Of a stretch of 64,000 nucleotides of DNA, positions 1-64,000 are shown one piece after another. Origin of the DNA: Geothrix paludis (GTDB lineage Bacteria > Acidobacteriota > Holophagae > Holophagales > Holophagaceae); contig NZ_JAKZLC010000002.1 in the NCBI RefSeq assembly GCF_022808815.1, forward strand, positions 1 through 64,000, in the 5' to 3' direction. The notes under the pieces are model-generated. The model saw nothing but the letters and a program-made list of their open reading frames with translations. It had not been told where the DNA came from and did no database searches. Numbering within the stretch: the stretch's first letter is position 1; every line of letters begins with the position of its first letter. The position numbers and the translations under genes are program-made.

Positions 1-247
1 GTCCCGCGGAACCCTCAAAGGCTTCCTATCTTCTATCCGGTTTTCAAAGACGCCCACCGCGTTTCCACACGGTCCAGAAGAACCTTCCAGCCCTTCCCGG
101 CACCCCGCAGCCTCAACTGCGCAGGACATTCAGACTAACACCCCGGACCGAAAGTGCAAGAGGAATTTTCGCGAGGCCCCCTGGAATCCGTTGGGGCCAG
201 CCGGAATGCGATGATCCCTGCCGTAGAATCGAGGACCGGGAGGGCGC

Positions 248-1594
248 GTGATTCATATCGTCGGGGCGGGTCTGGCCGGGTCGGAAGCCGCATGGCAGTT
301 GGCTTCGCGTGGACATGACGTCCGGCTGACGGAGATGCGCCCGCGCTGGGCAACCCCGGCCCATGCAACCGATCGGGCCGCGGAGATGGTCTGCTCCAAC
401 TCCTTCAAGAGCGACGACCCCGATTCGGCCACGGGCATCCTGAAGGCTGAAATGCGGCGCATGGGCTCTCTCATCCTCCGCTGTGCCGAGGCCACGCGCG
501 TGCCCGCGGGGAACAGCCTGGCGGTGGATCGGGAGGCCTTCTCCCGATCGGTCACGGAGGCGCTGAAGTCGCACCCCCGCATCCAGTGGGAAGAGGCTCA
601 GATCATTGCCCCGGAACCGGGTGTCCCGACCATCCTCGCCACGGGACCGCTGACCGCGGACCCGCTCGCTGACTGGCTTGCGCAGCACACGGGCACGACC
701 CGGCTGCACTTCTACGACGCCATCGCACCGATCGTGGAGCGCCAGAGCATCGACATGGGCATCGCCTGGATGGCAGCCCGCTACGACAAGGGGGGTGCCG
801 ACTTCATCAACTGCCCTCTGGACAAGGCCCAGTACGAGCGGTTCCTGGATGCCCTGCTCAGCGCGGAACGCGTCCCGCTCCACGAGCTGGATACGCCCTA
901 TTTCGAGGCCTGCCTTCCCATCGAGGTCATGGCCGATCGCGGCCGGGAAACCCTCCGCCACGGTCCCATGAAACCCATGGGACTGGATGATCCCCGCACC
1001 GGGCGGTGGCCCCACGCCGTGGTCCAGCTTCGCCAGGACACCCTCGCCGGGGAGCTCTTCAACCTGGTGGGCTTCCAGACCCGCCTGAAATGGGGCGCCC
1101 AGAAGGAGGTCTTCCGGCTCATCCCGGGCCTGGAAAGCGCGGAGTTCGTCCGCTTTGGCAGCATCCACCGGAACACCTACGTGCAGGCCCCGGCGGTGCT
1201 CGATGCGACACTAGCTGTCAAATCCATCCCCAGCCTCTGGATCGCCGGGCAGCTCTCAGGCGTGGAGGGCTACCTGGAATCCGCCGCGGGCGGCCTGGCC
1301 GCCGCGTTCGCCGCAGATCGCGCCGTGCGCGGCCTGGCCCCCATGCCGTTCCCGCCGGACACCATGCTCGGCAGCCTGCTGCACTACCTGGCCCACGCCT
1401 CCAGCGTGGATTTCGGGCCGACCAACGCCATGCTGGGGCTGCTGCCGCCGCTCCCCGAGGGCCTCCTGGACCTGCGCACCCTCAAGCGCGCAGGTGGGAC
1501 CCGGGCCGTGAAATCCGCCAAGGGCCGTGCCCATCGCGAACGGGCGCTCGGTTCGCTGGAACAGCATCTGATCCTCGCCGGAGGCCTGCCATGA
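248..1594 (+). CDS. trmFO: Methylenetetrahydrofolate-tRNA-(uracil-54 C5)-methyltransferase TrmFO
   Basis: A 448-residue flavoprotein that makes ribothymidine at position 54 of the tRNA T-loop, taking the methyl carbon from methylenetetrahydrofolate. The N-terminus has the FAD-binding Rossmann glycine motif GAGLAGSEAA. The typical TrmFO segments EMRP, NSFKSDDP and GQLSGVEGY follow, and length matches the family. The start is GTG, supported by a GGGAGG Shine-Dalgarno at 238-243. Its TGA overlaps the ATG of the next gene (ATGA), so the two are probably translationally coupled. The 247 bases upstream show no gene. Confidence 0.96.
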   Translation: MIHIVGAGLAGSEAAWQLASRGHDVRLTEMRPRWATPAHATDRAAEMVCSNSFKSDDPDSATGILKAEMRRMGSLILRCAEATRVPAGNSLAVDREAFSRSVTEALKSHPRIQWEEAQIIAPEPGVPTILATGPLTADPLADWLAQHTGTTRLHFYDAIAPIVERQSIDMGIAWMAARYDKGGADFINCPLDKAQYERFLDALLSAERVPLHELDTPYFEACLPIEVMADRGRETLRHGPMKPMGLDDPRTGRWPHAVVQLRQDTLAGELFNLVGFQTRLKWGAQKEVFRLIPGLESAEFVRFGSIHRNTYVQAPAVLDATLAVKSIPSLWIAGQLSGVEGYLESAAGGLAAAFAADRAVRGLAPMPFPPDTMLGSLLHYLAHASSVDFGPTNAMLGLLPPLPEGLLDLRTLKRAGGTRAVKSAKGRAHRERALGSLEQHLILAGGLP

Positions 1595-2946
1595 CGCGAC
1601 CTGCTCTCGCCCTGGGGGCCGCAGCCCTGATCTTCGTGCTGGGAACCGGGGCCTGGTGGCTGACCCGTCGGGATCCGGGAACTCCGCCCCAGGAGGAGAC
1701 CCTGGAGCCCTTCCGCTCCGAACCGATGGGCATCGGCCAGCTCATTGACCTTCAACCCCCGTCCATGCCCCTCAGGAGCGTTCGATGGACCCCGCCCCTT
1801 CCTGGGGGCGTGGCCGTAGCCCAGATCCTGACCCAGACCGGCCGGCAGCAGGCGGTGGTCTTCCAGCAGGGCGTGCCAGGCCCGGTCCTCTCCCTGCCGG
1901 AACCTCCGGGCGTGCCCGATGGATTCTTCCAGTTCGCGGACTTGGTGGATGCGGCATTGGCGCCGGACGACGCCCTGGTCCTGCTCTACCGTAGCTCGAC
2001 GGATCCCGCCTCACCCTCGCTGGTCCTGGCCTGCGATCTGCATTCCCAGCAGGTCCGTTGGTCTCTCCGCGCGCCCGGCGAGCACCTGGCCCTGTCCGCG
2101 GACCACCACCACGTGTTCCTCTTCGGAGCCTCGACACCCGTGGGCATCCTGGAACTTGCCGGTCGCCCCGGTCAGCCGAAACCCGCTTCCACCTCGGTGG
2201 ACCTTCCACCGGAGGTGAAGGCGGTTTCCAGCCTCCTCCCGGTCGGCCGCCGCGCCTTCGTGGTGGCCCATGACTCGGGACTCTCGACCTGGCGGGAGGG
2301 TGCCTGGACCCACGTACCGGCACCGGCGCCCTCGCCCCTCGGGTTTCCCCATGGGCTCGGCCGGATCGCTGGCGACGCAAAGGGCGGCTGGTGGCAGCCA
2401 GAACCTGGCGTGTTGATACCCCTTGGCCCTGGAGGGAAAACCGGTCCCTCGCGCGACCTGAAGGCCCTCCTTCCTGACCCATCGAGCCTGGATGCGAGCC
2501 TGCTCCAGCTTCTGGGCGAAGAACCGGACGGCCATCTGTGGTTCGGTTTGACGCGACCCGCCCTTCCCGCGCCGGCTCCCGCACTGGATTCCGCCGCGCT
2601 TTCCGCGACGCCTTCCGCAACGGCCGCGCCTCCCGTCCCGGACGACTCCGGCCAGGCTCCCCCAACGCCCGCCGTTCTTCCGGCGGCGGCCTCCACCCTT
2701 CAGCCCTCGCGGGAGGATTGGGGGGCCTACCTCGACAAGGGACTGGATCGCCTGTACCTGTGGAAACCCGGCGAGGAGCGCATGAAGGTGGTGTTCCTCG
2801 CGGATGCCTGGAAACGGCTGGCGCCGCCCCCGAGCGCCTCCACTTTCCCTGGACTTGGGAACCTGCGTCCCGAGGCCGGGGCCCTGCTCTGTGGCGGTCC
2901 CGACCGTACCTGGTGGCTTCCGTTGAAGGCCCTCCGGCCCCGGTGA
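1591..2946 (+). CDS. Membrane-anchored periplasmic protein of unknown function
   Basis: A 451-residue protein I do not recognise. The ATG overlaps the trmFO stop by four bases, which fixes the start, although the frame is open further upstream. One N-terminal hydrophobic segment (about residues 5-24) is followed by WWLTRR, so it is either an uncleaved anchor or a signal. The body has short beta-rich repeats with VFLFG- and AFVVAH-like strands, which could form a propeller. A Pro/Ala/Ser-rich linker near residues 325-370 precedes a C-terminal segment with GLDRLYLW. Its only context is coupling to trmFO. Confidence 0.8.
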   Translation: MTRPALALGAAALIFVLGTGAWWLTRRDPGTPPQEETLEPFRSEPMGIGQLIDLQPPSMPLRSVRWTPPLPGGVAVAQILTQTGRQQAVVFQQGVPGPVLSLPEPPGVPDGFFQFADLVDAALAPDDALVLLYRSSTDPASPSLVLACDLHSQQVRWSLRAPGEHLALSADHHHVFLFGASTPVGILELAGRPGQPKPASTSVDLPPEVKAVSSLLPVGRRAFVVAHDSGLSTWREGAWTHVPAPAPSPLGFPHGLGRIAGDAKGGWWQPEPGVLIPLGPGGKTGPSRDLKALLPDPSSLDASLLQLLGEEPDGHLWFGLTRPALPAPAPALDSAALSATPSATAAPPVPDDSGQAPPTPAVLPAAASTLQPSREDWGAYLDKGLDRLYLWKPGEERMKVVFLADAWKRLAPPPSASTFPGLGNLRPEAGALLCGGPDRTWWLPLKALRPR

Positions 2947-2948
2947 CC

Positions 2949-3215
2949 TCAGCGCCCCCGGGACTTCCCCTGGGGCTTCTCGTTGGCCAGGTGCTCGCGG
3001 ATCAGGCCTTCGGCCACCGCCCCCTCATCGGGATGATAGGTTCCCGCCTCCAACTGGCGCTTGAGGGCCTTGAGCTTCTCGGCGCGCACATCCGGCGTCT
3101 CGGCCAGCACCTCGTGGGCCACTTCGACGAGATGGTCGGCGGTGGCATCCCCTGAGCCTGTGCTCTTGTGGCTGCTGTGGCTGTCACCCTTGCGCGATCT
3201 GCCCTGGTTGCTCAT
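2949..3215 (-). CDS. FlgM-like anti-sigma-28 family protein
   Basis: An 88-residue protein whose C-terminal half resembles the FlgM anti-sigma fold: VRAEKLKALKRQLEAGTY, then AVAEGLIREHL, the helices by which FlgM binds the flagellar sigma factor. The N-terminus is polar, Ser/Lys/His-rich and probably disordered, as in FlgM. The reading frame is open upstream, but the ATG at 3215 gives the expected size and the upstream part looks like a shadow of prmC. No flagellar gene lies in the window. It sits 46 bases downstream of prmC on the same strand. The FlgM assignment rests on the C-terminal pattern only. Confidence 0.7.
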   Translation of the reverse strand: MSNQGRSRKGDSHSSHKSTGSGDATADHLVEVAHEVLAETPDVRAEKLKALKRQLEAGTYHPDEGAVAEGLIREHLANEKPQGKSRGR

Positions 3216-3261
3216 GCGCTCGCCCCTTGACGGTGCCTTATCGGCACGCAGTTGCCCAAAC

Positions 3262-4155
3262 TCAAGCGCCCGGCCCTGATTTTTTGGCTCCTGAGACGGC
3301 CGGGCGATCATCCGCGAGGTTCGATGCACCCAGGGCCACGAGGATCCGGTCATGGCCGGCCAGATCCTGATGCACCATCGCCTTGGGCCATCCCGCTCCC
3401 ATCGCCCGCCGGCACAGCTCGCCACCCTGGCCCGCCCCGATCTCCAGCAGGCAGGCCGGCGCCTGGCGCACCCGGGCCTGTTCCAGCAGGCGGGCCGACA
3501 AGGCCAATCCCCGGTCCGGGGCGAAGAGGGCCGAGGCGGGCTCAAACGCCAGTTCCCGCTGGAGGCTTGGCTCATCCGCGGGGTCCACGTAGGGGAGGTT
3601 CGCCACCACCAGGCCCAGGGGATCGGGAACCGGATCCAGCAGGCTGCCCTCGAAGAAGGTCACGGGAGCGCCCAGGGCGGCGATGTTCTCCCGGGCCACC
3701 GCCAAGGCGCCGGGGCTCAGATCCGAAGCGGACACCTGCCAATCCGTCTCCAGGGCCAGGCTCGCGGCGATGATGCCGCTACCCGTGCCGACATCCACGC
3801 AGCGGCTCACCCCGAGCCGCGTCCCCACATCGAGGGCGGCCTCCACCAGCAGCTCGGTCTCAGGGCGCGGGATCAGCGTCTCCCGGGTGACCCTGAAGCG
3901 CCGATCACGGAAGAAGCACCACCCCAGGATGTAGGCCCAGGGCTCGCCCATCCTTCGCCGGCGCACCCAGGCGCTCACCTGCGCGCGCGCCTCGTCGGGC
4001 ACAAGGTCGCCCCCGTGGGCGGCCATCCAGGACCGGGAGAGGCCCAGCCCCTCCTCGAACCAGCGGAGGCTTTCCGCATGGGCCTCCGCGTGGTCCAGGA
4101 ATCCGGCCAAGGCGGCGCCCAGATCGAGGCGGAGCTGTCGGTACGTCTGGACCAT
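3262..4155 (-). CDS. prmC: Peptide chain release factor N5-glutamine methyltransferase PrmC (HemK)
   Basis: A 297-residue SAM-dependent methyltransferase that methylates the glutamine of the GGQ motif in release factors RF1 and RF2. It has a helical N-terminal domain (residues 1-75) and then RPETELLVE, the SAM motif VDVGTGSGIIAASLA and the catalytic tetrapeptide. That tetrapeptide reads NLPY instead of the usual NPPY, followed by VDP. Length and order otherwise match PrmC. The usual partner prfA is not adjacent, and the FlgM-like gene follows. Confidence 0.92.
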   Translation of the reverse strand: MVQTYRQLRLDLGAALAGFLDHAEAHAESLRWFEEGLGLSRSWMAAHGGDLVPDEARAQVSAWVRRRRMGEPWAYILGWCFFRDRRFRVTRETLIPRPETELLVEAALDVGTRLGVSRCVDVGTGSGIIAASLALETDWQVSASDLSPGALAVARENIAALGAPVTFFEGSLLDPVPDPLGLVVANLPYVDPADEPSLQRELAFEPASALFAPDRGLALSARLLEQARVRQAPACLLEIGAGQGGELCRRAMGAGWPKAMVHQDLAGHDRILVALGASNLADDRPAVSGAKKSGPGA

Positions 4156-4317
4156 CCCTCCAGCCTAGCGCGGAAGAAGCGCGCCCCAACTCCGATCCTG
4201 GGCAAGTCGTGGCCTGGCCCCGGCCAGGACACGGCGCGGGGGTTCCGGGGGTGTGTGCGAAGCACGACGCTAGATCCTCTCGACGCATGCGCCGCGAGGA
4301 GAACCCCCGGAAAGAAT

Positions 4318-4896
4318 TCATCCCATCAGGGCCTTGGCACGCTCCTGGCTCTGCTGGGCCACGATCTCGTGGAGGCTGCCGCCATGGCTGTCCATGGTGA
4401 CCACGAGGGGGAAGTCCTCCACCTCGATGATCCAGAAGGCCTCGGGGCTGCCGAACTCCTCCAGCATCTTCACGTCCACCACGCGCTTGCAGCGCTCGGC
4501 CAGCAGGCTGCCGGCGCCGCCCGTGGCGTGGAGGTAGACGGCCCCGGTCTTCTGGAGGCCCTCGCTGGTCTTCTTGCCCATGCCGCCCTTGCCGATGACG
4601 CCGCGGACCTTGTAGGTCTCGATGACGTCAGCCTGGTAGGGCTCCTCGCGTATGGAGGTCGTGGGGCCTGCGGCCACGAAGCTGTAGTGGCCGTCCTCGT
4701 GCTTCTTCACCACCGGGCCGCAGTGGTAGATGACCATGTTCTCGAGGATGGGCTTCAGCCACTCGGGCTTCTGCTCCTTCATGTACTTGTGGCCCATGTC
4801 GCGGCTGAGGACGACGCGGCCGTTGAGCAGCACTTCGTCGCCCACCTTGAGCTGGCGGATCTGGTCTTCGGTGATGGGGGTGGTGAGACGGATCAT
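4318..4896 (-). CDS. Class I fumarate hydratase, beta subunit
   Basis: A 192-residue C-terminal-domain subunit of the two-subunit, oxygen-sensitive iron-sulfur fumarase, which interconverts fumarate and malate. Recognisable segments are GDEVLLNGRVVLSRDMGHK, CGPVV, AAGPTTSIRE and GKGGM. The frame extends upstream, but the ATG at 4896 (MIRLTTPI) gives the family length and leaves a 20-base gap after the alpha subunit. The close paralogue is L(+)-tartrate dehydratase subunit TtdB. With no tartrate genes nearby, fumarase is more likely. Confidence 0.9.
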   Translation of the reverse strand: MIRLTTPITEDQIRQLKVGDEVLLNGRVVLSRDMGHKYMKEQKPEWLKPILENMVIYHCGPVVKKHEDGHYSFVAAGPTTSIREEPYQADVIETYKVRGVIGKGGMGKKTSEGLQKTGAVYLHATGGAGSLLAERCKRVVDVKMLEEFGSPEAFWIIEVEDFPLVVTMDSHGGSLHEIVAQQSQERAKALMG

Positions 4897-4916
4897 GTTG
4901 AGCCTCGTCGTCGCGG

Positions 4917-5897
4917 TCAGTCGAAGGACACTTCGCCGTTGGTCTTGAGCGTGATCGAGCCCCTGCGGCTGCTCCAGCACATGTAGCTGATGGAGACGTA
5001 GAAGCTGGCCGGGTGGCGGTACATCTCCTCCGCCATGACGCCCAGCACAGTGGTGTTGCCGCCATAGCCCATGGGGCCGATGCCCAGGGTGTTGAGGTCG
5101 GCGGTGATCTCCTTCTCGAAGGCGTCCATCTTCGGATCGGGGTTCGAGGTGCCAAGCTTCCGGAGGATGAGCTCCTTGCTCTTCTCATAGCTGCTGACGC
5201 GGTCGCCGCCGATGGCCACGCCGAGGATGCCGGGGCTGCAGCCCTGGCCCTGGGCCTTCACCACGGCGTCGATGATGCACTTGCGCACGCCCTTGATGTC
5301 GCGGCCCGCGCCGAGCGTGGCGTCCGGCAGGCGGTACTGGGCGCCCACGTTCTCGCAGCCGCCACCCTTCTGCATGACGGCGATCTCGACCTCCGGCTTC
5401 TCCCACTCCTCGAAGTGGACAGCCGGGTGGCCCTCATGGAAGGGATCCATGTTCGTCCCGGTGTTCTTGCCACTGAGGGCTTCCACGCAGTTGGGGCGCA
5501 GCCAGGAGCGCTTGGTGGCCTCGGCCACGGCCGCCCGGATCTGCTGCTTGGCGGCACGCTGGCTCAGGCCGTAGGGGTGGCGTACCCAGACGATGATGGT
5601 GCCCGTGTCCTGGCAGAGGGGTGTCACATGGCCGTCCGCGAGGATGATGTTGCGCACCATGTCGTTCAGGGTGTTGAAGGCCCGGCTGCCTTCTTCTTCG
5701 GCGTCGCGGCCCTTCACCAGGGCGTCGATCACGTCCTGAGGGAGGCGGCTGGTGCTGCGGCGGAGCAGCTCCAGCATGGGCAGGGTGAGATCCAGAGACT
5801 TGAGATCCTTGAGATTGGGCTTCCACCCGGCGGGCAGCACGGACTTGGACGCCACCACCTCGTTGGAGGTCAGGGTGGGAATGACGCATTCGGACAT
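4917..5897 (-). CDS. Class I fumarate hydratase, alpha subunit
   Basis: A 326-residue iron-sulfur subunit of the two-subunit class I fumarase. The conserved cysteines expected to bind the 4Fe-4S cluster appear in PLCQDTGT, GGGCENVG and QGCSPGILG. The segments NTGTNMDPF and GIGPMGYGG are typical of the family. It is transcribed with the beta subunit. A two-subunit, oxygen-labile fumarase fits an anaerobic or microaerobic TCA branch. The DsrE gene is divergent, with 132 bases between the start codons. Confidence 0.93.
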   Translation of the reverse strand: MSECVIPTLTSNEVVASKSVLPAGWKPNLKDLKSLDLTLPMLELLRRSTSRLPQDVIDALVKGRDAEEEGSRAFNTLNDMVRNIILADGHVTPLCQDTGTIIVWVRHPYGLSQRAAKQQIRAAVAEATKRSWLRPNCVEALSGKNTGTNMDPFHEGHPAVHFEEWEKPEVEIAVMQKGGGCENVGAQYRLPDATLGAGRDIKGVRKCIIDAVVKAQGQGCSPGILGVAIGGDRVSSYEKSKELILRKLGTSNPDPKMDAFEKEITADLNTLGIGPMGYGGNTTVLGVMAEEMYRHPASFYVSISYMCWSSRRGSITLKTNGEVSFD

Positions 5898-6029
5898 GGG
5901 CCCTCCGGAATCCAGACCCCCATCATCCGCCCGCCGAAGCCGAGTCTCAAGTGATCAATGCCCGGTTCCCCTGCCACCGGCGTGGAACCCCTCGCCAGGT
6001 ATCCTGGGGGCCTCATCCGCGGGGCCACC

Positions 6030-6383
6030 ATGAGCAAGATCCTCTTCATCCTCAACGATCCCCCCTACGGCACCGAGCGCAGCTACAACGGATTACGCCT
6101 GGCGGGTGCCACCGCCAAGCGCGAGGGCGCTGACGTGCGCGTCTTCCTCATGGGCGACGCCGCCGCCTGCGCCAATAAAGGCCAGAAGACTCCCGATGGC
6201 TACTACAACCTGGAGCGCATGCTGAAGGGCGTCACCACCCGCCACGGCCTCGTCGGCGTCTGCGGCACCTGCATGGACGCCAGGGGCCTCACCCAGGCCG
6301 ATTTGGCCGAGGACTGCCGGCGGAGCACCCTGGAGGAACTGGCCGACTGGACGCTGTGGGCGGACCAGGTGCTGGTCTTCTAG
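6030..6383 (+). CDS. DsrE/DsrF-like family protein
   Basis: A 117-residue cytosolic protein of the DsrE/YchN family, small alpha/beta proteins that relay sulfur or form trimers of uncertain role. It starts MSKILFILNDPPYG, and GVCGTCMDARGL carries two cysteines at the position where family members place an active-site cysteine. The frame is open upstream, but the ATG at 6030 begins the family fold. The stop overlaps the converging holA stop by four bases. No dsrAB or tus genes are nearby, so a sulfur-transfer role is possible but unproven. Confidence 0.85.
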   Translation: MSKILFILNDPPYGTERSYNGLRLAGATAKREGADVRVFLMGDAAACANKGQKTPDGYYNLERMLKGVTTRHGLVGVCGTCMDARGLTQADLAEDCRRSTLEELADWTLWADQVLVF

Positions 6384-7399
6384 CGCCCCCAGGCCCGGCA
6401 CAGGGCGAGGGTGAGGTCCAGCAGGGGGGCTTCGCTCCGGGAGATGGCCAGGCCCTTGAGGTCACGCTCGCACTGGTTCAGTCGCCCCAGCAGGGCCTTC
6501 ACGCCCTTCGGCTTCAGCTTATCGAAGGCACCACGGTAGCCATCCATCAGGAAGGCCTGCTTGGGGGAAAGGCCCAGGGCGGAGGTCAATTCCGGTCCCT
6601 TGAGCCCGGCGGCCTGCGCTTCGGCGTACCTCAACAGCCGATCCACCTCGCGGCGGGCCTGGCCGAGCAGCATCAGGGGCTCGTCCCCGTCTTCCAGGGC
6701 CATGCGGAGGGCCCTCAGGGCTCCGGCCGCGTCCCCCTTCTGCCAGGCGCCGGACCAGGCGAAGGCCTTCTGCTCCGCCAGCCGGAAGGTCACCTGGTCC
6801 ACCATGGCCTCGGTCACCCGCCGGTCCTCCGCCAGCAGGTCCAGCACCTCCAGGGCCCGCTTGAGCAGGCCGGGCTTCCCGCCCTGGCGCTGGGCCAGCA
6901 GGGTGGTGGCCGCCCCCTGGAGGGACAGGCCCAGGCGCCGCGCTTCGGCCTCGATGAACCCGGGGATCTCGGCGGCCTCCAGGGCCCCCACTTTAAGGAT
7001 GCGTCCCGCCTTGGCCCAATCCGTCCAGGGCTTGGCGCCGATGGCCTTGCCCGGGGCGGCCGGTAACGTCGTCCAAGCCACCAGCAGCAGGTTCACGCCC
7101 TGGGGAGGCTTCTCGAGGAGGGTTTTCACCGCCCCTGGCAGATCCTTGGCCCGGGCGAAGAGGTTGTCCGCGGCGGGAACGACCACCGTGCGGGCCTCGG
7201 CCCCCAGGGGGGCGGCTTCCTGGATGGCGGCCACCACTTCGGCCCAGGGACACCCCTCGGCGCAGATCGTCAGCGTGAAGTCGGCCCACTCCGGGTCCAC
7301 GTGCCGGGCCTTCCAGTCTTCCACGGCCTTCCGCCGCCCGTCGCCATCCTCGCCGTGGACCAGGGCGAAGGCGTGGTCCACCCAGGCCGGGGCCGCCAT
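6380..7399 (-). CDS. holA: DNA polymerase III subunit delta
   Basis: A 339-residue clamp-loader delta subunit, which opens the beta clamp during loading. It is recognised by overall length, the N-terminal FALVHGEDGDGRRKAVEDW segment, and the C-terminal helical domain with EDGDEPLMLLGQARREVDRLLRYAEA, which is typical of HolA. Conservation is low, as usual for this family. It directly follows lptE (the ATG lies at the lptE stop), a neighbour pair often seen in bacteria and consistent with both calls. Confidence 0.88.
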   Translation of the reverse strand: MAAPAWVDHAFALVHGEDGDGRRKAVEDWKARHVDPEWADFTLTICAEGCPWAEVVAAIQEAAPLGAEARTVVVPAADNLFARAKDLPGAVKTLLEKPPQGVNLLLVAWTTLPAAPGKAIGAKPWTDWAKAGRILKVGALEAAEIPGFIEAEARRLGLSLQGAATTLLAQRQGGKPGLLKRALEVLDLLAEDRRVTEAMVDQVTFRLAEQKAFAWSGAWQKGDAAGALRALRMALEDGDEPLMLLGQARREVDRLLRYAEAQAAGLKGPELTSALGLSPKQAFLMDGYRGAFDKLKPKGVKALLGRLNQCERDLKGLAISRSEAPLLDLTLALCRAWGR

Positions 7400-7992
7400 C
7401 AGTCCGTGCCTTCCAGCAGCTGGGTGAGGAAGCTCTCGGCGAAATCATCCGCCAGGCTCTCGAGCACCTGGAGCTCCCGGCTGTCGAAGCTGGCGAAGTT
7501 CTGGTCCACCCGGTACTGGTTCGAGAACGTCATGCCCCGCCGGGACAGCACCACCGCGCCGGTCTGGCCGTCCAGCAACTCCACGCTGGCCACCACGGCC
7601 ACCTCCACACGGGAGGCGGACCCGGCGCTGGCTTTCAGCTTGTCATTGCCCAGGGACAGGCCCAGGGGCCGGGAGGTGTAGCCCTCCAGCGTGCCCTGGA
7701 GCACCCAGCGGGAAGGTTCGCCGGCCCCCACCAGACGCCAGGGGCTGGCCGCCACGATGCGGTTCTCCAGCGCCTTGGTGAAGCGGTCCTCCAGCCCCAG
7801 CCGGGGGGTCAGGTTGCGGAACCGCGCCAGGCGGATCGTCTCCCCCTGCTTCGCCCAGGCCACCGGCCGGGGCTGCCGGTCGAGGCGGTGGTACCCGCAG
7901 CCCAGGGCGAATATCCCAAACATGAACAAGGAAAAAGCTCTGGTCACAGAAGACACGGAAAAAGGCGGGAACCCACGGAAGAGGGATCCCAT
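7399..7992 (-). CDS. lptE: LPS-assembly lipoprotein LptE
   Basis: A 197-residue outer-membrane lipoprotein that plugs LptD during lipopolysaccharide insertion. The lipobox FALGC is followed by GYH, the usual LptE mature start, and the LptE signature FRNLTPRLGLEDRFTKALENRI is present. The ATG at 7992 overlaps the upstream stop (TGATG). That start puts about 15 residues encoded by a repeat (FPPFSVSSV) before the signal core. A GTG at 7947 would give a normal 17-residue lipoprotein signal, so the true start is uncertain. It sits beside holA. Confidence 0.87.
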   Translation of the reverse strand: MGSLFRGFPPFSVSSVTRAFSLFMFGIFALGCGYHRLDRQPRPVAWAKQGETIRLARFRNLTPRLGLEDRFTKALENRIVAASPWRLVGAGEPSRWVLQGTLEGYTSRPLGLSLGNDKLKASAGSASRVEVAVVASVELLDGQTGAVVLSRRGMTFSNQYRVDQNFASFDSRELQVLESLADDFAESFLTQLLEGTD

Positions 7993-8423
7993 CAGAGAAC
8001 GAAGCGCCGGATGCCGTGATTGGCCATGGGGTAGACCCCGAAGTTGAGAAGCAGACCGACAGGTTTATTCGAGAACCTGAGATAACTGAGGATTTGGGCC
8101 TTGTGGGCATCCGTGAACGCCTGAGCCACCTTCAACTCTACAACCACAAGATCATCCACCAGGAGGTCTAGCCGGAAGGCCTGCGGAATCAAAAGGCCAC
8201 GGTAGGTCAGGCCGAGTTCGACCTGACGTTCGACCCGATGCCCACCCAGACACAATTCATGGGCCATGTAGGCTTCGTACGCGGATTCCAGCAGCCCGGG
8301 CCCGAGCGCGCGTTGAACGCGGATCGCGGCGCCGATCACGGCCTCCGTCAGTTCAGCATGGGGGCCGCCGGCCCACGAGGCCCCGGGAAGAGCCTCTTCT
8401 GCGTCTTTCAGCCTTTTTCCGTG
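7954..8423. repeat. 13-base inverted repeat flanking the GxxExxY gene
   Basis: CACGGAAAAAGGC lies at 7954-7966 and its exact reverse complement at 8411-8423. Further shared ACACGG words extend the similarity (7953-7958 and about 8429-8435 on the other strand). One copy lies within the start of lptE and the other within the first codons of the GxxExxY gene. The text resembles the repeat that accompanies GxxExxY genes in other bacteria. Confidence 0.75.
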
Positions 8424-8450
8424 AGTTCCGTGTCCAGTTTTTTCCGTCAT
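7992..8450 (-). CDS. GxxExxY family protein (predicted PD-(D/E)XK-like)
   Basis: A 152-residue protein with the family hallmark GPGLLESAY, preceded by AAIRVQRAL. It also has FRLDLLVDDLVVVELK, an Asp...Glu-x-Lys pattern like PD-(D/E)XK nucleases, and ends in RRFVL. Function is unknown. The first residues (MTEKTGHGTHGKR) are a translated DNA repeat, as is common in this family. Its ATG overlaps the hpt stop (ATGA) and its TGA overlaps the lptE ATG (TGATG). Inverted copies of a 13-base sequence bracket it, so it looks like a cassette inserted into the operon. Confidence 0.88.
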   Translation of the reverse strand: MTEKTGHGTHGKRLKDAEEALPGASWAGGPHAELTEAVIGAAIRVQRALGPGLLESAYEAYMAHELCLGGHRVERQVELGLTYRGLLIPQAFRLDLLVDDLVVVELKVAQAFTDAHKAQILSYLRFSNKPVGLLLNFGVYPMANHGIRRFVL

Positions 8451-8968
8451 GGATGATAAATACCCACGTAGGGCAGGTTCCGGAGTTTGCCATCGAAGTC
8501 GAGGCCGTAGCCGACCACGAAATGGTCCTCGATGGTGAAGCCGATGTAGTCCACGGGGACCTCAACCTTGCGGCGGCTGGGCTTGTCCAGGAGCGTGCAG
8601 ATCTTGAGGCTGAGGGGTTCCCGGTCGTGGAGCAGGTTGCGGACCTTGAAGAGGGTGAGGCCGGTGTCCACGATGTCCTCGACCACCAGGGCATGCCGCC
8701 CCTGGATGGAGCGATCGAGGTCCTTGAGGATATGCACCTCGCCGGTGCTTTCCGTGCCCGCCCCGTAGCTGGACACCTGCATGAAGCTCACGTCGATATC
8801 CAGTTCCATGGCCCGCACGAGATCCGCGAAGAAGGGGAACACCCCGTTCAGGAGGCCGATCACCACCAGGTCCTGGCCCGCATAGTCCCTGGACAGCTGG
8901 GCCCCCAGTTCCTGGACCCGGGTCCGGATCTGCCCCTCCGTGAGCAGCGGGCTGATGCGATCGCGCAT
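8447..8968 (-). CDS. hpt: Hypoxanthine phosphoribosyltransferase
   Basis: A 173-residue purine-salvage enzyme converting hypoxanthine or guanine plus PRPP to IMP or GMP. The PRPP-binding signature VVEDIVDTGLTL is present, with GLLNGVFPFFADLVRA near the N-terminus and the flexible-loop region SSYGAGTESTGEV. The ATG at 8968 has an AGGAG Shine-Dalgarno six bases upstream. The longer in-frame start has none and adds an unlikely 17 residues. It heads a run on the minus strand: hpt, GxxExxY, lptE, holA. Confidence 0.93.
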   Translation of the reverse strand: MRDRISPLLTEGQIRTRVQELGAQLSRDYAGQDLVVIGLLNGVFPFFADLVRAMELDIDVSFMQVSSYGAGTESTGEVHILKDLDRSIQGRHALVVEDIVDTGLTLFKVRNLLHDREPLSLKICTLLDKPSRRKVEVPVDYIGFTIEDHFVVGYGLDFDGKLRNLPYVGIYHP

Positions 8969-9094
8969 GGAAACTCCTGAAAGGGATGGGCTGGAACGAC
9001 GTTCCGAGGTCATTTCCATTCAACCCCAGAAGGCCTTCCGGGGTCCATCCGATGACGGCGTATTTCTCCTCGAACTCCGGCGCCGGAGACTACG

Positions 9095-9742
9095 ATGATG
9101 GCGGTTGCCACCTTGAACGAACCCCTGATGCCCCAGCCGGCCCCCCGGGCCGTCGACCGGATCCCCGATCCGGCCTCGCCCTACCATACGCCGGAGGTGC
9201 TGGCCTGGGTGGAAGCTGCCCAGCAGGGCGACCAGGCCGCCTTCGCCAACCTGGTGCGCCTGTTCTCCCGGGACGTCTACGGCAAGGCCTTCTCCATCCT
9301 CAGGAACCACCAGGACGCCGATGACGTCGTGCAGGAGACCTTCATCCGCGTCTTCCGGTCCCTTCCTGGTTTCCGCTTCGAGTCCTCCTTCCGCACCTGG
9401 CTCATCACCATCGCCACCCGCCAGGCCCTGAACTTCAGGGAACGGATGGCCCGCGAGCACGAGAGCCTCGATGGCCCGGAGGGCACGCTGGACCACCCCG
9501 CCCTACGCGTCGAAGAGAGCCAGGTGGCCGCCTTCCTGGACCAGGAGGCACGGCGCCTCCTGCATGAGGCCCTGCCCAAGCTGCCCCGCCGCCAGAAGGA
9601 AGCCCTCACGCTGAAGTTGCAGCACGACTGGAAATACGAGCAGATCGCAGCGCAGATGGGCACCTCCGTGGGCAGCGTGAAGGCCCACATCTTCCACGCC
9701 ATCCAGAACCTCACCCGCCATGTCAAAGGAGGCCGAGCATGA
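9095..9742 (+). CDS. ECF RNA polymerase sigma factor (sigma-70 family)
   Basis: A 215-residue sigma factor with regions 2 and 4 only. Region 2 shows DVYGKAFSILRNHQDADDVVQETFIRVFRSLPGF and then FRTWLITIATRQALNF. Region 4 shows LPRRQKEALTLKLQHDWKYEQIAAQMGTSVGSVKAHIFHA. The ATG has a GGAG about eight bases upstream. The next gene overlaps its stop and encodes a membrane anti-sigma factor, so activity is probably controlled by sequestration. The third gene is a CpxP/Spy-like protein, which points to an envelope or metal stress regulon. Confidence 0.93.
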   Translation: MMAVATLNEPLMPQPAPRAVDRIPDPASPYHTPEVLAWVEAAQQGDQAAFANLVRLFSRDVYGKAFSILRNHQDADDVVQETFIRVFRSLPGFRFESSFRTWLITIATRQALNFRERMAREHESLDGPEGTLDHPALRVEESQVAAFLDQEARRLLHEALPKLPRRQKEALTLKLQHDWKYEQIAAQMGTSVGSVKAHIFHAIQNLTRHVKGGRA

Positions 9743-10245
9743 CCGCCGAGCCCCTACCCCTCCCCGAAGCCTGTGTCTCCGCCCTGTCCGCCATCGAGGC
9801 CAGCCCTCTGGATCCCGGCGCCGCCGCGGAGGCCCACATGAAGACCTGCACCGCCTGCGCCGAGGCCCGGATCCAGTTCCTGGCCATGGAGGACAGCCCC
9901 GAGGTACTGGCGCCCACTGGCTACTTCGAGCGCCTTCCCGGCCGCATCCTCCGGAAGCTGCCCGCCCGTCCGGCCCTGCACCACCGTCTGGGTCCCCTGG
10001 CCTGGGCTGCGGCGGCAGGCCTGCTCATGGCCGTGGGTGCCGGCGCGTTCCTGGCCGGGCGCGCGAACCGGACGCCCTATGTGGAAGCCAACTTGCCCCG
10101 GCAGCCCGATATCCTCGAGGTCTCCACCACCGATACGCCCTTCCACAGCGGCGAGGAGGAGGCCGCCCAGGTGCAGGCCCTCAGCCCTGAGGAGATGAAG
10201 GCCCTCCTGGAGCGCCTGGATACAACTCCGGCGCCGACGAGGTGA
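9739..10245 (+). CDS. Membrane anti-sigma factor with HxxxCxxC zinc motif
   Basis: A 168-residue partner of the preceding sigma factor, overlapping it by ATGA. Residues H33, C37 and C40 form the HxxxCxxC pattern of the zinc-binding anti-sigma domain. One membrane segment (about residues 86-106) divides the cytoplasmic domain from a C-terminal tail of about 60 residues containing EEMKALLERLD. The tail is probably periplasmic and may be the sensing end. Zinc binding may be redox- or thiol-sensitive, but the sequence does not show this. Confidence 0.85.
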   Translation: MTAEPLPLPEACVSALSAIEASPLDPGAAAEAHMKTCTACAEARIQFLAMEDSPEVLAPTGYFERLPGRILRKLPARPALHHRLGPLAWAAAAGLLMAVGAGAFLAGRANRTPYVEANLPRQPDILEVSTTDTPFHSGEEEAAQVQALSPEEMKALLERLDTTPAPTR

Positions 10246-10248
10246 TGC

Positions 10249-10758
10249 ATGTCCCGACCGACCCTTTTCCTGACCTTCCTCCTGCTCGCCGGCCTGCCCA
10301 TGCGGGGCCAGGCCGAAGATGATCGGCCGCTGGTCCGCTTCCGCATGGAGCAGCTGCAGCAGACCGTCGGCCTTCCCGAGGACCAGGCCCGGACCGTGGT
10401 GGAGCGCTGGTCCCGCTATGACCGCGAACAGTTCGACAAGACTCAGCAGATCCAACAGATCCGTCGAAAGTTCAATGACATCCTCCTGGGGCCCGGAAGC
10501 GAGGACGAGAAGAATGCCAAGGTCCGGCCCCTCCTCGACCAGTTCGTGGAGCTGCGCCGCCAGCAGGCTGACCTCAAGTTCAAGTTCGAAGAGGACATCC
10601 GCGCCCGCCTGAGCCCCGCCCAGCAGGTCCGCCTCATCACCCATGTGGAGGAGATGCAGCGGCGCATGCTGGAGGCCCTGAGGCAGGGCGGGGTGGGCGG
10701 TCGCCCCGGGCTGTTCCGCCCCGGTCTGGGCGGCGGCATGCGCCGGGGAGGCCGCTGA
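10249..10758 (+). CDS. CpxP/Spy-like periplasmic protein
   Basis: A 169-residue secreted helical protein. A signal peptide (LFLTFLLLAGLPMRGQA) precedes a charged, helix-rich body with two repeats of Gln/Arg-rich helices, including LRRQQADLKFKFEEDIRARLSPAQQVRLI. The LSPAQQ segment recalls the LTxxQ motifs of CpxP/Spy and heavy-metal resistor proteins. The C-terminus is a Gly/Arg-rich tail. It starts three bases after the anti-sigma stop, so it is part of the same operon and may modulate the anti-sigma factor. Its stop abuts the convergent RNase J stop. Confidence 0.78.
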   Translation: MSRPTLFLTFLLLAGLPMRGQAEDDRPLVRFRMEQLQQTVGLPEDQARTVVERWSRYDREQFDKTQQIQQIRRKFNDILLGPGSEDEKNAKVRPLLDQFVELRRQQADLKFKFEEDIRARLSPAQQVRLITHVEEMQRRMLEALRQGGVGGRPGLFRPGLGGGMRRGGR

Positions 10759-12489
10759 TCAGATCCCAGGGGCCTCGAGGACCACGGGAATGACCAGGGG
10801 CCGGGTCTGGGTGGTCTTGCGGATGACGCGCCGCAGGGCCAGGCGCAGGGTGTCCCGCAGCGCTTCGCCATCCTTCCGGATCTCCGGCGGCGCCTCCTCG
10901 TAGGTCTTGCGGGCCACACCCGCCAGCAGCTCCGTGTAGGCCTCGTCGTCGGAAAGCATCACGAAGCCGCGGCTGAGGATGGTGGGATCAGCCACAAGGT
11001 CGCGGGTCTGCGGGTCCACCAGCAGGGTGGCGAACACCACACCATCCTCCTGGAGGATGAGACGGTCCTTCACCACGCGGGCGTCCACCATGTGGTCCAC
11101 ACCCTCGCTGACGAAACACTTGCCCACGGGGACGGCCCCGGGCATGTCCATGCGGTCCTCCCCGAACAGCCGCAGGCAGAGACCGCCATCCAGCAGCGAG
11201 ATGCGCTCCGGCGCCCAGCCCAGCGAGGCGGCGAGCTTCCCGTGGGCTCGCAGGTTCCGGTAGGTGCCGTGCACGGGCACCATCTGCGCGGGGCGCACGG
11301 CGCGGATGAGGTCCGCCAGCTCGTCGCGGCTGCCGTGACCTGAGGCATGCACGGGCCCCGGGCCCTCGAGCGAGGTCTCCGCGCCCAGGCGCTCGGCCTC
11401 GTCCAGCATCCGGGAGATGGCCACCTCGTTGCCGGGGATGGCCCGGGCGCTCACCACCAGGCGGTCGCCGGGCTGGATGGGCAGGCCCTTCACCTCCCGG
11501 CGGAGGAGGCGCGCCAGGCCGCTCATGGGCTCGCCCTGGCTGCCGGTGCAGAGCACCAGCAGCTCGTCGGGATCGAACAGGTGGGCGTCCTTCGGATCGG
11601 TGAGAAGGTCGTCCGGCAGGGACAGGCGCTTCAGAGAGCGCGCCAGGGCGAGGTTCCTGTCGAGGCTGCGGCCCAACAGCACCACCCGACGCCGGAACTC
11701 GTAGGCCAGGTCGATCAGGGTCTGGAGCCGGTGGATGTTAGAGCTGAAGGTGGTGACGAAGAGCCGTCCCTTCGTCTGCTCGAACGCGGCTTCCAGGCCC
11801 TCCCGGCAAGCGGACTCCGAGGGTGAGCGGCCCGGGCGGCCCACGTTGGTCGAATCCGCCATGAGCAGCCGCACGCCGGCGTCGCCCAGGGCCTTCAGCC
11901 GGTCCATGCCTGTGTGTCGGCCGTCGGGCGGGTCCGGATCGATCTTGAAATCACCGGAGTGCACCAGCACGCCCTGCGGGGTGTGGAGCGCCAGGGCGCA
12001 GGCATCGGGGATGCTGTGGGTGACGGGGATCCATTCGGCCTCGATCTCGCCACCATCCTCATCGCAGCCCACCTTCACGCGGCCGAAGTCCGGCACCGGA
12101 TGGAGCAGGTCGGTATCGATCCCGTGCTCGCGGAGCTTGCCCTCCACCAGGCCCAGGGTGAAGGCCGTGCCGTAGACGGGCACGGGCCAGCGGCGCAGGA
12201 AGTAGGGCAGCGCGCCGATGTGGTCCTCGTGGCCGTGGGTGAGGAGCACGGCCTGGAGGCGGTCCGCGAAGGGCTCCAGGTAGGCGAAGTCCGGCACGAT
12301 GGAATCGATGCCCGGCTGGTCGTCCGAGGGGAAGAGCTGGCCGCAGTCCACCAGGAAGAGGCTGCGGGCGCTGTGCACCACCAGGGCGTTCATGCCGAAC
12401 TCGCCGAGTCCGCCGATGGGGATCAGCCGCAGCTCGTCGTCGGCGGGGACCTCGGTCCAGGTTGTGAATTCGGGCGCGACGGGCGTCAC
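10759..12489 (-). CDS. rnj: Ribonuclease J
   Basis: A 576-residue metallo-beta-lactamase/beta-CASP nuclease for mRNA turnover and rRNA processing, with 5'-exonuclease and endonuclease activity. The zinc site HGHEDH lies at residues 85-90, with GGLGEFGMN, the beta-CASP block SGDFKID, ADSTN and GHGSRDE. I place the start at a GTG (12489) preceded by GGAGGTG. That GTG overlaps the ksgA stop as GTGA, whereas a longer ATG start at 12543 would overlap ksgA by 58 bases. The C-terminal helical domain is present. Confidence 0.93.
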   Translation of the reverse strand: MTPVAPEFTTWTEVPADDELRLIPIGGLGEFGMNALVVHSARSLFLVDCGQLFPSDDQPGIDSIVPDFAYLEPFADRLQAVLLTHGHEDHIGALPYFLRRWPVPVYGTAFTLGLVEGKLREHGIDTDLLHPVPDFGRVKVGCDEDGGEIEAEWIPVTHSIPDACALALHTPQGVLVHSGDFKIDPDPPDGRHTGMDRLKALGDAGVRLLMADSTNVGRPGRSPSESACREGLEAAFEQTKGRLFVTTFSSNIHRLQTLIDLAYEFRRRVVLLGRSLDRNLALARSLKRLSLPDDLLTDPKDAHLFDPDELLVLCTGSQGEPMSGLARLLRREVKGLPIQPGDRLVVSARAIPGNEVAISRMLDEAERLGAETSLEGPGPVHASGHGSRDELADLIRAVRPAQMVPVHGTYRNLRAHGKLAASLGWAPERISLLDGGLCLRLFGEDRMDMPGAVPVGKCFVSEGVDHMVDARVVKDRLILQEDGVVFATLLVDPQTRDLVADPTILSRGFVMLSDDEAYTELLAGVARKTYEEAPPEIRKDGEALRDTLRLALRRVIRKTTQTRPLVIPVVLEAPGI

Positions 12490-13295
12490 GATGGGAACAC
12501 CTCCGGGTGCGATTGGATGAGTTTGCGTGTGGCCATCAGCCACACCGCAGGTGCGATGACTTCAGCGCGAAGCGCTGGGGCCAGTCCTACGCTCGAGAGG
12601 GTTTCCGCCGGAAGGAGGCCCTGCCAGTTGTTCGCGAGGGTCTTCCGCCGGTGCCCGAAGGACCGGTGCAGCACTATGAGCAGGGCCCGGCGCTCCGCCA
12701 GGCTGGGGGCATCCACCCTGGGGTCGAACTGCACCACGGCGGAATCCACCTTGGGAGCCGGGCGGAAGGAGCCGGGTCCCAGCTTCACCAGGCGGGTCAA
12801 CCGCGCGCAGAGCTGCGCCAGCACCGACAGCGGCCCGTAGGCCTTGGTGCCGGGCTCGCCCATGAGCTTCTGGGCCACCTCCAGCTGGAACATGAGCGCC
12901 ATGCGGTCCCAGTGGATGCCCTCCGTGAGCAGCCGCGCCAGGATCGGCGTCGCCGCGTTGTAGGGCAGGTTCCCCACCACGGACCAGGGGTCACCCTCCG
13001 GCAAGGGCAGTTGCACGGCATCGCCCTCCAGCAGGTGGAAATGAGGCGAGGCCGAGAAGCGCTCCCGCAGCAGGGCACAGGCCTCCGGGTCCAGGTCCAC
13101 CGCCCACAGGGGCCGTCCGTCCGCCAGCAGCCGCTCCGTCAGCACCCCGGGACCCGGCCCGATCTCCAGCAGCCTCGGCGCCTTCGAACCCAGCGCCGCC
13201 CCCACGATGGTGGCGATGGCCCCCTCGTTCACCAGGAAGTTCTGACCGAGCCGCTTTTTTGCCCGGAGTCTCGGAAGCTGGGCGGATTCGGACAC
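12486..13295 (-). CDS. rsmA: 16S rRNA (adenine-1518/1519 N6,N6)-dimethyltransferase KsgA
   Basis: A 269-residue enzyme that dimethylates two adjacent adenines in the 3' hairpin of 16S rRNA during small-subunit maturation. Motifs in order are KKRLGQNFL, EIGPGPGVLTERLL, the acidic loop WAVDLDPEA, catalytic GNLPYN and FRPAPKVDSAVV. The C-terminal helical domain contains SFGHRRKTLANNW. It is the first gene of a pair with RNase J. Confidence 0.95.
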   Translation of the reverse strand: MSESAQLPRLRAKKRLGQNFLVNEGAIATIVGAALGSKAPRLLEIGPGPGVLTERLLADGRPLWAVDLDPEACALLRERFSASPHFHLLEGDAVQLPLPEGDPWSVVGNLPYNAATPILARLLTEGIHWDRMALMFQLEVAQKLMGEPGTKAYGPLSVLAQLCARLTRLVKLGPGSFRPAPKVDSAVVQFDPRVDAPSLAERRALLIVLHRSFGHRRKTLANNWQGLLPAETLSSVGLAPALRAEVIAPAVWLMATRKLIQSHPEVFPS

Positions 13296-13343
13296 GATTC
13301 AGGTTATCACGGGGATCTTTCGGTCCATGGCGGCCGTAAAGAG

Positions 13344-13364
13344 TGTGTATTCTTTTTATACACA
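13344..13364. promoter_or_regulatory. Inverted repeat upstream of the pilin operon
   Basis: TGTGTAT (13344-13350) and ATACACA (13358-13364) form a perfect 7-base inverted repeat around a T-rich centre, in an A+T-rich patch between ksgA and the divergent pilin operon. It could be an operator or a short hairpin. No family assignment is possible. Confidence 0.35.
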
Positions 13365-13406
13365 TTCGACCCACAAACTCGCCCGACCCATCGAATCACA
13401 GCGCTA

Positions 13407-13433
13407 TTGACTTGTTTTGACTGGTTTTAGAAT
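13407..13433 (+). promoter_or_regulatory. Possible sigma-70 promoter of the minor-pilin operon
   Basis: TTGACT at 13407-13412 and TAGAAT at 13428-13433 resemble -35 and -10 boxes, in the A+T-rich leader about 55 bases before the first pilin ATG. The 15-base spacer is shorter than ideal. Confidence 0.35.
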
Positions 13434-13486
13434 TGAAGACATCCTCAACACGAGCCACCTATCCTTCCTTAACTAAAGAGGCGCCT

Positions 13487-14179
13487 ATGGGATTCCATCC
13501 CCGAGCCAGATCCCCTCAAAGGGGGTACACCCTCATCGAACTGCTGGTGGTCCTGGCCATCCTGGCGATCGTGACCATGTTCGTGGTCCCGAACCTGGGG
13601 CCCAAGTCCCCCAAGGCCGTGCGGTCGGGCCTCCAGGATCTCAAGGCCTCCCTGCAGCAGGCCCGGGGGATCGCCCTCGCCAATGGGAAGAACATCAATG
13701 TCCACATCATCCTCTCCGGGAACATCGCGCGGATGACGGCTGTGGACCTGAACGACGACGGCACGGAGAAGACACCCGCCCTCATGGATGTCGCCATCGG
13801 CCAGGACTGGCGCCGCTATGCCGATTTCACGACGAGCGACCCACCGATTTCCGACGAGGGCACCACTAAGGTCAAGGATCTGACCGCGCTCGCCACCCTT
13901 GGCTTCACGGGCTGGACCACCCCCATCAAACCTGACGCCGATGCCTCCTCCTACCTTGGATTCTCCCCTCAGGGAGCCCCACAGTTCGTCGACAAAGGCA
14001 CCAAGGCGCGCTCTGCCATCAGCGGAGGTACTTGGGTCGGTGTGAAGGGACTGACCATCAAGGACAAGGGACTTCCCTACGGCTGCGTCTTCCTGCTTGA
14101 GAACGGGCTCATCACCGCCTATTACAAGCCCGATGCGCTGCTGACAGACACGGCCAACCAATGGCAAAGGCTGGAGTAG
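13487..14179 (+). CDS. Type IV minor pilin, FimT/GspH-type pseudopilin
   Basis: A 230-residue prepilin. The type III signal sequence is RGYTLIELLVVLAILAIV: a basic leader ending in Gly, then the processing site before Tyr, Glu at mature position 5 and a hydrophobic helix, all as needed for PilD cleavage. The ATG at 13487 gives a normal short leader, while an upstream ATG at 13433 would add 18 residues. The globular domain is of FimT/GspH type. It opens a five-gene operon of minor pilins and PilY1, whose products prime pilus assembly or sit at the tip. Confidence 0.88.
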   Translation: MGFHPRARSPQRGYTLIELLVVLAILAIVTMFVVPNLGPKSPKAVRSGLQDLKASLQQARGIALANGKNINVHIILSGNIARMTAVDLNDDGTEKTPALMDVAIGQDWRRYADFTTSDPPISDEGTTKVKDLTALATLGFTGWTTPIKPDADASSYLGFSPQGAPQFVDKGTKARSAISGGTWVGVKGLTIKDKGLPYGCVFLLENGLITAYYKPDALLTDTANQWQRLE

Positions 14180-14183
14180 GCCC

Positions 14184-14729
14184 ATGACGGCATTGATCCC
14201 ATCCCCCACCAAAGCCCTCCGCCAGCGCGGTTTCACCATGGTCGAGCTCCTGATGGCCATGGCCATCTTCGCCATCGGCATGTTGGGGCTGGCGGCCCTG
14301 CAGGTCGTAAGCATCAGCCAGGGTGCCGGCGGCCGCCTGCGAGGCACAGCGGCCTTCCTGGCCCACAGCGTCCTGGATCGGGCCGCCGCCGAAGGACAGG
14401 TCACGGCCGCGGAGAGGCAGGCGAACACCAATGGTCTGCCCAACAGCACAACCTCGTGGACGTTCATCGGAGCGGCCGATGCCGTCGCCAAGGCAGATGG
14501 CGCCGCCCTCCTCTTCGACATCAACGGGCGTCCCATCGATGCGGCCGATAAGACCACCCCGGTCGTGTTCACCGCCACCTGGTTCAGTCGAACGGGTTCA
14601 GTGAACGTCGGGACCCGCTCCGCCCTCCAGGAATTTGTCGTGAATGTGACTTGGCAGGAAGCCAATCCCAAGAAGGGGACCGCCCTTGATACCAAAGCGA
14701 TTTCGGTGAGCCGCTATGTCCGCATCTAA
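14184..14729 (+). CDS. Minor pilin, PilV-type
   Basis: A 181-residue prepilin with the cleavage region RGFTMVELLMAMAIFAIGMLGLAALQ, the MLGLAALQ extension being characteristic of PilV. It starts four bases after the previous stop and overlaps the next gene by 14 bases. The order FimT-like, PilV, PilW, PilX, PilY1 is the standard minor-pilin operon. The role is tip-complex assembly and pilus priming. Confidence 0.88.
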   Translation: MTALIPSPTKALRQRGFTMVELLMAMAIFAIGMLGLAALQVVSISQGAGGRLRGTAAFLAHSVLDRAAAEGQVTAAERQANTNGLPNSTTSWTFIGAADAVAKADGAALLFDINGRPIDAADKTTPVVFTATWFSRTGSVNVGTRSALQEFVVNVTWQEANPKKGTALDTKAISVSRYVRI

Positions 14730-15975
14730 GCCCCGTCTCCCCCAAGCCGGCTTCTCCCTGGTGGAACTGCTGGTCGCCCTGGTGTTCACGGCGATCCTCA
14801 CGACCGGCATGCTCCGCATCTTCGCCTCCAGCGTCAGTGGGTTCTATACCCAGCAGGAGTCTCTGGGCCTCCAGCGGGCCTCCCGCTTCGCGCTGGGGAC
14901 CGTGGAGGATGAGGTCCTTCAAGCGGGCTACCTCTTCCCCCCCCGGAACCTGAAGGGCGACTTGAGCATTGGCAGCAGCGGCGTGCAGCCGCCCGTGCTG
15001 GTCCAGCAAACCGACTACCAGCCGGTTTGGTCGGATCCGAACGGCACCACCATCACCCTCCCCAACGTGGACGAACTCCAATTCGTCCAGGATCTCAATC
15101 TGGAGGTGGAGGGCAGCCTCGGAGCCGATGTCGCCGTCGGCGCCACCTCGGCTACCGTGTCCATTCCGAGCGGGAAATCGGTCCTCGACAACTACACGAA
15201 GGTTACGCCCACCACCCCGCTGATCATGGTGATGCTTGATTCCCAGATCAATCAGGTGGACATGCTCCGCCTCGCCTCGCTGGAGGGAAGCGGAGGCGCC
15301 TACACGGCGACGCTCGATACCGCCAGCACCGGTGTTGATCAATTCGGCAACATCCTGGGCGGCGGGTTCTTCACCGGAATGTTCAATAACCCGCACAACG
15401 CGAAGGCCCCCTGCACGTTCATCGCCACCCTCCAGGTGGTGCGCTACACCGTGGTCCCCCGGGCCCTCGACCCCGCCGATCCGAAGCACATGATTCCCTG
15501 TCTGGTGATGCAAACGACCCCACTGAGCCGAAACGCGTATTTCGCACCCGACAAGGCCGCTGGCCCGAAGCCCACCGACAATTGGACTGAACGGATCCTC
15601 GTGGAGGGCGTCACCGGATTCAGAGTGGATATGAGCCTGGACGGTGGGAAGACGTTCCTGCGGTACAAGCCCGACGGCACGCTGCAAGCCGGTTGGGACA
15701 CCTGGAATAACGTGTATGGCAAGCTCGACACGGCCGTAAAGGGAGCGCTTTCGAGTTCCAGCCTCCTCTACCCCTACACCTCTCAGGGCCTGAGCAACCC
15801 GATCGATCCCGTCTGGACCAACTACCTTCCCGTCACCTTCCGTCTCGACGTGGAGACCCGCACTCGGCTTGCGCGCGCCGAGTACGGAGCCACTCCGGGC
15901 ACGGCCGGGTTCCGCACGCGCACGGTGACGATGATGATCTCGCCCAAGAATTTCGCACACGGGGGCTCGCAATGA
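14716..15975 (+). CDS. Minor pilin, PilW-type
   Basis: A 419-residue prepilin with cleavage region AGFSLVELLVALVFTAILTTGMLRIF, the usual PilW signature including the short leader and Glu5. Its large globular domain is longer than in Pseudomonas PilW but is not rare in this kind of operon. The start overlaps the pilV end and the stop overlaps the pilX start by four bases (ATGA). Confidence 0.87.
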   Translation: MSASKPRLPQAGFSLVELLVALVFTAILTTGMLRIFASSVSGFYTQQESLGLQRASRFALGTVEDEVLQAGYLFPPRNLKGDLSIGSSGVQPPVLVQQTDYQPVWSDPNGTTITLPNVDELQFVQDLNLEVEGSLGADVAVGATSATVSIPSGKSVLDNYTKVTPTTPLIMVMLDSQINQVDMLRLASLEGSGGAYTATLDTASTGVDQFGNILGGGFFTGMFNNPHNAKAPCTFIATLQVVRYTVVPRALDPADPKHMIPCLVMQTTPLSRNAYFAPDKAAGPKPTDNWTERILVEGVTGFRVDMSLDGGKTFLRYKPDGTLQAGWDTWNNVYGKLDTAVKGALSSSSLLYPYTSQGLSNPIDPVWTNYLPVTFRLDVETRTRLARAEYGATPGTAGFRTRTVTMMISPKNFAHGGSQ

Positions 15976-16625
15976 GGCGCTCTGAATCATCCAGACGGCG
16001 GGAAGCGGGGGGCATCACGATCCTGCTCGCGCTCGTCCTTCTCACCTTGCTTGGAGCCATGGTTTTCGGACTCGGGCGGGACTCCCTCCGGGAGATCGCC
16101 ATTACCGGCAACGAGTCCCTGGGGAGGAAGGCGGCCGAGGCCGCCGACAGCGGCATCGATTGGACCGTCATGTGGGGACTGGGCAACGGCACCACGGCGG
16201 ACCAGCAAGCCGTCTACTCGGCCATCAACCAGCTTTCGCTCGCCATCGCCGATCCGGCCCTCCGGACCCAGGGGACCGACGCCACCACCAACAGCAAGGG
16301 CACCGGGTACATGAGCAACACGGGTACGGGCATCCTCCGGGCCTACATCTATCCTTCAACGGCCGGCGTGGACCTGAGCCCTTCCACCAGTGGCTACACC
16401 CAGCAATCCGTGGTTCAGCAGGCCATGGAGACGGAAGTCCGCTACCTGGGACCTTACCCACTTGCCAACACCGGAGCCATCACCTCCAGCAAGACCAGCG
16501 GCGGCGGTTCGACGGGTTCCCGGCGGTTCTTCTTCCTCGTCCGCTCCACGGGCCGGGCCAATGTCGGCAACACCGGCCAGTCCTTCATCGCCCGGCGCGA
16601 TGCCATCGTCGACATCACGTTCTAG
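15972..16625 (+). CDS. Minor pilin assembly protein, PilX-type
   Basis: A 217-residue PilX-like protein with an N-terminal hydrophobic segment, GGITILLALVLLTLLGAMVFG, behind a basic leader. It is followed by ITGNESLGRKAAEAADSGIDW, the PilX_N pattern. Unlike true prepilins it lacks Glu at mature position 5, as other PilX proteins do. It lies between pilW and the PilY1 gene and probably helps PilY1 export and tip assembly. Confidence 0.82.
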   Translation: MRRSESSRRREAGGITILLALVLLTLLGAMVFGLGRDSLREIAITGNESLGRKAAEAADSGIDWTVMWGLGNGTTADQQAVYSAINQLSLAIADPALRTQGTDATTNSKGTGYMSNTGTGILRAYIYPSTAGVDLSPSTSGYTQQSVVQQAMETEVRYLGPYPLANTGAITSSKTSGGGSTGSRRFFFLVRSTGRANVGNTGQSFIARRDAIVDITF

Positions 16626-16662
16626 CCTCACCAGACACGCAGCCCGCCTGACGGAGTCATCC

Positions 16663-19600
16663 ATGCGCCTTACCAAGCTGCTCTCCCCGTTCCTTCTGCT
16701 GGCCTTCCTCCCCCTCGCGGCGCAGGTGGAGCGCAACCTCAGGACCGTCACGGACCTGAGCGACGCCTACCAGCAGGTCCCCTCCAAGTCCGAGGTCGCG
16801 GCCATCTACGACTTCACGCCTGTGTCCCGGGCTGTGTTCGAGCCTTACAAGTACCTCACCTACCAGGCGCGGACCGCCTGGATTGGCACCGCCCCCAGCG
16901 GCCAGATCCCTTCGGGCACCGATACCAAGATCCAAGCGGTCTTCAATCCCTTCACGGCCGGAGTGGCCGTCGCTGGCAACGGGAACAACCCGGGCAAGTC
17001 CTATGCGGCCGGCATCGTGTTCGGGCTTCGGATCCCCACGGTCGGCGGCCCTCAGGTGCGGATGTACTGGTGGCCCCAGAGCAACAGCAAATCTCCGGTC
17101 AGCGCGATCAAGGATCCCTCGACCTCATCGGACATCGTCGGCATCCCCCTCTACGCCGATACCGCCGGCAATGTCATACCCATCATCACCCCGGGAATGT
17201 CGCCAGCCCAGGTCATCGCCCTGACCACGCATGTCCGGTTCACGATTACCGGCAGCCACGGAGCCCGCACCGTCGACCTGCCCTGCCCCTGGAAGATCTG
17301 GGACAGTCCGACGGCTGCGGACTTCATCGCGAAGGGCCTTTCCTATGATTCCGGATTCGGCGCCCAGACCAATGCCTTCACATCCTCCTCCGGATCGGCT
17401 CCCTACGATCCCTGGTCTCAGAACCTCAACAATGTCAGCACCACCAGCAATTCATTCCTCATCAATGGCTCCCTCCTTGGCCCGAATACGACCTACCCAA
17501 GCAGCGACACTGCCCTGCTCGCCACCAAATGGGTGAGCGGACTCATCAACGCCGACAAGAATAACGATGATTTCCGGATCGGCCAGTTCTACTACACCCC
17601 CGACTTCCTGATCTGGGTCTTCGGCGGCACCCAGGTGCGCTACATCGACCCAACCAACGGCCAGGTGAGTTGGGTAGACGCCGGCAGTTCCTCCCTGAAT
17701 GGCACGAGCTATCCTCCGACCACGTACACCTACGGCTACGCGATCCCGGATGCACTCATCGATAAATTCGCCGGCTGGGCCAACGGCCTCCCCAACATGA
17801 CCCGCTATCAGGCCATCAAGTACGCCTCCATCAACGTGATGCTCGAGAAGATGGGAACACTGCAGTTCGCCTATCGGTTCCTGGACCCCCGGTATCCTGG
17901 CGATTCGAATGATCACGAGGAAACCCAAGGCGCTTCATTCTCAAGCTTCGGGGGTGACACCTCGACGAGCGGCACCAGCCAGGGCATGCGAACCCTCCGC
18001 ATGATGAGCCTCGCCAACCTTCTCAGCCAGACGGAACCCCTCCAGGCCTGGGGCCCCCGTGGCTGGGACTGGGATCTTACCAACTACACTAATTTCACCA
18101 CCTACGACAACAGCTCGCCCGACCCCTTCACGCCCGAGGCCCTGAACTACGCGCTGGCCAACACCTACCGGCAGATCGTGGACAACGTGCCGGGCTACAA
18201 GCGGGATGCCAAGAACTCGGGGTGCGCCAATACCTACGTCGTTCTCTTCCCGGGTCAGGGTTTCAGCGACAGCGTGTCCGCGGTCCTGCAGGGAGATGCC
18301 GCCCACGTTCCCGGAAACGGCAACAACGCCGCGGGTGGCAACGCCAACGGCGCCTACGGGACCGGAAACAACACTGCCAGCCTGTCTCCCACGGACTCCA
18401 GCTTCTCTTCTGCGATCCTTTCCTCCGTCGCCGCCTTCGGTACCGGGACAGGCATCCCGAACTGGAAGGCGCCGTGGACCTTGAGCATCAACGGCAACAC
18501 CCGCCGCATCCAGACCATTGTTATCAGCGTGGGTGTCCCAGGGGCCTACCGGTTCAAGAACACCAACCCCGGTTCCCGTTCGCCGCACGAGCAGCTTTTC
18601 CGCATCGCCCAGTGGGGCGACCCGGGCCGTCCCGCCTGGCAGCCCTCCAACGGATCCTCCAAACAGCCGGACCTTCCCATCCAGCTCACGGGTCATGTCT
18701 CCGGGAACGCCACCCAGTACACCAAGGTCTACTACTTCACGGGATCCGATCCCAAGAATCTCGAAGATGCTTTCAACCAGGTAGCCCAGTACATCGTGTC
18801 CGCAGGCGCGGCCCTGTCCGCTCCCGCCACCCCGGCCACCGGCGTCCGTGCCGCCAATGCGGCCTATTTCGGAATCTTTAAGACTTCCCTGGGCTCCGGC
18901 GCCACCATCAACAAAACGCCCCTCTGGTCCGGCAACCTCTACGGAATGGGTGTCCTCCAGAGCACCCAGCTGATCGATTCCACCAACAGCGGACTCGGCA
19001 CCCACGATGTGCTGAGCTTCTATGGCTACGATTTCCAGGGCCACAACGGAACGGACCCGGCGGACATCGCCACCGGCGTACCCAACTTCAATAATGCCCA
19101 CCTTTGGGATACCTACGACCTCTTCGGTTCCTACCTCGCCGCGGACCTCACGAACAATTCGGCCCCGACACCCCACACCTCCGGTCTCCTTTACGGAAGT
19201 GGAACCATGTTGTGGCGTTCCCGGGCCATGTTCACCATGGTGGCAGGCAAGAAAGTCCGTTGGCCCAACGTCAAGAATCCGGGTGACCCAAAAATCACCC
19301 CCACTTCCGACGATCCCGACAACGTCATTCCGGCCCTCGTGAAGGCAGTCAAGGATGTGAACACCCTCGATGGGACCCTCCTGGGCACGAACATCACGGC
19401 GGACCAGGCCCTGAACTTCATCGCCTGGGTCCGGGGTGTGCAAAATGCGGCCAACCTCCAGGACCCGAACAACCTCACCAGCAACCGCCTGGACATCATG
19501 GGCGACATCGTGAACTCCGCCCCCTTGGCCATCGAGCTGACGATCAGCGATGTCGACGCCACAGGCATGGTCGGCCCCGACCCACTCGTTCCAACCAGCG

Positions 19601-21648
19601 TGAAGGCGGTTCCTTCGGACATCACTGTTCCCGGGAATCCGTTCACCGGCAATCAGGCCACCACGGGGAACGCCTACTTTGACCCTCACGCCCGCCTGAT
19701 CCTCGTCGGCACCAATGTGGGCCAGTTGGAGTGCTTCATGGAGTGGTCCGCCAGCTACTACTCCGGTGCGAACGATGCCGGAAAAAACCCGATCAATTAT
19801 GTGGATGCCAAGGCCATGGAATTGTGGTCCTTCATCCCCGCCGATTTCTGGCAGGCCCTCTATCGCCTCTACGCGACCCGCAATACCCCCAGCAAGGATC
19901 CCCTCGCGTATCCCTACCTGAACCACAGCTACATGGTGGATGGGGATCCCGCCCTCTATCACGTGGATCTCCCCCCCTCCTCCGCCTCAGGCAACGCTCT
20001 CCCAGACGGACGTGTGTCTTCCGGGGAAAAGGCCGTCGTGATCTTCGGGAATCGGAAGGGGGCGCGAAGCTACTACGGGCTCCAGTTCTCCGATCCCGCG
20101 GACGGAACCATCAAGCCGGCTAATTTCAAGATCGCCTGGGTCATCAATCCACAGGACCCGATGGGCACCACCCAGCCCTTGCCTCAGACCGCGCCGTCCA
20201 CGGATGATGCCGCCCTCATCTCGGCCATGGGCATGAGCACTTCCGTTCCCGCCATCGCCAGCGTCAATTACCCAGGGCACGTCGACACGCCAGTCTCCAC
20301 CCCGCCAACCACACGGGACGTCCTCTTCCTCGGCGGAGGGTATAGCAATCCAGAGATGGATGCGCGGTACAGCTACGACCAGGGAAGTACCGTTCACATG
20401 GGTCGCCTGGTTCTTGGCCTCGACCCCATGACCGGAGCGATCCTCCGGAGCTGGGACCTTCGCGGCATCGCCGGGGCCGTCGCCGAAGGCGTCACCCCGC
20501 TGAAGATCTTCTCTGGCCTCCAGAGCCAGCGACTCTACTTCGCCGACACGCTTGGTGGCATCTGGTGCATCGACAACGATAAAAAGCCCACCGACTTCAG
20601 CCTGGCGGACGGCTACCGGATCGATGCCTCTTATATGAATGATTGGAACGCGGTGAGGCCGGTCTATAAAGCCACCGCAAACAAGGACAGCAATGGCAAG
20701 TCGGTGTACATGCGCTTCACGACCCGACCAGATGTCTTCAACCTCCAGGGCGGCTTCCCCTCGCCCTCGACGGATTCCACCAATCCCAATCCGAATCCGT
20801 TGACCGTGATCCTGGCCATCGGAGCCGGCGACCGGAACAACCCCACGGACCGGGATGAGACCTACAACGTCGGAGGCACCTATACCAATGGCAGTTGGGT
20901 CGGAGGCACAATCACCTCCCAGTACCCCCCGAAGCTGAACCGTTTCATGGTGCTGGCCGACCGGCAGGACAGCAAGCGCATCGGGTACGACAACAACGAT
21001 TCCATTGGAACGGGCACGGGCATCCCCGATTCGGACATGACCGGGATTCCCAATGACGGCACTGGCTGGGCCACCAGCTACAGCGATTCGCGAGTGGTCC
21101 CGGGCAACCCGTCCTATGTGCTGAAGAATGACGACAAGCACAATGGCTACTACATCAACCTGGGCACAGGCTCACTCCCGGCCAACAACTGGAACGGCGG
21201 CCTTTCCTTCGACAAGGTCCTGGTGAGCCCTCTGATCAAGCAGGGACTCCTGTTCTTCTCGGTCTACGACATCGCCAATGCCAGTGGATTCAACTGCTCA
21301 CCGAACTCCTTCACCCGCACGTTCCGCCAGTGCGACATCACCCGCCCGCTGGCCTTGAACCTCCAGACCACGGACCTCACCGTGGTGGGGAATATCCAGG
21401 GCAGCGCCTCCCAGAACACCTCCGGGTGCTCCGGGCTTGCGTTCTACTTCAATTCCCTGTCGAGCCAGTTGGTGGACGCGGGCAACCGCGTGCTTCAGGG
21501 CGGGGCCCTCACCCAGGGCCAGTCCACCCTCGGCAACACCATCAATACCGACACCCAGGCAAGCCAGAACACCCCGAGCATCCAGAGCGTGAAGGACTCC
21601 GACCTGACCAAGGGCATCCGCATCCGCGCTTGGCGCATCGTCCGGTAG
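16663..21648 (+). CDS. PilY1-type pilus tip adhesin
   Basis: A 1661-residue secreted protein with a signal peptide (LLSPFLLLAFLPLAAQ). The N-terminal half is Asn/Ser/Thr/Gly-rich with degenerate von Willebrand A-like strands (NTYVVLFPGQGFSDSV). The C-terminal third looks like the PilY1 beta-propeller, with LVLGLDPMTGAILRSWDL and LYFADTLGGIWCIDND. Asp-rich loops there are candidate calcium sites. It is longer than the 1100-1300 residues common in Proteobacteria. As the last gene of the minor-pilin operon it is probably the tip adhesin or a retraction regulator. A strong terminator follows at 21669. Confidence 0.88.
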   Translation: MRLTKLLSPFLLLAFLPLAAQVERNLRTVTDLSDAYQQVPSKSEVAAIYDFTPVSRAVFEPYKYLTYQARTAWIGTAPSGQIPSGTDTKIQAVFNPFTAGVAVAGNGNNPGKSYAAGIVFGLRIPTVGGPQVRMYWWPQSNSKSPVSAIKDPSTSSDIVGIPLYADTAGNVIPIITPGMSPAQVIALTTHVRFTITGSHGARTVDLPCPWKIWDSPTAADFIAKGLSYDSGFGAQTNAFTSSSGSAPYDPWSQNLNNVSTTSNSFLINGSLLGPNTTYPSSDTALLATKWVSGLINADKNNDDFRIGQFYYTPDFLIWVFGGTQVRYIDPTNGQVSWVDAGSSSLNGTSYPPTTYTYGYAIPDALIDKFAGWANGLPNMTRYQAIKYASINVMLEKMGTLQFAYRFLDPRYPGDSNDHEETQGASFSSFGGDTSTSGTSQGMRTLRMMSLANLLSQTEPLQAWGPRGWDWDLTNYTNFTTYDNSSPDPFTPEALNYALANTYRQIVDNVPGYKRDAKNSGCANTYVVLFPGQGFSDSVSAVLQGDAAHVPGNGNNAAGGNANGAYGTGNNTASLSPTDSSFSSAILSSVAAFGTGTGIPNWKAPWTLSINGNTRRIQTIVISVGVPGAYRFKNTNPGSRSPHEQLFRIAQWGDPGRPAWQPSNGSSKQPDLPIQLTGHVSGNATQYTKVYYFTGSDPKNLEDAFNQVAQYIVSAGAALSAPATPATGVRAANAAYFGIFKTSLGSGATINKTPLWSGNLYGMGVLQSTQLIDSTNSGLGTHDVLSFYGYDFQGHNGTDPADIATGVPNFNNAHLWDTYDLFGSYLAADLTNNSAPTPHTSGLLYGSGTMLWRSRAMFTMVAGKKVRWPNVKNPGDPKITPTSDDPDNVIPALVKAVKDVNTLDGTLLGTNITADQALNFIAWVRGVQNAANLQDPNNLTSNRLDIMGDIVNSAPLAIELTISDVDATGMVGPDPLVPTSVKAVPSDITVPGNPFTGNQATTGNAYFDPHARLILVGTNVGQLECFMEWSASYYSGANDAGKNPINYVDAKAMELWSFIPADFWQALYRLYATRNTPSKDPLAYPYLNHSYMVDGDPALYHVDLPPSSASGNALPDGRVSSGEKAVVIFGNRKGARSYYGLQFSDPADGTIKPANFKIAWVINPQDPMGTTQPLPQTAPSTDDAALISAMGMSTSVPAIASVNYPGHVDTPVSTPPTTRDVLFLGGGYSNPEMDARYSYDQGSTVHMGRLVLGLDPMTGAILRSWDLRGIAGAVAEGVTPLKIFSGLQSQRLYFADTLGGIWCIDNDKKPTDFSLADGYRIDASYMNDWNAVRPVYKATANKDSNGKSVYMRFTTRPDVFNLQGGFPSPSTDSTNPNPNPLTVILAIGAGDRNNPTDRDETYNVGGTYTNGSWVGGTITSQYPPKLNRFMVLADRQDSKRIGYDNNDSIGTGTGIPDSDMTGIPNDGTGWATSYSDSRVVPGNPSYVLKNDDKHNGYYINLGTGSLPANNWNGGLSFDKVLVSPLIKQGLLFFSVYDIANASGFNCSPNSFTRTFRQCDITRPLALNLQTTDLTVVGNIQGSASQNTSGCSGLAFYFNSLSSQLVDAGNRVLQGGALTQGQSTLGNTINTDTQASQNTPSIQSVKDSDLTKGIRIRAWRIVR

Positions 21649-21668
21649 CCCACTCGGTTTCCGCAACC

Positions 21669-21695
21669 AGGGGCCCCTTCGGGGGCCCCTTTTTT
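21669..21695 (+). terminator. Rho-independent terminator after the pilin operon
   Basis: A perfect 9-base stem (AGGGGCCCC / GGGGCCCCT) with a TTCG tetraloop is followed by a run of six T. It lies 20 bases after the PilY1 stop and overlaps the tail of the convergent priA gene. Confidence 0.93.
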
Positions 21696-23964
21696 ATCCG
21701 AACTGGATGGGATCCCGGTCCAGGCTGATGGGCCCTGAAGGGTCCAAGGGATGGCGCGCAAGGACTTCGCCCAGGGCGCCGCGGGTGCCCTTGAGGAGCA
21801 GGTGCATGCGCCAGCGATCGCGCACGCGGGGCACGGGGGCCTCCAGGGGGCCGAGCACGCGCAGGCCCGGAACGCTCAGGTGCTGCCGGAAGGTTTCCAG
21901 GGCCTCGCGGGCTTCCTTCGGGGTGTCCGCCTCGGCGCGGTAGAGGGAGAGGGCCGTGAAGGGCGGGTAGCCCAGACCCTCGCGGAAGGGCAGCTCCGAG
22001 GCGGCGAAGCCCTCGAAATCCTGGGCCAGGGCGAAGGTGATGGCTGGGTGCTCCGGCGAGTAGGTCTGGAGGATCACGCGGCCCGGCAGCTCGGCCCGGC
22101 CTGCACGGCCCGCCACCTGGGTGAGCAGCTGGAAGGTGCGCTCCGAGGCCCGGAAGTCCGCCACCTTCAGGCCCTGGTCCGCGTTGAGCACACCCACCAG
22201 GGTGAGCTTGGGGAAGGTGTGGCCCTTGGCCAGCATCTGGGTGCCCACCAGGATGTCCACCTCGCCGGTCTCGGCGGCCAGCAGGCCCGCCTCAAAAGAG
22301 CCCCGACGGCGCGTGGTGTCCCGGTCCAGGCGCAGGATGCGGGCGGCGGGGAAGAGCTGCTTCAGGTGCTCCTCCACCTGTTCCGTGCCCTCGCCCACGC
22401 CCCGCAGGTGGTCGGCTCCGCAGTCCGGGCAGGCCTCCGGCGGCACGGTTTCGTGGCCGCAGAGGTGGCAACGGAGGCGGAAGTCCCCCCGGTGGTAGGT
22501 GAGGGAGATCGCGCAGTGGGGGCAGCCGAGCGTCCGGCCGCAGGCCCGGCACATCCAGAAGTTCTCGTAGCCCCGGCGGTTCAGCAGGAGCAGGGCCTGC
22601 TCGCCCCGTGCCAGGACGTCCATGAGGGCCCGCATCAGCAGCGGCGTCAGGATCACCTTGCGCCGCATCTCCCGGTAGGCGTCCCTCAGGTCCACGACTT
22701 CCACGGCCGGAAGGGTGATGCCCGCCGGCCGCTGCTTCAGCTGGATCAACCGGTAGCGCCCACTCTGGGCGGCCTGCCAGCTCTCCAGGCTGGGGGTGGC
22801 GCTGCCCAGCACGATGGGGCAGCCCTCGAGCTGGGCGCGCTTGATGGCCAAGTCCCGGGCGTGGATGCGGGGGTGCTCCTCGGACTTGTACGAGCCCTCG
22901 TGCTCCTCGTCCACGACGATGAGCCCGATGTCCCGCAGGGGGGCCATCACCGCGTTCCGCACCCCCACGAAGAGATCCGCCCCGTTGAAGAGCAGGCGCA
23001 CCACGTCGCCGTGCTTCTCGCCGGCGTTGAGGCCCGCGTGGCCCACGGCGATGCGGCCGGGGAAGCGGGCCTCCAGGCGGTCCAGCAGCCGAGCCGTGAG
23101 GCCGATCTCCGGCACCAGCCAGAGCACGCGCCGCCCTGCGGCCAGCACCCGCTCCGCCAGGGCAAGGTAGACCTCGGTCTTGCCGGAGCCTGTGACGCCC
23201 TGTAGCAGGTGGACGCCGAAGGTCCCGGGCGCCACGGCCTCCAGGGCCACCCCCTGCTCGTCATTGAGGATCACCGTGCGATCCGCGCCGGCCTCCCGGC
23301 GCTGGGCCAGGAGGTCCACCCGCTTCATGCGCGCCACGAGGCCTCGCTTCTCCAGGGTGCCCAGCACGGAGGCGCCCACACCGGCGGCTTCCAGCAGCTC
23401 CGGCTCCATGAGGGCGCCACCGGCCTCCTCCAGGGCCAGCAGGATCTTCGCCTGGGCGGGCGTCACCCGGGGCGGGTGGGGCGCGCCGGTGAGGCGCACC
23501 TCCGTGAAGCCAGCCCCCCGCAACACGGGCCGGTGCAGCAGCGTGGGCAGGATGGACGGATCCCGGTGCCAGGCTTCGCCCAGATCCGCCAGCACGTCCC
23601 AGGCGCCTCGATCGCGATGGAAGGACAGCCGCTGGCCATCCTCGTCCGCCTCCCAGTGGGGCAACAGGGCCTGGGGCAGGCTCAGAGGCAGCAGGTGGGC
23701 CTCCAGGCACCCGTAGTAGCGGGCGGCGAAGGCCTGCAGCTCCCGCAGCTTCGGCGGCAGCAGGGGGAAGGGATCGATGACAGCCTCCACCGGGCGCAGC
23801 TTCGCCGCAGGCGGCGCCGGATCCGGCCCCATGGCCAGGCCCACCGCCAAGCTGTTCCGCACCCTCACCCGCACCCGCACGCCTACGGGAAGACCCTCAG
23901 GCGCCAGGTAGGTGAGTGGCGGCAGGGGACGGTTGAGCTGGACGCGGGTGGGGACGAGGCTCAT
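21694..23964 (-). CDS. priA: Primosomal replication restart helicase PriA
   Basis: A 756-residue 3'-to-5' superfamily 2 helicase that reloads the replisome at stalled forks. The 3'-DNA-binding domain is N-terminal. Walker A is GVTGSGKTEVYLAL, the DEEH box is VVDEEHEGSYK, and the cysteine-rich zinc region runs from CRACGRTLGCPHC to CPDCGADHLRGVGEGTEQ. The frame is open far upstream. The ATG at 23964 starts at the family N-terminus and overlaps the preceding stop by ATGA, so I chose it. A short Arg/Val-rich tract VRVRVRVRN lies near residue 30. Confidence 0.95.
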   Translation of the reverse strand: MSLVPTRVQLNRPLPPLTYLAPEGLPVGVRVRVRVRNSLAVGLAMGPDPAPPAAKLRPVEAVIDPFPLLPPKLRELQAFAARYYGCLEAHLLPLSLPQALLPHWEADEDGQRLSFHRDRGAWDVLADLGEAWHRDPSILPTLLHRPVLRGAGFTEVRLTGAPHPPRVTPAQAKILLALEEAGGALMEPELLEAAGVGASVLGTLEKRGLVARMKRVDLLAQRREAGADRTVILNDEQGVALEAVAPGTFGVHLLQGVTGSGKTEVYLALAERVLAAGRRVLWLVPEIGLTARLLDRLEARFPGRIAVGHAGLNAGEKHGDVVRLLFNGADLFVGVRNAVMAPLRDIGLIVVDEEHEGSYKSEEHPRIHARDLAIKRAQLEGCPIVLGSATPSLESWQAAQSGRYRLIQLKQRPAGITLPAVEVVDLRDAYREMRRKVILTPLLMRALMDVLARGEQALLLLNRRGYENFWMCRACGRTLGCPHCAISLTYHRGDFRLRCHLCGHETVPPEACPDCGADHLRGVGEGTEQVEEHLKQLFPAARILRLDRDTTRRRGSFEAGLLAAETGEVDILVGTQMLAKGHTFPKLTLVGVLNADQGLKVADFRASERTFQLLTQVAGRAGRAELPGRVILQTYSPEHPAITFALAQDFEGFAASELPFREGLGYPPFTALSLYRAEADTPKEAREALETFRQHLSVPGLRVLGPLEAPVPRVRDRWRMHLLLKGTRGALGEVLARHPLDPSGPISLDRDPIQFG

Positions 23965-25187
23965 CGGCCCTTCACGGCAAGAGCGCCCCAGCGGGCCGCG
24001 AGGTCGGGGCGGTTCAGCCGCGTGGCAAGGTCCCGGGCCTTTCCTGGAAGGCCGGGCCAGCCCACCACCTCGGCTGCTTCGTTCAGCACCTGATCGGCGG
24101 CGCCGATGTCTCCCTGGGAAACCTGTGCCTCCAGCAAGGGGCCAAGGCTCCAGTCCCAGGAGATGGCGTTGTTCCCCAAGTGCATCTGCCCATCCAGGAC
24201 GGCGTCGCGGAGGCCACTCCAACGGGGTTCCAGCACCTCCCGGATCGTCGTCCAGTCGCTTCGGGATTTCGCGTCCTTCAGATACGCCTCGAAGATGCCC
24301 GCGGGTGGCCATGATCCCGGCGCAGTTCCAGGCAAGGCCGGAATGGTCGCGAGCAGGGGCTGGAGAGGCCACCCGCCGCACTTCTGGGAGGCGGCGATCC
24401 AGACCTGCCAGGTCGCGAAGCTCTCCGGCGACCGGCGAAGCATCTCCTCCAGGTCCGCCTTGTGGCGCGCCAGCACAGCGATCGTGGTTGGGGAGAACTC
24501 CGCCGCGGATCTCCGGATCCGAGGTCCGAGCATGTACCCCAGGGACCCATCGGGAGAGCCGCTGGCCTCCCGGAGGATGGTGTCCAGTTGCTGGGCCGCC
24601 GAGGCCCAGATCTTCAGGTCCGCCTCGGGATCGAGCAGCTTCACGGGCGCCGGTTCGGCGGGCGCCGGGTTGGATCCGGGGAGATTCAGGGCCTTCTGCG
24701 TCCGCCGGGTCGCCACGGCGAGGTATTCCTGGACCAGGGCCGCCCGAGCATCCAGGCGGTCCGGGTTCTGCCGGAGGAAGGCCTCCAGCTCCTGCGCCCG
24801 GGAAGAGGTCCCAGCCTGCTCCACGGCCCGGCTCAGAGCCCCCGGCATGGGAGTCTCGGCCCCCTCGGCCTTCACGCGGCCCTTCGCGTCCACCAGGGCC
24901 CAGTGGGCTCCCTTCGCCCAGCCGAAGCGCTCCCGGAGGACCGGGGCCAGGGCGTCGGCCTTCTTTCCCCCCGCCACCACCTTCAGCGGCAGGTTGAGCA
25001 GGATCATGGGTTCCTCGTCCAGGGCCGACCGCATGGTGGCGCCCCAGGCGGCCCCATCGTCCTCCAGCACGACCCAGGTGCCGAACCGGTTCCGCTTCAG
25101 TTCCCGGTCGAAGGCGCCCGCGGGAGATGCGGGCGGACGCTGGGCCAGCAGCAGGGCGGGCAGCAGCAGTATCGTCAGACCGCGCAT
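23961..25187 (-). CDS. Secreted protein of unknown function
   Basis: A 408-residue protein with a signal peptide (LTILLLPALLLAQ). The N-terminal part (GTWVVLEDDGAAWGATMRSALDEEPMILLNLP) has a weak thioredoxin-like feel but no CxxC. The middle, from EAFLRQNPDRLDARAALVQEYLAVATRR onward, is helical and may hold TPR-like repeats. I assign no function. It overlaps priA by four bases, and the divergent tsaD gene begins 35 bases upstream. Confidence 0.75.
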   Translation of the reverse strand: MRGLTILLLPALLLAQRPPASPAGAFDRELKRNRFGTWVVLEDDGAAWGATMRSALDEEPMILLNLPLKVVAGGKKADALAPVLRERFGWAKGAHWALVDAKGRVKAEGAETPMPGALSRAVEQAGTSSRAQELEAFLRQNPDRLDARAALVQEYLAVATRRTQKALNLPGSNPAPAEPAPVKLLDPEADLKIWASAAQQLDTILREASGSPDGSLGYMLGPRIRRSAAEFSPTTIAVLARHKADLEEMLRRSPESFATWQVWIAASQKCGGWPLQPLLATIPALPGTAPGSWPPAGIFEAYLKDAKSRSDWTTIREVLEPRWSGLRDAVLDGQMHLGNNAISWDWSLGPLLEAQVSQGDIGAADQVLNEAAEVVGWPGLPGKARDLATRLNRPDLAARWGALAVKGR

Positions 25188-25222
25188 GGGGTGGGCTCCA
25201 GGTGCCAAGTTACACTATCCGG

Positions 25223-26245
25223 ATGCTGGTCCTCGGCCTGGAATCCTCCTGCGACGACTGCTCCGCCGCGGTGGTGGAGGAGACGGCCGCGGGCCCGGTG
25301 CTGAAATCGCTGGTGCGGGAGAGCCAGGACGCCATCCACGGGCCCTTCGGCGGCGTGGTGCCCGAGCTCGCCGCGCGGGAGCACCTGCTGCAGGTGCGCG
25401 CGGTCATGGCCGGGGCCCTGGCGCAGGCGGGAATCGGACTGAAGAATCTGGACCGCATCGCCGTCACCCGCGGGCCCGGCCTCGTCGGCAGCCTGCTGGC
25501 CACCTTCAGCGCCAGCAAGGCTTTGGCCTGGCGGGAAGGAATCCCATGGGTGGGGGTCCACCACCTCCTGGGGCACCTCAACGCAACCCGCTTTTCTGCG
25601 CCCGGCCTGCCTTTTCCGGCCCTGGTGCTGCTGGTCTCCGGCGGCCACACCCACCTCTACCTGGCGAAGGACTGGACCTCGCTCCAGCTCCTCCAGAAAA
25701 CGCGGGATGACGCGGCAGGCGAGGCCTTCGACAAGGCCGCCCGCATGCTGAACCTGGGCTATCCCGGCGGCCCGGTGGTGGACGCCTGCGCATGCATCGC
25801 GAAAAGGGCCGCGGATCCCTTCACGCCGCCGAAGTTCCGCGACGGCAAGGCCTCCTGGAGTTTCTCGGGCCTCAAGACCGCCGTGAAGCTGCGGGTGGAG
25901 AGGAACCCGCGCCTGGCCGCGGCGGGCGCTGATGATCCCGAGGTCCAGGGCCTCTGCCGCAGCCTTCAGGAGGCCATCAGCACCTGGCTGCTGAAGCCCG
26001 TGCCCGCCCTGGCCAAAGAGCATGGCGCCCGGAGCCTCGTGATCAGCGGCGGCGTGGCCTGCAACTCGAGGCTGCGCGCCGATGCGGAGGCTGTGGCCGC
26101 CCGGACCGGCCTGGCCTTGGCCATCCCTGAACCGCGCCTCTGCACGGACAATGGCGCCATGATCGCCGCCGCCGGCGCCCTGCTGGAGCCAGACGCCGAG
26201 CCCTGGATCCAGAACGCCGACGCCGACCTCAAGCTTGGAGCCTGA
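25223..26245 (+). CDS. tsaD: tRNA N6-adenosine threonylcarbamoyltransferase TsaD
   Basis: A 340-residue member of the TsaD/Kae1/Gcp family, which transfers the threonylcarbamoyl group to A37 of ANN-decoding tRNAs together with TsaB and TsaE. It begins MLVLGLESSCDD. The metal-binding HHLLGH is at residues 113-118 (H114 and H118). SGGVACNSRLR and LCTDNGAMIAAAG are the ASKHA nucleotide-site motifs. The frame is open upstream, but the ATG at 25223 is the family start. Confidence 0.96.
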   Translation: MLVLGLESSCDDCSAAVVEETAAGPVLKSLVRESQDAIHGPFGGVVPELAAREHLLQVRAVMAGALAQAGIGLKNLDRIAVTRGPGLVGSLLATFSASKALAWREGIPWVGVHHLLGHLNATRFSAPGLPFPALVLLVSGGHTHLYLAKDWTSLQLLQKTRDDAAGEAFDKAARMLNLGYPGGPVVDACACIAKRAADPFTPPKFRDGKASWSFSGLKTAVKLRVERNPRLAAAGADDPEVQGLCRSLQEAISTWLLKPVPALAKEHGARSLVISGGVACNSRLRADAEAVAARTGLALAIPEPRLCTDNGAMIAAAGALLEPDAEPWIQNADADLKLGA

Positions 26246-26246
26246 C

Positions 26247-26531
26247 ATGGACGTCACCCGAGAGGATGTGCTGCGCTGCGCCACCCTGGCCCACCTGAGC
26301 CTTCGGGAGGAGGAGATCGAGCCCATGCGGCTGGCCATGGCCCGGATGCTCACCCATGCGGCCAGCCTGGATGACCTTCCGCTGGATGACGTGGAACCGA
26401 TGTTCCAGGCCCTGGCCCACCCCCTGCCCCGCCGCGAGGACGAACCGCGGGACACGTTCACGCAGGCCCAAGCCCTGGCCAACGCGCCAGAGCAGGATCG
26501 GGGGCACTTCGTCGTCCCCAAGGTGCTGTGA
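26247..26531 (+). CDS. gatC: Asp-tRNA(Asn)/Glu-tRNA(Gln) amidotransferase subunit C
   Basis: A 94-residue GatC, the stabilising subunit of the GatCAB amidotransferase that converts mischarged Glu-tRNA(Gln) or Asp-tRNA(Asn). It shows VLRCATLAHLSLREEEIE, then DDLPLDDVEPMF and the C-terminal HFVVPKVL. The ATG at 26247 starts one base after the tsaD stop, with GGAG inside the tsaD end as ribosome site. gatA and gatB do not follow; a hairpin and a convergent gene come next, so they must be elsewhere. Confidence 0.9.
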   Translation: MDVTREDVLRCATLAHLSLREEEIEPMRLAMARMLTHAASLDDLPLDDVEPMFQALAHPLPRREDEPRDTFTQAQALANAPEQDRGHFVVPKVL

Positions 26532-26537
26532 CCAAAA

Positions 26538-26568
26538 GGAAAGCGGCCCCCGCAGGAGCCGCTTCCCG
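26538..26568. terminator. Bidirectional hairpin between gatC and the TonB receptor gene
   Basis: GGAAAGCGGC pairs with GCCGCTTCC (one bulged A) around a short loop in the 54 bases between convergent stop codons. T-runs are weak, so it is a likely but not perfect terminator. Confidence 0.5.
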
Positions 26569-26585
26569 CTGAAACTCTGCCGAGA

Positions 26586-29333
26586 TCAGAAGCTATAGCG
26601 AACGCCGAGACGCACTGAGCGCGGGACCTGGAATGCAAACGCCCCCTTGTAGTTCGGGTTGGTCTGGCCCACGTCCGCCTGGGCGAAGTTGTAGCGCTGG
26701 TCGATGACCGTGGCGGTCTGGGAATCCAGCAGGTTGGTGATCTCCGCCACGAAGCGCAGGCGCTGCTTGCGCGGCAGCTGCATCGTGTAGGCCACGTTCA
26801 CGTCGAGGCGCGTGTTGTCGGGGGTGCGACCCTCCGTGCCCCGGGGAACGAGGAACAGCTCATAGCGCCCGTAGCCGTCGTGGTACCCCAGCCGGCTGAT
26901 GGGCGTGCCGGTCTGGTAGGTGATGGAGGCGCCGGCGCTGAGGCCGAAATCCCATTCGTAGGATCCGTTCGCCTTGATCTGGTGGGTGCGGTCGCCGCTG
27001 AGGCGGCCATAGCTATTGGTGATGAACTCGGGCAGGTCGAAGGCGCTGTTGATGTTGGGATCCAGCTGGCCCGTGCCGTCCACGCCGCCGATGCCCTGGT
27101 AGGCGCCCTCGTAGTTGCCCTTGAGCTGGCTCCAGAGGTAGCTGAACTGCCAGGTGTAGCGGTCCGCGAGCTTGCGCTGCGCCGTCAGTTCCACGCCCGT
27201 GAAGTCGCGCACGGCCTTGGGATAGGTCACGCCCGCCGGGGAGCTGACGCCGGGGTTCATGATGAAGTAGTCGCCCAGGGGCGAGTTCACGTCCAGCCCG
27301 TCCTCGATGGCCCGGCCCAGGTAGCGGCGGATGTACTTGGCTCCCAGGACGTAGAGGTTCCGGAAGGTGGACTCGGCGCCGACGATGATCTCGTCCGTGT
27401 ACGAGCCCTTGAGGTTGCTGTCCACGGGCTCGACGTAGGACCCGACGATGGAGGAGGTCGATCCGATGGCAGCCTCGGCGGCGGGATCCGGCGCGTAGCT
27501 GGTGGGGCTGTAGTTGTAGGTGGTGGGGTTGCGCTCCACGCTGAAGGAGCGGATCACCAGGTCCAGGGGCAGCTGCTCGAAGTAGCGCGAGAAGCTGGCG
27601 TAGACCTTGTCCTGGCCCTTTCCGCGGAAGTCCCAGATGACGCCCACGCGTGGGGCCCACTCGTCCTTGAGCGAGATCACCTTGGCGCCGAACTGGTCCT
27701 TGATGTCCGTCTGGTCCGTGCGGACGCCCAGGTTCACGGTCAGCGTGGGCATCACGGTCCACTTGTCCTGGATGAAGAAGGCCTGGCTCTCGTGCTTGGG
27801 CTTGGAGGCGAAGACGATGCTGGGCGCGTCGAAGGTCGGCGTCAGCTGGCCCGCGGCCGTGGTCCACCAGTAGTGGGAGTACACCTTCGAGGTGGCCGTC
27901 CCCAAGCCATCGTCCTGGAGGAGCGTCACCAGCTGGCCTCCGGTGTAGCTCCGGTGGATGTCAGCCTTGTCGTACTGCAGGTCGAAGCCGGCCTTCACCT
28001 CATGGGAACCAAGGAAACCCGTGAGGGAGCCGGTGATGTTGTCGCGGGTGAATTTCTTGTCGTCCCAGCGCCCGAAGCCGCCGCTCTGGGCGCCCCCGCC
28101 CACCTGATCCACCAGCTGGGTCTGGCTTCCGCCCACCCCGGGGAGGATGGAGCTGGTCTGCTGGTGCCGGCTCACCTGGAGCTGGCCGAACCACTTCTCG
28201 CCGGTGACCTCGTAGCGCAGGCTCAGGTCCGTGCCGCCCACCTTGTTCTCGCCGTCCCAGGTGCCCACGCTGCCCTGGGGCGACTTCACGGCGCCCGTGA
28301 TGGTCTCGGGGTCGCCGACGATGGAGGCGATGAGGCTCTGGCTCTCGGTCACCCGCCAGGTGAGCTTGGCCGCGAAGAGGTCACGCTTGGAGTTCTGGGG
28401 AGCCTGCTGGCCGGCCTCGGGCCCGATGCGGATGCCGTAGGTCTGGTCCTCCTTCCGCCGGTCATAGGCGATGAAGTACCAGAGCTTGTCCTTGATGATG
28501 GCCCCACCCACGTCGAAGCCCAACTCCAGGGTCTTGTCCTCGAGGACCAGCGGCTTGGAGAGGTTGCCGTCGTTCTGGTGCTTGTTGCCGGTCTTGAGGA
28601 GGGCGCCTTCGGAATAGACGAACACATCCCCGGTGAAGTCGTTGCCGCCGGACTTCGTGATCACGTTGATAATGCCGCCCATGGCCTTGCCGTACTCGGC
28701 CTCGTAGCCGCCTGTCTTCACCTGGAATTCCTGGATGAACTCCATGGGCACCTTCTTGCCCTTGGTCCCGAACTCCACGTCCGTGGCGTTGATGCCGTCC
28801 ACCACGAAGTTGTTCTCCGCGCCCGTGGCGCCATAGACCTTGAAGCCGGCGTTGTCCTGGCTGACACCGGGGGCGAGCAGGGCGATGTTCGCGAAGTCGC
28901 GGGAGACGTTCAGCTTCGCCAGGGTGTCCGTGGTGTAGTTTGCCCCTACGGTGGTGGCCTTCATGTCCACGTTGGTGGTGGCATCCGTCACTTCCACCGT
29001 CGCGGTGGCCACGGGATTCATGGTCAGATCCACGGTGGCGGTGCGATCCAGGCCGATCTGGAGCTGGGATTTCGCGGTGTTCAGGCCTTCCTTGGTGGCA
29101 GTGACGACACAGGGTCCCGGAGGCAGCAGCCCGAACCGGTAGGATCCAGTCTCATCCGTCACCGCCGAACGTCCGCCCTGCATGGTGTTGCCGCTCAGCA
29201 CCACGCGCGCCCCGACAACCGGCCGTCCCTTGGTGTCCAGCACCCGGCCCTGGAGGGCGCCCGTGGTCTGGGCCGAGAGGATGGCCCCGGAGGCTAGAAG
29301 CAGGGTCAGATAGCGCATGCGACGGCTGGCCAT
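26586..29333 (-). CDS. TonB-dependent receptor with carboxypeptidase-regulatory-like N-domain
   Basis: A 915-residue outer-membrane transporter. A signal peptide (YLTLLLASGAILSAQ) is followed by a carboxypeptidase-regulatory-like domain (GALQGRVLDTKGRPVVGARV, about residues 30-110). The plug has FVVDGINATDVEFG and YEAEYGKAMGGIINVITKSGGNDF, and a long beta-barrel ends in RSVRLGVRYSF, with the aromatic terminus typical of outer-membrane barrels. The ATG at 29333 has a GGAG six bases upstream. This architecture is expanded in Acidobacteriota. No ExbBD/TonB or substrate gene is adjacent, so the ligand is unknown. Confidence 0.93.
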   Translation of the reverse strand: MASRRMRYLTLLLASGAILSAQTTGALQGRVLDTKGRPVVGARVVLSGNTMQGGRSAVTDETGSYRFGLLPPGPCVVTATKEGLNTAKSQLQIGLDRTATVDLTMNPVATATVEVTDATTNVDMKATTVGANYTTDTLAKLNVSRDFANIALLAPGVSQDNAGFKVYGATGAENNFVVDGINATDVEFGTKGKKVPMEFIQEFQVKTGGYEAEYGKAMGGIINVITKSGGNDFTGDVFVYSEGALLKTGNKHQNDGNLSKPLVLEDKTLELGFDVGGAIIKDKLWYFIAYDRRKEDQTYGIRIGPEAGQQAPQNSKRDLFAAKLTWRVTESQSLIASIVGDPETITGAVKSPQGSVGTWDGENKVGGTDLSLRYEVTGEKWFGQLQVSRHQQTSSILPGVGGSQTQLVDQVGGGAQSGGFGRWDDKKFTRDNITGSLTGFLGSHEVKAGFDLQYDKADIHRSYTGGQLVTLLQDDGLGTATSKVYSHYWWTTAAGQLTPTFDAPSIVFASKPKHESQAFFIQDKWTVMPTLTVNLGVRTDQTDIKDQFGAKVISLKDEWAPRVGVIWDFRGKGQDKVYASFSRYFEQLPLDLVIRSFSVERNPTTYNYSPTSYAPDPAAEAAIGSTSSIVGSYVEPVDSNLKGSYTDEIIVGAESTFRNLYVLGAKYIRRYLGRAIEDGLDVNSPLGDYFIMNPGVSSPAGVTYPKAVRDFTGVELTAQRKLADRYTWQFSYLWSQLKGNYEGAYQGIGGVDGTGQLDPNINSAFDLPEFITNSYGRLSGDRTHQIKANGSYEWDFGLSAGASITYQTGTPISRLGYHDGYGRYELFLVPRGTEGRTPDNTRLDVNVAYTMQLPRKQRLRFVAEITNLLDSQTATVIDQRYNFAQADVGQTNPNYKGAFAFQVPRSVRLGVRYSF

Positions 29334-29508
29334 GGCCGCTCCAAAAGGAATGGCCACCATCGGATGGCCAGGTTCAAAAAAAGAAGTGGCTTCATCATGG
29401 ACATTTGAATGTCTGCATCAAGGAAAATTTCCAAAACATCCATTAGCGATACAAAGATCGTTATTTATGCCGGTACAGTCATCTAGTTGAATAAAGACAA
29501 GATCAGCC

Positions 29509-29564
29509 AACCCGGCCGTCCGGGTTTCCATGCGCTGATCTGTGCGCTGATCTGTGCGCTGATC
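29509..29564. repeat. 12-base tandem repeat and short hairpin
   Basis: TGCGCTGATCTG occurs twice in tandem from 29531, with a third partial copy TGCGCTGATC at 29555-29564. Next to it, AACCCGG/CCGGGTT form a 7-base stem with a CCGT loop (29509-29527). Both lie just past the stop of the zinc-ribbon gene, in the otherwise empty 243 bases before the TonB receptor start. Confidence 0.7.
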
Positions 29565-29576
29565 CCTGGTTCCGTA

Positions 29577-30164
29577 TTACCAATCACCGCCAGAGTCGCC
29601 GCCGGAATCCCCGCCGCCCCAGTCGCCTCCGCCACCGGAGTCGCCCCAGTCGCCCCCATTGGACTCGCCCCAGTCGCTGGAGCCGCCGCCGGAAGCGCCG
29701 CCGCCCCAGCCGTCATCGCCACTCTGCCCATCGTGATGGTGGTGGTTTCCGCCGCCCATCATGCTCCCGATCATCATGCCGGTGAGCAGGCCGCCCATGC
29801 CTCCGCCCGGCTGGCCGTAGCCGCCCTGCTGCATGGGGGCCGCTCCCTGCATGGGCGCATCAAGGCCCAGACGCCGCCGCGCGGAGGGCGGCAACTCCTC
29901 ATCCTTGAGGGTCTGCACGCCGGCCAGGGCGCCGCAGTAGCCGCAGGTCCACTTCACAGCCCGGAGACCATCCCATTCCTGGACCATCTTGTCTCCCGTC
30001 GCGCCGCAGGCGGGGCACTTGGGATAAGGGCACGGAAAGGTGTGGGGTTCCAGCGGCGCCGTCGGGAGGGCCCGACGGGAGGCGCCAAGCTGCTCGGGGC
30101 GGTCCTTCTTCCCGCGGAGGACGAAGAAGAGCACGATGCCGATGATGAGGATGATCCAGAACAT
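29577..30164 (-). CDS. Membrane-anchored zinc-ribbon protein with Gly/Asp/Ser/Trp-rich tail
   Basis: A 195-residue protein of unknown function. Residues 1-18 (MFWIILIIGIVLFFVLRG) are a membrane anchor. A zinc ribbon follows, with CPYPKCPACG and CGYCG supplying paired cysteines. Next come a Met/Gly/Gln-rich stretch, a four-histidine run and a C-terminal low-complexity tail of about 50 residues built from G, S, D, N and W (for example GGGGDWGGGDSGGD). The tail resembles Gly/Trp-rich tails of bacterial envelope or TPM-domain proteins, but no TPM domain is present. Cytosolic or periplasmic placement of the ribbon is unclear. Confidence 0.75.
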   Translation of the reverse strand: MFWIILIIGIVLFFVLRGKKDRPEQLGASRRALPTAPLEPHTFPCPYPKCPACGATGDKMVQEWDGLRAVKWTCGYCGALAGVQTLKDEELPPSARRRLGLDAPMQGAAPMQQGGYGQPGGGMGGLLTGMMIGSMMGGGNHHHHDGQSGDDGWGGGASGGGSSDWGESNGGDWGDSGGGGDWGGGDSGGDSGGDW

Positions 30165-30221
30165 GGGAACCCCCGGGGAACCTCAAGGGTACCTCGAAAC
30201 CCCAAGGCGGTACTTGCTGGC

Positions 30222-31355
30222 ATGATCAGCATCATGCCTTCCCGCATCCCGCTCCCGGAGGACCGCCCCTGGCGCGTGCTGGGCCTCATGTCCGGCACCA
30301 GCGCCGACGGCGTGGATGTGGCGGCGGTGGAGGTGGACCCCCGGGGCTTCGAAGCCGGACGGCCCTTCCGCGCCCTGCTGGGCCACCAGGCGACACCCTA
30401 TCCCGAGGGCCTGAAAACCTTGGTCCTCGCGGCCGCCTCGAACCGGCTGGCTCCCGCGGAACTCTGCATCCTCCAGCGGCGCCTGGGGGACCACCACGCC
30501 CGCGCGGCGGCAGAGCTCTGCGCGAACCTGGGCCTGAAACCCGACCTGGCTTCGCTCCACGGCCAGACCGTCCAGCACCGGCCCGCGGAGGGCGCCACGC
30601 TTCAGCTGGCAGACCCCTACGTGCTGGTCGAGGTCCTGGGTTGCCCCGTGGTGTGGGACCTCCGCCGCCGCGACATGGCCCTGGGCGGTCAGGGCGCTCC
30701 GCTGGTGCCCCTGCCCGAGCGCTGGCTGCGGGGCCCGGAGCCATGGCTGGCCTTGAACCTGGGCGGCATCGCGAACCTGGCCTACTGGGACGGCCATCGG
30801 CTCCGGGCCTGGGATACGGGTCCGGGCATGTCCCTCCTGGATCTCGCGGCCCGGCGCTGGCTGGGCCTGGCCTTCGATCCCGGAGGCGCCTCGGCCACCG
30901 GAGAGGCGCATCCCGAGCTGCTGGAATGCTGGCTGTCGCATCCGTACTTTCAGGCGATGCCCCCCAAGTCCACCGGCCGGGAAGTCTTCGGCGAGGCCTG
31001 GCTCGAGGCGGAGACCGGGAGACTGGAATCCCTTCCGATGGCGGATCGCCTGGCCACGCTCGCCGCCTTCAGCGCCGAGGCCGTGGCTCGGGAAGCGGCG
31101 CGTCTCAAGCCCCTGGCGGCGGATGCCCGCGGCCTGGTGAGCGGCGGCGGGGCCCTGCATGGTCGCCTGCGCGCGGAGCTGGCGTCCCGCCTGCCGCTGC
31201 CCCTCGAAGACGACGCGGCCTTCCCCAGCGGCGCCCGGGAGGCCGTGAGCTGGGCCCTGCTCGGCGCCGCCAGCGCTCTGGGTCTGCCCGGAAACCTGCC
31301 GGAGGTGACCGGCGCCGCGCGGCCCGTGGTGCTCGGCAGCTGGGTCTGGCCGTGA
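30222..31355 (+). CDS. anmK: Anhydro-N-acetylmuramic acid kinase
   Basis: A 377-residue sugar kinase that cleaves and phosphorylates 1,6-anhydro-MurNAc released from peptidoglycan, giving MurNAc-6-phosphate. Motifs are GLMSGTSADGVDVA, SLHGQTVQHRP, WDLRRRDMALGGQGAPLVP, NLGGIANLAYW and DTGPGMSLLD. The start could be the ATG at 30222 or the one at 30234. MurQ is not adjacent. The following gene overlaps by GTGA. Confidence 0.93.
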   Translation: MISIMPSRIPLPEDRPWRVLGLMSGTSADGVDVAAVEVDPRGFEAGRPFRALLGHQATPYPEGLKTLVLAAASNRLAPAELCILQRRLGDHHARAAAELCANLGLKPDLASLHGQTVQHRPAEGATLQLADPYVLVEVLGCPVVWDLRRRDMALGGQGAPLVPLPERWLRGPEPWLALNLGGIANLAYWDGHRLRAWDTGPGMSLLDLAARRWLGLAFDPGGASATGEAHPELLECWLSHPYFQAMPPKSTGREVFGEAWLEAETGRLESLPMADRLATLAAFSAEAVAREAARLKPLAADARGLVSGGGALHGRLRAELASRLPLPLEDDAAFPSGAREAVSWALLGAASALGLPGNLPEVTGAARPVVLGSWVWP

Positions 31356-33304
31356 GGCTCGCCCGCTGGGTCGACCACCTGCCTCTCTGGGTGGCCTTCG
31401 GCGCGGCCGTGTCCACGGACATCTACGATCCCGGCGAGCTGGCGGTCATGGCCCTGCCCCTGGTGGCCGCGGCCGTGGTGGAGGCCCTGCGCTGGGACCT
31501 GGGCCGGCACCACCGCTGGCTGGAGGCTGGCGCCCTGGTATTCTTCCTGGCCGATCTCGCCCGGGGCCGAGGCATCTTCCCGGTGGCCATCCACACCCTG
31601 TTTCTGCTGGCGGGCATGAGGCTGGTCCTGCCCAGGGCTTTGCCGCAGCGCCGCCAGCTGGTGCTCATGGGCTTCCTGCTCTTCCTCACCACGGCCGTCA
31701 GCACCACGGATCTGGTGTTCCTGGCGTGGGCCCTGCTCTGGCTGGGATCGGCCGCGGCGGCCCTGCTCCAGCAGAGCTGGGAAGGCTCCGCCAGCCTGCG
31801 TCGCGGCGTGCTCTCCCCGCCGCCCTACGCCCGCATCCCCGGCTGGATCGGCGCCACCCTGCTGATCGGCGCCACCTTCTTCCTCATCCTGCCCCGCCTC
31901 CAGGCCGGGTTCCGCCCCGCGGCGTTCATGGGAACCGCGGCGGCCGCGGGCCGGGCGGGCTTCGGCGACCAGGTGGACCTGGCCGCCGGCGGCCCCATCG
32001 AACCCAACCCCGAGGTGGTCCTTCGCATCGCGCCGCCATCCGGCACGGATCCGGCGACCGTGCCTGGATTGGACCTGTTGCGCGGCCTGGCGCTGGAGAC
32101 GGTCCAGGGCCCACGCTGGAGCGTCTGGGACCTGACGCCCGCCGGTGGGAGAAGCCCGCAGGGTGGAGCCGGCGCCAGACAGGCGGAGTTCCTGTTCTAT
32201 CCCAGCGCCCAGGGCATCCTCACCCTGCCCTACGGAACCACCGGCCTGACCCCCGACATGCCCCTGCGTCGGGGCGGAGGGGGCAGCATCCGATGGCGGT
32301 TCCCCCGGAGCAGCCCCATGCCCCTGGAGGTGACCTGGAGCCCGGGGAACGCCGGTCCGGCGGAGGCCGCGCTGTCCTCCCGGCGGCTCGGCCACCTGCT
32401 TGAGCTGGGACCCGAGCATGAGGCCGCCCGGCGCTGGAGCCTGCGCCTGGCGCCGGGCATCCTGCCCACGCCGGAGCTGGCCCGGACCCTGGAGCGCTCC
32501 CTTCGCGGATTCCGCTATACCCTCGACAACCCCTCCGGCCGGGCAGCAAATCCTCTGGAGGACTTCCTGGACCGCACGCAGGCCGGCCACTGCGAGTACT
32601 TCGCCTCGGCCATGGCCTTGATGCTGCGAGCGCGGGGCGTGCCTGCCCGGGTGGTGAACGGCTTCCGCCTGGGTCCCTGGATCCCCGAGGGCGGCTACTT
32701 CCGCGTGAGCCAGGACCAGGCCCACAGCTGGGTGGAGTACTGGGATCAGGGCCGCTGGCATGTGGCGGATCCCACGCCGGCCGCCGCGGGCCTGGATCCC
32801 CGGGAAGGCCCGCACAGCCTGGGCTTTCTCTCGCGCTGGCTCGACACGCTGCGCTACCAGTGGGACCGCCATGTGGTGCGCTTCTCGGACCAGGACCAGG
32901 TGGCAGGCCTCTCCTGGATCCAGGCGCGGATCCAGGGTTGGGAGTGGCGCTGGAAGGCGCCGCCGACCGGCCTGTCCTGGGGCCTCGCCCTGGCGGCCGC
33001 CGCCTGGATCGCCTGGCGGACGCGGCGGCTATGGCGACCTGCGCCAGCGGGCCCGGGGGCCGTCCGGGCCCTGCGCCCCCTGCTGGCCCGGACCCGGCGC
33101 GTGGCCGCCCCCTTGGCCGGAGAGACAGCCAGGGCATGGCTGCTGCGGCTCGCCACCCTGCGGCCCGAGCGCTCCGGGGCCCTGCTGGAGCTCGCGGGCC
33201 GGGTGGACGCCGAGGCCTACGGCGGCCGGAACAGCGCGGCCTCCGCCCTGGCGAAGGCGGAGGCCGCAGCCTGGCGGGGCTGGAAGGCTCCTATTTCCCG
33301 GTGA
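31352..33304 (+). CDS. TgpA-type membrane transglutaminase (DUF3488 domain)
   Basis: A 650-residue inner-membrane protein. An N-terminal block of about six hydrophobic helices (residues 10-205) matches the DUF3488 region. It is followed by a periplasmic transglutaminase-like domain with the Cys-His-Asp triad: C in QAGHCEYFASAMALMLRARGVPAR, H in DQAHSWVEYW and D in HVADPTPAA. One more helix and a cytosolic tail end it. The GTG start overlaps anmK by GTGA. TgpA proteins often neighbour DUF58 and MoxR genes; here the DUF58 operon is about 20 kb away. Confidence 0.88.
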   Translation: MRLARWVDHLPLWVAFGAAVSTDIYDPGELAVMALPLVAAAVVEALRWDLGRHHRWLEAGALVFFLADLARGRGIFPVAIHTLFLLAGMRLVLPRALPQRRQLVLMGFLLFLTTAVSTTDLVFLAWALLWLGSAAAALLQQSWEGSASLRRGVLSPPPYARIPGWIGATLLIGATFFLILPRLQAGFRPAAFMGTAAAAGRAGFGDQVDLAAGGPIEPNPEVVLRIAPPSGTDPATVPGLDLLRGLALETVQGPRWSVWDLTPAGGRSPQGGAGARQAEFLFYPSAQGILTLPYGTTGLTPDMPLRRGGGGSIRWRFPRSSPMPLEVTWSPGNAGPAEAALSSRRLGHLLELGPEHEAARRWSLRLAPGILPTPELARTLERSLRGFRYTLDNPSGRAANPLEDFLDRTQAGHCEYFASAMALMLRARGVPARVVNGFRLGPWIPEGGYFRVSQDQAHSWVEYWDQGRWHVADPTPAAAGLDPREGPHSLGFLSRWLDTLRYQWDRHVVRFSDQDQVAGLSWIQARIQGWEWRWKAPPTGLSWGLALAAAAWIAWRTRRLWRPAPAGPGAVRALRPLLARTRRVAAPLAGETARAWLLRLATLRPERSGALLELAGRVDAEAYGGRNSAASALAKAEAAAWRGWKAPISR

Positions 33305-34064
33305 ACTTCTCGAAGGCCTTCATGAACTCCATGGGCAGCGGGAAGACGATGGTGCTGTTCTTCTCCGTGGCGATCTCCGCCAGGGTCTGCAGGTAGCGCA
33401 TCTGGATGGCCGTGGGGTTCTCGCTGATCTTGTTGGCGGCCTCCAGCAGCTGCTGGCTGGCCATGAGCTCGCCTTCCGCGGCGATGATCTTCGCGCGCTT
33501 CTCGCGTTCCGCCTCGGCCTGCTTGCCCATCGCCCGCTGGATCTGTTCGGGCAGGTCCACGCTCTTGAGTTCCACGCTGGTGACCTCAATGCCCCAGGGC
33601 TCGGTGGAGCGGTCGATGATCTCCCGCAGGCGCTGGCTCAGCTTCTCCCGGTCCGCCAGCAGCTCGTCCAGCGTGACCTCGCCCAGGATGCTGCGCAGCG
33701 TGGTCTGGGCCATCTGGCTGGTGGCGTAGTAGTAGTTCTCCACGCCCACGATGGCCGCCTTGGGATCCAGCACCTTGAAGTAGACGACGGCGCTCACCTT
33801 CAGGCTCACGTTGTCGCGAGTGATGATGTCCTGGCTGGGGACGTCCATCACGACGGTGCGCAGGCTCACGGTCACGGCCGTCTGGAAAGGCCGCCACACG
33901 AAGCAGAGGCCGGGCCCCTTGGGCCGGTCCTCCACCTTTCCGAGGGTGAAGACCACCAGCCGCTCGTACTCGTTCACCACCTTGAGGCAGGCGAAGAAGT
34001 AGATCAGCAGGACGAGCGCGATCGGGCCGAAACAGCCGAACGAGGTGGCGAACAGGTCTGGCAT
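33291..34064 (-). CDS. Slipin: SPFH/Band 7 domain membrane protein
   Basis: A 257-residue stomatin-like protein. One membrane segment (about residues 12-27) is followed by the SPFH domain, with NEYERLVVFTLGKVEDRPKGPGLCFVWRP, RDNVSLKVSAVVYFKVLDP and WGIEVTSVELKSVDLPEQIQRAM. The helical oligomerisation tail is rich in Ala/Glu/Lys and ends MEFMKAFEKFTGK. Slipins are often paired with NfeD proteases, but none is adjacent. Its 3' end overlaps the transglutaminase gene tail-to-tail by 14 bases. Confidence 0.92.
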   Translation of the reverse strand: MPDLFATSFGCFGPIALVLLIYFFACLKVVNEYERLVVFTLGKVEDRPKGPGLCFVWRPFQTAVTVSLRTVVMDVPSQDIITRDNVSLKVSAVVYFKVLDPKAAIVGVENYYYATSQMAQTTLRSILGEVTLDELLADREKLSQRLREIIDRSTEPWGIEVTSVELKSVDLPEQIQRAMGKQAEAEREKRAKIIAAEGELMASQQLLEAANKISENPTAIQMRYLQTLAEIATEKNSTIVFPLPMEFMKAFEKFTGK

Positions 34065-34164
34065 TAGTGGCCTCCGAGGGGATGCCCATCATGCCACCAG
34101 AGAAAGCCGGGAAAGACAACCCGCTTCTCGGCTATCCTTTGGGCGGTTTCTTCCAGGAGGGGCT

Positions 34165-34764
34165 ATGAGCGTGAAGATCCTGGCATTCCTGCTTGCGGCC
34201 GGAACCAGCCTGGTGGCGCAGACCACCACCCTGAACGGGGGGTTGCAGGCGGGCCTCGGCTTCCCCGTTGGCGACTTCGCCGATAAGAAGGAGGGGGGCT
34301 ATTACCTCGGCGCCAACCAGGGCCTTGGCGCCCATGTCGGCGGGCACATCGACTTCAACTTCACCCAGCACCACCAGATGCGCCTGGTCCTCAACGCGAA
34401 CGGGTTCGCGAGCAAGGAGCAGACGATCTTCGGAAGCACGCAGCGGAACACGTTCGGCGTGGCCCAGTTCGGGGCGGACTACGTCTTCAACGCCATCTCG
34501 CCGTCCCTGGGGGGCTACTTCCTCGTGGGCCTGAACGTGAACAAGGTGAAGGCCACCTACGAGCTCGCGGGCTTCCCGGACGTGGAGGCGAATCAGTCCG
34601 GCCGCATCGGCCTCCGCATCGGCGGAGGCTACACCTTCTCCCGCCTCTTCAGCCTCGAGGGCCACCTCAACAGCGTGTCGGTGGAGAAGAACGGGGCCGA
34701 CGGCCTGGGCATGGACTCGATCAGCTGGCTGGCCGTGAGCGCCGTCTTCCGCTTCGGCCGATAG
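34165..34764 (+). CDS. Outer-membrane beta-barrel protein
   Basis: A 199-residue secreted barrel. The signal peptide (KILAFLLAAGTSLVAQ) is followed by alternating strands beginning TTTLNGGLQAGLGFPVGDF and ending SWLAVSAVFRFGR, with the aromatic/charged terminus typical of OmpA- or OmpX-like eight-stranded barrels. An AGGAGGGG Shine-Dalgarno precedes the ATG at 34165. The function is unknown. Confidence 0.8.
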   Translation: MSVKILAFLLAAGTSLVAQTTTLNGGLQAGLGFPVGDFADKKEGGYYLGANQGLGAHVGGHIDFNFTQHHQMRLVLNANGFASKEQTIFGSTQRNTFGVAQFGADYVFNAISPSLGGYFLVGLNVNKVKATYELAGFPDVEANQSGRIGLRIGGGYTFSRLFSLEGHLNSVSVEKNGADGLGMDSISWLAVSAVFRFGR

Positions 34765-34765
34765 T

Positions 34766-35389
34766 CTATTTCCGAACGAAGGGATTGCTCGCCGCCTCTT
34801 CGCCGAGGGTGGTGGCGGGCCCGTGTCCCGGGATCACCAGCGTGGCGCCCTCCAGGACGTAGAGCTCGCGGCGGATGCTCTGCTCCAGGGCGTCCCAGTT
34901 CCCGCCCCAGAGGTCCGTGCGGCCTACGCCGCCGCGGAAGAGGGTGTCGCCGGCCAGCAGCACCTGGCCCATCTCGAAGGTGCCATGGAAGCAGCAGGAA
35001 CCCGGCGTATGGCCCGGGGTGTGCAGGGTGGCGAGGTCCATGTGCCGGTCCCCGGCGTTCAGGCCCGTCATCTCGGGCTGGGGGATGGCCGGCATGCCGA
35101 ACATCGCCGTCTGCTGGGCCAGGGCCTCGATGAGGAAGGTGTCGTCTCCGTGCAGGTGGGCGGGACACTGCCAGAGGTCCTGCAGTTCCTTCGTGGCACC
35201 CACGTGGTCGAAGTGGGCGTGGGTGTGCAGCAGGGCCGTCACCCGGAAGCCCAGGGCCTCCACGCGCTTCCGGATCTTCGGCGCATCGCCGCCCGGGTCC
35301 ACCACCACGCCCCGGCTCGTGTCCGGATCCCACAGCAGGGAGCAGTTGCAGCCCAGCGGGCCCACGGGGAAGGTCTCGAGGTTCAGCAT
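34766..35389 (-). CDS. Metallo-beta-lactamase fold hydrolase (glyoxalase II-like)
   Basis: A 207-residue metal-dependent hydrolase. The THAHFDHVGA motif, TPGHTPGSCCF, AGDTLFRGGVGRTD and PGHGPATTLGEE give the full glyoxalase II/YcbL-type dinuclear metal site. It lacks the C-terminal substrate domain of classical GloB, which fits YcbL-type proteins of about 210 residues. The physiological thioester is unknown. Confidence 0.88.
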   Translation of the reverse strand: MLNLETFPVGPLGCNCSLLWDPDTSRGVVVDPGGDAPKIRKRVEALGFRVTALLHTHAHFDHVGATKELQDLWQCPAHLHGDDTFLIEALAQQTAMFGMPAIPQPEMTGLNAGDRHMDLATLHTPGHTPGSCCFHGTFEMGQVLLAGDTLFRGGVGRTDLWGGNWDALEQSIRRELYVLEGATLVIPGHGPATTLGEEAASNPFVRK

Positions 35390-35417
35390 CCCCCCATTGT
35401 CCCAGATCCGCCCTCGC

Positions 35418-35452
35418 CGATAGCCGATAGCTGATAGCTGATAGCTGATAGC
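35418..35452. repeat. CTGANNN heptad array upstream of uvrC
   Basis: Five tandem 7-base units (CGATAGC twice, then TGATAGC three times) fill the space between the divergent hydrolase and uvrC starts and end 11 bases before the uvrC GTG. The unit matches heptads at 46010, 57918, 57975 and, more loosely, 53621 and 53768. Confidence 0.8.
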
Positions 35453-35463
35453 TACACTGAACT

Positions 35464-37290
35464 GTGGCCGCGATCCGGAACAACCTCGACAAGTCCCCCG
35501 CCCTCCAGCGCAAGCTCTCGGACCTGCCCCTGCGCCCGGGCTGCTACCTCTACCGGGACCAGAAGGGGAACCTGCTCTACATCGGCAAGGCCAAGGTGCT
35601 GCGGAACCGGGTGAAGTCCTATTTCCAGAACAAGCACCTGGACGCCAAGACGCGGCGCCTCGTGGCCCGCATCTGGGACCTGGAGTTCATCGTCTGCGAG
35701 ACGGAGCTCGAAGCCCTGGTGCTGGAGAACAACCTCATCAACGAGCACCTGCCGCCCTTCAACATCCTGCTCCGCGACGACAAGAGCTACCCCTACGTGA
35801 AGCTCACCTGGAAGGAGGCCTTCCCCAAGGTCTTCGTCACGCGGAAGGTGCGGAAGGACGGCGGCCTCTACTACGGCCCCTTCTTCCCCGCCAGCACCGC
35901 CTACCGCACAGCGGAGCTGGTGTACCGCTTCTTCCAGATCCGCGACTGCGACATCGAGATCGACGGCAAGCGAGGCCGGGCCTGCCTCAAATACCAGCTT
36001 CACCGCTGCACGGCCCCCTGCATCGCCGCCGTGAGCCAGGAGGCCTACCGGGAGCAGGCGAAGGAAGCGCGGCTGTTCCTCGAGGGCAAGCGCGACGAGC
36101 TGAAGGCGCGGCTGGAGGCGGCCATGTGGAAGGCCGCCGAAGCCGCCGCCTTCGAGCAGGCCGCGCAGCACCGGGACGCCCTCCAGCAGGTGGACGCCTG
36201 GTTCACGCGGCAGAAAGCCGCCAGCCCCAACCTGGAGGACCTGGACGTGTACGGCAGCGCCGTGCTGGACGGCCGCGCCTGCGTCCACCGCCTCATGCTG
36301 CGCGAAGGCCGCATGATGGGGCGCCAGGAGTACGTGCTGCAGGACGTGGAGGCTTTCGATGGCGCCGTGCTGGCGGAGGTGCTCCAGCGCGTCTACAGTG
36401 CCGATCCCGTGCCCGGCCGCATCCTGGTGGAGGTCGAGCCGGAGGACGCGGAGCTGCTGCGGGACTGGCTGGGCGGCATGCGCGGATCGCGACCCCAGAT
36501 CCAGGTGCCGAAGAAGGGCGAGAAGGTGGACCTGCTGGCCATGGCCCAGGAGAACGCGCGGCTGGCCCTGGAGCGCAAGTTCGAGCCTGCACGCCTCAAC
36601 GAGGCCGTGCTGGAGGGCCTGCAGGCCTTCCTGGGCCTCAGCCACCTGCCCCGCCGCATCGAGTGCTTCGACATCAGCCACGGCCAGGGCCGCGAGGTGG
36701 TGGCCAGCTGCGTGGTGTTCAGCGAAGGCACTCCGGACAAGGCCCGCTACCGCCGCTTCAAGATGACGAACGAGCAGAACGACGACTTCGCCAACATGCA
36801 CGAAGCCGTCACGCGCCGTTACAAGCGCATGCGGGACGAGGGGCAGGAATTCCCGGACCTCGTGTTGATCGACGGCGGCCTGGGACAGCTGCATGCGGCG
36901 GAGGCCGCCCTGAAGGAACTCGGCATCGACCAGCTGGAGCTGGGCTCCCTCGCCAAGAAGGAGGAGCTGGTCTTCCGGCCGGTCTCCAGCGAGCCCCTGC
37001 GCATCCCCAAGTCATCCCCCGTGCTGCAGCTGCTCCAGCGCATCCGCGACGAGGCCCATCGCTTCGCCATCACCTACCACCGGGCCCTGCGGGCGAAGCG
37101 CACCCTCCAGACCGAACTCACGCAGATCCCCGGCATCGGCCCCGCCACGGCGAAGAAGCTCCTGCAGACCTTCGGCAGCGCCACCCGGGTTCGGGAAGCG
37201 AGCGTGGCCGACCTGGCGGCGGCGGTTGGCCCGGCCGCCACCGCGCGTATCGAGGCATGGAAACAGGTTCGCCCGGACGATAGCATCTAG
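35464..37290 (+). CDS. uvrC: Excinuclease ABC subunit C
   Basis: A 608-residue nucleotide-excision-repair nuclease that makes both incisions with UvrB. The N-terminal GIY-YIG domain (PGCYLYRDQKG, LLYIGKAK) is followed by the UVR motif (residues about 200-235), the RNase H-like 3' nuclease domain with IECFDISHGQG and LIDGGLGQL, and C-terminal helix-hairpin-helix motifs (IPGIGPATAKKLLQTFGS). It begins with GTG directly after a heptad array. Confidence 0.96.
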   Translation: MAAIRNNLDKSPALQRKLSDLPLRPGCYLYRDQKGNLLYIGKAKVLRNRVKSYFQNKHLDAKTRRLVARIWDLEFIVCETELEALVLENNLINEHLPPFNILLRDDKSYPYVKLTWKEAFPKVFVTRKVRKDGGLYYGPFFPASTAYRTAELVYRFFQIRDCDIEIDGKRGRACLKYQLHRCTAPCIAAVSQEAYREQAKEARLFLEGKRDELKARLEAAMWKAAEAAAFEQAAQHRDALQQVDAWFTRQKAASPNLEDLDVYGSAVLDGRACVHRLMLREGRMMGRQEYVLQDVEAFDGAVLAEVLQRVYSADPVPGRILVEVEPEDAELLRDWLGGMRGSRPQIQVPKKGEKVDLLAMAQENARLALERKFEPARLNEAVLEGLQAFLGLSHLPRRIECFDISHGQGREVVASCVVFSEGTPDKARYRRFKMTNEQNDDFANMHEAVTRRYKRMRDEGQEFPDLVLIDGGLGQLHAAEAALKELGIDQLELGSLAKKEELVFRPVSSEPLRIPKSSPVLQLLQRIRDEAHRFAITYHRALRAKRTLQTELTQIPGIGPATAKKLLQTFGSATRVREASVADLAAAVGPAATARIEAWKQVRPDDSI

Positions 37291-37307
37291 GCCCATCCGG
37301 AGCCCCG

Positions 37308-38219
37308 ATGATCCGACGCGTCCTCCTCCTGCTGGCCTGCCTGGGGCTATCCGCTCAGGAGGATCCGTTCGACTTCGACCTTCCCCAGCCCACCACCCTC
37401 ACGCGCGTGGCCATCGGGGGATACGATCAGGCGTTTTCCGATGGCTACGGCCGGTGGAAGGGGTGGGCGCTCGAAGGCACCATCTACCCCACCCGCGGCG
37501 GGCCCTGGCAGCTCGCCGCCGTGGGATTTGATCGGCCCGAGGGCAAGGGGACGCTCTTCTCCGTGGGCAAGTACCTGCTCGTCGGCAAGGCCTCTTCGGT
37601 CTACCTGGGCGTCAGCGGCGGCACCAACACGGACATCCTGCCGAGAGGCCGGGTGGATGTGGGTCTCCACCTGGACGTCACCCACGGATGGAAGGTGGAC
37701 CTGGCCGGCGCGCTCAGCCGCTTCGATGGGGACCAGGAGGTCCGGCTGCTCCAGGCGGGCCCCGGCTACCAGGGCCGGTCCTGGAGCGCCTCGGTCTGGT
37801 ACCAGCGGCTCCAATACGAACCCTACGGGGATTCCGATGACGGCTGCATCCTGAACCTCAGGTTCGGCGGAAACGATCTCGCCATGTGGCACAACCTGCG
37901 GCTGGCCTGGGGGCGGGGCATCATCGAAAGCACCGCCTCCGGGGGCGGTCTCGCCTCCACGACCACGGCCATGACCACGGGCGGCAGCGGGTACGGAGGC
38001 CGGTTCGGATCTGGCGGTACCGGCTCGTCCATGATGGGCGGCACGACGGGTGTCGCGGCCTTCCTGCCTGGCGTCCGCCCCCAGGAGCGTCTCGCCAGTC
38101 TCTCCGGGCACTGGCCGCTGAATCCATCCCTGGCCCTGAAGGCGGAAGCCACCTGGGGCGAAAAGGCCTCGACCTACCACTTCTGGGGCGGCAGCCTACA
38201 GGTGGTGGTCAGCTTCTGA
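37308..38219 (+). CDS. YaiO-like outer-membrane beta-barrel protein
   Basis: A 303-residue secreted protein with a signal peptide (RVLLLLACLGLSAQ). Repeating strand/turn units (WALEGTIYPTRGGPWQLAAVGFDRPEGKG and HLDVTHGWKVDLAGALSRFDG) resemble the YaiO barrel family associated with surface polysaccharides. A Gly/Ser/Thr-rich insert near residues 212-245 (TTTAMTTGGSGYGGRFGSGG) is probably a surface loop. It ends LQVVVSF, an outer-membrane barrel terminus. The family call is tentative. Confidence 0.7.
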   Translation: MIRRVLLLLACLGLSAQEDPFDFDLPQPTTLTRVAIGGYDQAFSDGYGRWKGWALEGTIYPTRGGPWQLAAVGFDRPEGKGTLFSVGKYLLVGKASSVYLGVSGGTNTDILPRGRVDVGLHLDVTHGWKVDLAGALSRFDGDQEVRLLQAGPGYQGRSWSASVWYQRLQYEPYGDSDDGCILNLRFGGNDLAMWHNLRLAWGRGIIESTASGGGLASTTTAMTTGGSGYGGRFGSGGTGSSMMGGTTGVAAFLPGVRPQERLASLSGHWPLNPSLALKAEATWGEKASTYHFWGGSLQVVVSF

Positions 38220-38222
38220 GGC

Positions 38223-38726
38223 CTACTTCGCGGCCCCCATCTGGAGCCTGGCGAGATCCTCGCGGGCCGCGTCGCTGCCTTTCTCCGCCGCCTGGCGGTA
38301 CCAATGGAGGCCCTTCTCCCGGTCCTGCGGCACGTTGAGGCCGTAGTAGTACATCACGCCGAGCATCCGCATGGCGTGAACGTCCCCGGCCTGGGCCTGG
38401 TCCAGGTAGGCCCGGATCGCGTCCGGCGCCCCCGCCTCCGGAGCCCCACCCTGGGGTTTGGGCACCCCGAGCTCCGGCCCCCGCGAGGACAGCAGAAGCG
38501 CCGCTCCCCCCACGGCGAGAATGCCCCCGAAGCCCAGGAGCAGTTTCCAGGTCCACGGCCGGGAAGCACCTTCCGGGGCGCCCGGCATTTGCGTCTGCCC
38601 GGAGGTCCCGGCCTGGATGGAGATCTTCTGCGTTCGCTGGACTGGATCGGACGTCACAGGCAGGACCAGCTTGTGGGTCTGGTCCGGGGCGCCTTCCTGG
38701 CCTGGCCGCGTCTCGTGTTCACTCAT
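38223..38726 (-). CDS. Sel1-like repeat membrane protein
   Basis: A 167-residue protein with a polar cytoplasmic N-terminus of about 60 residues, one membrane segment (LLLGFGGILAVGGAALLLSS) and a C-terminal Sel1-type repeat. The repeat segment is GDVHAMRMLGVMYYYGLNVPQDREKGLHWYRQAAEKGSDAAREDL. Sel1 repeats are protein-binding TPR relatives. The ATG at 38726 begins the soluble N-terminus. Confidence 0.82.
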   Translation of the reverse strand: MSEHETRPGQEGAPDQTHKLVLPVTSDPVQRTQKISIQAGTSGQTQMPGAPEGASRPWTWKLLLGFGGILAVGGAALLLSSRGPELGVPKPQGGAPEAGAPDAIRAYLDQAQAGDVHAMRMLGVMYYYGLNVPQDREKGLHWYRQAAEKGSDAAREDLARLQMGAAK

Positions 38727-38775
38727 GGGGCCCCCTGGATCTCGACTGGCGACACTCAGGATAATGCCAGGCGGC

Positions 38776-39249
38776 TCACTTGCCCCTCCCGGGACCCGGT
38801 TCCAGAGGTTTCGCCCAGTGGCGGAGCCGGGGGGCGAAGGCCAGGAACAGGAGCGGGGACAGCACGATGAAGCCGAACACGTGCCGCGGAGCATAGGTCC
38901 CCACCAGCAGCCAGTACACCAGTCCGTAGAGGCTGCTCAGCTCGAACAGCGCCGCGTAGAGCAGAGTCTCCCGGAGGACCACGCCGGCCTGCTGCGGGAC
39001 GGGGACGCCGGGAAAGGCCTTCAGCACGGCTCCGCGCCGCCAGAGCACCCAGGCGGCGGAGAAGAAGACCAGGCCAGTGAAGAGATGGCCCACTTGGAGA
39101 TACGTCCCCTCCGGCGGATGGTTCCCGGGCGGCACGAGGCCTGACAGGATCAGGGCCCCGATGAGGATGGGCGTGCCCAGGCAGAGGGCCAACCCCACGA
39201 GGCGGGCTTGGCGGCAGGCCGTCCGGAGGTGCTCGGGCGCCTCGATCAC
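38776..39249 (-). CDS. Four-helix integral membrane protein of unknown function
   Basis: A 157-residue hydrophobic protein with about four membrane segments: LVGLALCLGTPILIGALILSGLV, GHLFTGLVFFSAAWVLW, LLYAALFELSSLYGLVYWLLVG and VFGFIVLSPLLFLAFAP. The GTG start overlaps the scpA stop by GTGA and is preferred over the much longer upstream open frame. No family recognised. Confidence 0.75.
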   Translation of the reverse strand: MIEAPEHLRTACRQARLVGLALCLGTPILIGALILSGLVPPGNHPPEGTYLQVGHLFTGLVFFSAAWVLWRRGAVLKAFPGVPVPQQAGVVLRETLLYAALFELSSLYGLVYWLLVGTYAPRHVFGFIVLSPLLFLAFAPRLRHWAKPLEPGPGRGK

Positions 39250-40061
39250 GCGGCCTCGGAGGCCTTGACGCGGATCTCCCCGAACGCCTCCCCCTGGACC
39301 AGGGAGATGCGGCCGGTCCGCACCAGCTCCAGCAGGGCCAGGAAGGTCAGCACCAGCTCCTCCCGGGTCCGCGCCGGGCCCAGCAGGCCCTGGAAGGGCT
39401 TCCACAGACCATCCTGGAGGTCACGGAGCACCTCCATCACCCGTTGCTCCAGCGTCTTGGGCTGGGTCCGCACCTCCACCGGCGGCGGCGGGAGGAGGCG
39501 CTTGAGTGCCTCGCGGTAGGCGCCGAGCAGGTCGAACAGCGTGGCCCGGATGGGCTCGTCCTCCACGCGCTTGTGGTCCTCCAGGTCGAGGCCCGGGGCG
39601 AAGGCCACCTTCTGCCAGTCGGACTCGCGATCCGACAGGACCTGGGCCGCGGCCTTCACCTGCTGGTAGTCCAGCAGGCGCTGCACCAGCGCCTCGCGCG
39701 GGTCCTCCTCGCCCGATTCCTGGGGCGGTCGGGGCAGCATGAGGCGCGACTTGATCTGCAGCAGCTGGGCCGCCATGGCCACGAACTCCGCCGCGATCTC
39801 CAGATTCAGCTCCTCCATGAGCTTGAGGTATTCCATGTACTGCCGCGTGACCTCGGCCATGGGCAGATTCAGGATGTCCAGCTTCTGCTCGTGGATGAGG
39901 TGCAGAAGCAGGTCCAGAGGGCCTTCGAAGGCCGACAGATGGAGCGCCAGCCCGCGGAACTTCGTCTCGAAGCCCTTGGGAGGCTCGAACGTCTTCGGGA
40001 CCTCCGGCGCGGGCGCACCTTCAGCCACAGATTCGGGGACTTCCTGGGGGGTGTCGGACAT
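39246..40061 (-). CDS. scpA: Segregation and condensation protein A
   Basis: A 271-residue kleisin that bridges SMC heads in the bacterial condensin. FEGPLDLLLHLIHEQKLDILNLPMAEVTRQYMEYL near residue 45 is the SMC-neck-binding helix region, and MAAQLLQIKSRLMLP follows. The C-terminal winged-helix part ends in IRVKASEAA. scpB is not adjacent. It overlaps the following membrane-protein gene by four bases. Confidence 0.93.
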   Translation of the reverse strand: MSDTPQEVPESVAEGAPAPEVPKTFEPPKGFETKFRGLALHLSAFEGPLDLLLHLIHEQKLDILNLPMAEVTRQYMEYLKLMEELNLEIAAEFVAMAAQLLQIKSRLMLPRPPQESGEEDPREALVQRLLDYQQVKAAAQVLSDRESDWQKVAFAPGLDLEDHKRVEDEPIRATLFDLLGAYREALKRLLPPPPVEVRTQPKTLEQRVMEVLRDLQDGLWKPFQGLLGPARTREELVLTFLALLELVRTGRISLVQGEAFGEIRVKASEAA

Positions 40062-40111
40062 GGGCCCATTCTACCTCGCCATCGGGCGCCCTTGAGCGAC
40101 AATGGAAGGCC

Positions 40112-40996
40112 ATGGCCCGCCCTCCCGTCCTCCCCGGCCCCCGTCCCGATTGGCTGAAGATCCGCGTTCCAGCGCCAGAGGTGGTGGCGGAGGTCGAGGG
40201 GCTCATCCGCGAGCAGCGGCTGGTGACGGTCTGCGAGGAGGCCCGCTGCCCCAACCTGCACGAGTGCTGGGGCGTCCATCGCACGGCCACCTTCATGCTC
40301 ATGGGCGACGTCTGCACCCGGCACTGCGGCTTCTGCAACGTGGGCAAGGGCCGCCCGGGCGAGCTGGACCCGGAGGAGCCCCAGCGCGTAGCCGAAGCCG
40401 TCGCCCGCCTGGGCCTGAAGTTCGCGGTGGTCACCTCCGTGAACCGCGATGACCTTCCGGACGGGGGTTCCGCGCACTTCGCCGCCACCATCCAGTGGAT
40501 CCGCACTCTGTCGCCCCACTGCGGGGTGGAGGTGCTCATCCCGGATTTCCGCGGCCGCGAGGCGGACCTGCTCACGGTGCTGGAGGCCCGGCCCGATGTG
40601 CTGAACCACAACGTCGAGACGGTGCCCCACCTCTACCGGCGGGTGCGGCCGGACGCCGACTACGCCCAGAGCCTCACGGTGCTGCGCCGGACGGCGGAGT
40701 GGCGCGATGTCCACGCCCCGGCCATGCGCGTGAAGAGCGGCATCATGGTGGGCCTGGGGGAGACGCCGGAGCAGGTGCTCGAGCTGATGGCCGACTGGCG
40801 GAAGAGCCGCGTGGACATCGCCACCATCGGCCAGTACCTTCCCCCTTCGGAGCTGCACCTGCCCCTGGACCGCTTCGTGGAACCGGCCGAGTTCGATCTG
40901 TACCGCCGGAAGGGCCTGGAGATGGGCTTCCAGCGGGTGGAGTCCGCCCCGCTCGTACGGTCCAGCTACCACGCGAAGGAGAGCTTCGAGGGCTAG
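40112..40996 (+). CDS. lipA: Lipoyl synthase
   Basis: A 294-residue radical SAM enzyme that inserts two sulfurs into octanoyl-protein to form lipoate. The auxiliary cluster cysteines are C41, C46 and C52 (CEEARCPNLHEC). The radical SAM cysteines are C68, C72 and C75 (CTRHCGFC). The C-terminal RSSYHA serine motif is present. Neither lipB nor an obvious lipoyl enzyme is adjacent. Instead its 3' end converges 46 bases from a response regulator carrying a GcvH-like domain. Confidence 0.96.
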   Translation: MARPPVLPGPRPDWLKIRVPAPEVVAEVEGLIREQRLVTVCEEARCPNLHECWGVHRTATFMLMGDVCTRHCGFCNVGKGRPGELDPEEPQRVAEAVARLGLKFAVVTSVNRDDLPDGGSAHFAATIQWIRTLSPHCGVEVLIPDFRGREADLLTVLEARPDVLNHNVETVPHLYRRVRPDADYAQSLTVLRRTAEWRDVHAPAMRVKSGIMVGLGETPEQVLELMADWRKSRVDIATIGQYLPPSELHLPLDRFVEPAEFDLYRRKGLEMGFQRVESAPLVRSSYHAKESFEG

Positions 40997-41042
40997 GCCC
41001 CGAAGCTCTCCCGACAGGCTCTCCCCGGCAGGCGGCCGAGGC

Positions 41043-42164
41043 TCAGGCCCGGGCGTGCTCGCTCTGTCCCAGGAACTGCTTCTCGAAGGTGGACCAGTCC
41101 AGGGTGCCGGCCGCCAGAGGCGTCTCCGCGGTCCTGAAGCGGGTGATCTCGTCCTGGTACCAGTCGATGACGGGTTGCCCGATCTTGAGGTCCGCCAGCT
41201 CGCCGGCCAGGTCGCTGGGCGTCATCAGGCAGACCCAGCCGCGATCGTAGGGGCTGTGCATGAGGTCGGAAGGCGTGGAGAGGAGGCCCTCATTGTGGTG
41301 CTCGACGCTTCCGCTGAGCGGCGCGGCCACGTGGACTTCGCCGGAGGCGCCCTTCAGGGTGAACAGGATGTCGCCCTGCCGCACCGTCTTCCCGCGTTCC
41401 GGAAGCACCACGCCCTTCACCGAGCCGAGGGCCTTCCGCACGAAGTCATCGATGCCCACGCGGATCTGGCCCTCGGGCTCGATGCGCACCCAGGCGTGGC
41501 CCGTGGACAGGAACGCGCCGCCGGGCACGCAGAACTCGCTGGCGGACAAAACCTCGGCCATCTCAGGCGCCACCACGCGCACGTTCGGGCGCCGCTGGGC
41601 CTCGATGCGGGCCTCGCGCTTGATGAGGATCTTCTTCGCGAACTCGGCCAGCTCGTCGGCGGTGAAGGGTTTCTGGACGTACTCGCAGGCCCCGAACTGG
41701 AGAGTCTGCACCGCGGTGTCGATGCTGCCGTAGCCGGTGATCACCACCACGTCGAGGTCCGGCCGCAGGTGCTTGGCCCCCTTCACCACATCCACACCAT
41801 CCATGTCCGGCATCTTGAGGTCCGTGAAGAGGAAGTCGTAGTCGTGGCGCTGGATCAGGCCCAGGGCCTCGGGGCCGTGCTCGACGGTGTCCACGCTGAA
41901 GCCTTCGAGTACCAGGATCCGCCGGAAGGAGTCAAGCACCACGGCCTCGTCGTCTACCGCCAGGATCCTGGCCTTGGGATTGGGGACCTCCACGCGCTTC
42001 AGGCTCTTGGCCTCGTAGGTGAAGTCGAGGTGGATGGCTGTGTTCAGCACCGCTTCCCGGGCCTGACGCTCGCGCTTCTCGCGCATGCGGCGGAGGCTCG
42101 TGCGCACCAGGAAGTCGATGCCCACGAAGGCGACGAACATGAAAAGGATCAGCAGGGCGGTCAT
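41043..42164 (-). CDS. Membrane-anchored response regulator fused to a GcvH-like domain
   Basis: A 373-residue protein. Residues 3-20 are a membrane segment, followed by a basic region. The receiver domain (about 66-180) has D71/D72, phosphoacceptor D115 in FTDLKMP, T143 and K165. There is no DNA-binding domain. Residues about 213-330 resemble glycine-cleavage H protein (GHAWVRIEPEGQIRVGIDDF, APLSGSVEHHNE, SPYDRGWVCLMTPSD). Aligned on the APxSG turn, the lipoyl-lysine position is Ser274; the nearest lysine is K271. It starts nine bases after the kinase stop with GGAGG. Output is probably protein-protein. Confidence 0.88.
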   Translation of the reverse strand: MTALLILFMFVAFVGIDFLVRTSLRRMREKRERQAREAVLNTAIHLDFTYEAKSLKRVEVPNPKARILAVDDEAVVLDSFRRILVLEGFSVDTVEHGPEALGLIQRHDYDFLFTDLKMPDMDGVDVVKGAKHLRPDLDVVVITGYGSIDTAVQTLQFGACEYVQKPFTADELAEFAKKILIKREARIEAQRRPNVRVVAPEMAEVLSASEFCVPGGAFLSTGHAWVRIEPEGQIRVGIDDFVRKALGSVKGVVLPERGKTVRQGDILFTLKGASGEVHVAAPLSGSVEHHNEGLLSTPSDLMHSPYDRGWVCLMTPSDLAGELADLKIGQPVIDWYQDEITRFRTAETPLAAGTLDWSTFEKQFLGQSEHARA

Positions 42165-42173
42165 GGGAACCTC

Positions 42174-43706
<1,533 letters not shown>

Positions 43707-43707
43707 G

Positions 43708-44886
43708 CTAGCTCCTCCTGGAGAGCTCCTTGGCGCCAGCGACCGGACCCTCGGGGAAGACCGAGAAGGTGCGGACCGCGAAGGCGAAGACCGCCATGCC
43801 GATGGCTACGAGGCCGAGGGAGACGGTGATCTCCATGGCCGAGGGAAGGTAGCGGGTGCCGGAAGCCGCCTCCATGCCCGTGATGCTCACGTTGAGGCGG
43901 TTCATGACGAACCCGAGCACCGCGAGGAAGGCGCCCGCCACCAGCCAATCGGGATTCGTGCGAAGCTTCCGGAAGGACATCAGCACCACAGGCAGCACCA
44001 CGCCCAGCGCGAACTCGAGGAGGAACATGCGCCCTTCATAGCTGAGGTCGAAGATCGTCCCGAACGCATGGTTGCGGGCGATCCCCTGCAGCCGCATGAG
44101 GCCGTAGATGCCGAGCGCCACCACCATGCCCCGGGCCAGGGGCTCCAGGAGATCCATCTCCAGGTGGCGGTGGAAGGCCCGCTTGCTGAGGTAGGATTCC
44201 AGGATGATCATGCCGATGCCCGCCCCGATGGCCGAAATGTAGAAGTGCAGCGGCAGCATCGGCGAATACCAGAGCGGGTGCAGCTTGCTGGGAACGATGA
44301 GGTAGAGGGATCCCAGCGAGGACTGGTGGAGTGTCGAGAGGATCACGCCGAGGATGACCAGGGGCGTGATGAGCTGGTGGATGAACTTCGCCGGCGCGTG
44401 GAAGCCGAAGTACTCGAAGACCACCGGCGAGAACTCCACCGCCAGCACCGTGGTGTAGAGCATCACGCACCAGGCCACCTCGAACATGACCGAGTGCGTG
44501 TTCCAGTAGACGATGGCATGCCAGATGCGCCAGGGCTGGCCCAGGTCCAGCAGCAGCGCCACGATCACGAAGGCGTAGCCCAGGAAGCCCGTGAGGATGG
44601 TGGGGCGCACGATGGGCTCGTAGCGGCGCAGGTTGAAGAGATGGACCACCGCCGTGAGGGTGAATGCGCCGGCGGCCAGGCCCACGCCGCAGAGGAGGTC
44701 GAAGCCGATCCAGAGACCCCAGGGGAACTGGTCGCTCAGATTGGTGACGGCGCCCAACCCTTTGGTATAGCGGATCACGGACACGGCGCAGAACGCGAGG
44801 AAGAGGAGCACGAAGACCGCGGTCCAGAAGCCGGGCCGGAAGCGGCGTCCGGCCAGCGTGGCGGGCGTGGTGAGCGTGGTGTTCAT
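43708..44886 (-). CDS. NrfD/HybB-type integral membrane subunit
   Basis: A 392-residue protein with about ten hydrophobic helices and the HybB/NrfD pattern, including QFPWGLWIGFDLLCGVGLAAGAF near the N-terminus and LHPLWYSPMLPLHFYISAIGAG in the middle. Such subunits exchange electrons between quinones and a partner Fe-S protein and may couple this to proton movement. The ATG at 44886 overlaps the Fe-S gene stop by ATGA; the open frame above it is a shadow. No hydrogenase, nitrite or polysulfide reductase catalytic gene is adjacent. Confidence 0.9.
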   Translation of the reverse strand: MNTTLTTPATLAGRRFRPGFWTAVFVLLFLAFCAVSVIRYTKGLGAVTNLSDQFPWGLWIGFDLLCGVGLAAGAFTLTAVVHLFNLRRYEPIVRPTILTGFLGYAFVIVALLLDLGQPWRIWHAIVYWNTHSVMFEVAWCVMLYTTVLAVEFSPVVFEYFGFHAPAKFIHQLITPLVILGVILSTLHQSSLGSLYLIVPSKLHPLWYSPMLPLHFYISAIGAGIGMIILESYLSKRAFHRHLEMDLLEPLARGMVVALGIYGLMRLQGIARNHAFGTIFDLSYEGRMFLLEFALGVVLPVVLMSFRKLRTNPDWLVAGAFLAVLGFVMNRLNVSITGMEAASGTRYLPSAMEITVSLGLVAIGMAVFAFAVRTFSVFPEGPVAGAKELSRRS

Positions 44887-45662
44887 GACCGGTCCTCCCG
44901 TCCGTGGCCTTGCCCGTCGCGACCGTTCCCGTTTCCATTGGCCGTGGCCTTCGCCACCTCCTCCCGCCGGGCGGTGATCCAGTGCACCCCGTAGAGGAAG
45001 ACGGCCCATACCGCGACGAAGTCCGGGATGTTGGACAGCACCTGCCAGGTCTTCATGGCCGGAGGCTCTCCGGGCAGGTTGGACTTCAGCCCCAGCTTGT
45101 CGAAGGGCACGTTGGAGATCATCAGGACCGACGTGCCGCCGGCCTCCGTGAGCCCGTAGATGTGGTCGACGTAGGCGCCGGGCTTCTGGCGGATGCGCGT
45201 CCGGGCCTCCCAGATCAAGTCCTCCTTCTTCCCGAAGATGGTGGCCTCCGCCGGACAGGCCTCCGCACAGGCGGTGGGTTTGCCCTCCTTGAGGCGGCCC
45301 GCGCACATGATGCACTTGCCGACCACGGGCACGGGCCGGTCCCACTGGTACTTCGGGATCTCGAAGGGGCAGGCCATCATGCAGTAACGGCAGCCCATGC
45401 AGCGCTCGGCATCGTAGACCACGGGGCCTTCCGGCGTCTTCTTCAGGGCGCCCACGGGGCAGACGGAGGCGCAGGTGGGCACTTCGCAGTGCATGCACAG
45501 GCGCCGGACGTTGAGGCCCTCCCGCTCCTGGACCGTGGTCCAGGTATAGGCCGTCAACACCTCCTCTACCTTCCCCGGTAGCTTGTTCTGCTCCTTGCAG
45601 GCGGAGCTGCAGGCGCCGCATCCGATGCAGCGCGTCGCGTCAAAGAGAAGGCCCATGCCCAT
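44883..45662 (-). CDS. 4Fe-4S dicluster protein (HybA/NrfC-like) with C-terminal membrane helix
   Basis: A 259-residue ferredoxin-like subunit with four cysteine clusters: CIGCGACSSAC, CMHCEVPTCASVC, CMGCRYCMMAC and CIMCAG...CAEAC, enough for four 4Fe-4S clusters. One C-terminal membrane helix (FVAVWAVFLYGVHW) anchors it. There is no Tat or Sec signal, so the clusters probably face the cytoplasm, unlike HybA or NrfC. The ATG at 45662 has AGGAG six bases upstream, so the longer frame to 45725 is unlikely. It is the first gene of the four-gene operon. Confidence 0.9.
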   Translation of the reverse strand: MGMGLLFDATRCIGCGACSSACKEQNKLPGKVEEVLTAYTWTTVQEREGLNVRRLCMHCEVPTCASVCPVGALKKTPEGPVVYDAERCMGCRYCMMACPFEIPKYQWDRPVPVVGKCIMCAGRLKEGKPTACAEACPAEATIFGKKEDLIWEARTRIRQKPGAYVDHIYGLTEAGGTSVLMISNVPFDKLGLKSNLPGEPPAMKTWQVLSNIPDFVAVWAVFLYGVHWITARREEVAKATANGNGNGRDGQGHGREDRS

Positions 45663-45788
45663 GGGTTCTCCTGCTTTTTCAAGGTGCCCGGGAGACATTC
45701 CCGGGGGTTCGGAAGAAGCATCCATTCGGTCGGGACCATAGTCAACCCCTTGGTAGCAATTAAAAATGACGATGTTGTCTGATATAAG

Positions 45789-45812
45789 AAAAAAGCCTCA
45801 CTTGCGCGAGGC
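45789..45812 (-). terminator. Rho-independent terminator with GCAA tetraloop on the minus strand
   Basis: On the minus strand GCCTCGC-GCAA-GTGAGGC forms a 7-base stem (one G-T pair) capped by a GNRA tetraloop and followed by six T. It lies about 130 bases upstream of the Fe-S gene and does not directly follow a coding gene. Confidence 0.8.
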
Positions 45813-45975
45813 AGTTCCCAGGAACGGCGCGGGTTAGGCCTGCCGGATCTTCCCGCCAGCCCACCCCATCGGGAGAGGTTTTCCGCTTCCGTCCCTCATC
45901 CCCCCTGCGGGTGGGGTTTTGTCACATCGCAACGTGTTCTTGGGACGTCAAAGTCCCCTTTATTCCGGCCTGAGA
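45813..45975 (-). ncRNA. Candidate structured non-coding RNA or leader between groEL and the Fe-S/NrfD operon
   Basis: No ORF is plausible here on either strand. The minus strand has a hairpin GGGAC/GTCCC near 45946-45958, CACGT/ATGTG near 45920-45935, and GTTCC/GGAAC near 45813-45825. A possible long-range pairing joins 45965-45971 with 45836-45846. The stretch ends in the strong minus-strand terminator at 45789-45812. It is not recognisably 6S, SRP, tmRNA or RNase P RNA from memory. A leader cut short by the terminator is an alternative to an independent sRNA. Confidence 0.4.
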
Positions 45976-45976
45976 C

Positions 45977-46008
45977 GAGAAACGCCCCGCATGCGCGGGG
46001 CGTTTCTC
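45977..46008. terminator. Hairpin after groEL
   Basis: A perfect 14-base stem (GAGAAACGCCCCGC / GCGGGGCGTTTCTC) with an ATGC loop lies about 40 bases beyond the groEL stop. The T-run is short, but the stem is strong in both directions. Confidence 0.75.
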
Positions 46009-46009
46009 C

Positions 46010-46037
46010 GACAGCTGAAAGCTGATGGCTGACAGCT
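46010..46037. repeat. CTGANNN heptad array between groEL and its hairpin
   Basis: Four tandem 7-base units, GACAGCT, GAAAGCT, GATGGCT and GACAGCT, sit between the groEL stop and the terminator stem. Confidence 0.78.
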
Positions 46038-46045
46038 GCTTCTGA

Positions 46046-47698
<1,653 letters not shown>

Positions 47699-47986
47699 TT
47701 AGCCGACGATCGCGAGGATCTCGTCTTCGCGCACGATCACGTGGTCGACGCCGTCGATCTTCACTTCCGTGCCGCTGTACTTGCCGATCAGCACCTTCTG
47801 GCCGGCCTTCACGGACATCGGATTGCGAGTGCCGTTCTCGTTGATCTTGCCCTCGCCGACAGCCACCACCTCGGCCTCCATGGGCTTCTCCTTGGCGGTG
47901 TCGGGGATGATGATGCCGCCCTTGACGGTCTCGGCGGCGTCGACGCGCTTCAGCACGACGCGGTCGGAAAGAGGCTTGATGGCCAT
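47699..47986 (-). CDS. groES: 10 kDa co-chaperonin GroES
   Basis: A 95-residue lid of the GroEL chamber. It starts MAIKPLSDRVVLKRVDAAE, with the mobile-loop region TVKGGIIIPDTAKEKP and C-terminal VIVREDEILAIV. The ATG at 47986 has a GGAGG Shine-Dalgarno, so the longer frame upstream is spurious. It sits 27 bases before groEL and 43 bases after the CIRCE element. Confidence 0.97.
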   Translation of the reverse strand: MAIKPLSDRVVLKRVDAAETVKGGIIIPDTAKEKPMEAEVVAVGEGKINENGTRNPMSVKAGQKVLIGKYSGTEVKIDGVDHVIVREDEILAIVG

Positions 47987-48028
47987 GGGACCTCCTTGGA
48001 AAGAAGAGAAAGAAACGAATGGGACTGT

Positions 48029-48055
48029 TAGCACTCAGCCACAGCGAGTGCCAAG
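48029..48055. promoter_or_regulatory. CIRCE element (HrcA operator) of groESL
   Basis: TTAGCACTC-N9-GAGTGCCAA matches the CIRCE consensus TTAGCACTC-N9-GAGTGCTAA with one mismatch. It lies in the groES leader, the usual place for HrcA repression and heat-shock relief. A TTGACC near 48080 on the minus strand could be the -35 box. Confidence 0.95.
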
Positions 48056-48198
48056 TCTGTCATCGGCCCACGACCTGGTCAAGCAGGATCTTCCCGAATT
48101 GTCCAAAATTTTAGTGTATTCAATTCATATTTTCTTCTATCAAATGTCAGATATCCAAATGCGAACCAGGACCCTCGGCAGGGTGTAGCCTCAATTTC

Positions 48199-48897
48199 AT
48201 GGAACACCTCGCCATCCTGCGCGACCTGCAAGCCACCCTGGACTACCTTCGGACCATTGAGCGCGACCTGTCGGCCCTGCCTCCTGATCTGGCGGTCCTG
48301 GACACTCGGCTCAAAGCCATCGAGAAGCAGACGGCGGAAAAGACCAAGGCCCTGGATTCGGCCCGGATCCACATCCAGGTGAAGACCAAGGAATTGGCCC
48401 AAGCCCAGAAGGAAGAAGACCGGGCCCGCGCCGCCGTGAAGACCACCAGCCAGAAGGTGCAGTACGCGGCGGCCATCCGCGAGCTGGACGAGAAGGAGCG
48501 GCTGAAGGCCTCCATCGCCAAGCCCCTGAAGGCCCTGGAGACCGAGGCGAAGGCCCTGGAGCAGGCCCTGGAGGCTCTGGAAGCCGAGCGGGCCACCCTC
48601 AAGGTGAAGTTCGACGAGCTCCACTCGGTGTTCCTGGGCGAGCATGCCAACCAGGTGGAGGGGCGCAAGCAGCTCCAGACCAAGCAGGCGCAACTGGAAG
48701 CGAAGCTCTCGGCTCCGGAGGTCACGCGCTTCCATCGGCTCGCCGGCGCCCGTCAGGGACGGGTGGTGGTGCCCGTGGAGAACGGCGCCTGCACCGGCTG
48801 CCACGTCAAGCTGCGTGGCCCCTTCCTCTTCCAGCTGAAGGAGGCCAAGGGTCCCGTGGCCTGCGAATCCTGCCAGCGGATCCTCTTCCTGCCGTGA
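48199..48897 (+). CDS. C4-type zinc-ribbon coiled-coil protein
   Basis: A 232-residue soluble protein. Residues about 1-175 form a long coiled coil (heptads of Leu/Ala with Lys/Glu), and residues about 185-232 a zinc ribbon with CTGCHVKLRG and CESCQRILFLP. This matches the bacterial C4 zinc-ribbon family (CdsZ-like), proposed to act in RNA metabolism or as scaffolds. It is coupled to a YggS gene by GTGA. A direct role is not known. Confidence 0.85.
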   Translation: MEHLAILRDLQATLDYLRTIERDLSALPPDLAVLDTRLKAIEKQTAEKTKALDSARIHIQVKTKELAQAQKEEDRARAAVKTTSQKVQYAAAIRELDEKERLKASIAKPLKALETEAKALEQALEALEAERATLKVKFDELHSVFLGEHANQVEGRKQLQTKQAQLEAKLSAPEVTRFHRLAGARQGRVVVPVENGACTGCHVKLRGPFLFQLKEAKGPVACESCQRILFLP

Positions 48898-49565
48898 GCC
48901 TGGCGGACCGGGTCGGAGCCCTGCGGGCCCGCATCGCCCGTGCCTGCGAGGCTGGGAACCGGGATCCCGAACGCATCGAACTCCTGCCGGTGTCGAAGAA
49001 GCAGCCCCTTGAGCTGATCCAGGAGGCCGCTGCCCTGGGTTTCACGCGGTTCGGCGAGAACTACGTGCAGGAAGGCGCCGACAAGGCCGCGGCCCTGCCC
49101 GACCTGGCCTTCGTCCTCCTCGGCCCGCTCCAGCGCAACAAGGCCAAGCCCGCCCTCCAGCACTTCACCGAGATCCAGAGCCTGGACCGCCCCGAGCTGG
49201 CCGAGCGCCTGCGGCGCCTGGCGGAGGAGCTGGACGTGGTGCGCCCCGTCTGGATCCAGGTGGACCTCTGGAACGAGGCCACCAAGCTCGGCGGCTGCGC
49301 CGAAGCGGATCTGCCCGCCTTGATCGAGGCCCTGGGCGACGATCCCCGCCTGCCCCTGCGCGGCCTCATGGCCATTCCCCCGCCCGAGGACGAAGGCGCC
49401 TTCGCCCAGCTGACCACCCTGCGCGAGCGGCTGCAGCAGGACCTGGGCCGTCCCCTGCGCCTCAGCATGGGCATGAGCGCCGACCTGGAGGCCGCCATCG
49501 CCGCGGGCTCCGACCAGATCCGCATCGGCACCGCGTTCTTCGGCGAGCGGGTCTACATCCGGTGA
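48894..49565 (+). CDS. YggS/PROSC-type pyridoxal phosphate homeostasis protein
   Basis: A 223-residue PLP-binding TIM-barrel protein that buffers cellular PLP. It has the lysine in LLPVSKKQP (about residue 35), GENYVQEGADKA, LGPLQRNKAK, LSMGMSADLEAAI and the C-terminal IRIGTAFFGER. In E. coli-like members the lid reads HFIGxLQxNK, and here it is VLLGPLQRNK, so the His is missing. The GTG start overlaps the previous stop. Confidence 0.92.
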   Translation: MSLADRVGALRARIARACEAGNRDPERIELLPVSKKQPLELIQEAAALGFTRFGENYVQEGADKAAALPDLAFVLLGPLQRNKAKPALQHFTEIQSLDRPELAERLRRLAEELDVVRPVWIQVDLWNEATKLGGCAEADLPALIEALGDDPRLPLRGLMAIPPPEDEGAFAQLTTLRERLQQDLGRPLRLSMGMSADLEAAIAAGSDQIRIGTAFFGERVYIR

Positions 49566-49642
49566 GCCATCCTGTCCGGAGGTAGGGCCTCCCGGCCCCG
49601 CCCGCTTCGTGGTTCGATGGTTCCTTCGTCCCCGGAGTCCCC

Positions 49643-50065
49643 ATGACCACGATCAAGACCGCCACGGCCTCGCTGCCCGTCTCCGCCGACGCGCTGTTCG
49701 CGTTCCTCTCGGACCTGTCGAAGCACCGGGCCTTCCTGGAGCCGGCCGCCATGAACTTCCAGGGCGACGCCGACCGGCACAGCTACGTCATCGAGGTCAT
49801 GGGCATGAAGATGCCCCAGGAGCTGGTGGTGAAGGAGCGCGTGCCCGGCCAGCGGGTGGTGCTGGTGCCCGGTGCGAAGAAGATGTTCGACCACGAGCTG
49901 CGCTTCGAGATTGCCTCGAGCAGCGAAGGCTGCACCCTGTGCCTCGTGGACGAGGCCGACATCCCCATGATGATGGCCATGATGGGCGCCGAGAAGCTGC
50001 TCCAGGGCCAGCTCGACACGGCCCTGGCGCGCATCCGGGAACTGGTGGACGAAGAAAAGATCTGA
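49643..50065 (+). CDS. SRPBCC-fold protein
   Basis: A 140-residue protein with the START/Bet v1 (SRPBCC) layout: an N-terminal strand ATASLPVSADALFAFLSDLSKHRAFLEP, alternating beta strands, and a C-terminal helix LDTALARIRELVDEEKI. The fold binds hydrophobic ligands; no ligand can be inferred. It is the last gene before the region of atypical sequence. Confidence 0.8.
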   Translation: MTTIKTATASLPVSADALFAFLSDLSKHRAFLEPAAMNFQGDADRHSYVIEVMGMKMPQELVVKERVPGQRVVLVPGAKKMFDHELRFEIASSSEGCTLCLVDEADIPMMMAMMGAEKLLQGQLDTALARIRELVDEEKI

Positions 50066-50469
50066 TCCAGCCTCAGTTCGCGAGAGGCCGAAGGGAGATG
50101 ACCTCCTGGAACGCCGAAATGGCCTTGGGATTCCGCATCTTCTACACCTCAAAGTCCGAACGGCAGTGCTCTTTGACCAGCTGTCGGCCACCGGGAGGGC
50201 GCTATACCAGGCGTGGAGTCGGATCTTGAAGGGGCTGGGATCCGGGGTTTCCTCCGATACTCCGTGGCAGCCCCGCGACCAGCCCTAGGCGCGCCTGCCA
50301 CCACTTTGGGCCACCGGCCATCCCCAGCACAGACCTCACACCATCGATTCGACTCATTTCATAGACGAGCGAGGGACAGATCTCGTTAAGAGGCTGGGCC
50401 TTTGATAAGAACAGATCACGAGGATCCTTGATCGAATGGGCCAATATGGGAAAAGGATCTGGCTTTCCC
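50066..50469. other. Gene-poor stretch bordering the atypical region
   Basis: About 400 bases with no convincing gene. A minus-strand open frame (50202-50519, 105 codons) overlaps the endonuclease 3' end and contains SIKDPRDLFLSKAQPLNEICPS, which could be a decayed remnant, but I see no family. Base composition falls from the chromosome norm toward the level of the next gene. No repeat or promoter stands out. Confidence 0.5.
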
Positions 50470-51351
50470 TCATAACGAGTTGAGATGGAATTCGATGCCT
50501 GTTCCAAGGGCAAGCCCACTCGTCACGTTTGCGATCAGGTCCTCACGGTACTTTGCATGGTCAGTCACCTGCGCGAGGCGAAGGCGGCGAAGGAATTCCT
50601 GCCCGTCAACGAGCTCGATCGGAAGGCCCTGGGATGTTGCGATACTTGCCGCCTGGAAGGCGCCAGCGCTGAAGCGCGATGTTGTCACAAAGATGCCTTT
50701 GGTGTGTCGACCCAGAACCATGGCACCAAGCAGTTCCCGAATCTGTGAGACTTCGATCGCCCCCTTACGCCTCTTCACTTGAACGGCCGTGGTTTGACCG
50801 GAACAATCGCTGAGAATGACATCAACGCCGCCATCAGCCGAGTAGGCGGTGGCTTCTGCGCGGAAACCGCAGCTCGCAAAGACACTCGCGACGACTTGCT
50901 CGAAATGACGTGGGTGCACGTTATTGCGATCTTGGTACTTTGCGGCTAAGTATTGTCGTACCTCGGCGGTTGGCAGACGAATGTCTAACAAGTCGAACGG
51001 CCGAAGCAGAGCTGCAGAACCATAGATGGCGAGCCAGTCCTGATTCCGCGTAATAAGAAAAATATCTTTTGAAACCATCCACCAGCCACACTGCGGACAC
51101 ACACTGAGCACTGCTGGATGTTCTTCTGGGACATCGATGACCTCCATCTCCTGGAGGATGAAATCACCATGAATCTCTGCCATGCCTTGGATGGTCTCGT
51201 GATGAAGATTGCCAACCTGAGCCGACGTTCCTGCCCAGAGATCATTGATTTCGTCCGACACCAACTTGCTATCGCAGAAGCGACAATGGGACCTGGAGAT
51301 CTCTGACATCGACGGTGTTTCTCCCACGTTTCGATGTTCCCAGGCACTCAT
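50470..51351 (-). CDS. Mrr-like restriction endonuclease-fold protein
   Basis: A protein of about 293 residues with an N-terminal zinc-ribbon-like part (CRFCDSK and CPQCGWWMVS). Its C-terminal Mrr-type endonuclease domain contains HFEQVVASVFASCGF, the catalytic pattern SADGGVDVI ... TAVQVKRR and SQIRELLGAMV. Mrr-type proteins cut modified or foreign DNA. Starts at 51381 (GTG), 51351 (ATG) and 51309 (ATG) are all possible; 51351 is the compromise. G+C is visibly lower than the surroundings, with more A/T-ending codons, suggesting recent acquisition. No methyltransferase partner is present. Confidence 0.82.
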   Translation of the reverse strand: MSAWEHRNVGETPSMSEISRSHCRFCDSKLVSDEINDLWAGTSAQVGNLHHETIQGMAEIHGDFILQEMEVIDVPEEHPAVLSVCPQCGWWMVSKDIFLITRNQDWLAIYGSAALLRPFDLLDIRLPTAEVRQYLAAKYQDRNNVHPRHFEQVVASVFASCGFRAEATAYSADGGVDVILSDCSGQTTAVQVKRRKGAIEVSQIRELLGAMVLGRHTKGIFVTTSRFSAGAFQAASIATSQGLPIELVDGQEFLRRLRLAQVTDHAKYREDLIANVTSGLALGTGIEFHLNSL

Positions 51352-51465
51352 GAAATATTTATCAACCTCCGACGAGGCCACGGATGTTTATTTTGACGTT
51401 CTGAAGGCCATGGGCCTCCGAGGTTCCCCCTCGTAGAATAGTCCCGCCCCCACTAAGGAAATCCC

Positions 51466-51699
51466 GTGCTTCCAGATCTGGGTCGTCGAGACCTCCTCAA
51501 GGCTGCCCTGACGGGCGCGGCAGGCACGCTGCTGCCCTTTCCGGCGACCAGGCGCCGCGCCGAAATCCGGGGCTTCCCCCGTTCCTTCTTCTTCGACACG
51601 GCCACAGCCAGCTACCTGGTCCGGGGCGCTGCCCGGGAGGATGGGCGCGGACCATCCATCTGGGATACCTTCTGCCGGACTCCGGGGAGGGTGAACTGA
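51466..51699 (+). pseudogene. N-terminal fragment of a Tat-exported GH1 beta-glucosidase
   Basis: 77 codons with a twin-arginine signal ([19 protein letters not shown]). They continue as the start of a glycoside hydrolase family 1 enzyme: [34 protein letters not shown]. That block is the classical GH1 N-terminus, normally followed by about 400 more residues. Here the frame stops at TGA after CRTPGRVN. The GTG start has an AAGGA site. The remainder of the enzyme is absent; the downstream sequence instead matches the end of a DUF4139 protein. Confidence 0.85.
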
Positions 51700-52058
51700 G
51701 CGAGTTTCCCGAGACCCCGCCTGGAGGGGGCATCGAGATTGACTTCGGACTCGCTCGGGGACCTCATGTGGAACGACGAGGCATGGATAAAAAGCGATTA
51801 CCGGCAGGTTGGCTGACCAGGCTGGGATTGCGGGGAGCCTCCAGCTTCTACTGGAGGTACCGAGTCGAGGTGAGGATCCGAAGTGTTCTGAGGGAACCTG
51901 CGGAAGTGATTGTCAGAGAGCCCCTCTTGCCGAATTGGCAAGTCGTAGGCACAAATCACGCTGGCCACCGATCTGGCGCAACCTCTTGGGATTTCACGGT
52001 CATGATCTCCCCTGGTGGCGAGGCGATCCTCACCTACGAGGTCCAGACCAGCCCATAG
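51678..52058 (+). pseudogene. C-terminal fragment of a DUF4139 protein
   Basis: In a different frame from the GH1 fragment, codons from about 51678 read [20 protein letters not shown]. They go on through YRVEVRIRSVLREPAEVIV, NWQVVGTNH and ILTYEVQTSP to a stop. This parallels the last 110 residues of the intact DUF4139 gene downstream (YEIELKNAKKEPVTVTV, DWEVLQSSH, TLTYRVRVRW). The first three quarters are gone. The two fragments overlap over about 20 bases, marking the deletion breakpoint. Confidence 0.75.
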
Positions 52059-52174
52059 GAAGATGTCGCGAAAAGCCACTGAGCCAGCTTGCTCTACCAA
52101 ACCGTGAAAGGATCCAGTCAATCCCGGCATCACCCAGTTACCGGGCCCCTGATGCGCCCGACCCCGGAGGTTCC

Positions 52175-53605
52175 ATGCGCCCCGCCCTGCTGCTTGCCGC
52201 CCTGCCCTCGCTCCTGGTCGCCCAGGAGGCCGTTACCACACTGAAGGACCAGAAGGCTCTGGCGGTCACGATCTACAACGACAACCTGGCCCTGGTGAAG
52301 GACACGCGGGAGGTGCGGCTGCCCAAGGGCGAGTCCCGGCTGGCCTTCCAGGAGGTGTCCGCCCAGATCCGGCCGGAAACGGCCCTGCTGCGTAACCTGA
52401 CGCACCCGAAAGACTTTTGGGTGGCGGAGCAGAACTTCGACTTCGACCTGCTCACGCCCCAGAAGCTGCTGGAGAAGTACGTGGGCGAGAAAGTAACCGT
52501 GGTGCGCAGCGTGCCCAACGAATCCGGCGCGGGGGCCAAAGAGGTGCGGGAGGAGGCCACGGTGCTGGCCACCAACAACGGCACGGTGCTCCAGTTCGCG
52601 GACCGCATCGAGACCAGCGTCCCCGGCCGCCTCGTCTTCCCGAAGGTTCCCGGCAACCTCCGGGCCCGGCCCACCCTGGTGATCAGCCTCAACAGCGGCG
52701 CCGACCGCGAGCAGAAGCTGGAGCTGAGCTACCTCACGGGCGGCCTCTCCTGGCGCGCCGACTATGTGGCCAATCTGGCGCCGGACGAAAAGACCCTCGA
52801 CCTCAGCGGCTGGGTGACCCTCACCAACCAGAGCGGCGCCGCCTACCCCAACGCCACCCTGCAGCTGGTGGCGGGGGATGTGAACCGGGTCCAACCCAGG
52901 CCTGAGCGCGTCTACGCCATGGCGGAGATGGCCGCGAAGGCCGCTCCACCTGCACCCCGCATGGCCGAGGAGAGCCTCTTCGAATACCACCTCTACACCC
53001 TGGACCGCCCCACGACGCTGGCGGTGAACCAGACCAAGCAGGTGGCCCTCCTCAGCGCCAGCGCGGTGCCGGTGCGGAAGGATTACCTCCTCCAGGGTCA
53101 GGCCTACTACTACTCCGGCAGCTACGGCGACCTGGGCGACAAGCAGAAGGTGGGCGTCTTCGTGGAGTTCGACAACAAGGAGGCCAGCCGCCTGGGCATG
53201 CCGCTGCCCAAGGGCATCATCCGCGTCTACAAGCGGGACGGCGAGGGCCGGGCCCAGTTCGTGGGCGAGGACAGCATCGACCACACCCCGAAGAACGAGC
53301 TGGTGCGCCTGAAGCTGGGCGAGGCCTTCGACGTCACCGCCCGGCGGAAGCAGACGGACTACAAGAGCCTCGGCAAGCAGGGGAAGTTCGGCTTCGTGCA
53401 CGAATCCGCCTACGAGATCGAGCTGAAGAACGCCAAGAAGGAGCCTGTCACCGTCACCGTGCTGGAGCCCATGCCCGGCGACTGGGAGGTGCTCCAGAGC
53501 AGCCATCCCTGCACCAAGGCCACCGCCGGCACCGGTAAGTTCCAGGTGGCCGTCCCCGCCGAAGGCAAGGCCACGCTGACGTACCGCGTGCGGGTGCGGT
53601 GGTAG
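52175..53605 (+). CDS. DUF4139 domain protein, secreted
   Basis: A 476-residue protein with a signal peptide (PALLLAALPSLLVAQ). The N-terminal part (VTIYNDNLALVKDTREVRLPKGESRLAF) and the C-terminal immunoglobulin-like region belong to the DUF4139 family, whose members are linked to mucosal adhesion or envelope proteins of unknown role. The ATG at 52175 has a GGAGG nearby; the open frame upstream belongs to the intergenic scar. It has a truncated paralogue just upstream. Confidence 0.88.
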   Translation: MRPALLLAALPSLLVAQEAVTTLKDQKALAVTIYNDNLALVKDTREVRLPKGESRLAFQEVSAQIRPETALLRNLTHPKDFWVAEQNFDFDLLTPQKLLEKYVGEKVTVVRSVPNESGAGAKEVREEATVLATNNGTVLQFADRIETSVPGRLVFPKVPGNLRARPTLVISLNSGADREQKLELSYLTGGLSWRADYVANLAPDEKTLDLSGWVTLTNQSGAAYPNATLQLVAGDVNRVQPRPERVYAMAEMAAKAAPPAPRMAEESLFEYHLYTLDRPTTLAVNQTKQVALLSASAVPVRKDYLLQGQAYYYSGSYGDLGDKQKVGVFVEFDNKEASRLGMPLPKGIIRVYKRDGEGRAQFVGEDSIDHTPKNELVRLKLGEAFDVTARRKQTDYKSLGKQGKFGFVHESAYEIELKNAKKEPVTVTVLEPMPGDWEVLQSSHPCTKATAGTGKFQVAVPAEGKATLTYRVRVRW

Positions 53606-53620
53606 GGGCAGTCTCCTGGC

Positions 53621-53795
53621 CTCAGTCCTCAGTCCTCAGTAAAAGATCCCGGAGCGGCCTCTGGCCGCGCCTTGATTTTGCCTTTGGATGAGGCCACTCC
53701 AAAGGGATGGGTCGACACCGAGGGAAAAGGATGGCGCAGCGCGAAGCGCCGCCACGGAAAGCATTACCTGAGGACTGAAGACTGAGGGCTGACCC
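53621..53795. repeat. Intergenic element bounded by inverted CTGANNN heptads
   Basis: CTCAGTC CTCAGTC CTCAGTA (53621-53641) faces CTGAGGA CTGAAGA CTGAGGG CTGACCC (53768-53795), an inverted pair about 20 bases long with few mismatches. Between them are small perfect hairpins: GCGGCC/GGCCGC, and CCTTTGGA/TCCAAAGG with a 9-base loop, plus a GGCGC/GCGCC pair. No ORF is present. It fills the space between DUF4139 and the DUF58 operon. Confidence 0.75.
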
Positions 53796-53819
53796 CGAAT
53801 TCCGCCATACTGAACTGCC

Positions 53820-54584
53820 ATGCCCCTCCCCGCCCGTTTCCTCGCCCGCTTGCGACGCCTGCCCCTGCGCCTCCGGGGGCGGCTGGGCGGCGGCACCGAG
53901 GGCCTGCATCCCTCGAAGCTCAAGGGCGCGGGGCTCACCTTCGTGGAGAACCGGCCCTACGTGCCGGGCGACGATCCCCGCTTCATCAACTGGCCCCTGA
54001 CCGCCCGGACGGGCGAGCCGATCATGAAGCGCTTCGAGAGCAGCCGCGACTTGGTGCTGTGGCTGGTGGTGGACCCCTCGCCCTCCATGTTCCTGGGCGA
54101 TCCGGTCTCGCCTTTGCGCTGGGCCCTGGAACTCTGCGGCGCCGCCTTCGCCACCCTCCAGGCCACCGGCGACCGCCTGGGCCTCATCGTCCCCGGCGAC
54201 GGCCGCACCCCGGCCCTGCGCATCGCGCCCAAGCGGGGCCGCATCCACGGCCTCCGCATCCTGGAGACCCTGGCCGAGCGCGGTCCCTCCATCCCCACGG
54301 AGGCCGCCTGGCGCGAGGCCCTGGGCCACTGGGGCGAGCATGGCAAGGGGCACCGCCTCTGGCTCTTCAGCAACGGCGCGGGCCTGCAGGGCCTGGCGCC
54401 CCTCCTGAAGCCCCTGGCCACGCGACACCGGCTGGTGTGGTTCCAGCCGGAGACGCCCGAGGGGCCCAAGGCCCCGACCTGGCCCGACCCCGGCTTCTCC
54501 CCCGCCATCGAGCGGCAACGCTGGGACCTTCTGGAGGATCCCATCGTGAAGCTGAACGCCTGGCTCCGGGCGGGAGGGGCGTAG
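53820..54584 (+). CDS. DUF58 domain protein
   Basis: A 254-residue protein. GLHPSKLKGAGLTFVENRPYVPGDDPRFINWPLTARTGEP is the DUF58 signature, and the C-terminal half is a von Willebrand A-like fold with WLVVDPSPSM. It opens a Bat-type operon (DUF58, small membrane protein, two VWA proteins). The MoxR AAA ATPase that normally precedes DUF58 is missing here. Confidence 0.92.
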   Translation: MPLPARFLARLRRLPLRLRGRLGGGTEGLHPSKLKGAGLTFVENRPYVPGDDPRFINWPLTARTGEPIMKRFESSRDLVLWLVVDPSPSMFLGDPVSPLRWALELCGAAFATLQATGDRLGLIVPGDGRTPALRIAPKRGRIHGLRILETLAERGPSIPTEAAWREALGHWGEHGKGHRLWLFSNGAGLQGLAPLLKPLATRHRLVWFQPETPEGPKAPTWPDPGFSPAIERQRWDLLEDPIVKLNAWLRAGGA

Positions 54585-54586
54585 GT

Positions 54587-55423
54587 ATGGAGATGGGTGG
54601 TTCCGTCCTTCGCCTGTCCTGGCTCGGAATCCGCGCGCGGATTCCGAGATATCAAAAGATCGCATGTTTGCTGGCAATGGGCCTGTGGGCCGGTGCCGCG
54701 CCCACATGGAAGTCGGCCGGTCCGCTGAAGCTGGGTGAACTCCAGGTGCTGGAGCTGCGGGAGGAGGATCCTGCGGCACCCGCCCCTCCGCGGCCCACGG
54801 TGGAGGATCGCCTGGGGCCCCTGCGCCTGCGCTCCATGGAGCCCCTGCCGGACGGGCGGGGCTGGCGCTTCCAGGTGCAGGCCCTGGAGCCGGGGCTGGC
54901 GGTGATCCCCGCCCTGGACTTGGGCAATGGCCAGCGGGCTCCGGAGCTGCGGCTGGACGTGCCCCGCACCATCCCCTATGGCGGACCCTGGGTGGGCTTC
55001 GGCGGCGGGAACGAGGATCTCCTGCCCGCCATCCCCTTCCCCTGGGCCTGGGCCAGCCTCCTGCTGCTGCCCCCCCTCGCGCTGGCCTTCTGGATCATCC
55101 GCCGCTGGCGGAAGGGCTCGGCCAAGCGCCGCCTGCACCACGCGGCCCAGGTCTTCCGCCGGCACTGGCCCCCGGCCCGGCGGGATCGCACCGCCCTCGA
55201 CGCCGCCCACGCCCTGGGCCGCGACCTGCTGGCCGCCCGCTTCGGGGATGCCGCGCGCGCCTGGGGTCCCGCGGAGTTCCAGGCCCGCAACCTGGGCCCC
55301 TGGGACCAGTGGACCAGGAGCCTGGATGCGGCCCGCTTCGGTCGGACCGAGCCGCCCTTCCCGGCCCCGGAGCCGCTGGTGGCGGCCCTGGACGCCCGCG
55401 GCGACCAGAAGGGGGACGCGTGA
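54587..55423 (+). CDS. Membrane protein of the DUF58/VWA operon
   Basis: A 278-residue protein. An N-terminal signal or anchor (IACLLAMGLWAGAAP) precedes a periplasmic beta-rich domain, then a membrane helix (FPWAWASLLLLPPLALAFWIIRRWRK) and a basic cytoplasmic helical tail (HHAAQVFRRHWPPARRDRTAL). It occupies the place of the DUF4381/BatD-like subunit in Bat operons. The ATG at 54587 follows the DUF58 stop by two bases; the next gene overlaps by GTGA. Confidence 0.75.
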   Translation: MEMGGSVLRLSWLGIRARIPRYQKIACLLAMGLWAGAAPTWKSAGPLKLGELQVLELREEDPAAPAPPRPTVEDRLGPLRLRSMEPLPDGRGWRFQVQALEPGLAVIPALDLGNGQRAPELRLDVPRTIPYGGPWVGFGGGNEDLLPAIPFPWAWASLLLLPPLALAFWIIRRWRKGSAKRRLHHAAQVFRRHWPPARRDRTALDAAHALGRDLLAARFGDAARAWGPAEFQARNLGPWDQWTRSLDAARFGRTEPPFPAPEPLVAALDARGDQKGDA

Positions 55424-56376
55424 TCGCCCTGCGCCAGCCCCTCCTGCTGCTGGTGGCCGTGCCCCTGCTGGTCTGGGCCTGGCGGGTGGTCTACCGCTGG
55501 GGCATCCCCTCGTCGCGGCCCTCCAGCGCGTTGGCGCGCCTCAGCTCCCACTGGCTGCCGCCGGTGCTGGCCCTGGCCCTGGGCTTGGCCGCGGCGGGCC
55601 CCGAGTGGCGTAGACCTGTGCGAGGCGAGGCTCCCGTGGTGGACTTCGCCGTGGTGCTGGATGGCAGCAGCAGCATGAAGATCCTCGACCGGCCCGACGA
55701 GGACCGCTGGCACGCGGCCCGCCGCACCCTGGCCCAGTTCGTCCAGCGCCGGCCCGACGACCGCTTCGCCCTCATCCTCTTCAGCGCCCACCCAGTGACC
55801 CTCAGCCCCCTCACCGCCGACCACACGCGCCTGCTCCGCATGCTGGCCCGCCTCGACCTGGACAGCCGGGACGACGGCACCGCCATCGGTTCCGCCCTCA
55901 TGACCGCCGTGCGGCGCCTGGAGGACAGCCCCGCCCGCAGCCGCGTGATCCTCCTCATCACGGACGGCGTGCAGAACCGCGGCCGGGTGACCCCCGTGGA
56001 GGCCGCGGAAGAGGCGCAGCGCAACGGCATCCGCATCCACGCCGTGGCCATCGGCACCGACGGCGAGAGCCTGGTGCCCCTGGAGGGCGGCGGCTTCGCC
56101 CGCCTCCGCGTGGAGGTGGACCACGCCACCCTGCGGCAGGTGGCCCACTTGACCGGCGGCGAGTCCTTCAGCGCCGAGGATCCCGGCGGCCTGGCCCGCA
56201 GCCTCGCCTCCGTTGACCAGCTGGAGAAGACGCTCCTGCCCGTGGATCAGCCCACGGAGGGCGAGCCCTTGGCGCGCTGGTTCCTCCTGGCGGCGACCCT
56301 CCTGGCGCTGCCCCTGGCCGCAGACCTCGCCTTCAAGCGCGGCAAGCCGCGGCCCGCCTGGGTGGAGGGGCCATGA
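55420..56376 (+). CDS. VWA domain membrane protein, BatA-like
   Basis: A 318-residue protein with two N-terminal helices, then a von Willebrand A domain whose MIDAS motif is DGSSSM (D81, S83, S85), with SAHPVTLSPLTADH, DGTAIGSALMTAVRRL and LLITDGVQN. A C-terminal helix (WFLLAATLLALPLAADLAF) ends it. The GTG start overlaps the previous stop. BatA-like proteins act with DUF58 and BatB in aerotolerance or envelope stress. Confidence 0.9.
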   Translation: MIALRQPLLLLVAVPLLVWAWRVVYRWGIPSSRPSSALARLSSHWLPPVLALALGLAAAGPEWRRPVRGEAPVVDFAVVLDGSSSMKILDRPDEDRWHAARRTLAQFVQRRPDDRFALILFSAHPVTLSPLTADHTRLLRMLARLDLDSRDDGTAIGSALMTAVRRLEDSPARSRVILLITDGVQNRGRVTPVEAAEEAQRNGIRIHAVAIGTDGESLVPLEGGGFARLRVEVDHATLRQVAHLTGGESFSAEDPGGLARSLASVDQLEKTLLPVDQPTEGEPLARWFLLAATLLALPLAADLAFKRGKPRPAWVEGP

Positions 56377-57911
56377 ACATGAACCTCCCCTTCACCCATC
56401 CCTGGCTGCTGGCGCCCTCCGGCGCGGCGGCGGTCGTGGCCCTCGCCCTCGCCCTGCGCGCCCACCTGCGACCGGGCCTGGGCGTTCAGGTGGTGGGCCA
56501 GCGCCCGCTCTGGCAGGGCCTGGGCATGGCACTCATGCTGGCGGGCCTGGGGCTCGGCCTGGCGGAACCCCGCTGGGGTCTGCCGGAGTTCCCGAGGCTG
56601 ACCGTGCATGTGGTGCTGGACGCCAGCCGATCCATGACCGTGCCCGATGCCGGGGGCCGCTCGCGCTGGGACGCTGCCGTGGCCGCCCTCGATCGCATCT
56701 GGTCCCAACCCCAGGCCGGCCTGCGATGGAGCCTGGACCTGCTCACCGGCGACGACATCCCCCTCCAGCCCCCCGGGGAGGACCGCACCCTGCTCCGCGA
56801 GGCGCTGCGGGCTGTGGTACCCGGCGAGGTGGGCTCCCCAGGCACCAGCCTGGGCCGCGGTCTGCCCCAGGTGGCCGCCCAGGCGGACCGCGAGGCGCCC
56901 GCCGTCATCCTCCTGCTCAGCGACGGCGAAGAGACCTGGGAGGTTCCTGAGATCGCACTGGCCCGCGCCGTGGAGTCCCTGAAGAAGGCGAAGCTCCCGG
57001 TCTGCGTACTTGCCCTGGGAGACGGCCAACCCCACGCCGTGCCCGCCAGGCCCGCACCCGAAGGCCAACCCCCCACTCAACCATCGGCCCAAGCCTCTGC
57101 GGCCGAACCCGCCGTGAGCACCGCCCACCCGGACTTCCTGGCCCGCCTGGCTCAGGCCACCGGGGGCCAGGTGTTCACGAACGGCGAGACCGCCGCCGCG
57201 GGGCTCCAGTCCCTGGCCGCCGGCAGGCTGCCCCTGCCGGCCCGGCGTTCCCTCCAGCCGGCCCATCCCGAGGTGGGCGCCTGGCTGGCCCTGGCGGGAC
57301 TGGCCCTCTGGCTGGCCTTCGCCGGCAAGCCCATGGCCCGGTGGCGGCCCGCCCTGCTCCTCCTGCTGGCCCTGGCCGCGCCCCTCCGGGCCCAGTCCGG
57401 GAAGGCCTGGGCGCCCCCCAGCGTGAAGGCCTGGTTCGCCCAGCGGGCCCTGGAGAACGGGGATCTGCCTGGGGCCCGCCGGTGGCGTCCGGGGGACGCC
57501 AAGCCCTCCCATGTGCTCCTGGCCGCCCAGATCGACCTGAGGACCGGCCTTCCCGATGAGGCCCTGAAGGCCCTGTCTCCCCTGGTGGGCCAGGGAGCCC
57601 CGCGGCCCCTGCCGCCCTGGCGGACGCCCGCCCTGCTCCTGGCCGCCCGGGCGCACCTCGAGGCCAGGCGTCCCGCCGAAGCCCGGGCCCTGCTGGAACG
57701 CCTGCTGCTGGAACATCCGGGCCAGCCGGACGCCATCCACGATCTGCAGACCCTGGTGAAGGACGCCACGCCGCCACCACCCAATCCGAAGACCCCTCCG
57801 CCCCCCCCGCCGCCCCGCCCCAGCATGGGTGCCCAGCAGGACGAGCTGGAGGGCATCAAGCAGCGCCTGCCCAAGCCCCCGAAGACCCCGGGAGGGGTGA
57901 AGGATCTGTAA
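56373..57911 (+). CDS. VWA domain protein fused to TPR region, BatB/BatC-like
   Basis: A 512-residue protein. Membrane helices lie near residues 10-30 and 48-64. The VWA MIDAS DASRSM is at D83/S85/S87, with GSPGTSLGRGL and ILLLSDGEET. A helix near residue 310 is followed by a second hydrophobic, signal-like stretch (PALLLLLALAAPLRAQ) and a TPR-like helical region (SVKAWFAQRALENGDLPGARRW and RAHLEARRPAEARALLERLL). A Pro-rich tail ends it. In Bat operons BatB and the TPR protein BatC are often separate genes, so this looks like a fusion. Confidence 0.88.
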   Translation: MNMNLPFTHPWLLAPSGAAAVVALALALRAHLRPGLGVQVVGQRPLWQGLGMALMLAGLGLGLAEPRWGLPEFPRLTVHVVLDASRSMTVPDAGGRSRWDAAVAALDRIWSQPQAGLRWSLDLLTGDDIPLQPPGEDRTLLREALRAVVPGEVGSPGTSLGRGLPQVAAQADREAPAVILLLSDGEETWEVPEIALARAVESLKKAKLPVCVLALGDGQPHAVPARPAPEGQPPTQPSAQASAAEPAVSTAHPDFLARLAQATGGQVFTNGETAAAGLQSLAAGRLPLPARRSLQPAHPEVGAWLALAGLALWLAFAGKPMARWRPALLLLLALAAPLRAQSGKAWAPPSVKAWFAQRALENGDLPGARRWRPGDAKPSHVLLAAQIDLRTGLPDEALKALSPLVGQGAPRPLPPWRTPALLLAARAHLEARRPAEARALLERLLLEHPGQPDAIHDLQTLVKDATPPPPNPKTPPPPPPPRPSMGAQQDELEGIKQRLPKPPKTPGGVKDL

Positions 57912-57917
57912 TCGGGC

Positions 57918-57995
57918 TGTCAGCTATCAGCCGTCAGCTAAAGAAACGGCGGCCCGGAGGCCGCCGTGCTTTTACTGATGGCTGACAGCTGATAG
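57918..57995. terminator. Inverted heptad arrays around a hairpin between convergent genes
   Basis: CTGTCAG CTATCAG CCGTCAG (57918-57938) and CTGATGG CTGACAG CTGATAG (57975-57995) are inverted copies of the heptad unit. They flank a GC-rich hairpin (ACGGCGGC/GCCGCCGT near 57947-57967) and then GCTTTT. The whole can fold as one long stem-loop and probably terminates both the VWA operon and the opposing thioredoxin gene. Confidence 0.75.
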
Positions 57996-58403
57996 CTACT
58001 TCGCCCCCAGCCAGGCCGCGAACTCGGCGCCGGTGCGGAAGGCGCCCACCTGGCGGCGGACCTCCTTGCCGTTGGCGTCGAGGATCACCATGGTCGGGAA
58101 GGCTTCGAGGCCGAACTTATCGGCCAGCTTCTTCCCCTCGGGCATGGGGGTGCGGTCCCGCTTCTCCACGAGGGCGGAGAAGGGCACCACCTTGGCGAGG
58201 GCGGCCTGGCCCTCGGCGCTGGGGAAGACATTCTTCTGAAGGTACTGGCAGGGCGGGCACCACTCGGTCCAGAGGTCCATGAAGATGACCTTCTTTTCGG
58301 CCTTGGCGCGCTTGAGGGCGGTCTGGTAGTCGTGCTCCCACTTCACGGGTCCCTGGGCCACCAGGGGCGCGGCGATGAGCAGGAGGGCGGCGAGGGCTTT
58401 CAT
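57996..58403 (-). CDS. Secreted thioredoxin-fold protein
   Basis: A 135-residue protein with a signal peptide (LAALLLIAAPLVAQ). The thioredoxin-like domain has FMDLWTEWCPPCQYLQKNV with the C49-x-x-C52 active site and FPTMVILDANGKEV with the cis-proline. It is probably a periplasmic disulfide reductant or cytochrome-maturation-type protein (DUF255/thioredoxin_7-like). The ATG at 58403 is preceded by GGAG. The last codons are next to the heptad array. Confidence 0.87.
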   Translation of the reverse strand: MKALAALLLIAAPLVAQGPVKWEHDYQTALKRAKAEKKVIFMDLWTEWCPPCQYLQKNVFPSAEGQAALAKVVPFSALVEKRDRTPMPEGKKLADKFGLEAFPTMVILDANGKEVRRQVGAFRTGAEFAAWLGAK

Positions 58404-58571
58404 GCTGGAACTCCGGAGAGAGGGCGGATGCACCGCACAGAACGTTGGATGGAGCCAACCGGGCTTCCGTTCCATCTCCCAGGATACCCGGGCTAATCCG
58501 GCGGGTCAGAACCCCGTAATCCCAGGTGAATCGGCGAGTGCCGAACCCCTTTCCTTCCAAGGAGGCCGCCC

Positions 58572-58919
58572 ATGCGCGCCGTCATGATCCCGCTGGCCCT
58601 GGCGGCCAGCCTCAGTCTCCCTCTGTCCGCGCAGACCGCGCGGTTCCTCAAGGTGGATATCGTCTCCAAATCCTTCCAGCACCATGCCAGGCACAAGGGT
58701 GCGGATGGCCCCAGTGAAGTGCATGTCCGCATGCCCATCAGCCTGGCCAACGGCATCCTCGACATGGCCGGCGAAGGGGAAATCAAGATCAATGGCGAGA
58801 CGAAGAAGGGCATGAAGCCCGAACAGCTCCAGAAGCTGCTGTCCGACGCCAAGCCGGGCGACCTGCTCCTGGAAGTCACCACGGACAAGGGCGATCACAT
58901 CCGCGTCACCGTCGAGTAG
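58572..58919 (+). CDS. Small secreted protein of unknown function
   Basis: A 115-residue protein with a signal peptide (MIPLALAASLSLPLSAQ). The mature part contains VDIVSKSFQHHARHKGADGP with a His-rich run, EGEIKINGETKKGMKPEQLQKLL and LLLEVTTDKGDHIRVTVE. The pattern of a short helical segment between strands could be a small beta/helix fold. No family is recognised. An AAGGAGG ribosome site precedes it and a terminator follows. Confidence 0.75.
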   Translation: MRAVMIPLALAASLSLPLSAQTARFLKVDIVSKSFQHHARHKGADGPSEVHVRMPISLANGILDMAGEGEIKINGETKKGMKPEQLQKLLSDAKPGDLLLEVTTDKGDHIRVTVE

Positions 58920-58943
58920 CCGGGAGCCCCTCCGCGCATCTCA

Positions 58944-58969
58944 AGGCCCCGCCACGCGGGGCCTCTTTG
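58944..58969 (+). terminator. Rho-independent terminator
   Basis: AGGCCCCGC/GCGGGGCCT, a 9-base stem with a CAC loop, is followed by CTTTGT. It separates the small secreted protein gene from the thioesterase gene. Confidence 0.85.
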
Positions 58970-58983
58970 TGTACGCTGGAACC

Positions 58984-59376
58984 ATGGAATCTCTGACCGA
59001 ACTCCGAGTGCGCTACGCCGAGACGGATGCCATGGGCATCGTCCACCACGCGACCTATCCGGTGTGGATGGAGCTGGGCCGCAGCGATTTCCTGCGGGAG
59101 CTGGGCCAGAGCTACGCGGACTGGGAAGCCCGGGGCGTGCGCCTGGTGGTCAACGAGATCCGCGTCCGCTTCCGTTCACCGGCCCGCTATGACGAACTGG
59201 TGCAGGTCCGGACCTTCCTCCGGGAAACCGGCCGCCGCCGCGTCGTGTTCGGCTACCGCATCGAACGCAACGGGACCTTGCTGGCCGAGGGAGAGAGCAC
59301 CCACCTAGTGGCCGGCTCCGATAACCGCGCCCGGGTGCTGCCGGATGATCTCCTGGAGCTGATTCAGCGCCCCTGA
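58984..59376 (+). CDS. Acyl-CoA thioesterase, 4-hydroxybenzoyl-CoA thioesterase/YbgC family
   Basis: A 130-residue hot-dog-fold thioesterase. LRVRYAETDAMGIVHHATYPVWMELGR includes the catalytic aspartate and the HxxY pattern of the YbgC/FcbC family, with SPARYDELVQVRTFL downstream. The ATG at 58984 is preferred to one 15 bases upstream inside the terminator tail. Substrate is unknown. The tol-pal genes that often accompany YbgC are absent. Confidence 0.92.
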   Translation: MESLTELRVRYAETDAMGIVHHATYPVWMELGRSDFLRELGQSYADWEARGVRLVVNEIRVRFRSPARYDELVQVRTFLRETGRRRVVFGYRIERNGTLLAEGESTHLVAGSDNRARVLPDDLLELIQRP

Positions 59377-60017
59377 AGCTCGGCCTGCAGACAGAGGCAA
59401 TTGGACAGCAGGGCCGCCAGGGCATCCATGACCCCCCGCCGGCTCTCGCTGAAGGCATCGGTCTGGAAGCTCTGGAAGCTCACCAGACCCACGGGCCGCC
59501 CGCCCGTTCCCAGCGGGATGCCGTACCAGGAATGGGGGATGAGGCCCGTGGCCTGTTCCGCGGCGGTCAGGAGGCTTCCAGCCGCCTGCCCCTCCTCCAT
59601 GGTCCGGATGTAGATGGCCCGGTGGCCGGAGAGCACGCGTTCGGACAGGCCCGCCCGATCCGAGAGCCGCCGGGACGGGTGCTGCCGGAGACGCCCGCCC
59701 TCGTGGTAGAACACGAACTGAAGCTGGTCGTTGTCCCAGTCCGCCAGGGCCACGTAGAAGCAGGCCAGGCCCAGGGGCTTGAAGCAGACCTCCATGAGGG
59801 CCTCGCCCAGCTCGCGCGGGGAGAGGCCGGGGCGGAGGCGCTTCGCGGCGCCCAGGAGGAGGTCCCGATCCTCGTCCAGGTGCCGCACCAGCTCCTGGGT
59901 CTCCGCCATGCGGTTCCGGAGCGCCCGGTTCTCTTCCTCAAGCTGACGCAGCCGGTCCTCCCGTCCCACCGACGCGAGGTCCCTGGTCTTTCCACCGAAG
60001 AAACCCATGGGGCACAC
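59364..60017 (-). CDS. GAF-domain protein with N-terminal coiled coil
   Basis: A 217-residue protein. An N-terminal coiled coil (LRQLEEENRALRNRMAETQELVRHLDEDRDLLL) precedes a GAF-like sensor domain (about residues 70-215) with WYGIPLGTGGRPVGLVSFQSF. No output domain is present, so it may act by binding a partner. GTG at 60017 has an AAGG site close by; an ATG at 60008 is the alternative. Its end overlaps the thioesterase tail by 13 bases. Confidence 0.82.
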   Translation of the reverse strand: MCPMGFFGGKTRDLASVGREDRLRQLEEENRALRNRMAETQELVRHLDEDRDLLLGAAKRLRPGLSPRELGEALMEVCFKPLGLACFYVALADWDNDQLQFVFYHEGGRLRQHPSRRLSDRAGLSERVLSGHRAIYIRTMEEGQAAGSLLTAAEQATGLIPHSWYGIPLGTGGRPVGLVSFQSFQTDAFSESRRGVMDALAALLSNCLCLQAELQGR

Positions 60018-60058
60018 GAAGCCTTCAGAAGAAGCGATAAAGATGGTTACCTAGTGCC

Positions 60059-61507
60059 ATGAAGATGCGGCGGCCGATCTCCCTTTTCAACACCCTGACC
60101 CGAAAGATCGAACCCGTGGTGCCTGTGGTGCCGGGGTCACTCTCGTTGTACACCTGCGGTCCCACGGTCTACAACTACGCACACATTGGAAATTTGCGGA
60201 CATTCCTCTTCCAGGACCTGCTCAAGCGGACCTTCCAGGCCGCTGGCCACGAGGTCCGCCACTGCATGAACATCACGGATGTGGAGGACAAGATCATCCG
60301 GGATTCGCAGGGCGGCCTGCCCGCGGACGCCTCCAACGAGGCCCGCCACGGGGCCATGACCACCCTCACCGAGCGCTTCACGGCCATCTTCCTGGAGGAC
60401 CTGGACACACTCCGCATCCGGAAGGCGGACTTCCTGCCCCGGGCCACCGCCTACATCCCCCAGATGATCCGCCTGGTGCAGGATCTCGAAGCCAAGGGCC
60501 TGGCCTACGTCCGCGAAGGCAGCGTCTATTACCGCATCGCCGGCCTGCCCCAGTACGGCTGCCTGGCCCACCTGGACCGGGAGGGTATGCAGGCAGGCGC
60601 CTCCGTGGACGCCGACGAATACGAACGAGACTCTGTCACCGACTTCGTCCTGTGGAAGGCCGCCAAGCCCGGCGAGCCCTCCTGGGACAGCCCCTGGGGC
60701 CCCGGGCGGCCCGGCTGGCACATCGAGTGCTCGGCCATGGGCATGGAGCTGCTGGGCGAGCGGGTGGACATCCACAGCGGCGGCGTGGACCTAATCTTCC
60801 CCCACCACGAGAACGAGATCGCCCAGAGCGAGGGCAAACTCGGCCACCGCTGGGTGGAGCACTGGGTCCATGGCGAGTTCCTGCTGGTGGAAGGCCAGAA
60901 GATGTCCAAGAGCCTGGGGAACTTCTTCACCCTGCGCGACCTCATCACGAAGGGCGTGGACCCCATCGCCCTGCGCTACGCCATCCAGAGCAACCACTAC
61001 CGCAAGGTGCTGAACTTCAGCTTCGAGGGCCTGCGCGCCGCCGAGAACTCCCTGAAGCGAATCCGGGCCTTCCGCAAGCGCATGGAAGGCGAGGGCCAGG
61101 CCGGCGGCGGTCCCTGGGCGGAGGCGATCAATCCCACCGTCCGCCTGGACCAAGCCCGGGAGGCCTTCTGGGCGGCCATGGCCGACGACCTCAACACCCC
61201 CGAGGCCCTCGCCGCCATCTTCACCCTCATCAGCGACCTCAACGCCCAGGACGACCACGTGGCCCTCACCCGCGAGGAGCGCGACGCTGTCCTGGCCTTC
61301 CTGGACGAGGCCGACGCCATCTTCGCCGCCTGGCCCCACGAGGAGGCCAGCCTGGATGCCGAGGTGGAAGCCCTCATCGAGGCCCGGAAGGCCGCCAAGG
61401 CCTCCAAGAACTGGGCCGAAGCCGATCGAGTGCGCGACCAGCTCAAGGCCATGGGCATCGTGCTGGAGGACCGCAAGGACGGAACGGTCGGCTGGCGACG
61501 GGGATAG
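60059..61507 (+). CDS. cysS: Cysteinyl-tRNA synthetase
   Basis: A 482-residue class I synthetase. It has YTCGPTVYNYAHIGNLRTF (HIGH motif and zinc cysteine), GWHIECSAM, FPHHENEIAQSEG and GQKMSKSLGNFFTL (KMSKS). The C-terminal helical anticodon region ends DGTVGWRR. A long terminator palindrome follows. Confidence 0.97.
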   Translation: MKMRRPISLFNTLTRKIEPVVPVVPGSLSLYTCGPTVYNYAHIGNLRTFLFQDLLKRTFQAAGHEVRHCMNITDVEDKIIRDSQGGLPADASNEARHGAMTTLTERFTAIFLEDLDTLRIRKADFLPRATAYIPQMIRLVQDLEAKGLAYVREGSVYYRIAGLPQYGCLAHLDREGMQAGASVDADEYERDSVTDFVLWKAAKPGEPSWDSPWGPGRPGWHIECSAMGMELLGERVDIHSGGVDLIFPHHENEIAQSEGKLGHRWVEHWVHGEFLLVEGQKMSKSLGNFFTLRDLITKGVDPIALRYAIQSNHYRKVLNFSFEGLRAAENSLKRIRAFRKRMEGEGQAGGGPWAEAINPTVRLDQAREAFWAAMADDLNTPEALAAIFTLISDLNAQDDHVALTREERDAVLAFLDEADAIFAAWPHEEASLDAEVEALIEARKAAKASKNWAEADRVRDQLKAMGIVLEDRKDGTVGWRRG

Positions 61508-61514
61508 CCTTTTC

Positions 61515-61560
61515 TCACGCAGAAAGGCCCTCATGCCGCGGCATGAGGGCCTTTCTGTGT
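61515..61560. terminator. Bidirectional terminator between cysS and the PstS-like gene
   Basis: A nearly perfect inverted repeat of about 21 bases per arm: CACGCAGAAAGGCCCTCATG faces CATGAGGGCCTTTCTGTGTG. A-rich and T-rich parts of the arms give T-rich exits on both strands. Confidence 0.9.
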
Positions 61561-61567
61561 GATGGCC

Positions 61568-62566
61568 TCAGCGGCTGAGACGCTTCAACGCGATCTGGAG
61601 GAACTCCGGGGGACCGGGAAGGAGGCCGGAATCGGCCACGGCGTTCTGCCCTTCCTGGGTCAGGAGGAAGTGGATGACCTCGTTCACCGGAGCTGGAAGG
61701 GGCTGGCCAGGGGTCCGGTTCAGGTAGGCGTAGAAGAGCCGGGGCATGGGGTACTTGCTGGTGGTGACCGCGTCCTGGTTCGGGAAGCGGGCGTCTTCGA
61801 GGTGATAGGGCGTTACCGGCAGCACCTTGTTGGCGAAGTACCAGGAGGCCATGGTGCCGAAGGCGATACCCGCGCGGTCCGTCATGACGGCCTCGGCCAG
61901 CGCCGAGGAGTCGCCGCGTTCCTGGATGCCGGGCCTATACTCTCCCTTGAGCATGGCCTGAGCGGCGAACGAGGTGCGCGTGTTCGTCCCCTCGGCCCGC
62001 GCATAGGCGACGATGGGCATCTTGGCCCACTCGCCCTTGACTCCGAGGTCGCCCCAGGTGAGCGCCGGCGCCTTGCTGCCGCCGAGGCGGGTCCGGGAAT
62101 AGATGGCGTCCAGCTGCTCCATGGTGATGGAGGTGATCGGATTGGCCTTGTTGACGAAGACGATGTTCGCGTCCAGGCAGACGGGGATGCGCATGGGCAT
62201 GTAGCCGAACTTCGTCTGGAAGGCCTTGGTCTCTTCGGACGTGAACTCGCGGTCGGCGAGGATGAGCAGGGCGGTACCGTCCTGGAAGTCCTTGACCGCC
62301 TCTTTCGTGAGCTTCGACCGGTAGATCAGGTTGGCTTCAGGATGGAACTTCCGGAAGCCGGCGGACCACTCGTCGCCGAGATCCATGAGCTCGTCCGCCC
62401 CCGGCAGGTCGATGGGACCCTTCACCGCGGCCTGGGCCTGGTAGCGGGGAATCGAGGCGGGCACCTTGGCCCGGGTCTGGGCTGTCTGGGCCTGGAGCCC
62501 AGTGAAACAGGACATCCCCAATGCCACGGCCATGCCCGCGGCGAGGTAGGTGTGGTTCCCTCTCAT
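61568..62566 (-). CDS. PstS-like periplasmic phosphate/anion-binding protein
   Basis: A 332-residue secreted solute-binding protein. The signal peptide (LAAGMAVALGMSCFTGLQA) precedes a PstS-type body with PGADELMDLGDEWSAGFRKFHPEANL, IVFVNKANPITSITMEQLDAIYSRT, ARAEGTNTRTSFAAQAM and YLNRTPGQPLPAPVNEVIHFLLTQEGQ. No pstCAB genes follow, so it is an orphan binding protein. Some members bind tungstate or act in sensing rather than uptake. Confidence 0.87.
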   Translation of the reverse strand: MRGNHTYLAAGMAVALGMSCFTGLQAQTAQTRAKVPASIPRYQAQAAVKGPIDLPGADELMDLGDEWSAGFRKFHPEANLIYRSKLTKEAVKDFQDGTALLILADREFTSEETKAFQTKFGYMPMRIPVCLDANIVFVNKANPITSITMEQLDAIYSRTRLGGSKAPALTWGDLGVKGEWAKMPIVAYARAEGTNTRTSFAAQAMLKGEYRPGIQERGDSSALAEAVMTDRAGIAFGTMASWYFANKVLPVTPYHLEDARFPNQDAVTTSKYPMPRLFYAYLNRTPGQPLPAPVNEVIHFLLTQEGQNAVADSGLLPGPPEFLQIALKRLSR

Positions 62567-62878
62567 ATGGACCCCTTGTTGAATCAGGCGTTCCGACCGG
62601 GATCCCCCCCTGCCGGTCCCCTGAGTGTTCCCCGGTTAACTGCCAATGACCTGGAAAGATGCCGCCATAAATGCCCTTTAGGTCGCCATCGTACACCCGA
62701 ACCCCAATCCCCCCGGCCCCCGCATGGAAACGTGACCCGGATCACGCCGGAGGCAAAAACGCCCTCCAGGTCTGCATCTGCGGAACCGCCCTGGATTCTG
62801 TCCCCTGGATCGGGATCCGGGCTCCGGTAGACTGCTCGTGAATCTGGCGGCCCCGCCCCGCCGGCCCGAGGGATCGCC
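62567..62878. other. Divergent promoter region between the PstS-like and cytochrome genes
   Basis: About 310 bases with no gene. It holds the regulatory palindrome at 62731-62746 and a TAGACT near 62828 that could be a -10 box for the cytochrome. Confidence 0.6.
62731..62746. promoter_or_regulatory. CRP/FNR-family-like palindrome
   Basis: CGTGACCCGGATCACG has perfect CGTGA/TCACG half-sites separated by six bases. It resembles the TGTGA-N6-TCACA sites of the CRP/FNR superfamily, with C/G at the outer positions. It sits about 130 bases upstream of the tetrahaem cytochrome ATG and about 165 from the divergent gene. Confidence 0.5.
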
Positions 62879-63235
62879 ATGGCACTTGCCCGTTGTCTAG
62901 CCAGCCTGCTCTGCGGCCTGCTCATGGCGGCGCCGATGTGGGCCCAGGATCCAGCCACCCACAAGCTGCCGGAGCACCATGCGAAGGCGGGTGTCCACTG
63001 CTTCGACTGCCACCACGAGGAGAAGCCCACCAAGAAGGCCGTGGCTTCCGATTCCTGCATGACCTGCCACGGCGACTACCCCGCCATGAAGGCCCTGACC
63101 AAGGACGTGAAACCCAACCCCCACGATTCCCACCTGGGTGAGATCCCCTGCACCGAATGCCACCGTCAGCATCAGGCTCCCAAGGTGAAGTGCCTGGAAT
63201 GCCACGAGGGCAAGTTCAAGTTCAATATCCGCTGA
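62879..63235 (+). CDS. Small periplasmic tetrahaem cytochrome c
   Basis: A 118-residue protein with a signal peptide (LARCLASLLCGLLMAAPMWAQ) and four CxxCH haem c sites: CFDCH (41-45), CMTCH (60-64), CTECH (91-95) and CLECH (105-109). Extra histidines (HH at 33-34, H40, H46, H82, H85, H98) could supply axial ligands. Size and spacing fit the small tetrahaem c3-type/CctA-like electron carriers or the haem domain of flavocytochrome c. It is a possible periplasmic electron shuttle in anaerobic respiration. Confidence 0.92.
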   Translation: MALARCLASLLCGLLMAAPMWAQDPATHKLPEHHAKAGVHCFDCHHEEKPTKKAVASDSCMTCHGDYPAMKALTKDVKPNPHDSHLGEIPCTECHRQHQAPKVKCLECHEGKFKFNIR

Positions 63236-64000
63236 GGGTCCCCGGCGATTCCAGGAGGGCGGCCCGAACCGCCTCGGGGGCCAGTTCCTCCAGACACTGG
63301 CGCCGCTGGCAGGCGCGTTCCCGGCACGGGGAGCAGCTGATGCCCGTGCGGAGCACGCGGCCGGCGCCCACGGGCAGGCCGGCCACCACGGGATCGCTGG
63401 AGCCGTAGAGGCCCAGGGCCGGCACGCCCAGGACGACCGCCAGGTGAAGGAGGCCCGTATCCGGTGCCACCACCCGATCCGCCTGCCGCAGGGCCGCCGC
63501 CAGCTGCCAGAAGCCCAGGCGCGGCAGGGCCGGAACCCCGGTTTCCGCCGGCAGCCAGCCGCGGAGGTCCTCCTCTTCGGGGCCCAGGGACCACCGCAGG
63601 TCCCACCGGTCCTTCAGCATCCCGGCGAGGGTGATCCAGTGGCGCAGGGGCCAGCGCTTGATGGCGCCGCGGCGGGAGGCGCCGGGCACCAGCACAGCGC
63701 GAGGTTTTGTCCGGACCGGCCAGACCTCGCCAGGATCCGGCAGATCCACCGCCTGGAGCACGGGCCTGAAGCGGCCCAGGCCTGGTATGCCCCGGCCCCG
63801 CCCGAAGGCCTCGGCCAACCCCAGGGCCTGGTCGTACCGAGTCTGGTGGCGGAAGGGGAGCGGATGGGTCTGGAGCGACCCGGCGAACTCCTTGGTGACG
63901 CCATCACCCCAGCGCTCGGGGATGGCCGCCAGCTTCGGGATGAGGGCCGCCTTGAGGATGCCGTGGAAATCGAGGCTGGCTTCGGCATCCCGCACCAGGC
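63222..64000 (-). CDS. Glycosyltransferase family 9 (heptosyltransferase-like), 5' end outside the window
   Basis: At least 257 residues; the gene continues past the window edge. SLDFHGILKAALIPKLA, VLVPGASRRGAIKRWP and the C-terminal ADRVVAPDTGLLHLAVVLGVPALGLYGSSDP are the GT9 family motifs of LPS core heptosyltransferases. CSPCRERACQRRQC is the cysteine-rich segment often seen in these enzymes. It overlaps the cytochrome gene tail-to-tail by 14 bases. The substrate is uncertain. Confidence 0.9.
   Translation of the reverse strand, partial: LVRDAEASLDFHGILKAALIPKLAAIPERWGDGVTKEFAGSLQTHPLPFRHQTRYDQALGLAEAFGRGRGIPGLGRFRPVLQAVDLPDPGEVWPVRTKPRAVLVPGASRRGAIKRWPLRHWITLAGMLKDRWDLRWSLGPEEEDLRGWLPAETGVPALPRLGFWQLAAALRQADRVVAPDTGLLHLAVVLGVPALGLYGSSDPVVAGLPVGAGRVLRTGISCSPCRERACQRRQCLEELAPEAVRAALLESPGTLSGY

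Follow-up and report, generated by a model that had tools for sequence, protein, structure and literature searches.

A predicted membrane-anchored response regulator from Geothrix, called REC-H here, has as its output a domain with the fold of the glycine cleavage H protein (GcvH), and the sequences of its relatives argue that this fold has very probably been repurposed and is no longer lipoylated. The loss of the lipoyl lysine is older than the fusion of the domain to a receiver and is common to a large family, whose members are referred to as K-less proteins. The H domain may be a binding or scaffold module whose state would be set by phosphorylation of the receiver, which is intact and invariant. 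REC-H was found in a window (the whole stretch of DNA that was analysed) of 64,000 nucleotides, in the genome of a Geothrix related to G. terrae, with 97% in the domain.

Layout of the REC-H protein

The features of the REC-H gene and of the genes transcribed with it are collected in Table 1. The Pfam match of the receiver has an E-value of 7.7e-27, and the response-regulator signature is complete: the acidic pair D71/D72, the phospho-acceptor Asp D115, T143 in the Thr/Ser position and K165 are invariant in the 38 homologues aligned. In the AlphaFold model, the N-terminal helix (residues 2-42) has a hydrophobic segment at its start, and positive residues (RTSLRRMREKRER) follow the anchor. Because of these residues, and by general knowledge of membrane topology, an orientation with the N-terminus outside and the receiver and barrel in the cytoplasm is favoured. 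No DNA-binding domain was found in REC-H by Pfam. Both the anchor and the missing DNA-binding domain had been proposed in an earlier, sequence-only reading of this DNA, and both are borne out by the model helix and the Pfam search. With a pTM of 0.56, the model does not give a fixed arrangement of the receiver and the H domain.

The idea that REC-H is a pseudogene or a sequencing artefact was ruled out, since the frame is open in nearly all homologues. An antisense open frame of 924 aa (window 41055-43829, + strand) covers REC-H and the kinase gene and is a high-GC shadow ORF.

Table 1. Features of the REC-H gene and its operon, in window positions
Feature	Position	Strand	Basis
4Fe-4S (FeS) protein; best NCBIfam HmcB, 256 bits, below the 420 cut-off; no Tat signal seen	44883..45725	-	
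NrfD-family integral membrane subunit; best NCBIfam HmcC, 343 bits, below the 550 cut-off	43708..44886	-	
Sensor histidine kinase: sCache-like periplasmic sensor, HAMP, HisKA, HATPase	42174..43706	-	Pfam, profile, fold search
CYACH, predicted heme-binding motif of kinase sensor	43353..43367	-	CxxCH in 68/69 homologous kinases
CSTAACH (CX4CH), second heme-like motif of kinase sensor	43218..43238	-	68/69 homologous kinases; invariant columns
REC-H protein, 373 aa: membrane anchor, receiver, lysine-less GcvH-like domain, C-terminal extension	41043..42164	-	ORF, Pfam, AlphaFold/Foldseek, 67 loci with homologues
N-terminal membrane anchor of REC-H, residues 1-22, MTALLILFMFVAFVGIDFLVRT	42099..42164	-	Model helix 2-42; ungapped similarity to H-like anchors
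Receiver domain of REC-H, residues 67-174	41643..41966	-	Pfam, alignment A3
GcvH-like barrel of REC-H, residues 211-323	about 41175/41196..41534	-	Pfam 222-320, model, Foldseek
Ser274 codon, lipoyl-lysine slot, 8 residues before Pro282	41343..41345	-	Alignment
Lys271 codon, nearest lysine, aligned with Glu of GcvH ESVK	41352..41354	-	Alignment
Family-specific C-terminal extension of REC-H, residues 330-364, invariant W335, E339, F364	41073..41177	-	Alignments A1, A3; model helices 330-344, 357-364
Terminator-like hairpin between groEL and FeS gene	45795..45812	-	Consensus scan only

The H fold and the missing lysine

The H domain is matched by Pfam GCV_H (PF01597) with an E-value of 4.8e-15 and 56 bits against a cut-off of 22.2, and a phmmer search of the PDB returned 13 glycine-cleavage H proteins (E 5e-14 to 2e-9). 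Residues 211-323 were modelled with a pLDDT of mostly 89-96, and the best Foldseek matches of the domain were GcvH structures, with target-normalised TM scores of 0.93-0.94 and an rmsd of 1.0-1.3 A. Since the barrel is confident and GcvH structures ranked first, a fold that has nothing to do with the lipoyl barrel is excluded as far as prediction goes. The sequence-only reading had aligned residues ~213-330 with GcvH, in agreement with these searches, and the domain, at about 41175-41534, falls inside the interval 41150-41560 it had given. REC-H shares with GcvH the same barrel (TM 0.93) and the conserved H/W, VGI-D, P-SG and PY-GW signature, but it has lost the lipoyl lysine of the (E/D)S(V)K hairpin, ESVK included, has gained an anchor, a receiver and a C-terminal extension, and reaches 56.9 bits in the GcvH equivalog (TIGR00527) against a cut-off of 115.85.

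In the model, S274 forms the tip of the beta hairpin 266-272/275-280. The slot region reads ILFTLK271-GA-S274-GEVHVAAP282LSG, and K271 and S274 lie within FTLKGASGEVHVAAPLSG. The numbering and the alignment of the sequence-only reading, which had put Ser274 in the place of the lysine with K271 as the nearest alternative, were both right. Homologues were gathered by genome search, by a scan of genome contigs (alignment A2) and from fetched neighbourhoods. Lysine fills the slot in 21/21 canonical GcvH proteins, a class named by its motif, in 2/71 REC-H proteins and in 1/59 other H-like proteins; the three K-less-family sequences that have a slot lysine are missing the ESVK context. The same pattern was seen in 34 further Thermodesulfobacteriota domains (slot lysine in two, one of them LbpA/GcvH-like with ESGKW). 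The residues found in K-less slots are varied (A, T, S, G, E, L, D and others), which means that nothing specific has replaced the lysine and the slot is free of constraint. K271 is conserved in close relatives only. Lipoylation at K271 was judged unlikely, since this residue occupies the Glu position of ESVK and distant members have others in its place, and a recent loss of the lysine in a single species was ruled out by the slot counts and the tree described below. The genome carries a separate canonical gcvH with ESVK. The proposal of a reused, non-lipoylated fold is therefore well supported by a slot without lysine in 69/71 REC-H and 58/59 other H-like proteins, by the lack of conservation of K271 beyond close relatives and by the separate gcvH.

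One could still consider that the domain works as a carrier, being acylated or having some other group on a different residue. The GcvH fold has been retained, and the lipoyl synthase gene lipA is a convergent neighbour in the window and in several Geothrix loci, but the slot residue is highly variable, K271 is not conserved in distant members, no lipA-like gene follows REC-H in the listed loci of other genera or phyla, and even LbpA, a known GcvH-like carrier outside glycine cleavage, strictly conserves its lysine (PMC6067878). A carrier role is very improbable. In the window, lipA (40112-40996, + strand) ends 46 bases from the REC-H gene end, and no terminator was found between the two genes. 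A functional link to lipA was rejected, and the adjacency is probably a coincidence because it is not seen in more distant loci.

LbpA is a close precedent for a repurposed H protein. In the sHdr systems of sulfur oxidisers, this GcvH relative has been recruited to electron transfer outside glycine cleavage (PMC6067878, PMC10332631); its lipoyl lysine is strictly conserved and two additional Cys are usual, and the main text of the LbpA paper does not mention a response regulator (PMC6067878). REC-H is not an LbpA, as it has no lysine and its neighbours are FeS, NrfD and histidine kinase genes rather than the shdr context. Another GcvH-like protein of 139 aa (L256:7780-8196(+), VESGKWVGKVFAP) has kept a slot lysine in a context unlike ESVK, adjoins a large CxxCH-containing protein and may be LbpA-like.

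Many residues of the H domain and extension are invariant across phyla (H223, W225, D239, D240, F241, N291, W310, W335, Y336, E339 and F364). This speaks against a purely structural role, in which the H domain would be a spacer or oligomerisation unit of a folded or dimeric protein and the receiver a phosphate sink or kinase specificity tether. The absence of unique catalytic residues from the H domain would suit such a role, as would the extra stand-alone receiver beside REC-H in several Eisenbacteria and related loci; however, the H-like protein also occurs in the same type of neighbourhood without a fused receiver. On balance, a mere spacer seems quite unlikely.

The operon and its relatives

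In the window, the genes are ordered FeS, NrfD, kinase and REC-H, neighbours overlapping or being set apart by a few bases, and the hairpin upstream suggests a transcription unit separate from groEL. While the flanking genes differ, this order recurs in Holophagaceae and a further acidobacterial family, and also in Ca. Eisenbacteria and a deltaproteobacterial MAG; some loci add a c7-type cytochrome and a second receiver that stands alone. This conserved order strongly supports the NrfD link that had been guessed from the sequence alone. NrfD was present in 56 and the kinase sensor in 59 of 67 REC-H loci, and most of the 11 loci that have no NrfD are short contigs or lie close to a contig end. 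In 40 loci of H-like proteins without a receiver, there was NrfD in 29, FeS in 30, the kinase sensor in 26, an NtrC-type regulator in 30 and an archaemetzincin (M54) in 26; these loci were drawn from the stronger profile matches and are not a random sample, so the percentages are not population values. By comparison, all five genes were absent (0/20) from canonical gcvH loci of 16 kb each, picked beforehand by gene position. Such a neighbourhood is a functional link and not proof of contact.

The best matches of the FeS and NrfD subunits are HmcB and HmcC of the Hmc-type transmembrane complexes, but their scores below the equivalog cut-offs make them relatives rather than members. In addition, the two subunits are paired with the kinase and REC-H, and the operon has no multiheme cytochrome gene. 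No Tat signal is visible on the FeS protein in the window and in most REC-H loci, so this protein may face the cytoplasm, within reach of the barrel.

Neither an NtrC-type regulator nor an archaemetzincin occurs in any of the 67 REC-H loci, and the genome that the window comes from has no M54. It thus seems that REC-H takes the place of the separate regulator. Its receiver resembles those of NtrX, NtrC and DctD in structure (Foldseek), but compared to NtrC-type systems, which pair a histidine kinase with a sigma-54 response regulator, REC-H lacks the AAA+ and DNA-binding parts and has the H domain as its output. Bacterial archaemetzincin genes are consistently found in H-like/NrfD/kinase clusters (L094:2889-3491, L096:12861-13370, L099:2020-2565 and 23 further loci), which may point to what these proteins do in bacteria.

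The same neighbourhoods could be read the other way, with the H domain as a sensory or feedback module that reads the redox or quinone state of FeS/NrfD on the cytoplasmic side and tunes the phosphatase activity of the kinase via the receiver. The respiratory complex would then be a co-sensor, with a transcriptional output elsewhere. The NrfD and kinase neighbourhood backs this too, and in the REC-less loci, the NtrC-type regulator is the output and the H-like protein is separate. Nevertheless, REC-H loci have no such regulator, so an output would be needed elsewhere, and the C-terminal domain of a two-domain response regulator is normally its effector; the feedback reading is considered unlikely.

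The kinase sensor

The Cys and His columns of the kinase sensor are invariant in its relatives. Its profile matches the Geobacter c-heme sensors GSU0582 (5e-6) and GSU0935 (2e-3), and a fold search with its model retrieved Cache folds including GSU0935, with the heme loop modelled at low confidence. The sole Pfam match is Mcp40H-20_sensor, below the cut-off. The sensor thus combines a Cache fold with CxxCH, as in sCache_heme (DUF3365) domains, and differs from them by its extra CX4CH motif. These domains were recently described to bind c-type heme and to have NO-sensor-like properties when fused to signalling modules (PMC12889525). The resemblance suggests that the signal is probably redox or NO, heme attachment itself being a prediction from the motifs.

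Origin of the K-less family

In a tree of 109 domains, canonical GcvH is split from all K-less proteins by a branch with 100/99 support, and 32 of the 34 REC-H rows form one group nested within the K-less side. The second-copy REC-H proteins of L091 and L184 are placed elsewhere, and the REC-H rows are joined by L040, a fragment from a contig end that had been labelled H-like. The K-less proteins have in common a C-terminal extension in which a W, an E and an F are invariant (alignment A1), and they usually also carry an N-terminal anchor. REC-H itself has the marks of the family, namely no slot lysine, the W/E/F extension and a clade apart from GcvH. When its anchor (26 residues) was compared to those of REC-less H-like proteins, ungapped and with shuffling, 26 of the 37 tested were alike at p<0.01 (for example MTAILVILTIMAFVGVDAIVMAFRRR). 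This likeness indicates that the receiver was probably inserted between a pre-existing anchor and the H domain. The simplest history, as read from these sequences, would be that a GcvH duplicate lost its lysine and gained an anchor and tail, and that the receiver was later placed between anchor and barrel.

The family has several other arrangements. In L091 (6010-6834) and L184, a second REC-H lies beside the anchored one, the L091 copy without an obvious anchor, and in Eisenbacteria and L147, a stand-alone receiver is found where the second REC-H would be. Four H-like ORFs are in tandem in L237:5156-8112(-). In Thermodesulfobacteriota, ORFs of ~975 aa (L239:6607-9522(-), L240:6270-9203(-)) end in a K-less H-like domain and adjoin an apparent HdrA-type flavoprotein. 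Many H-like proteins (L158, L243-L246, L250-L254 and L043) have one or two segments rich in Cys (CIWMEAGVVSYKLCDxNYDCxTCxYDxAM) ahead of the H domain, which may be a metal or FeS site; their genes are often beside those of a kinase, an NtrC-type regulator and an archaemetzincin.

Proposed mechanism

In the proposed mechanism, the periplasmic c-type-heme sensor of the kinase would read a redox or gas signal, and the kinase would phosphorylate Asp115 of the receiver, whose signature residues are invariant. Phosphorylation may then move the attached H domain or alter its dimerisation, and this domain would dock on the FeS/NrfD quinone-oxidoreductase complex through its barrel face and the family-specific C-terminal extension. 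Docking would gate or assemble this complex post-translationally and not via DNA. The predicted fold and heme motifs, the family-wide missing lysine, the intact receiver, the anchor and the conserved operon come directly from the sequences and models; heme attachment, phosphotransfer, docking and the direction of control are what we infer from them, and the chain as a whole, from heme kinase through D115 to a non-lipoylated H fold docked on FeS/NrfD, is judged slightly the better bet. The docking target could be another protein.

A broader reading is more tentative, and we hold it to be plausible yet rather doubtful. The K-less proteins may be a widespread family of lipoate-free H-fold docking switches that couple heme two-component signalling post-translationally to FeS/NrfD; in Geothrix and its relatives, a built-in receiver would have replaced an ancestral transcriptional regulator and archaemetzincin.

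Significance

The usual targets of response regulators are DNA, enzymes or second messengers. REC-H is a two-component output by a repurposed fold, itself a known kind, within the K-less family. No paper describing REC-H, or the K-less family with NrfD/M54, was found in the open-licence literature (GcvH + response regulator; NrfD + archaemetzincin; Geothrix + NrfD), and the K-less family looks undescribed. Many genes in Acidobacteriota and Thermodesulfobacteriota are likely labelled "glycine cleavage system H protein" even though they have no lipoyl lysine and belong to a different system. With a retired cofactor-carrier fold as its output, and with its gene conserved in one operon beside those for a predicted heme-sensing kinase and a quinone/FeS complex, such a response regulator would give metal-reducing bacteria and their relatives a direct route from signal to respiration. 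The family to which REC-H belongs gives a hint that respiratory complexes may be tuned by the cell directly, bypassing DNA.
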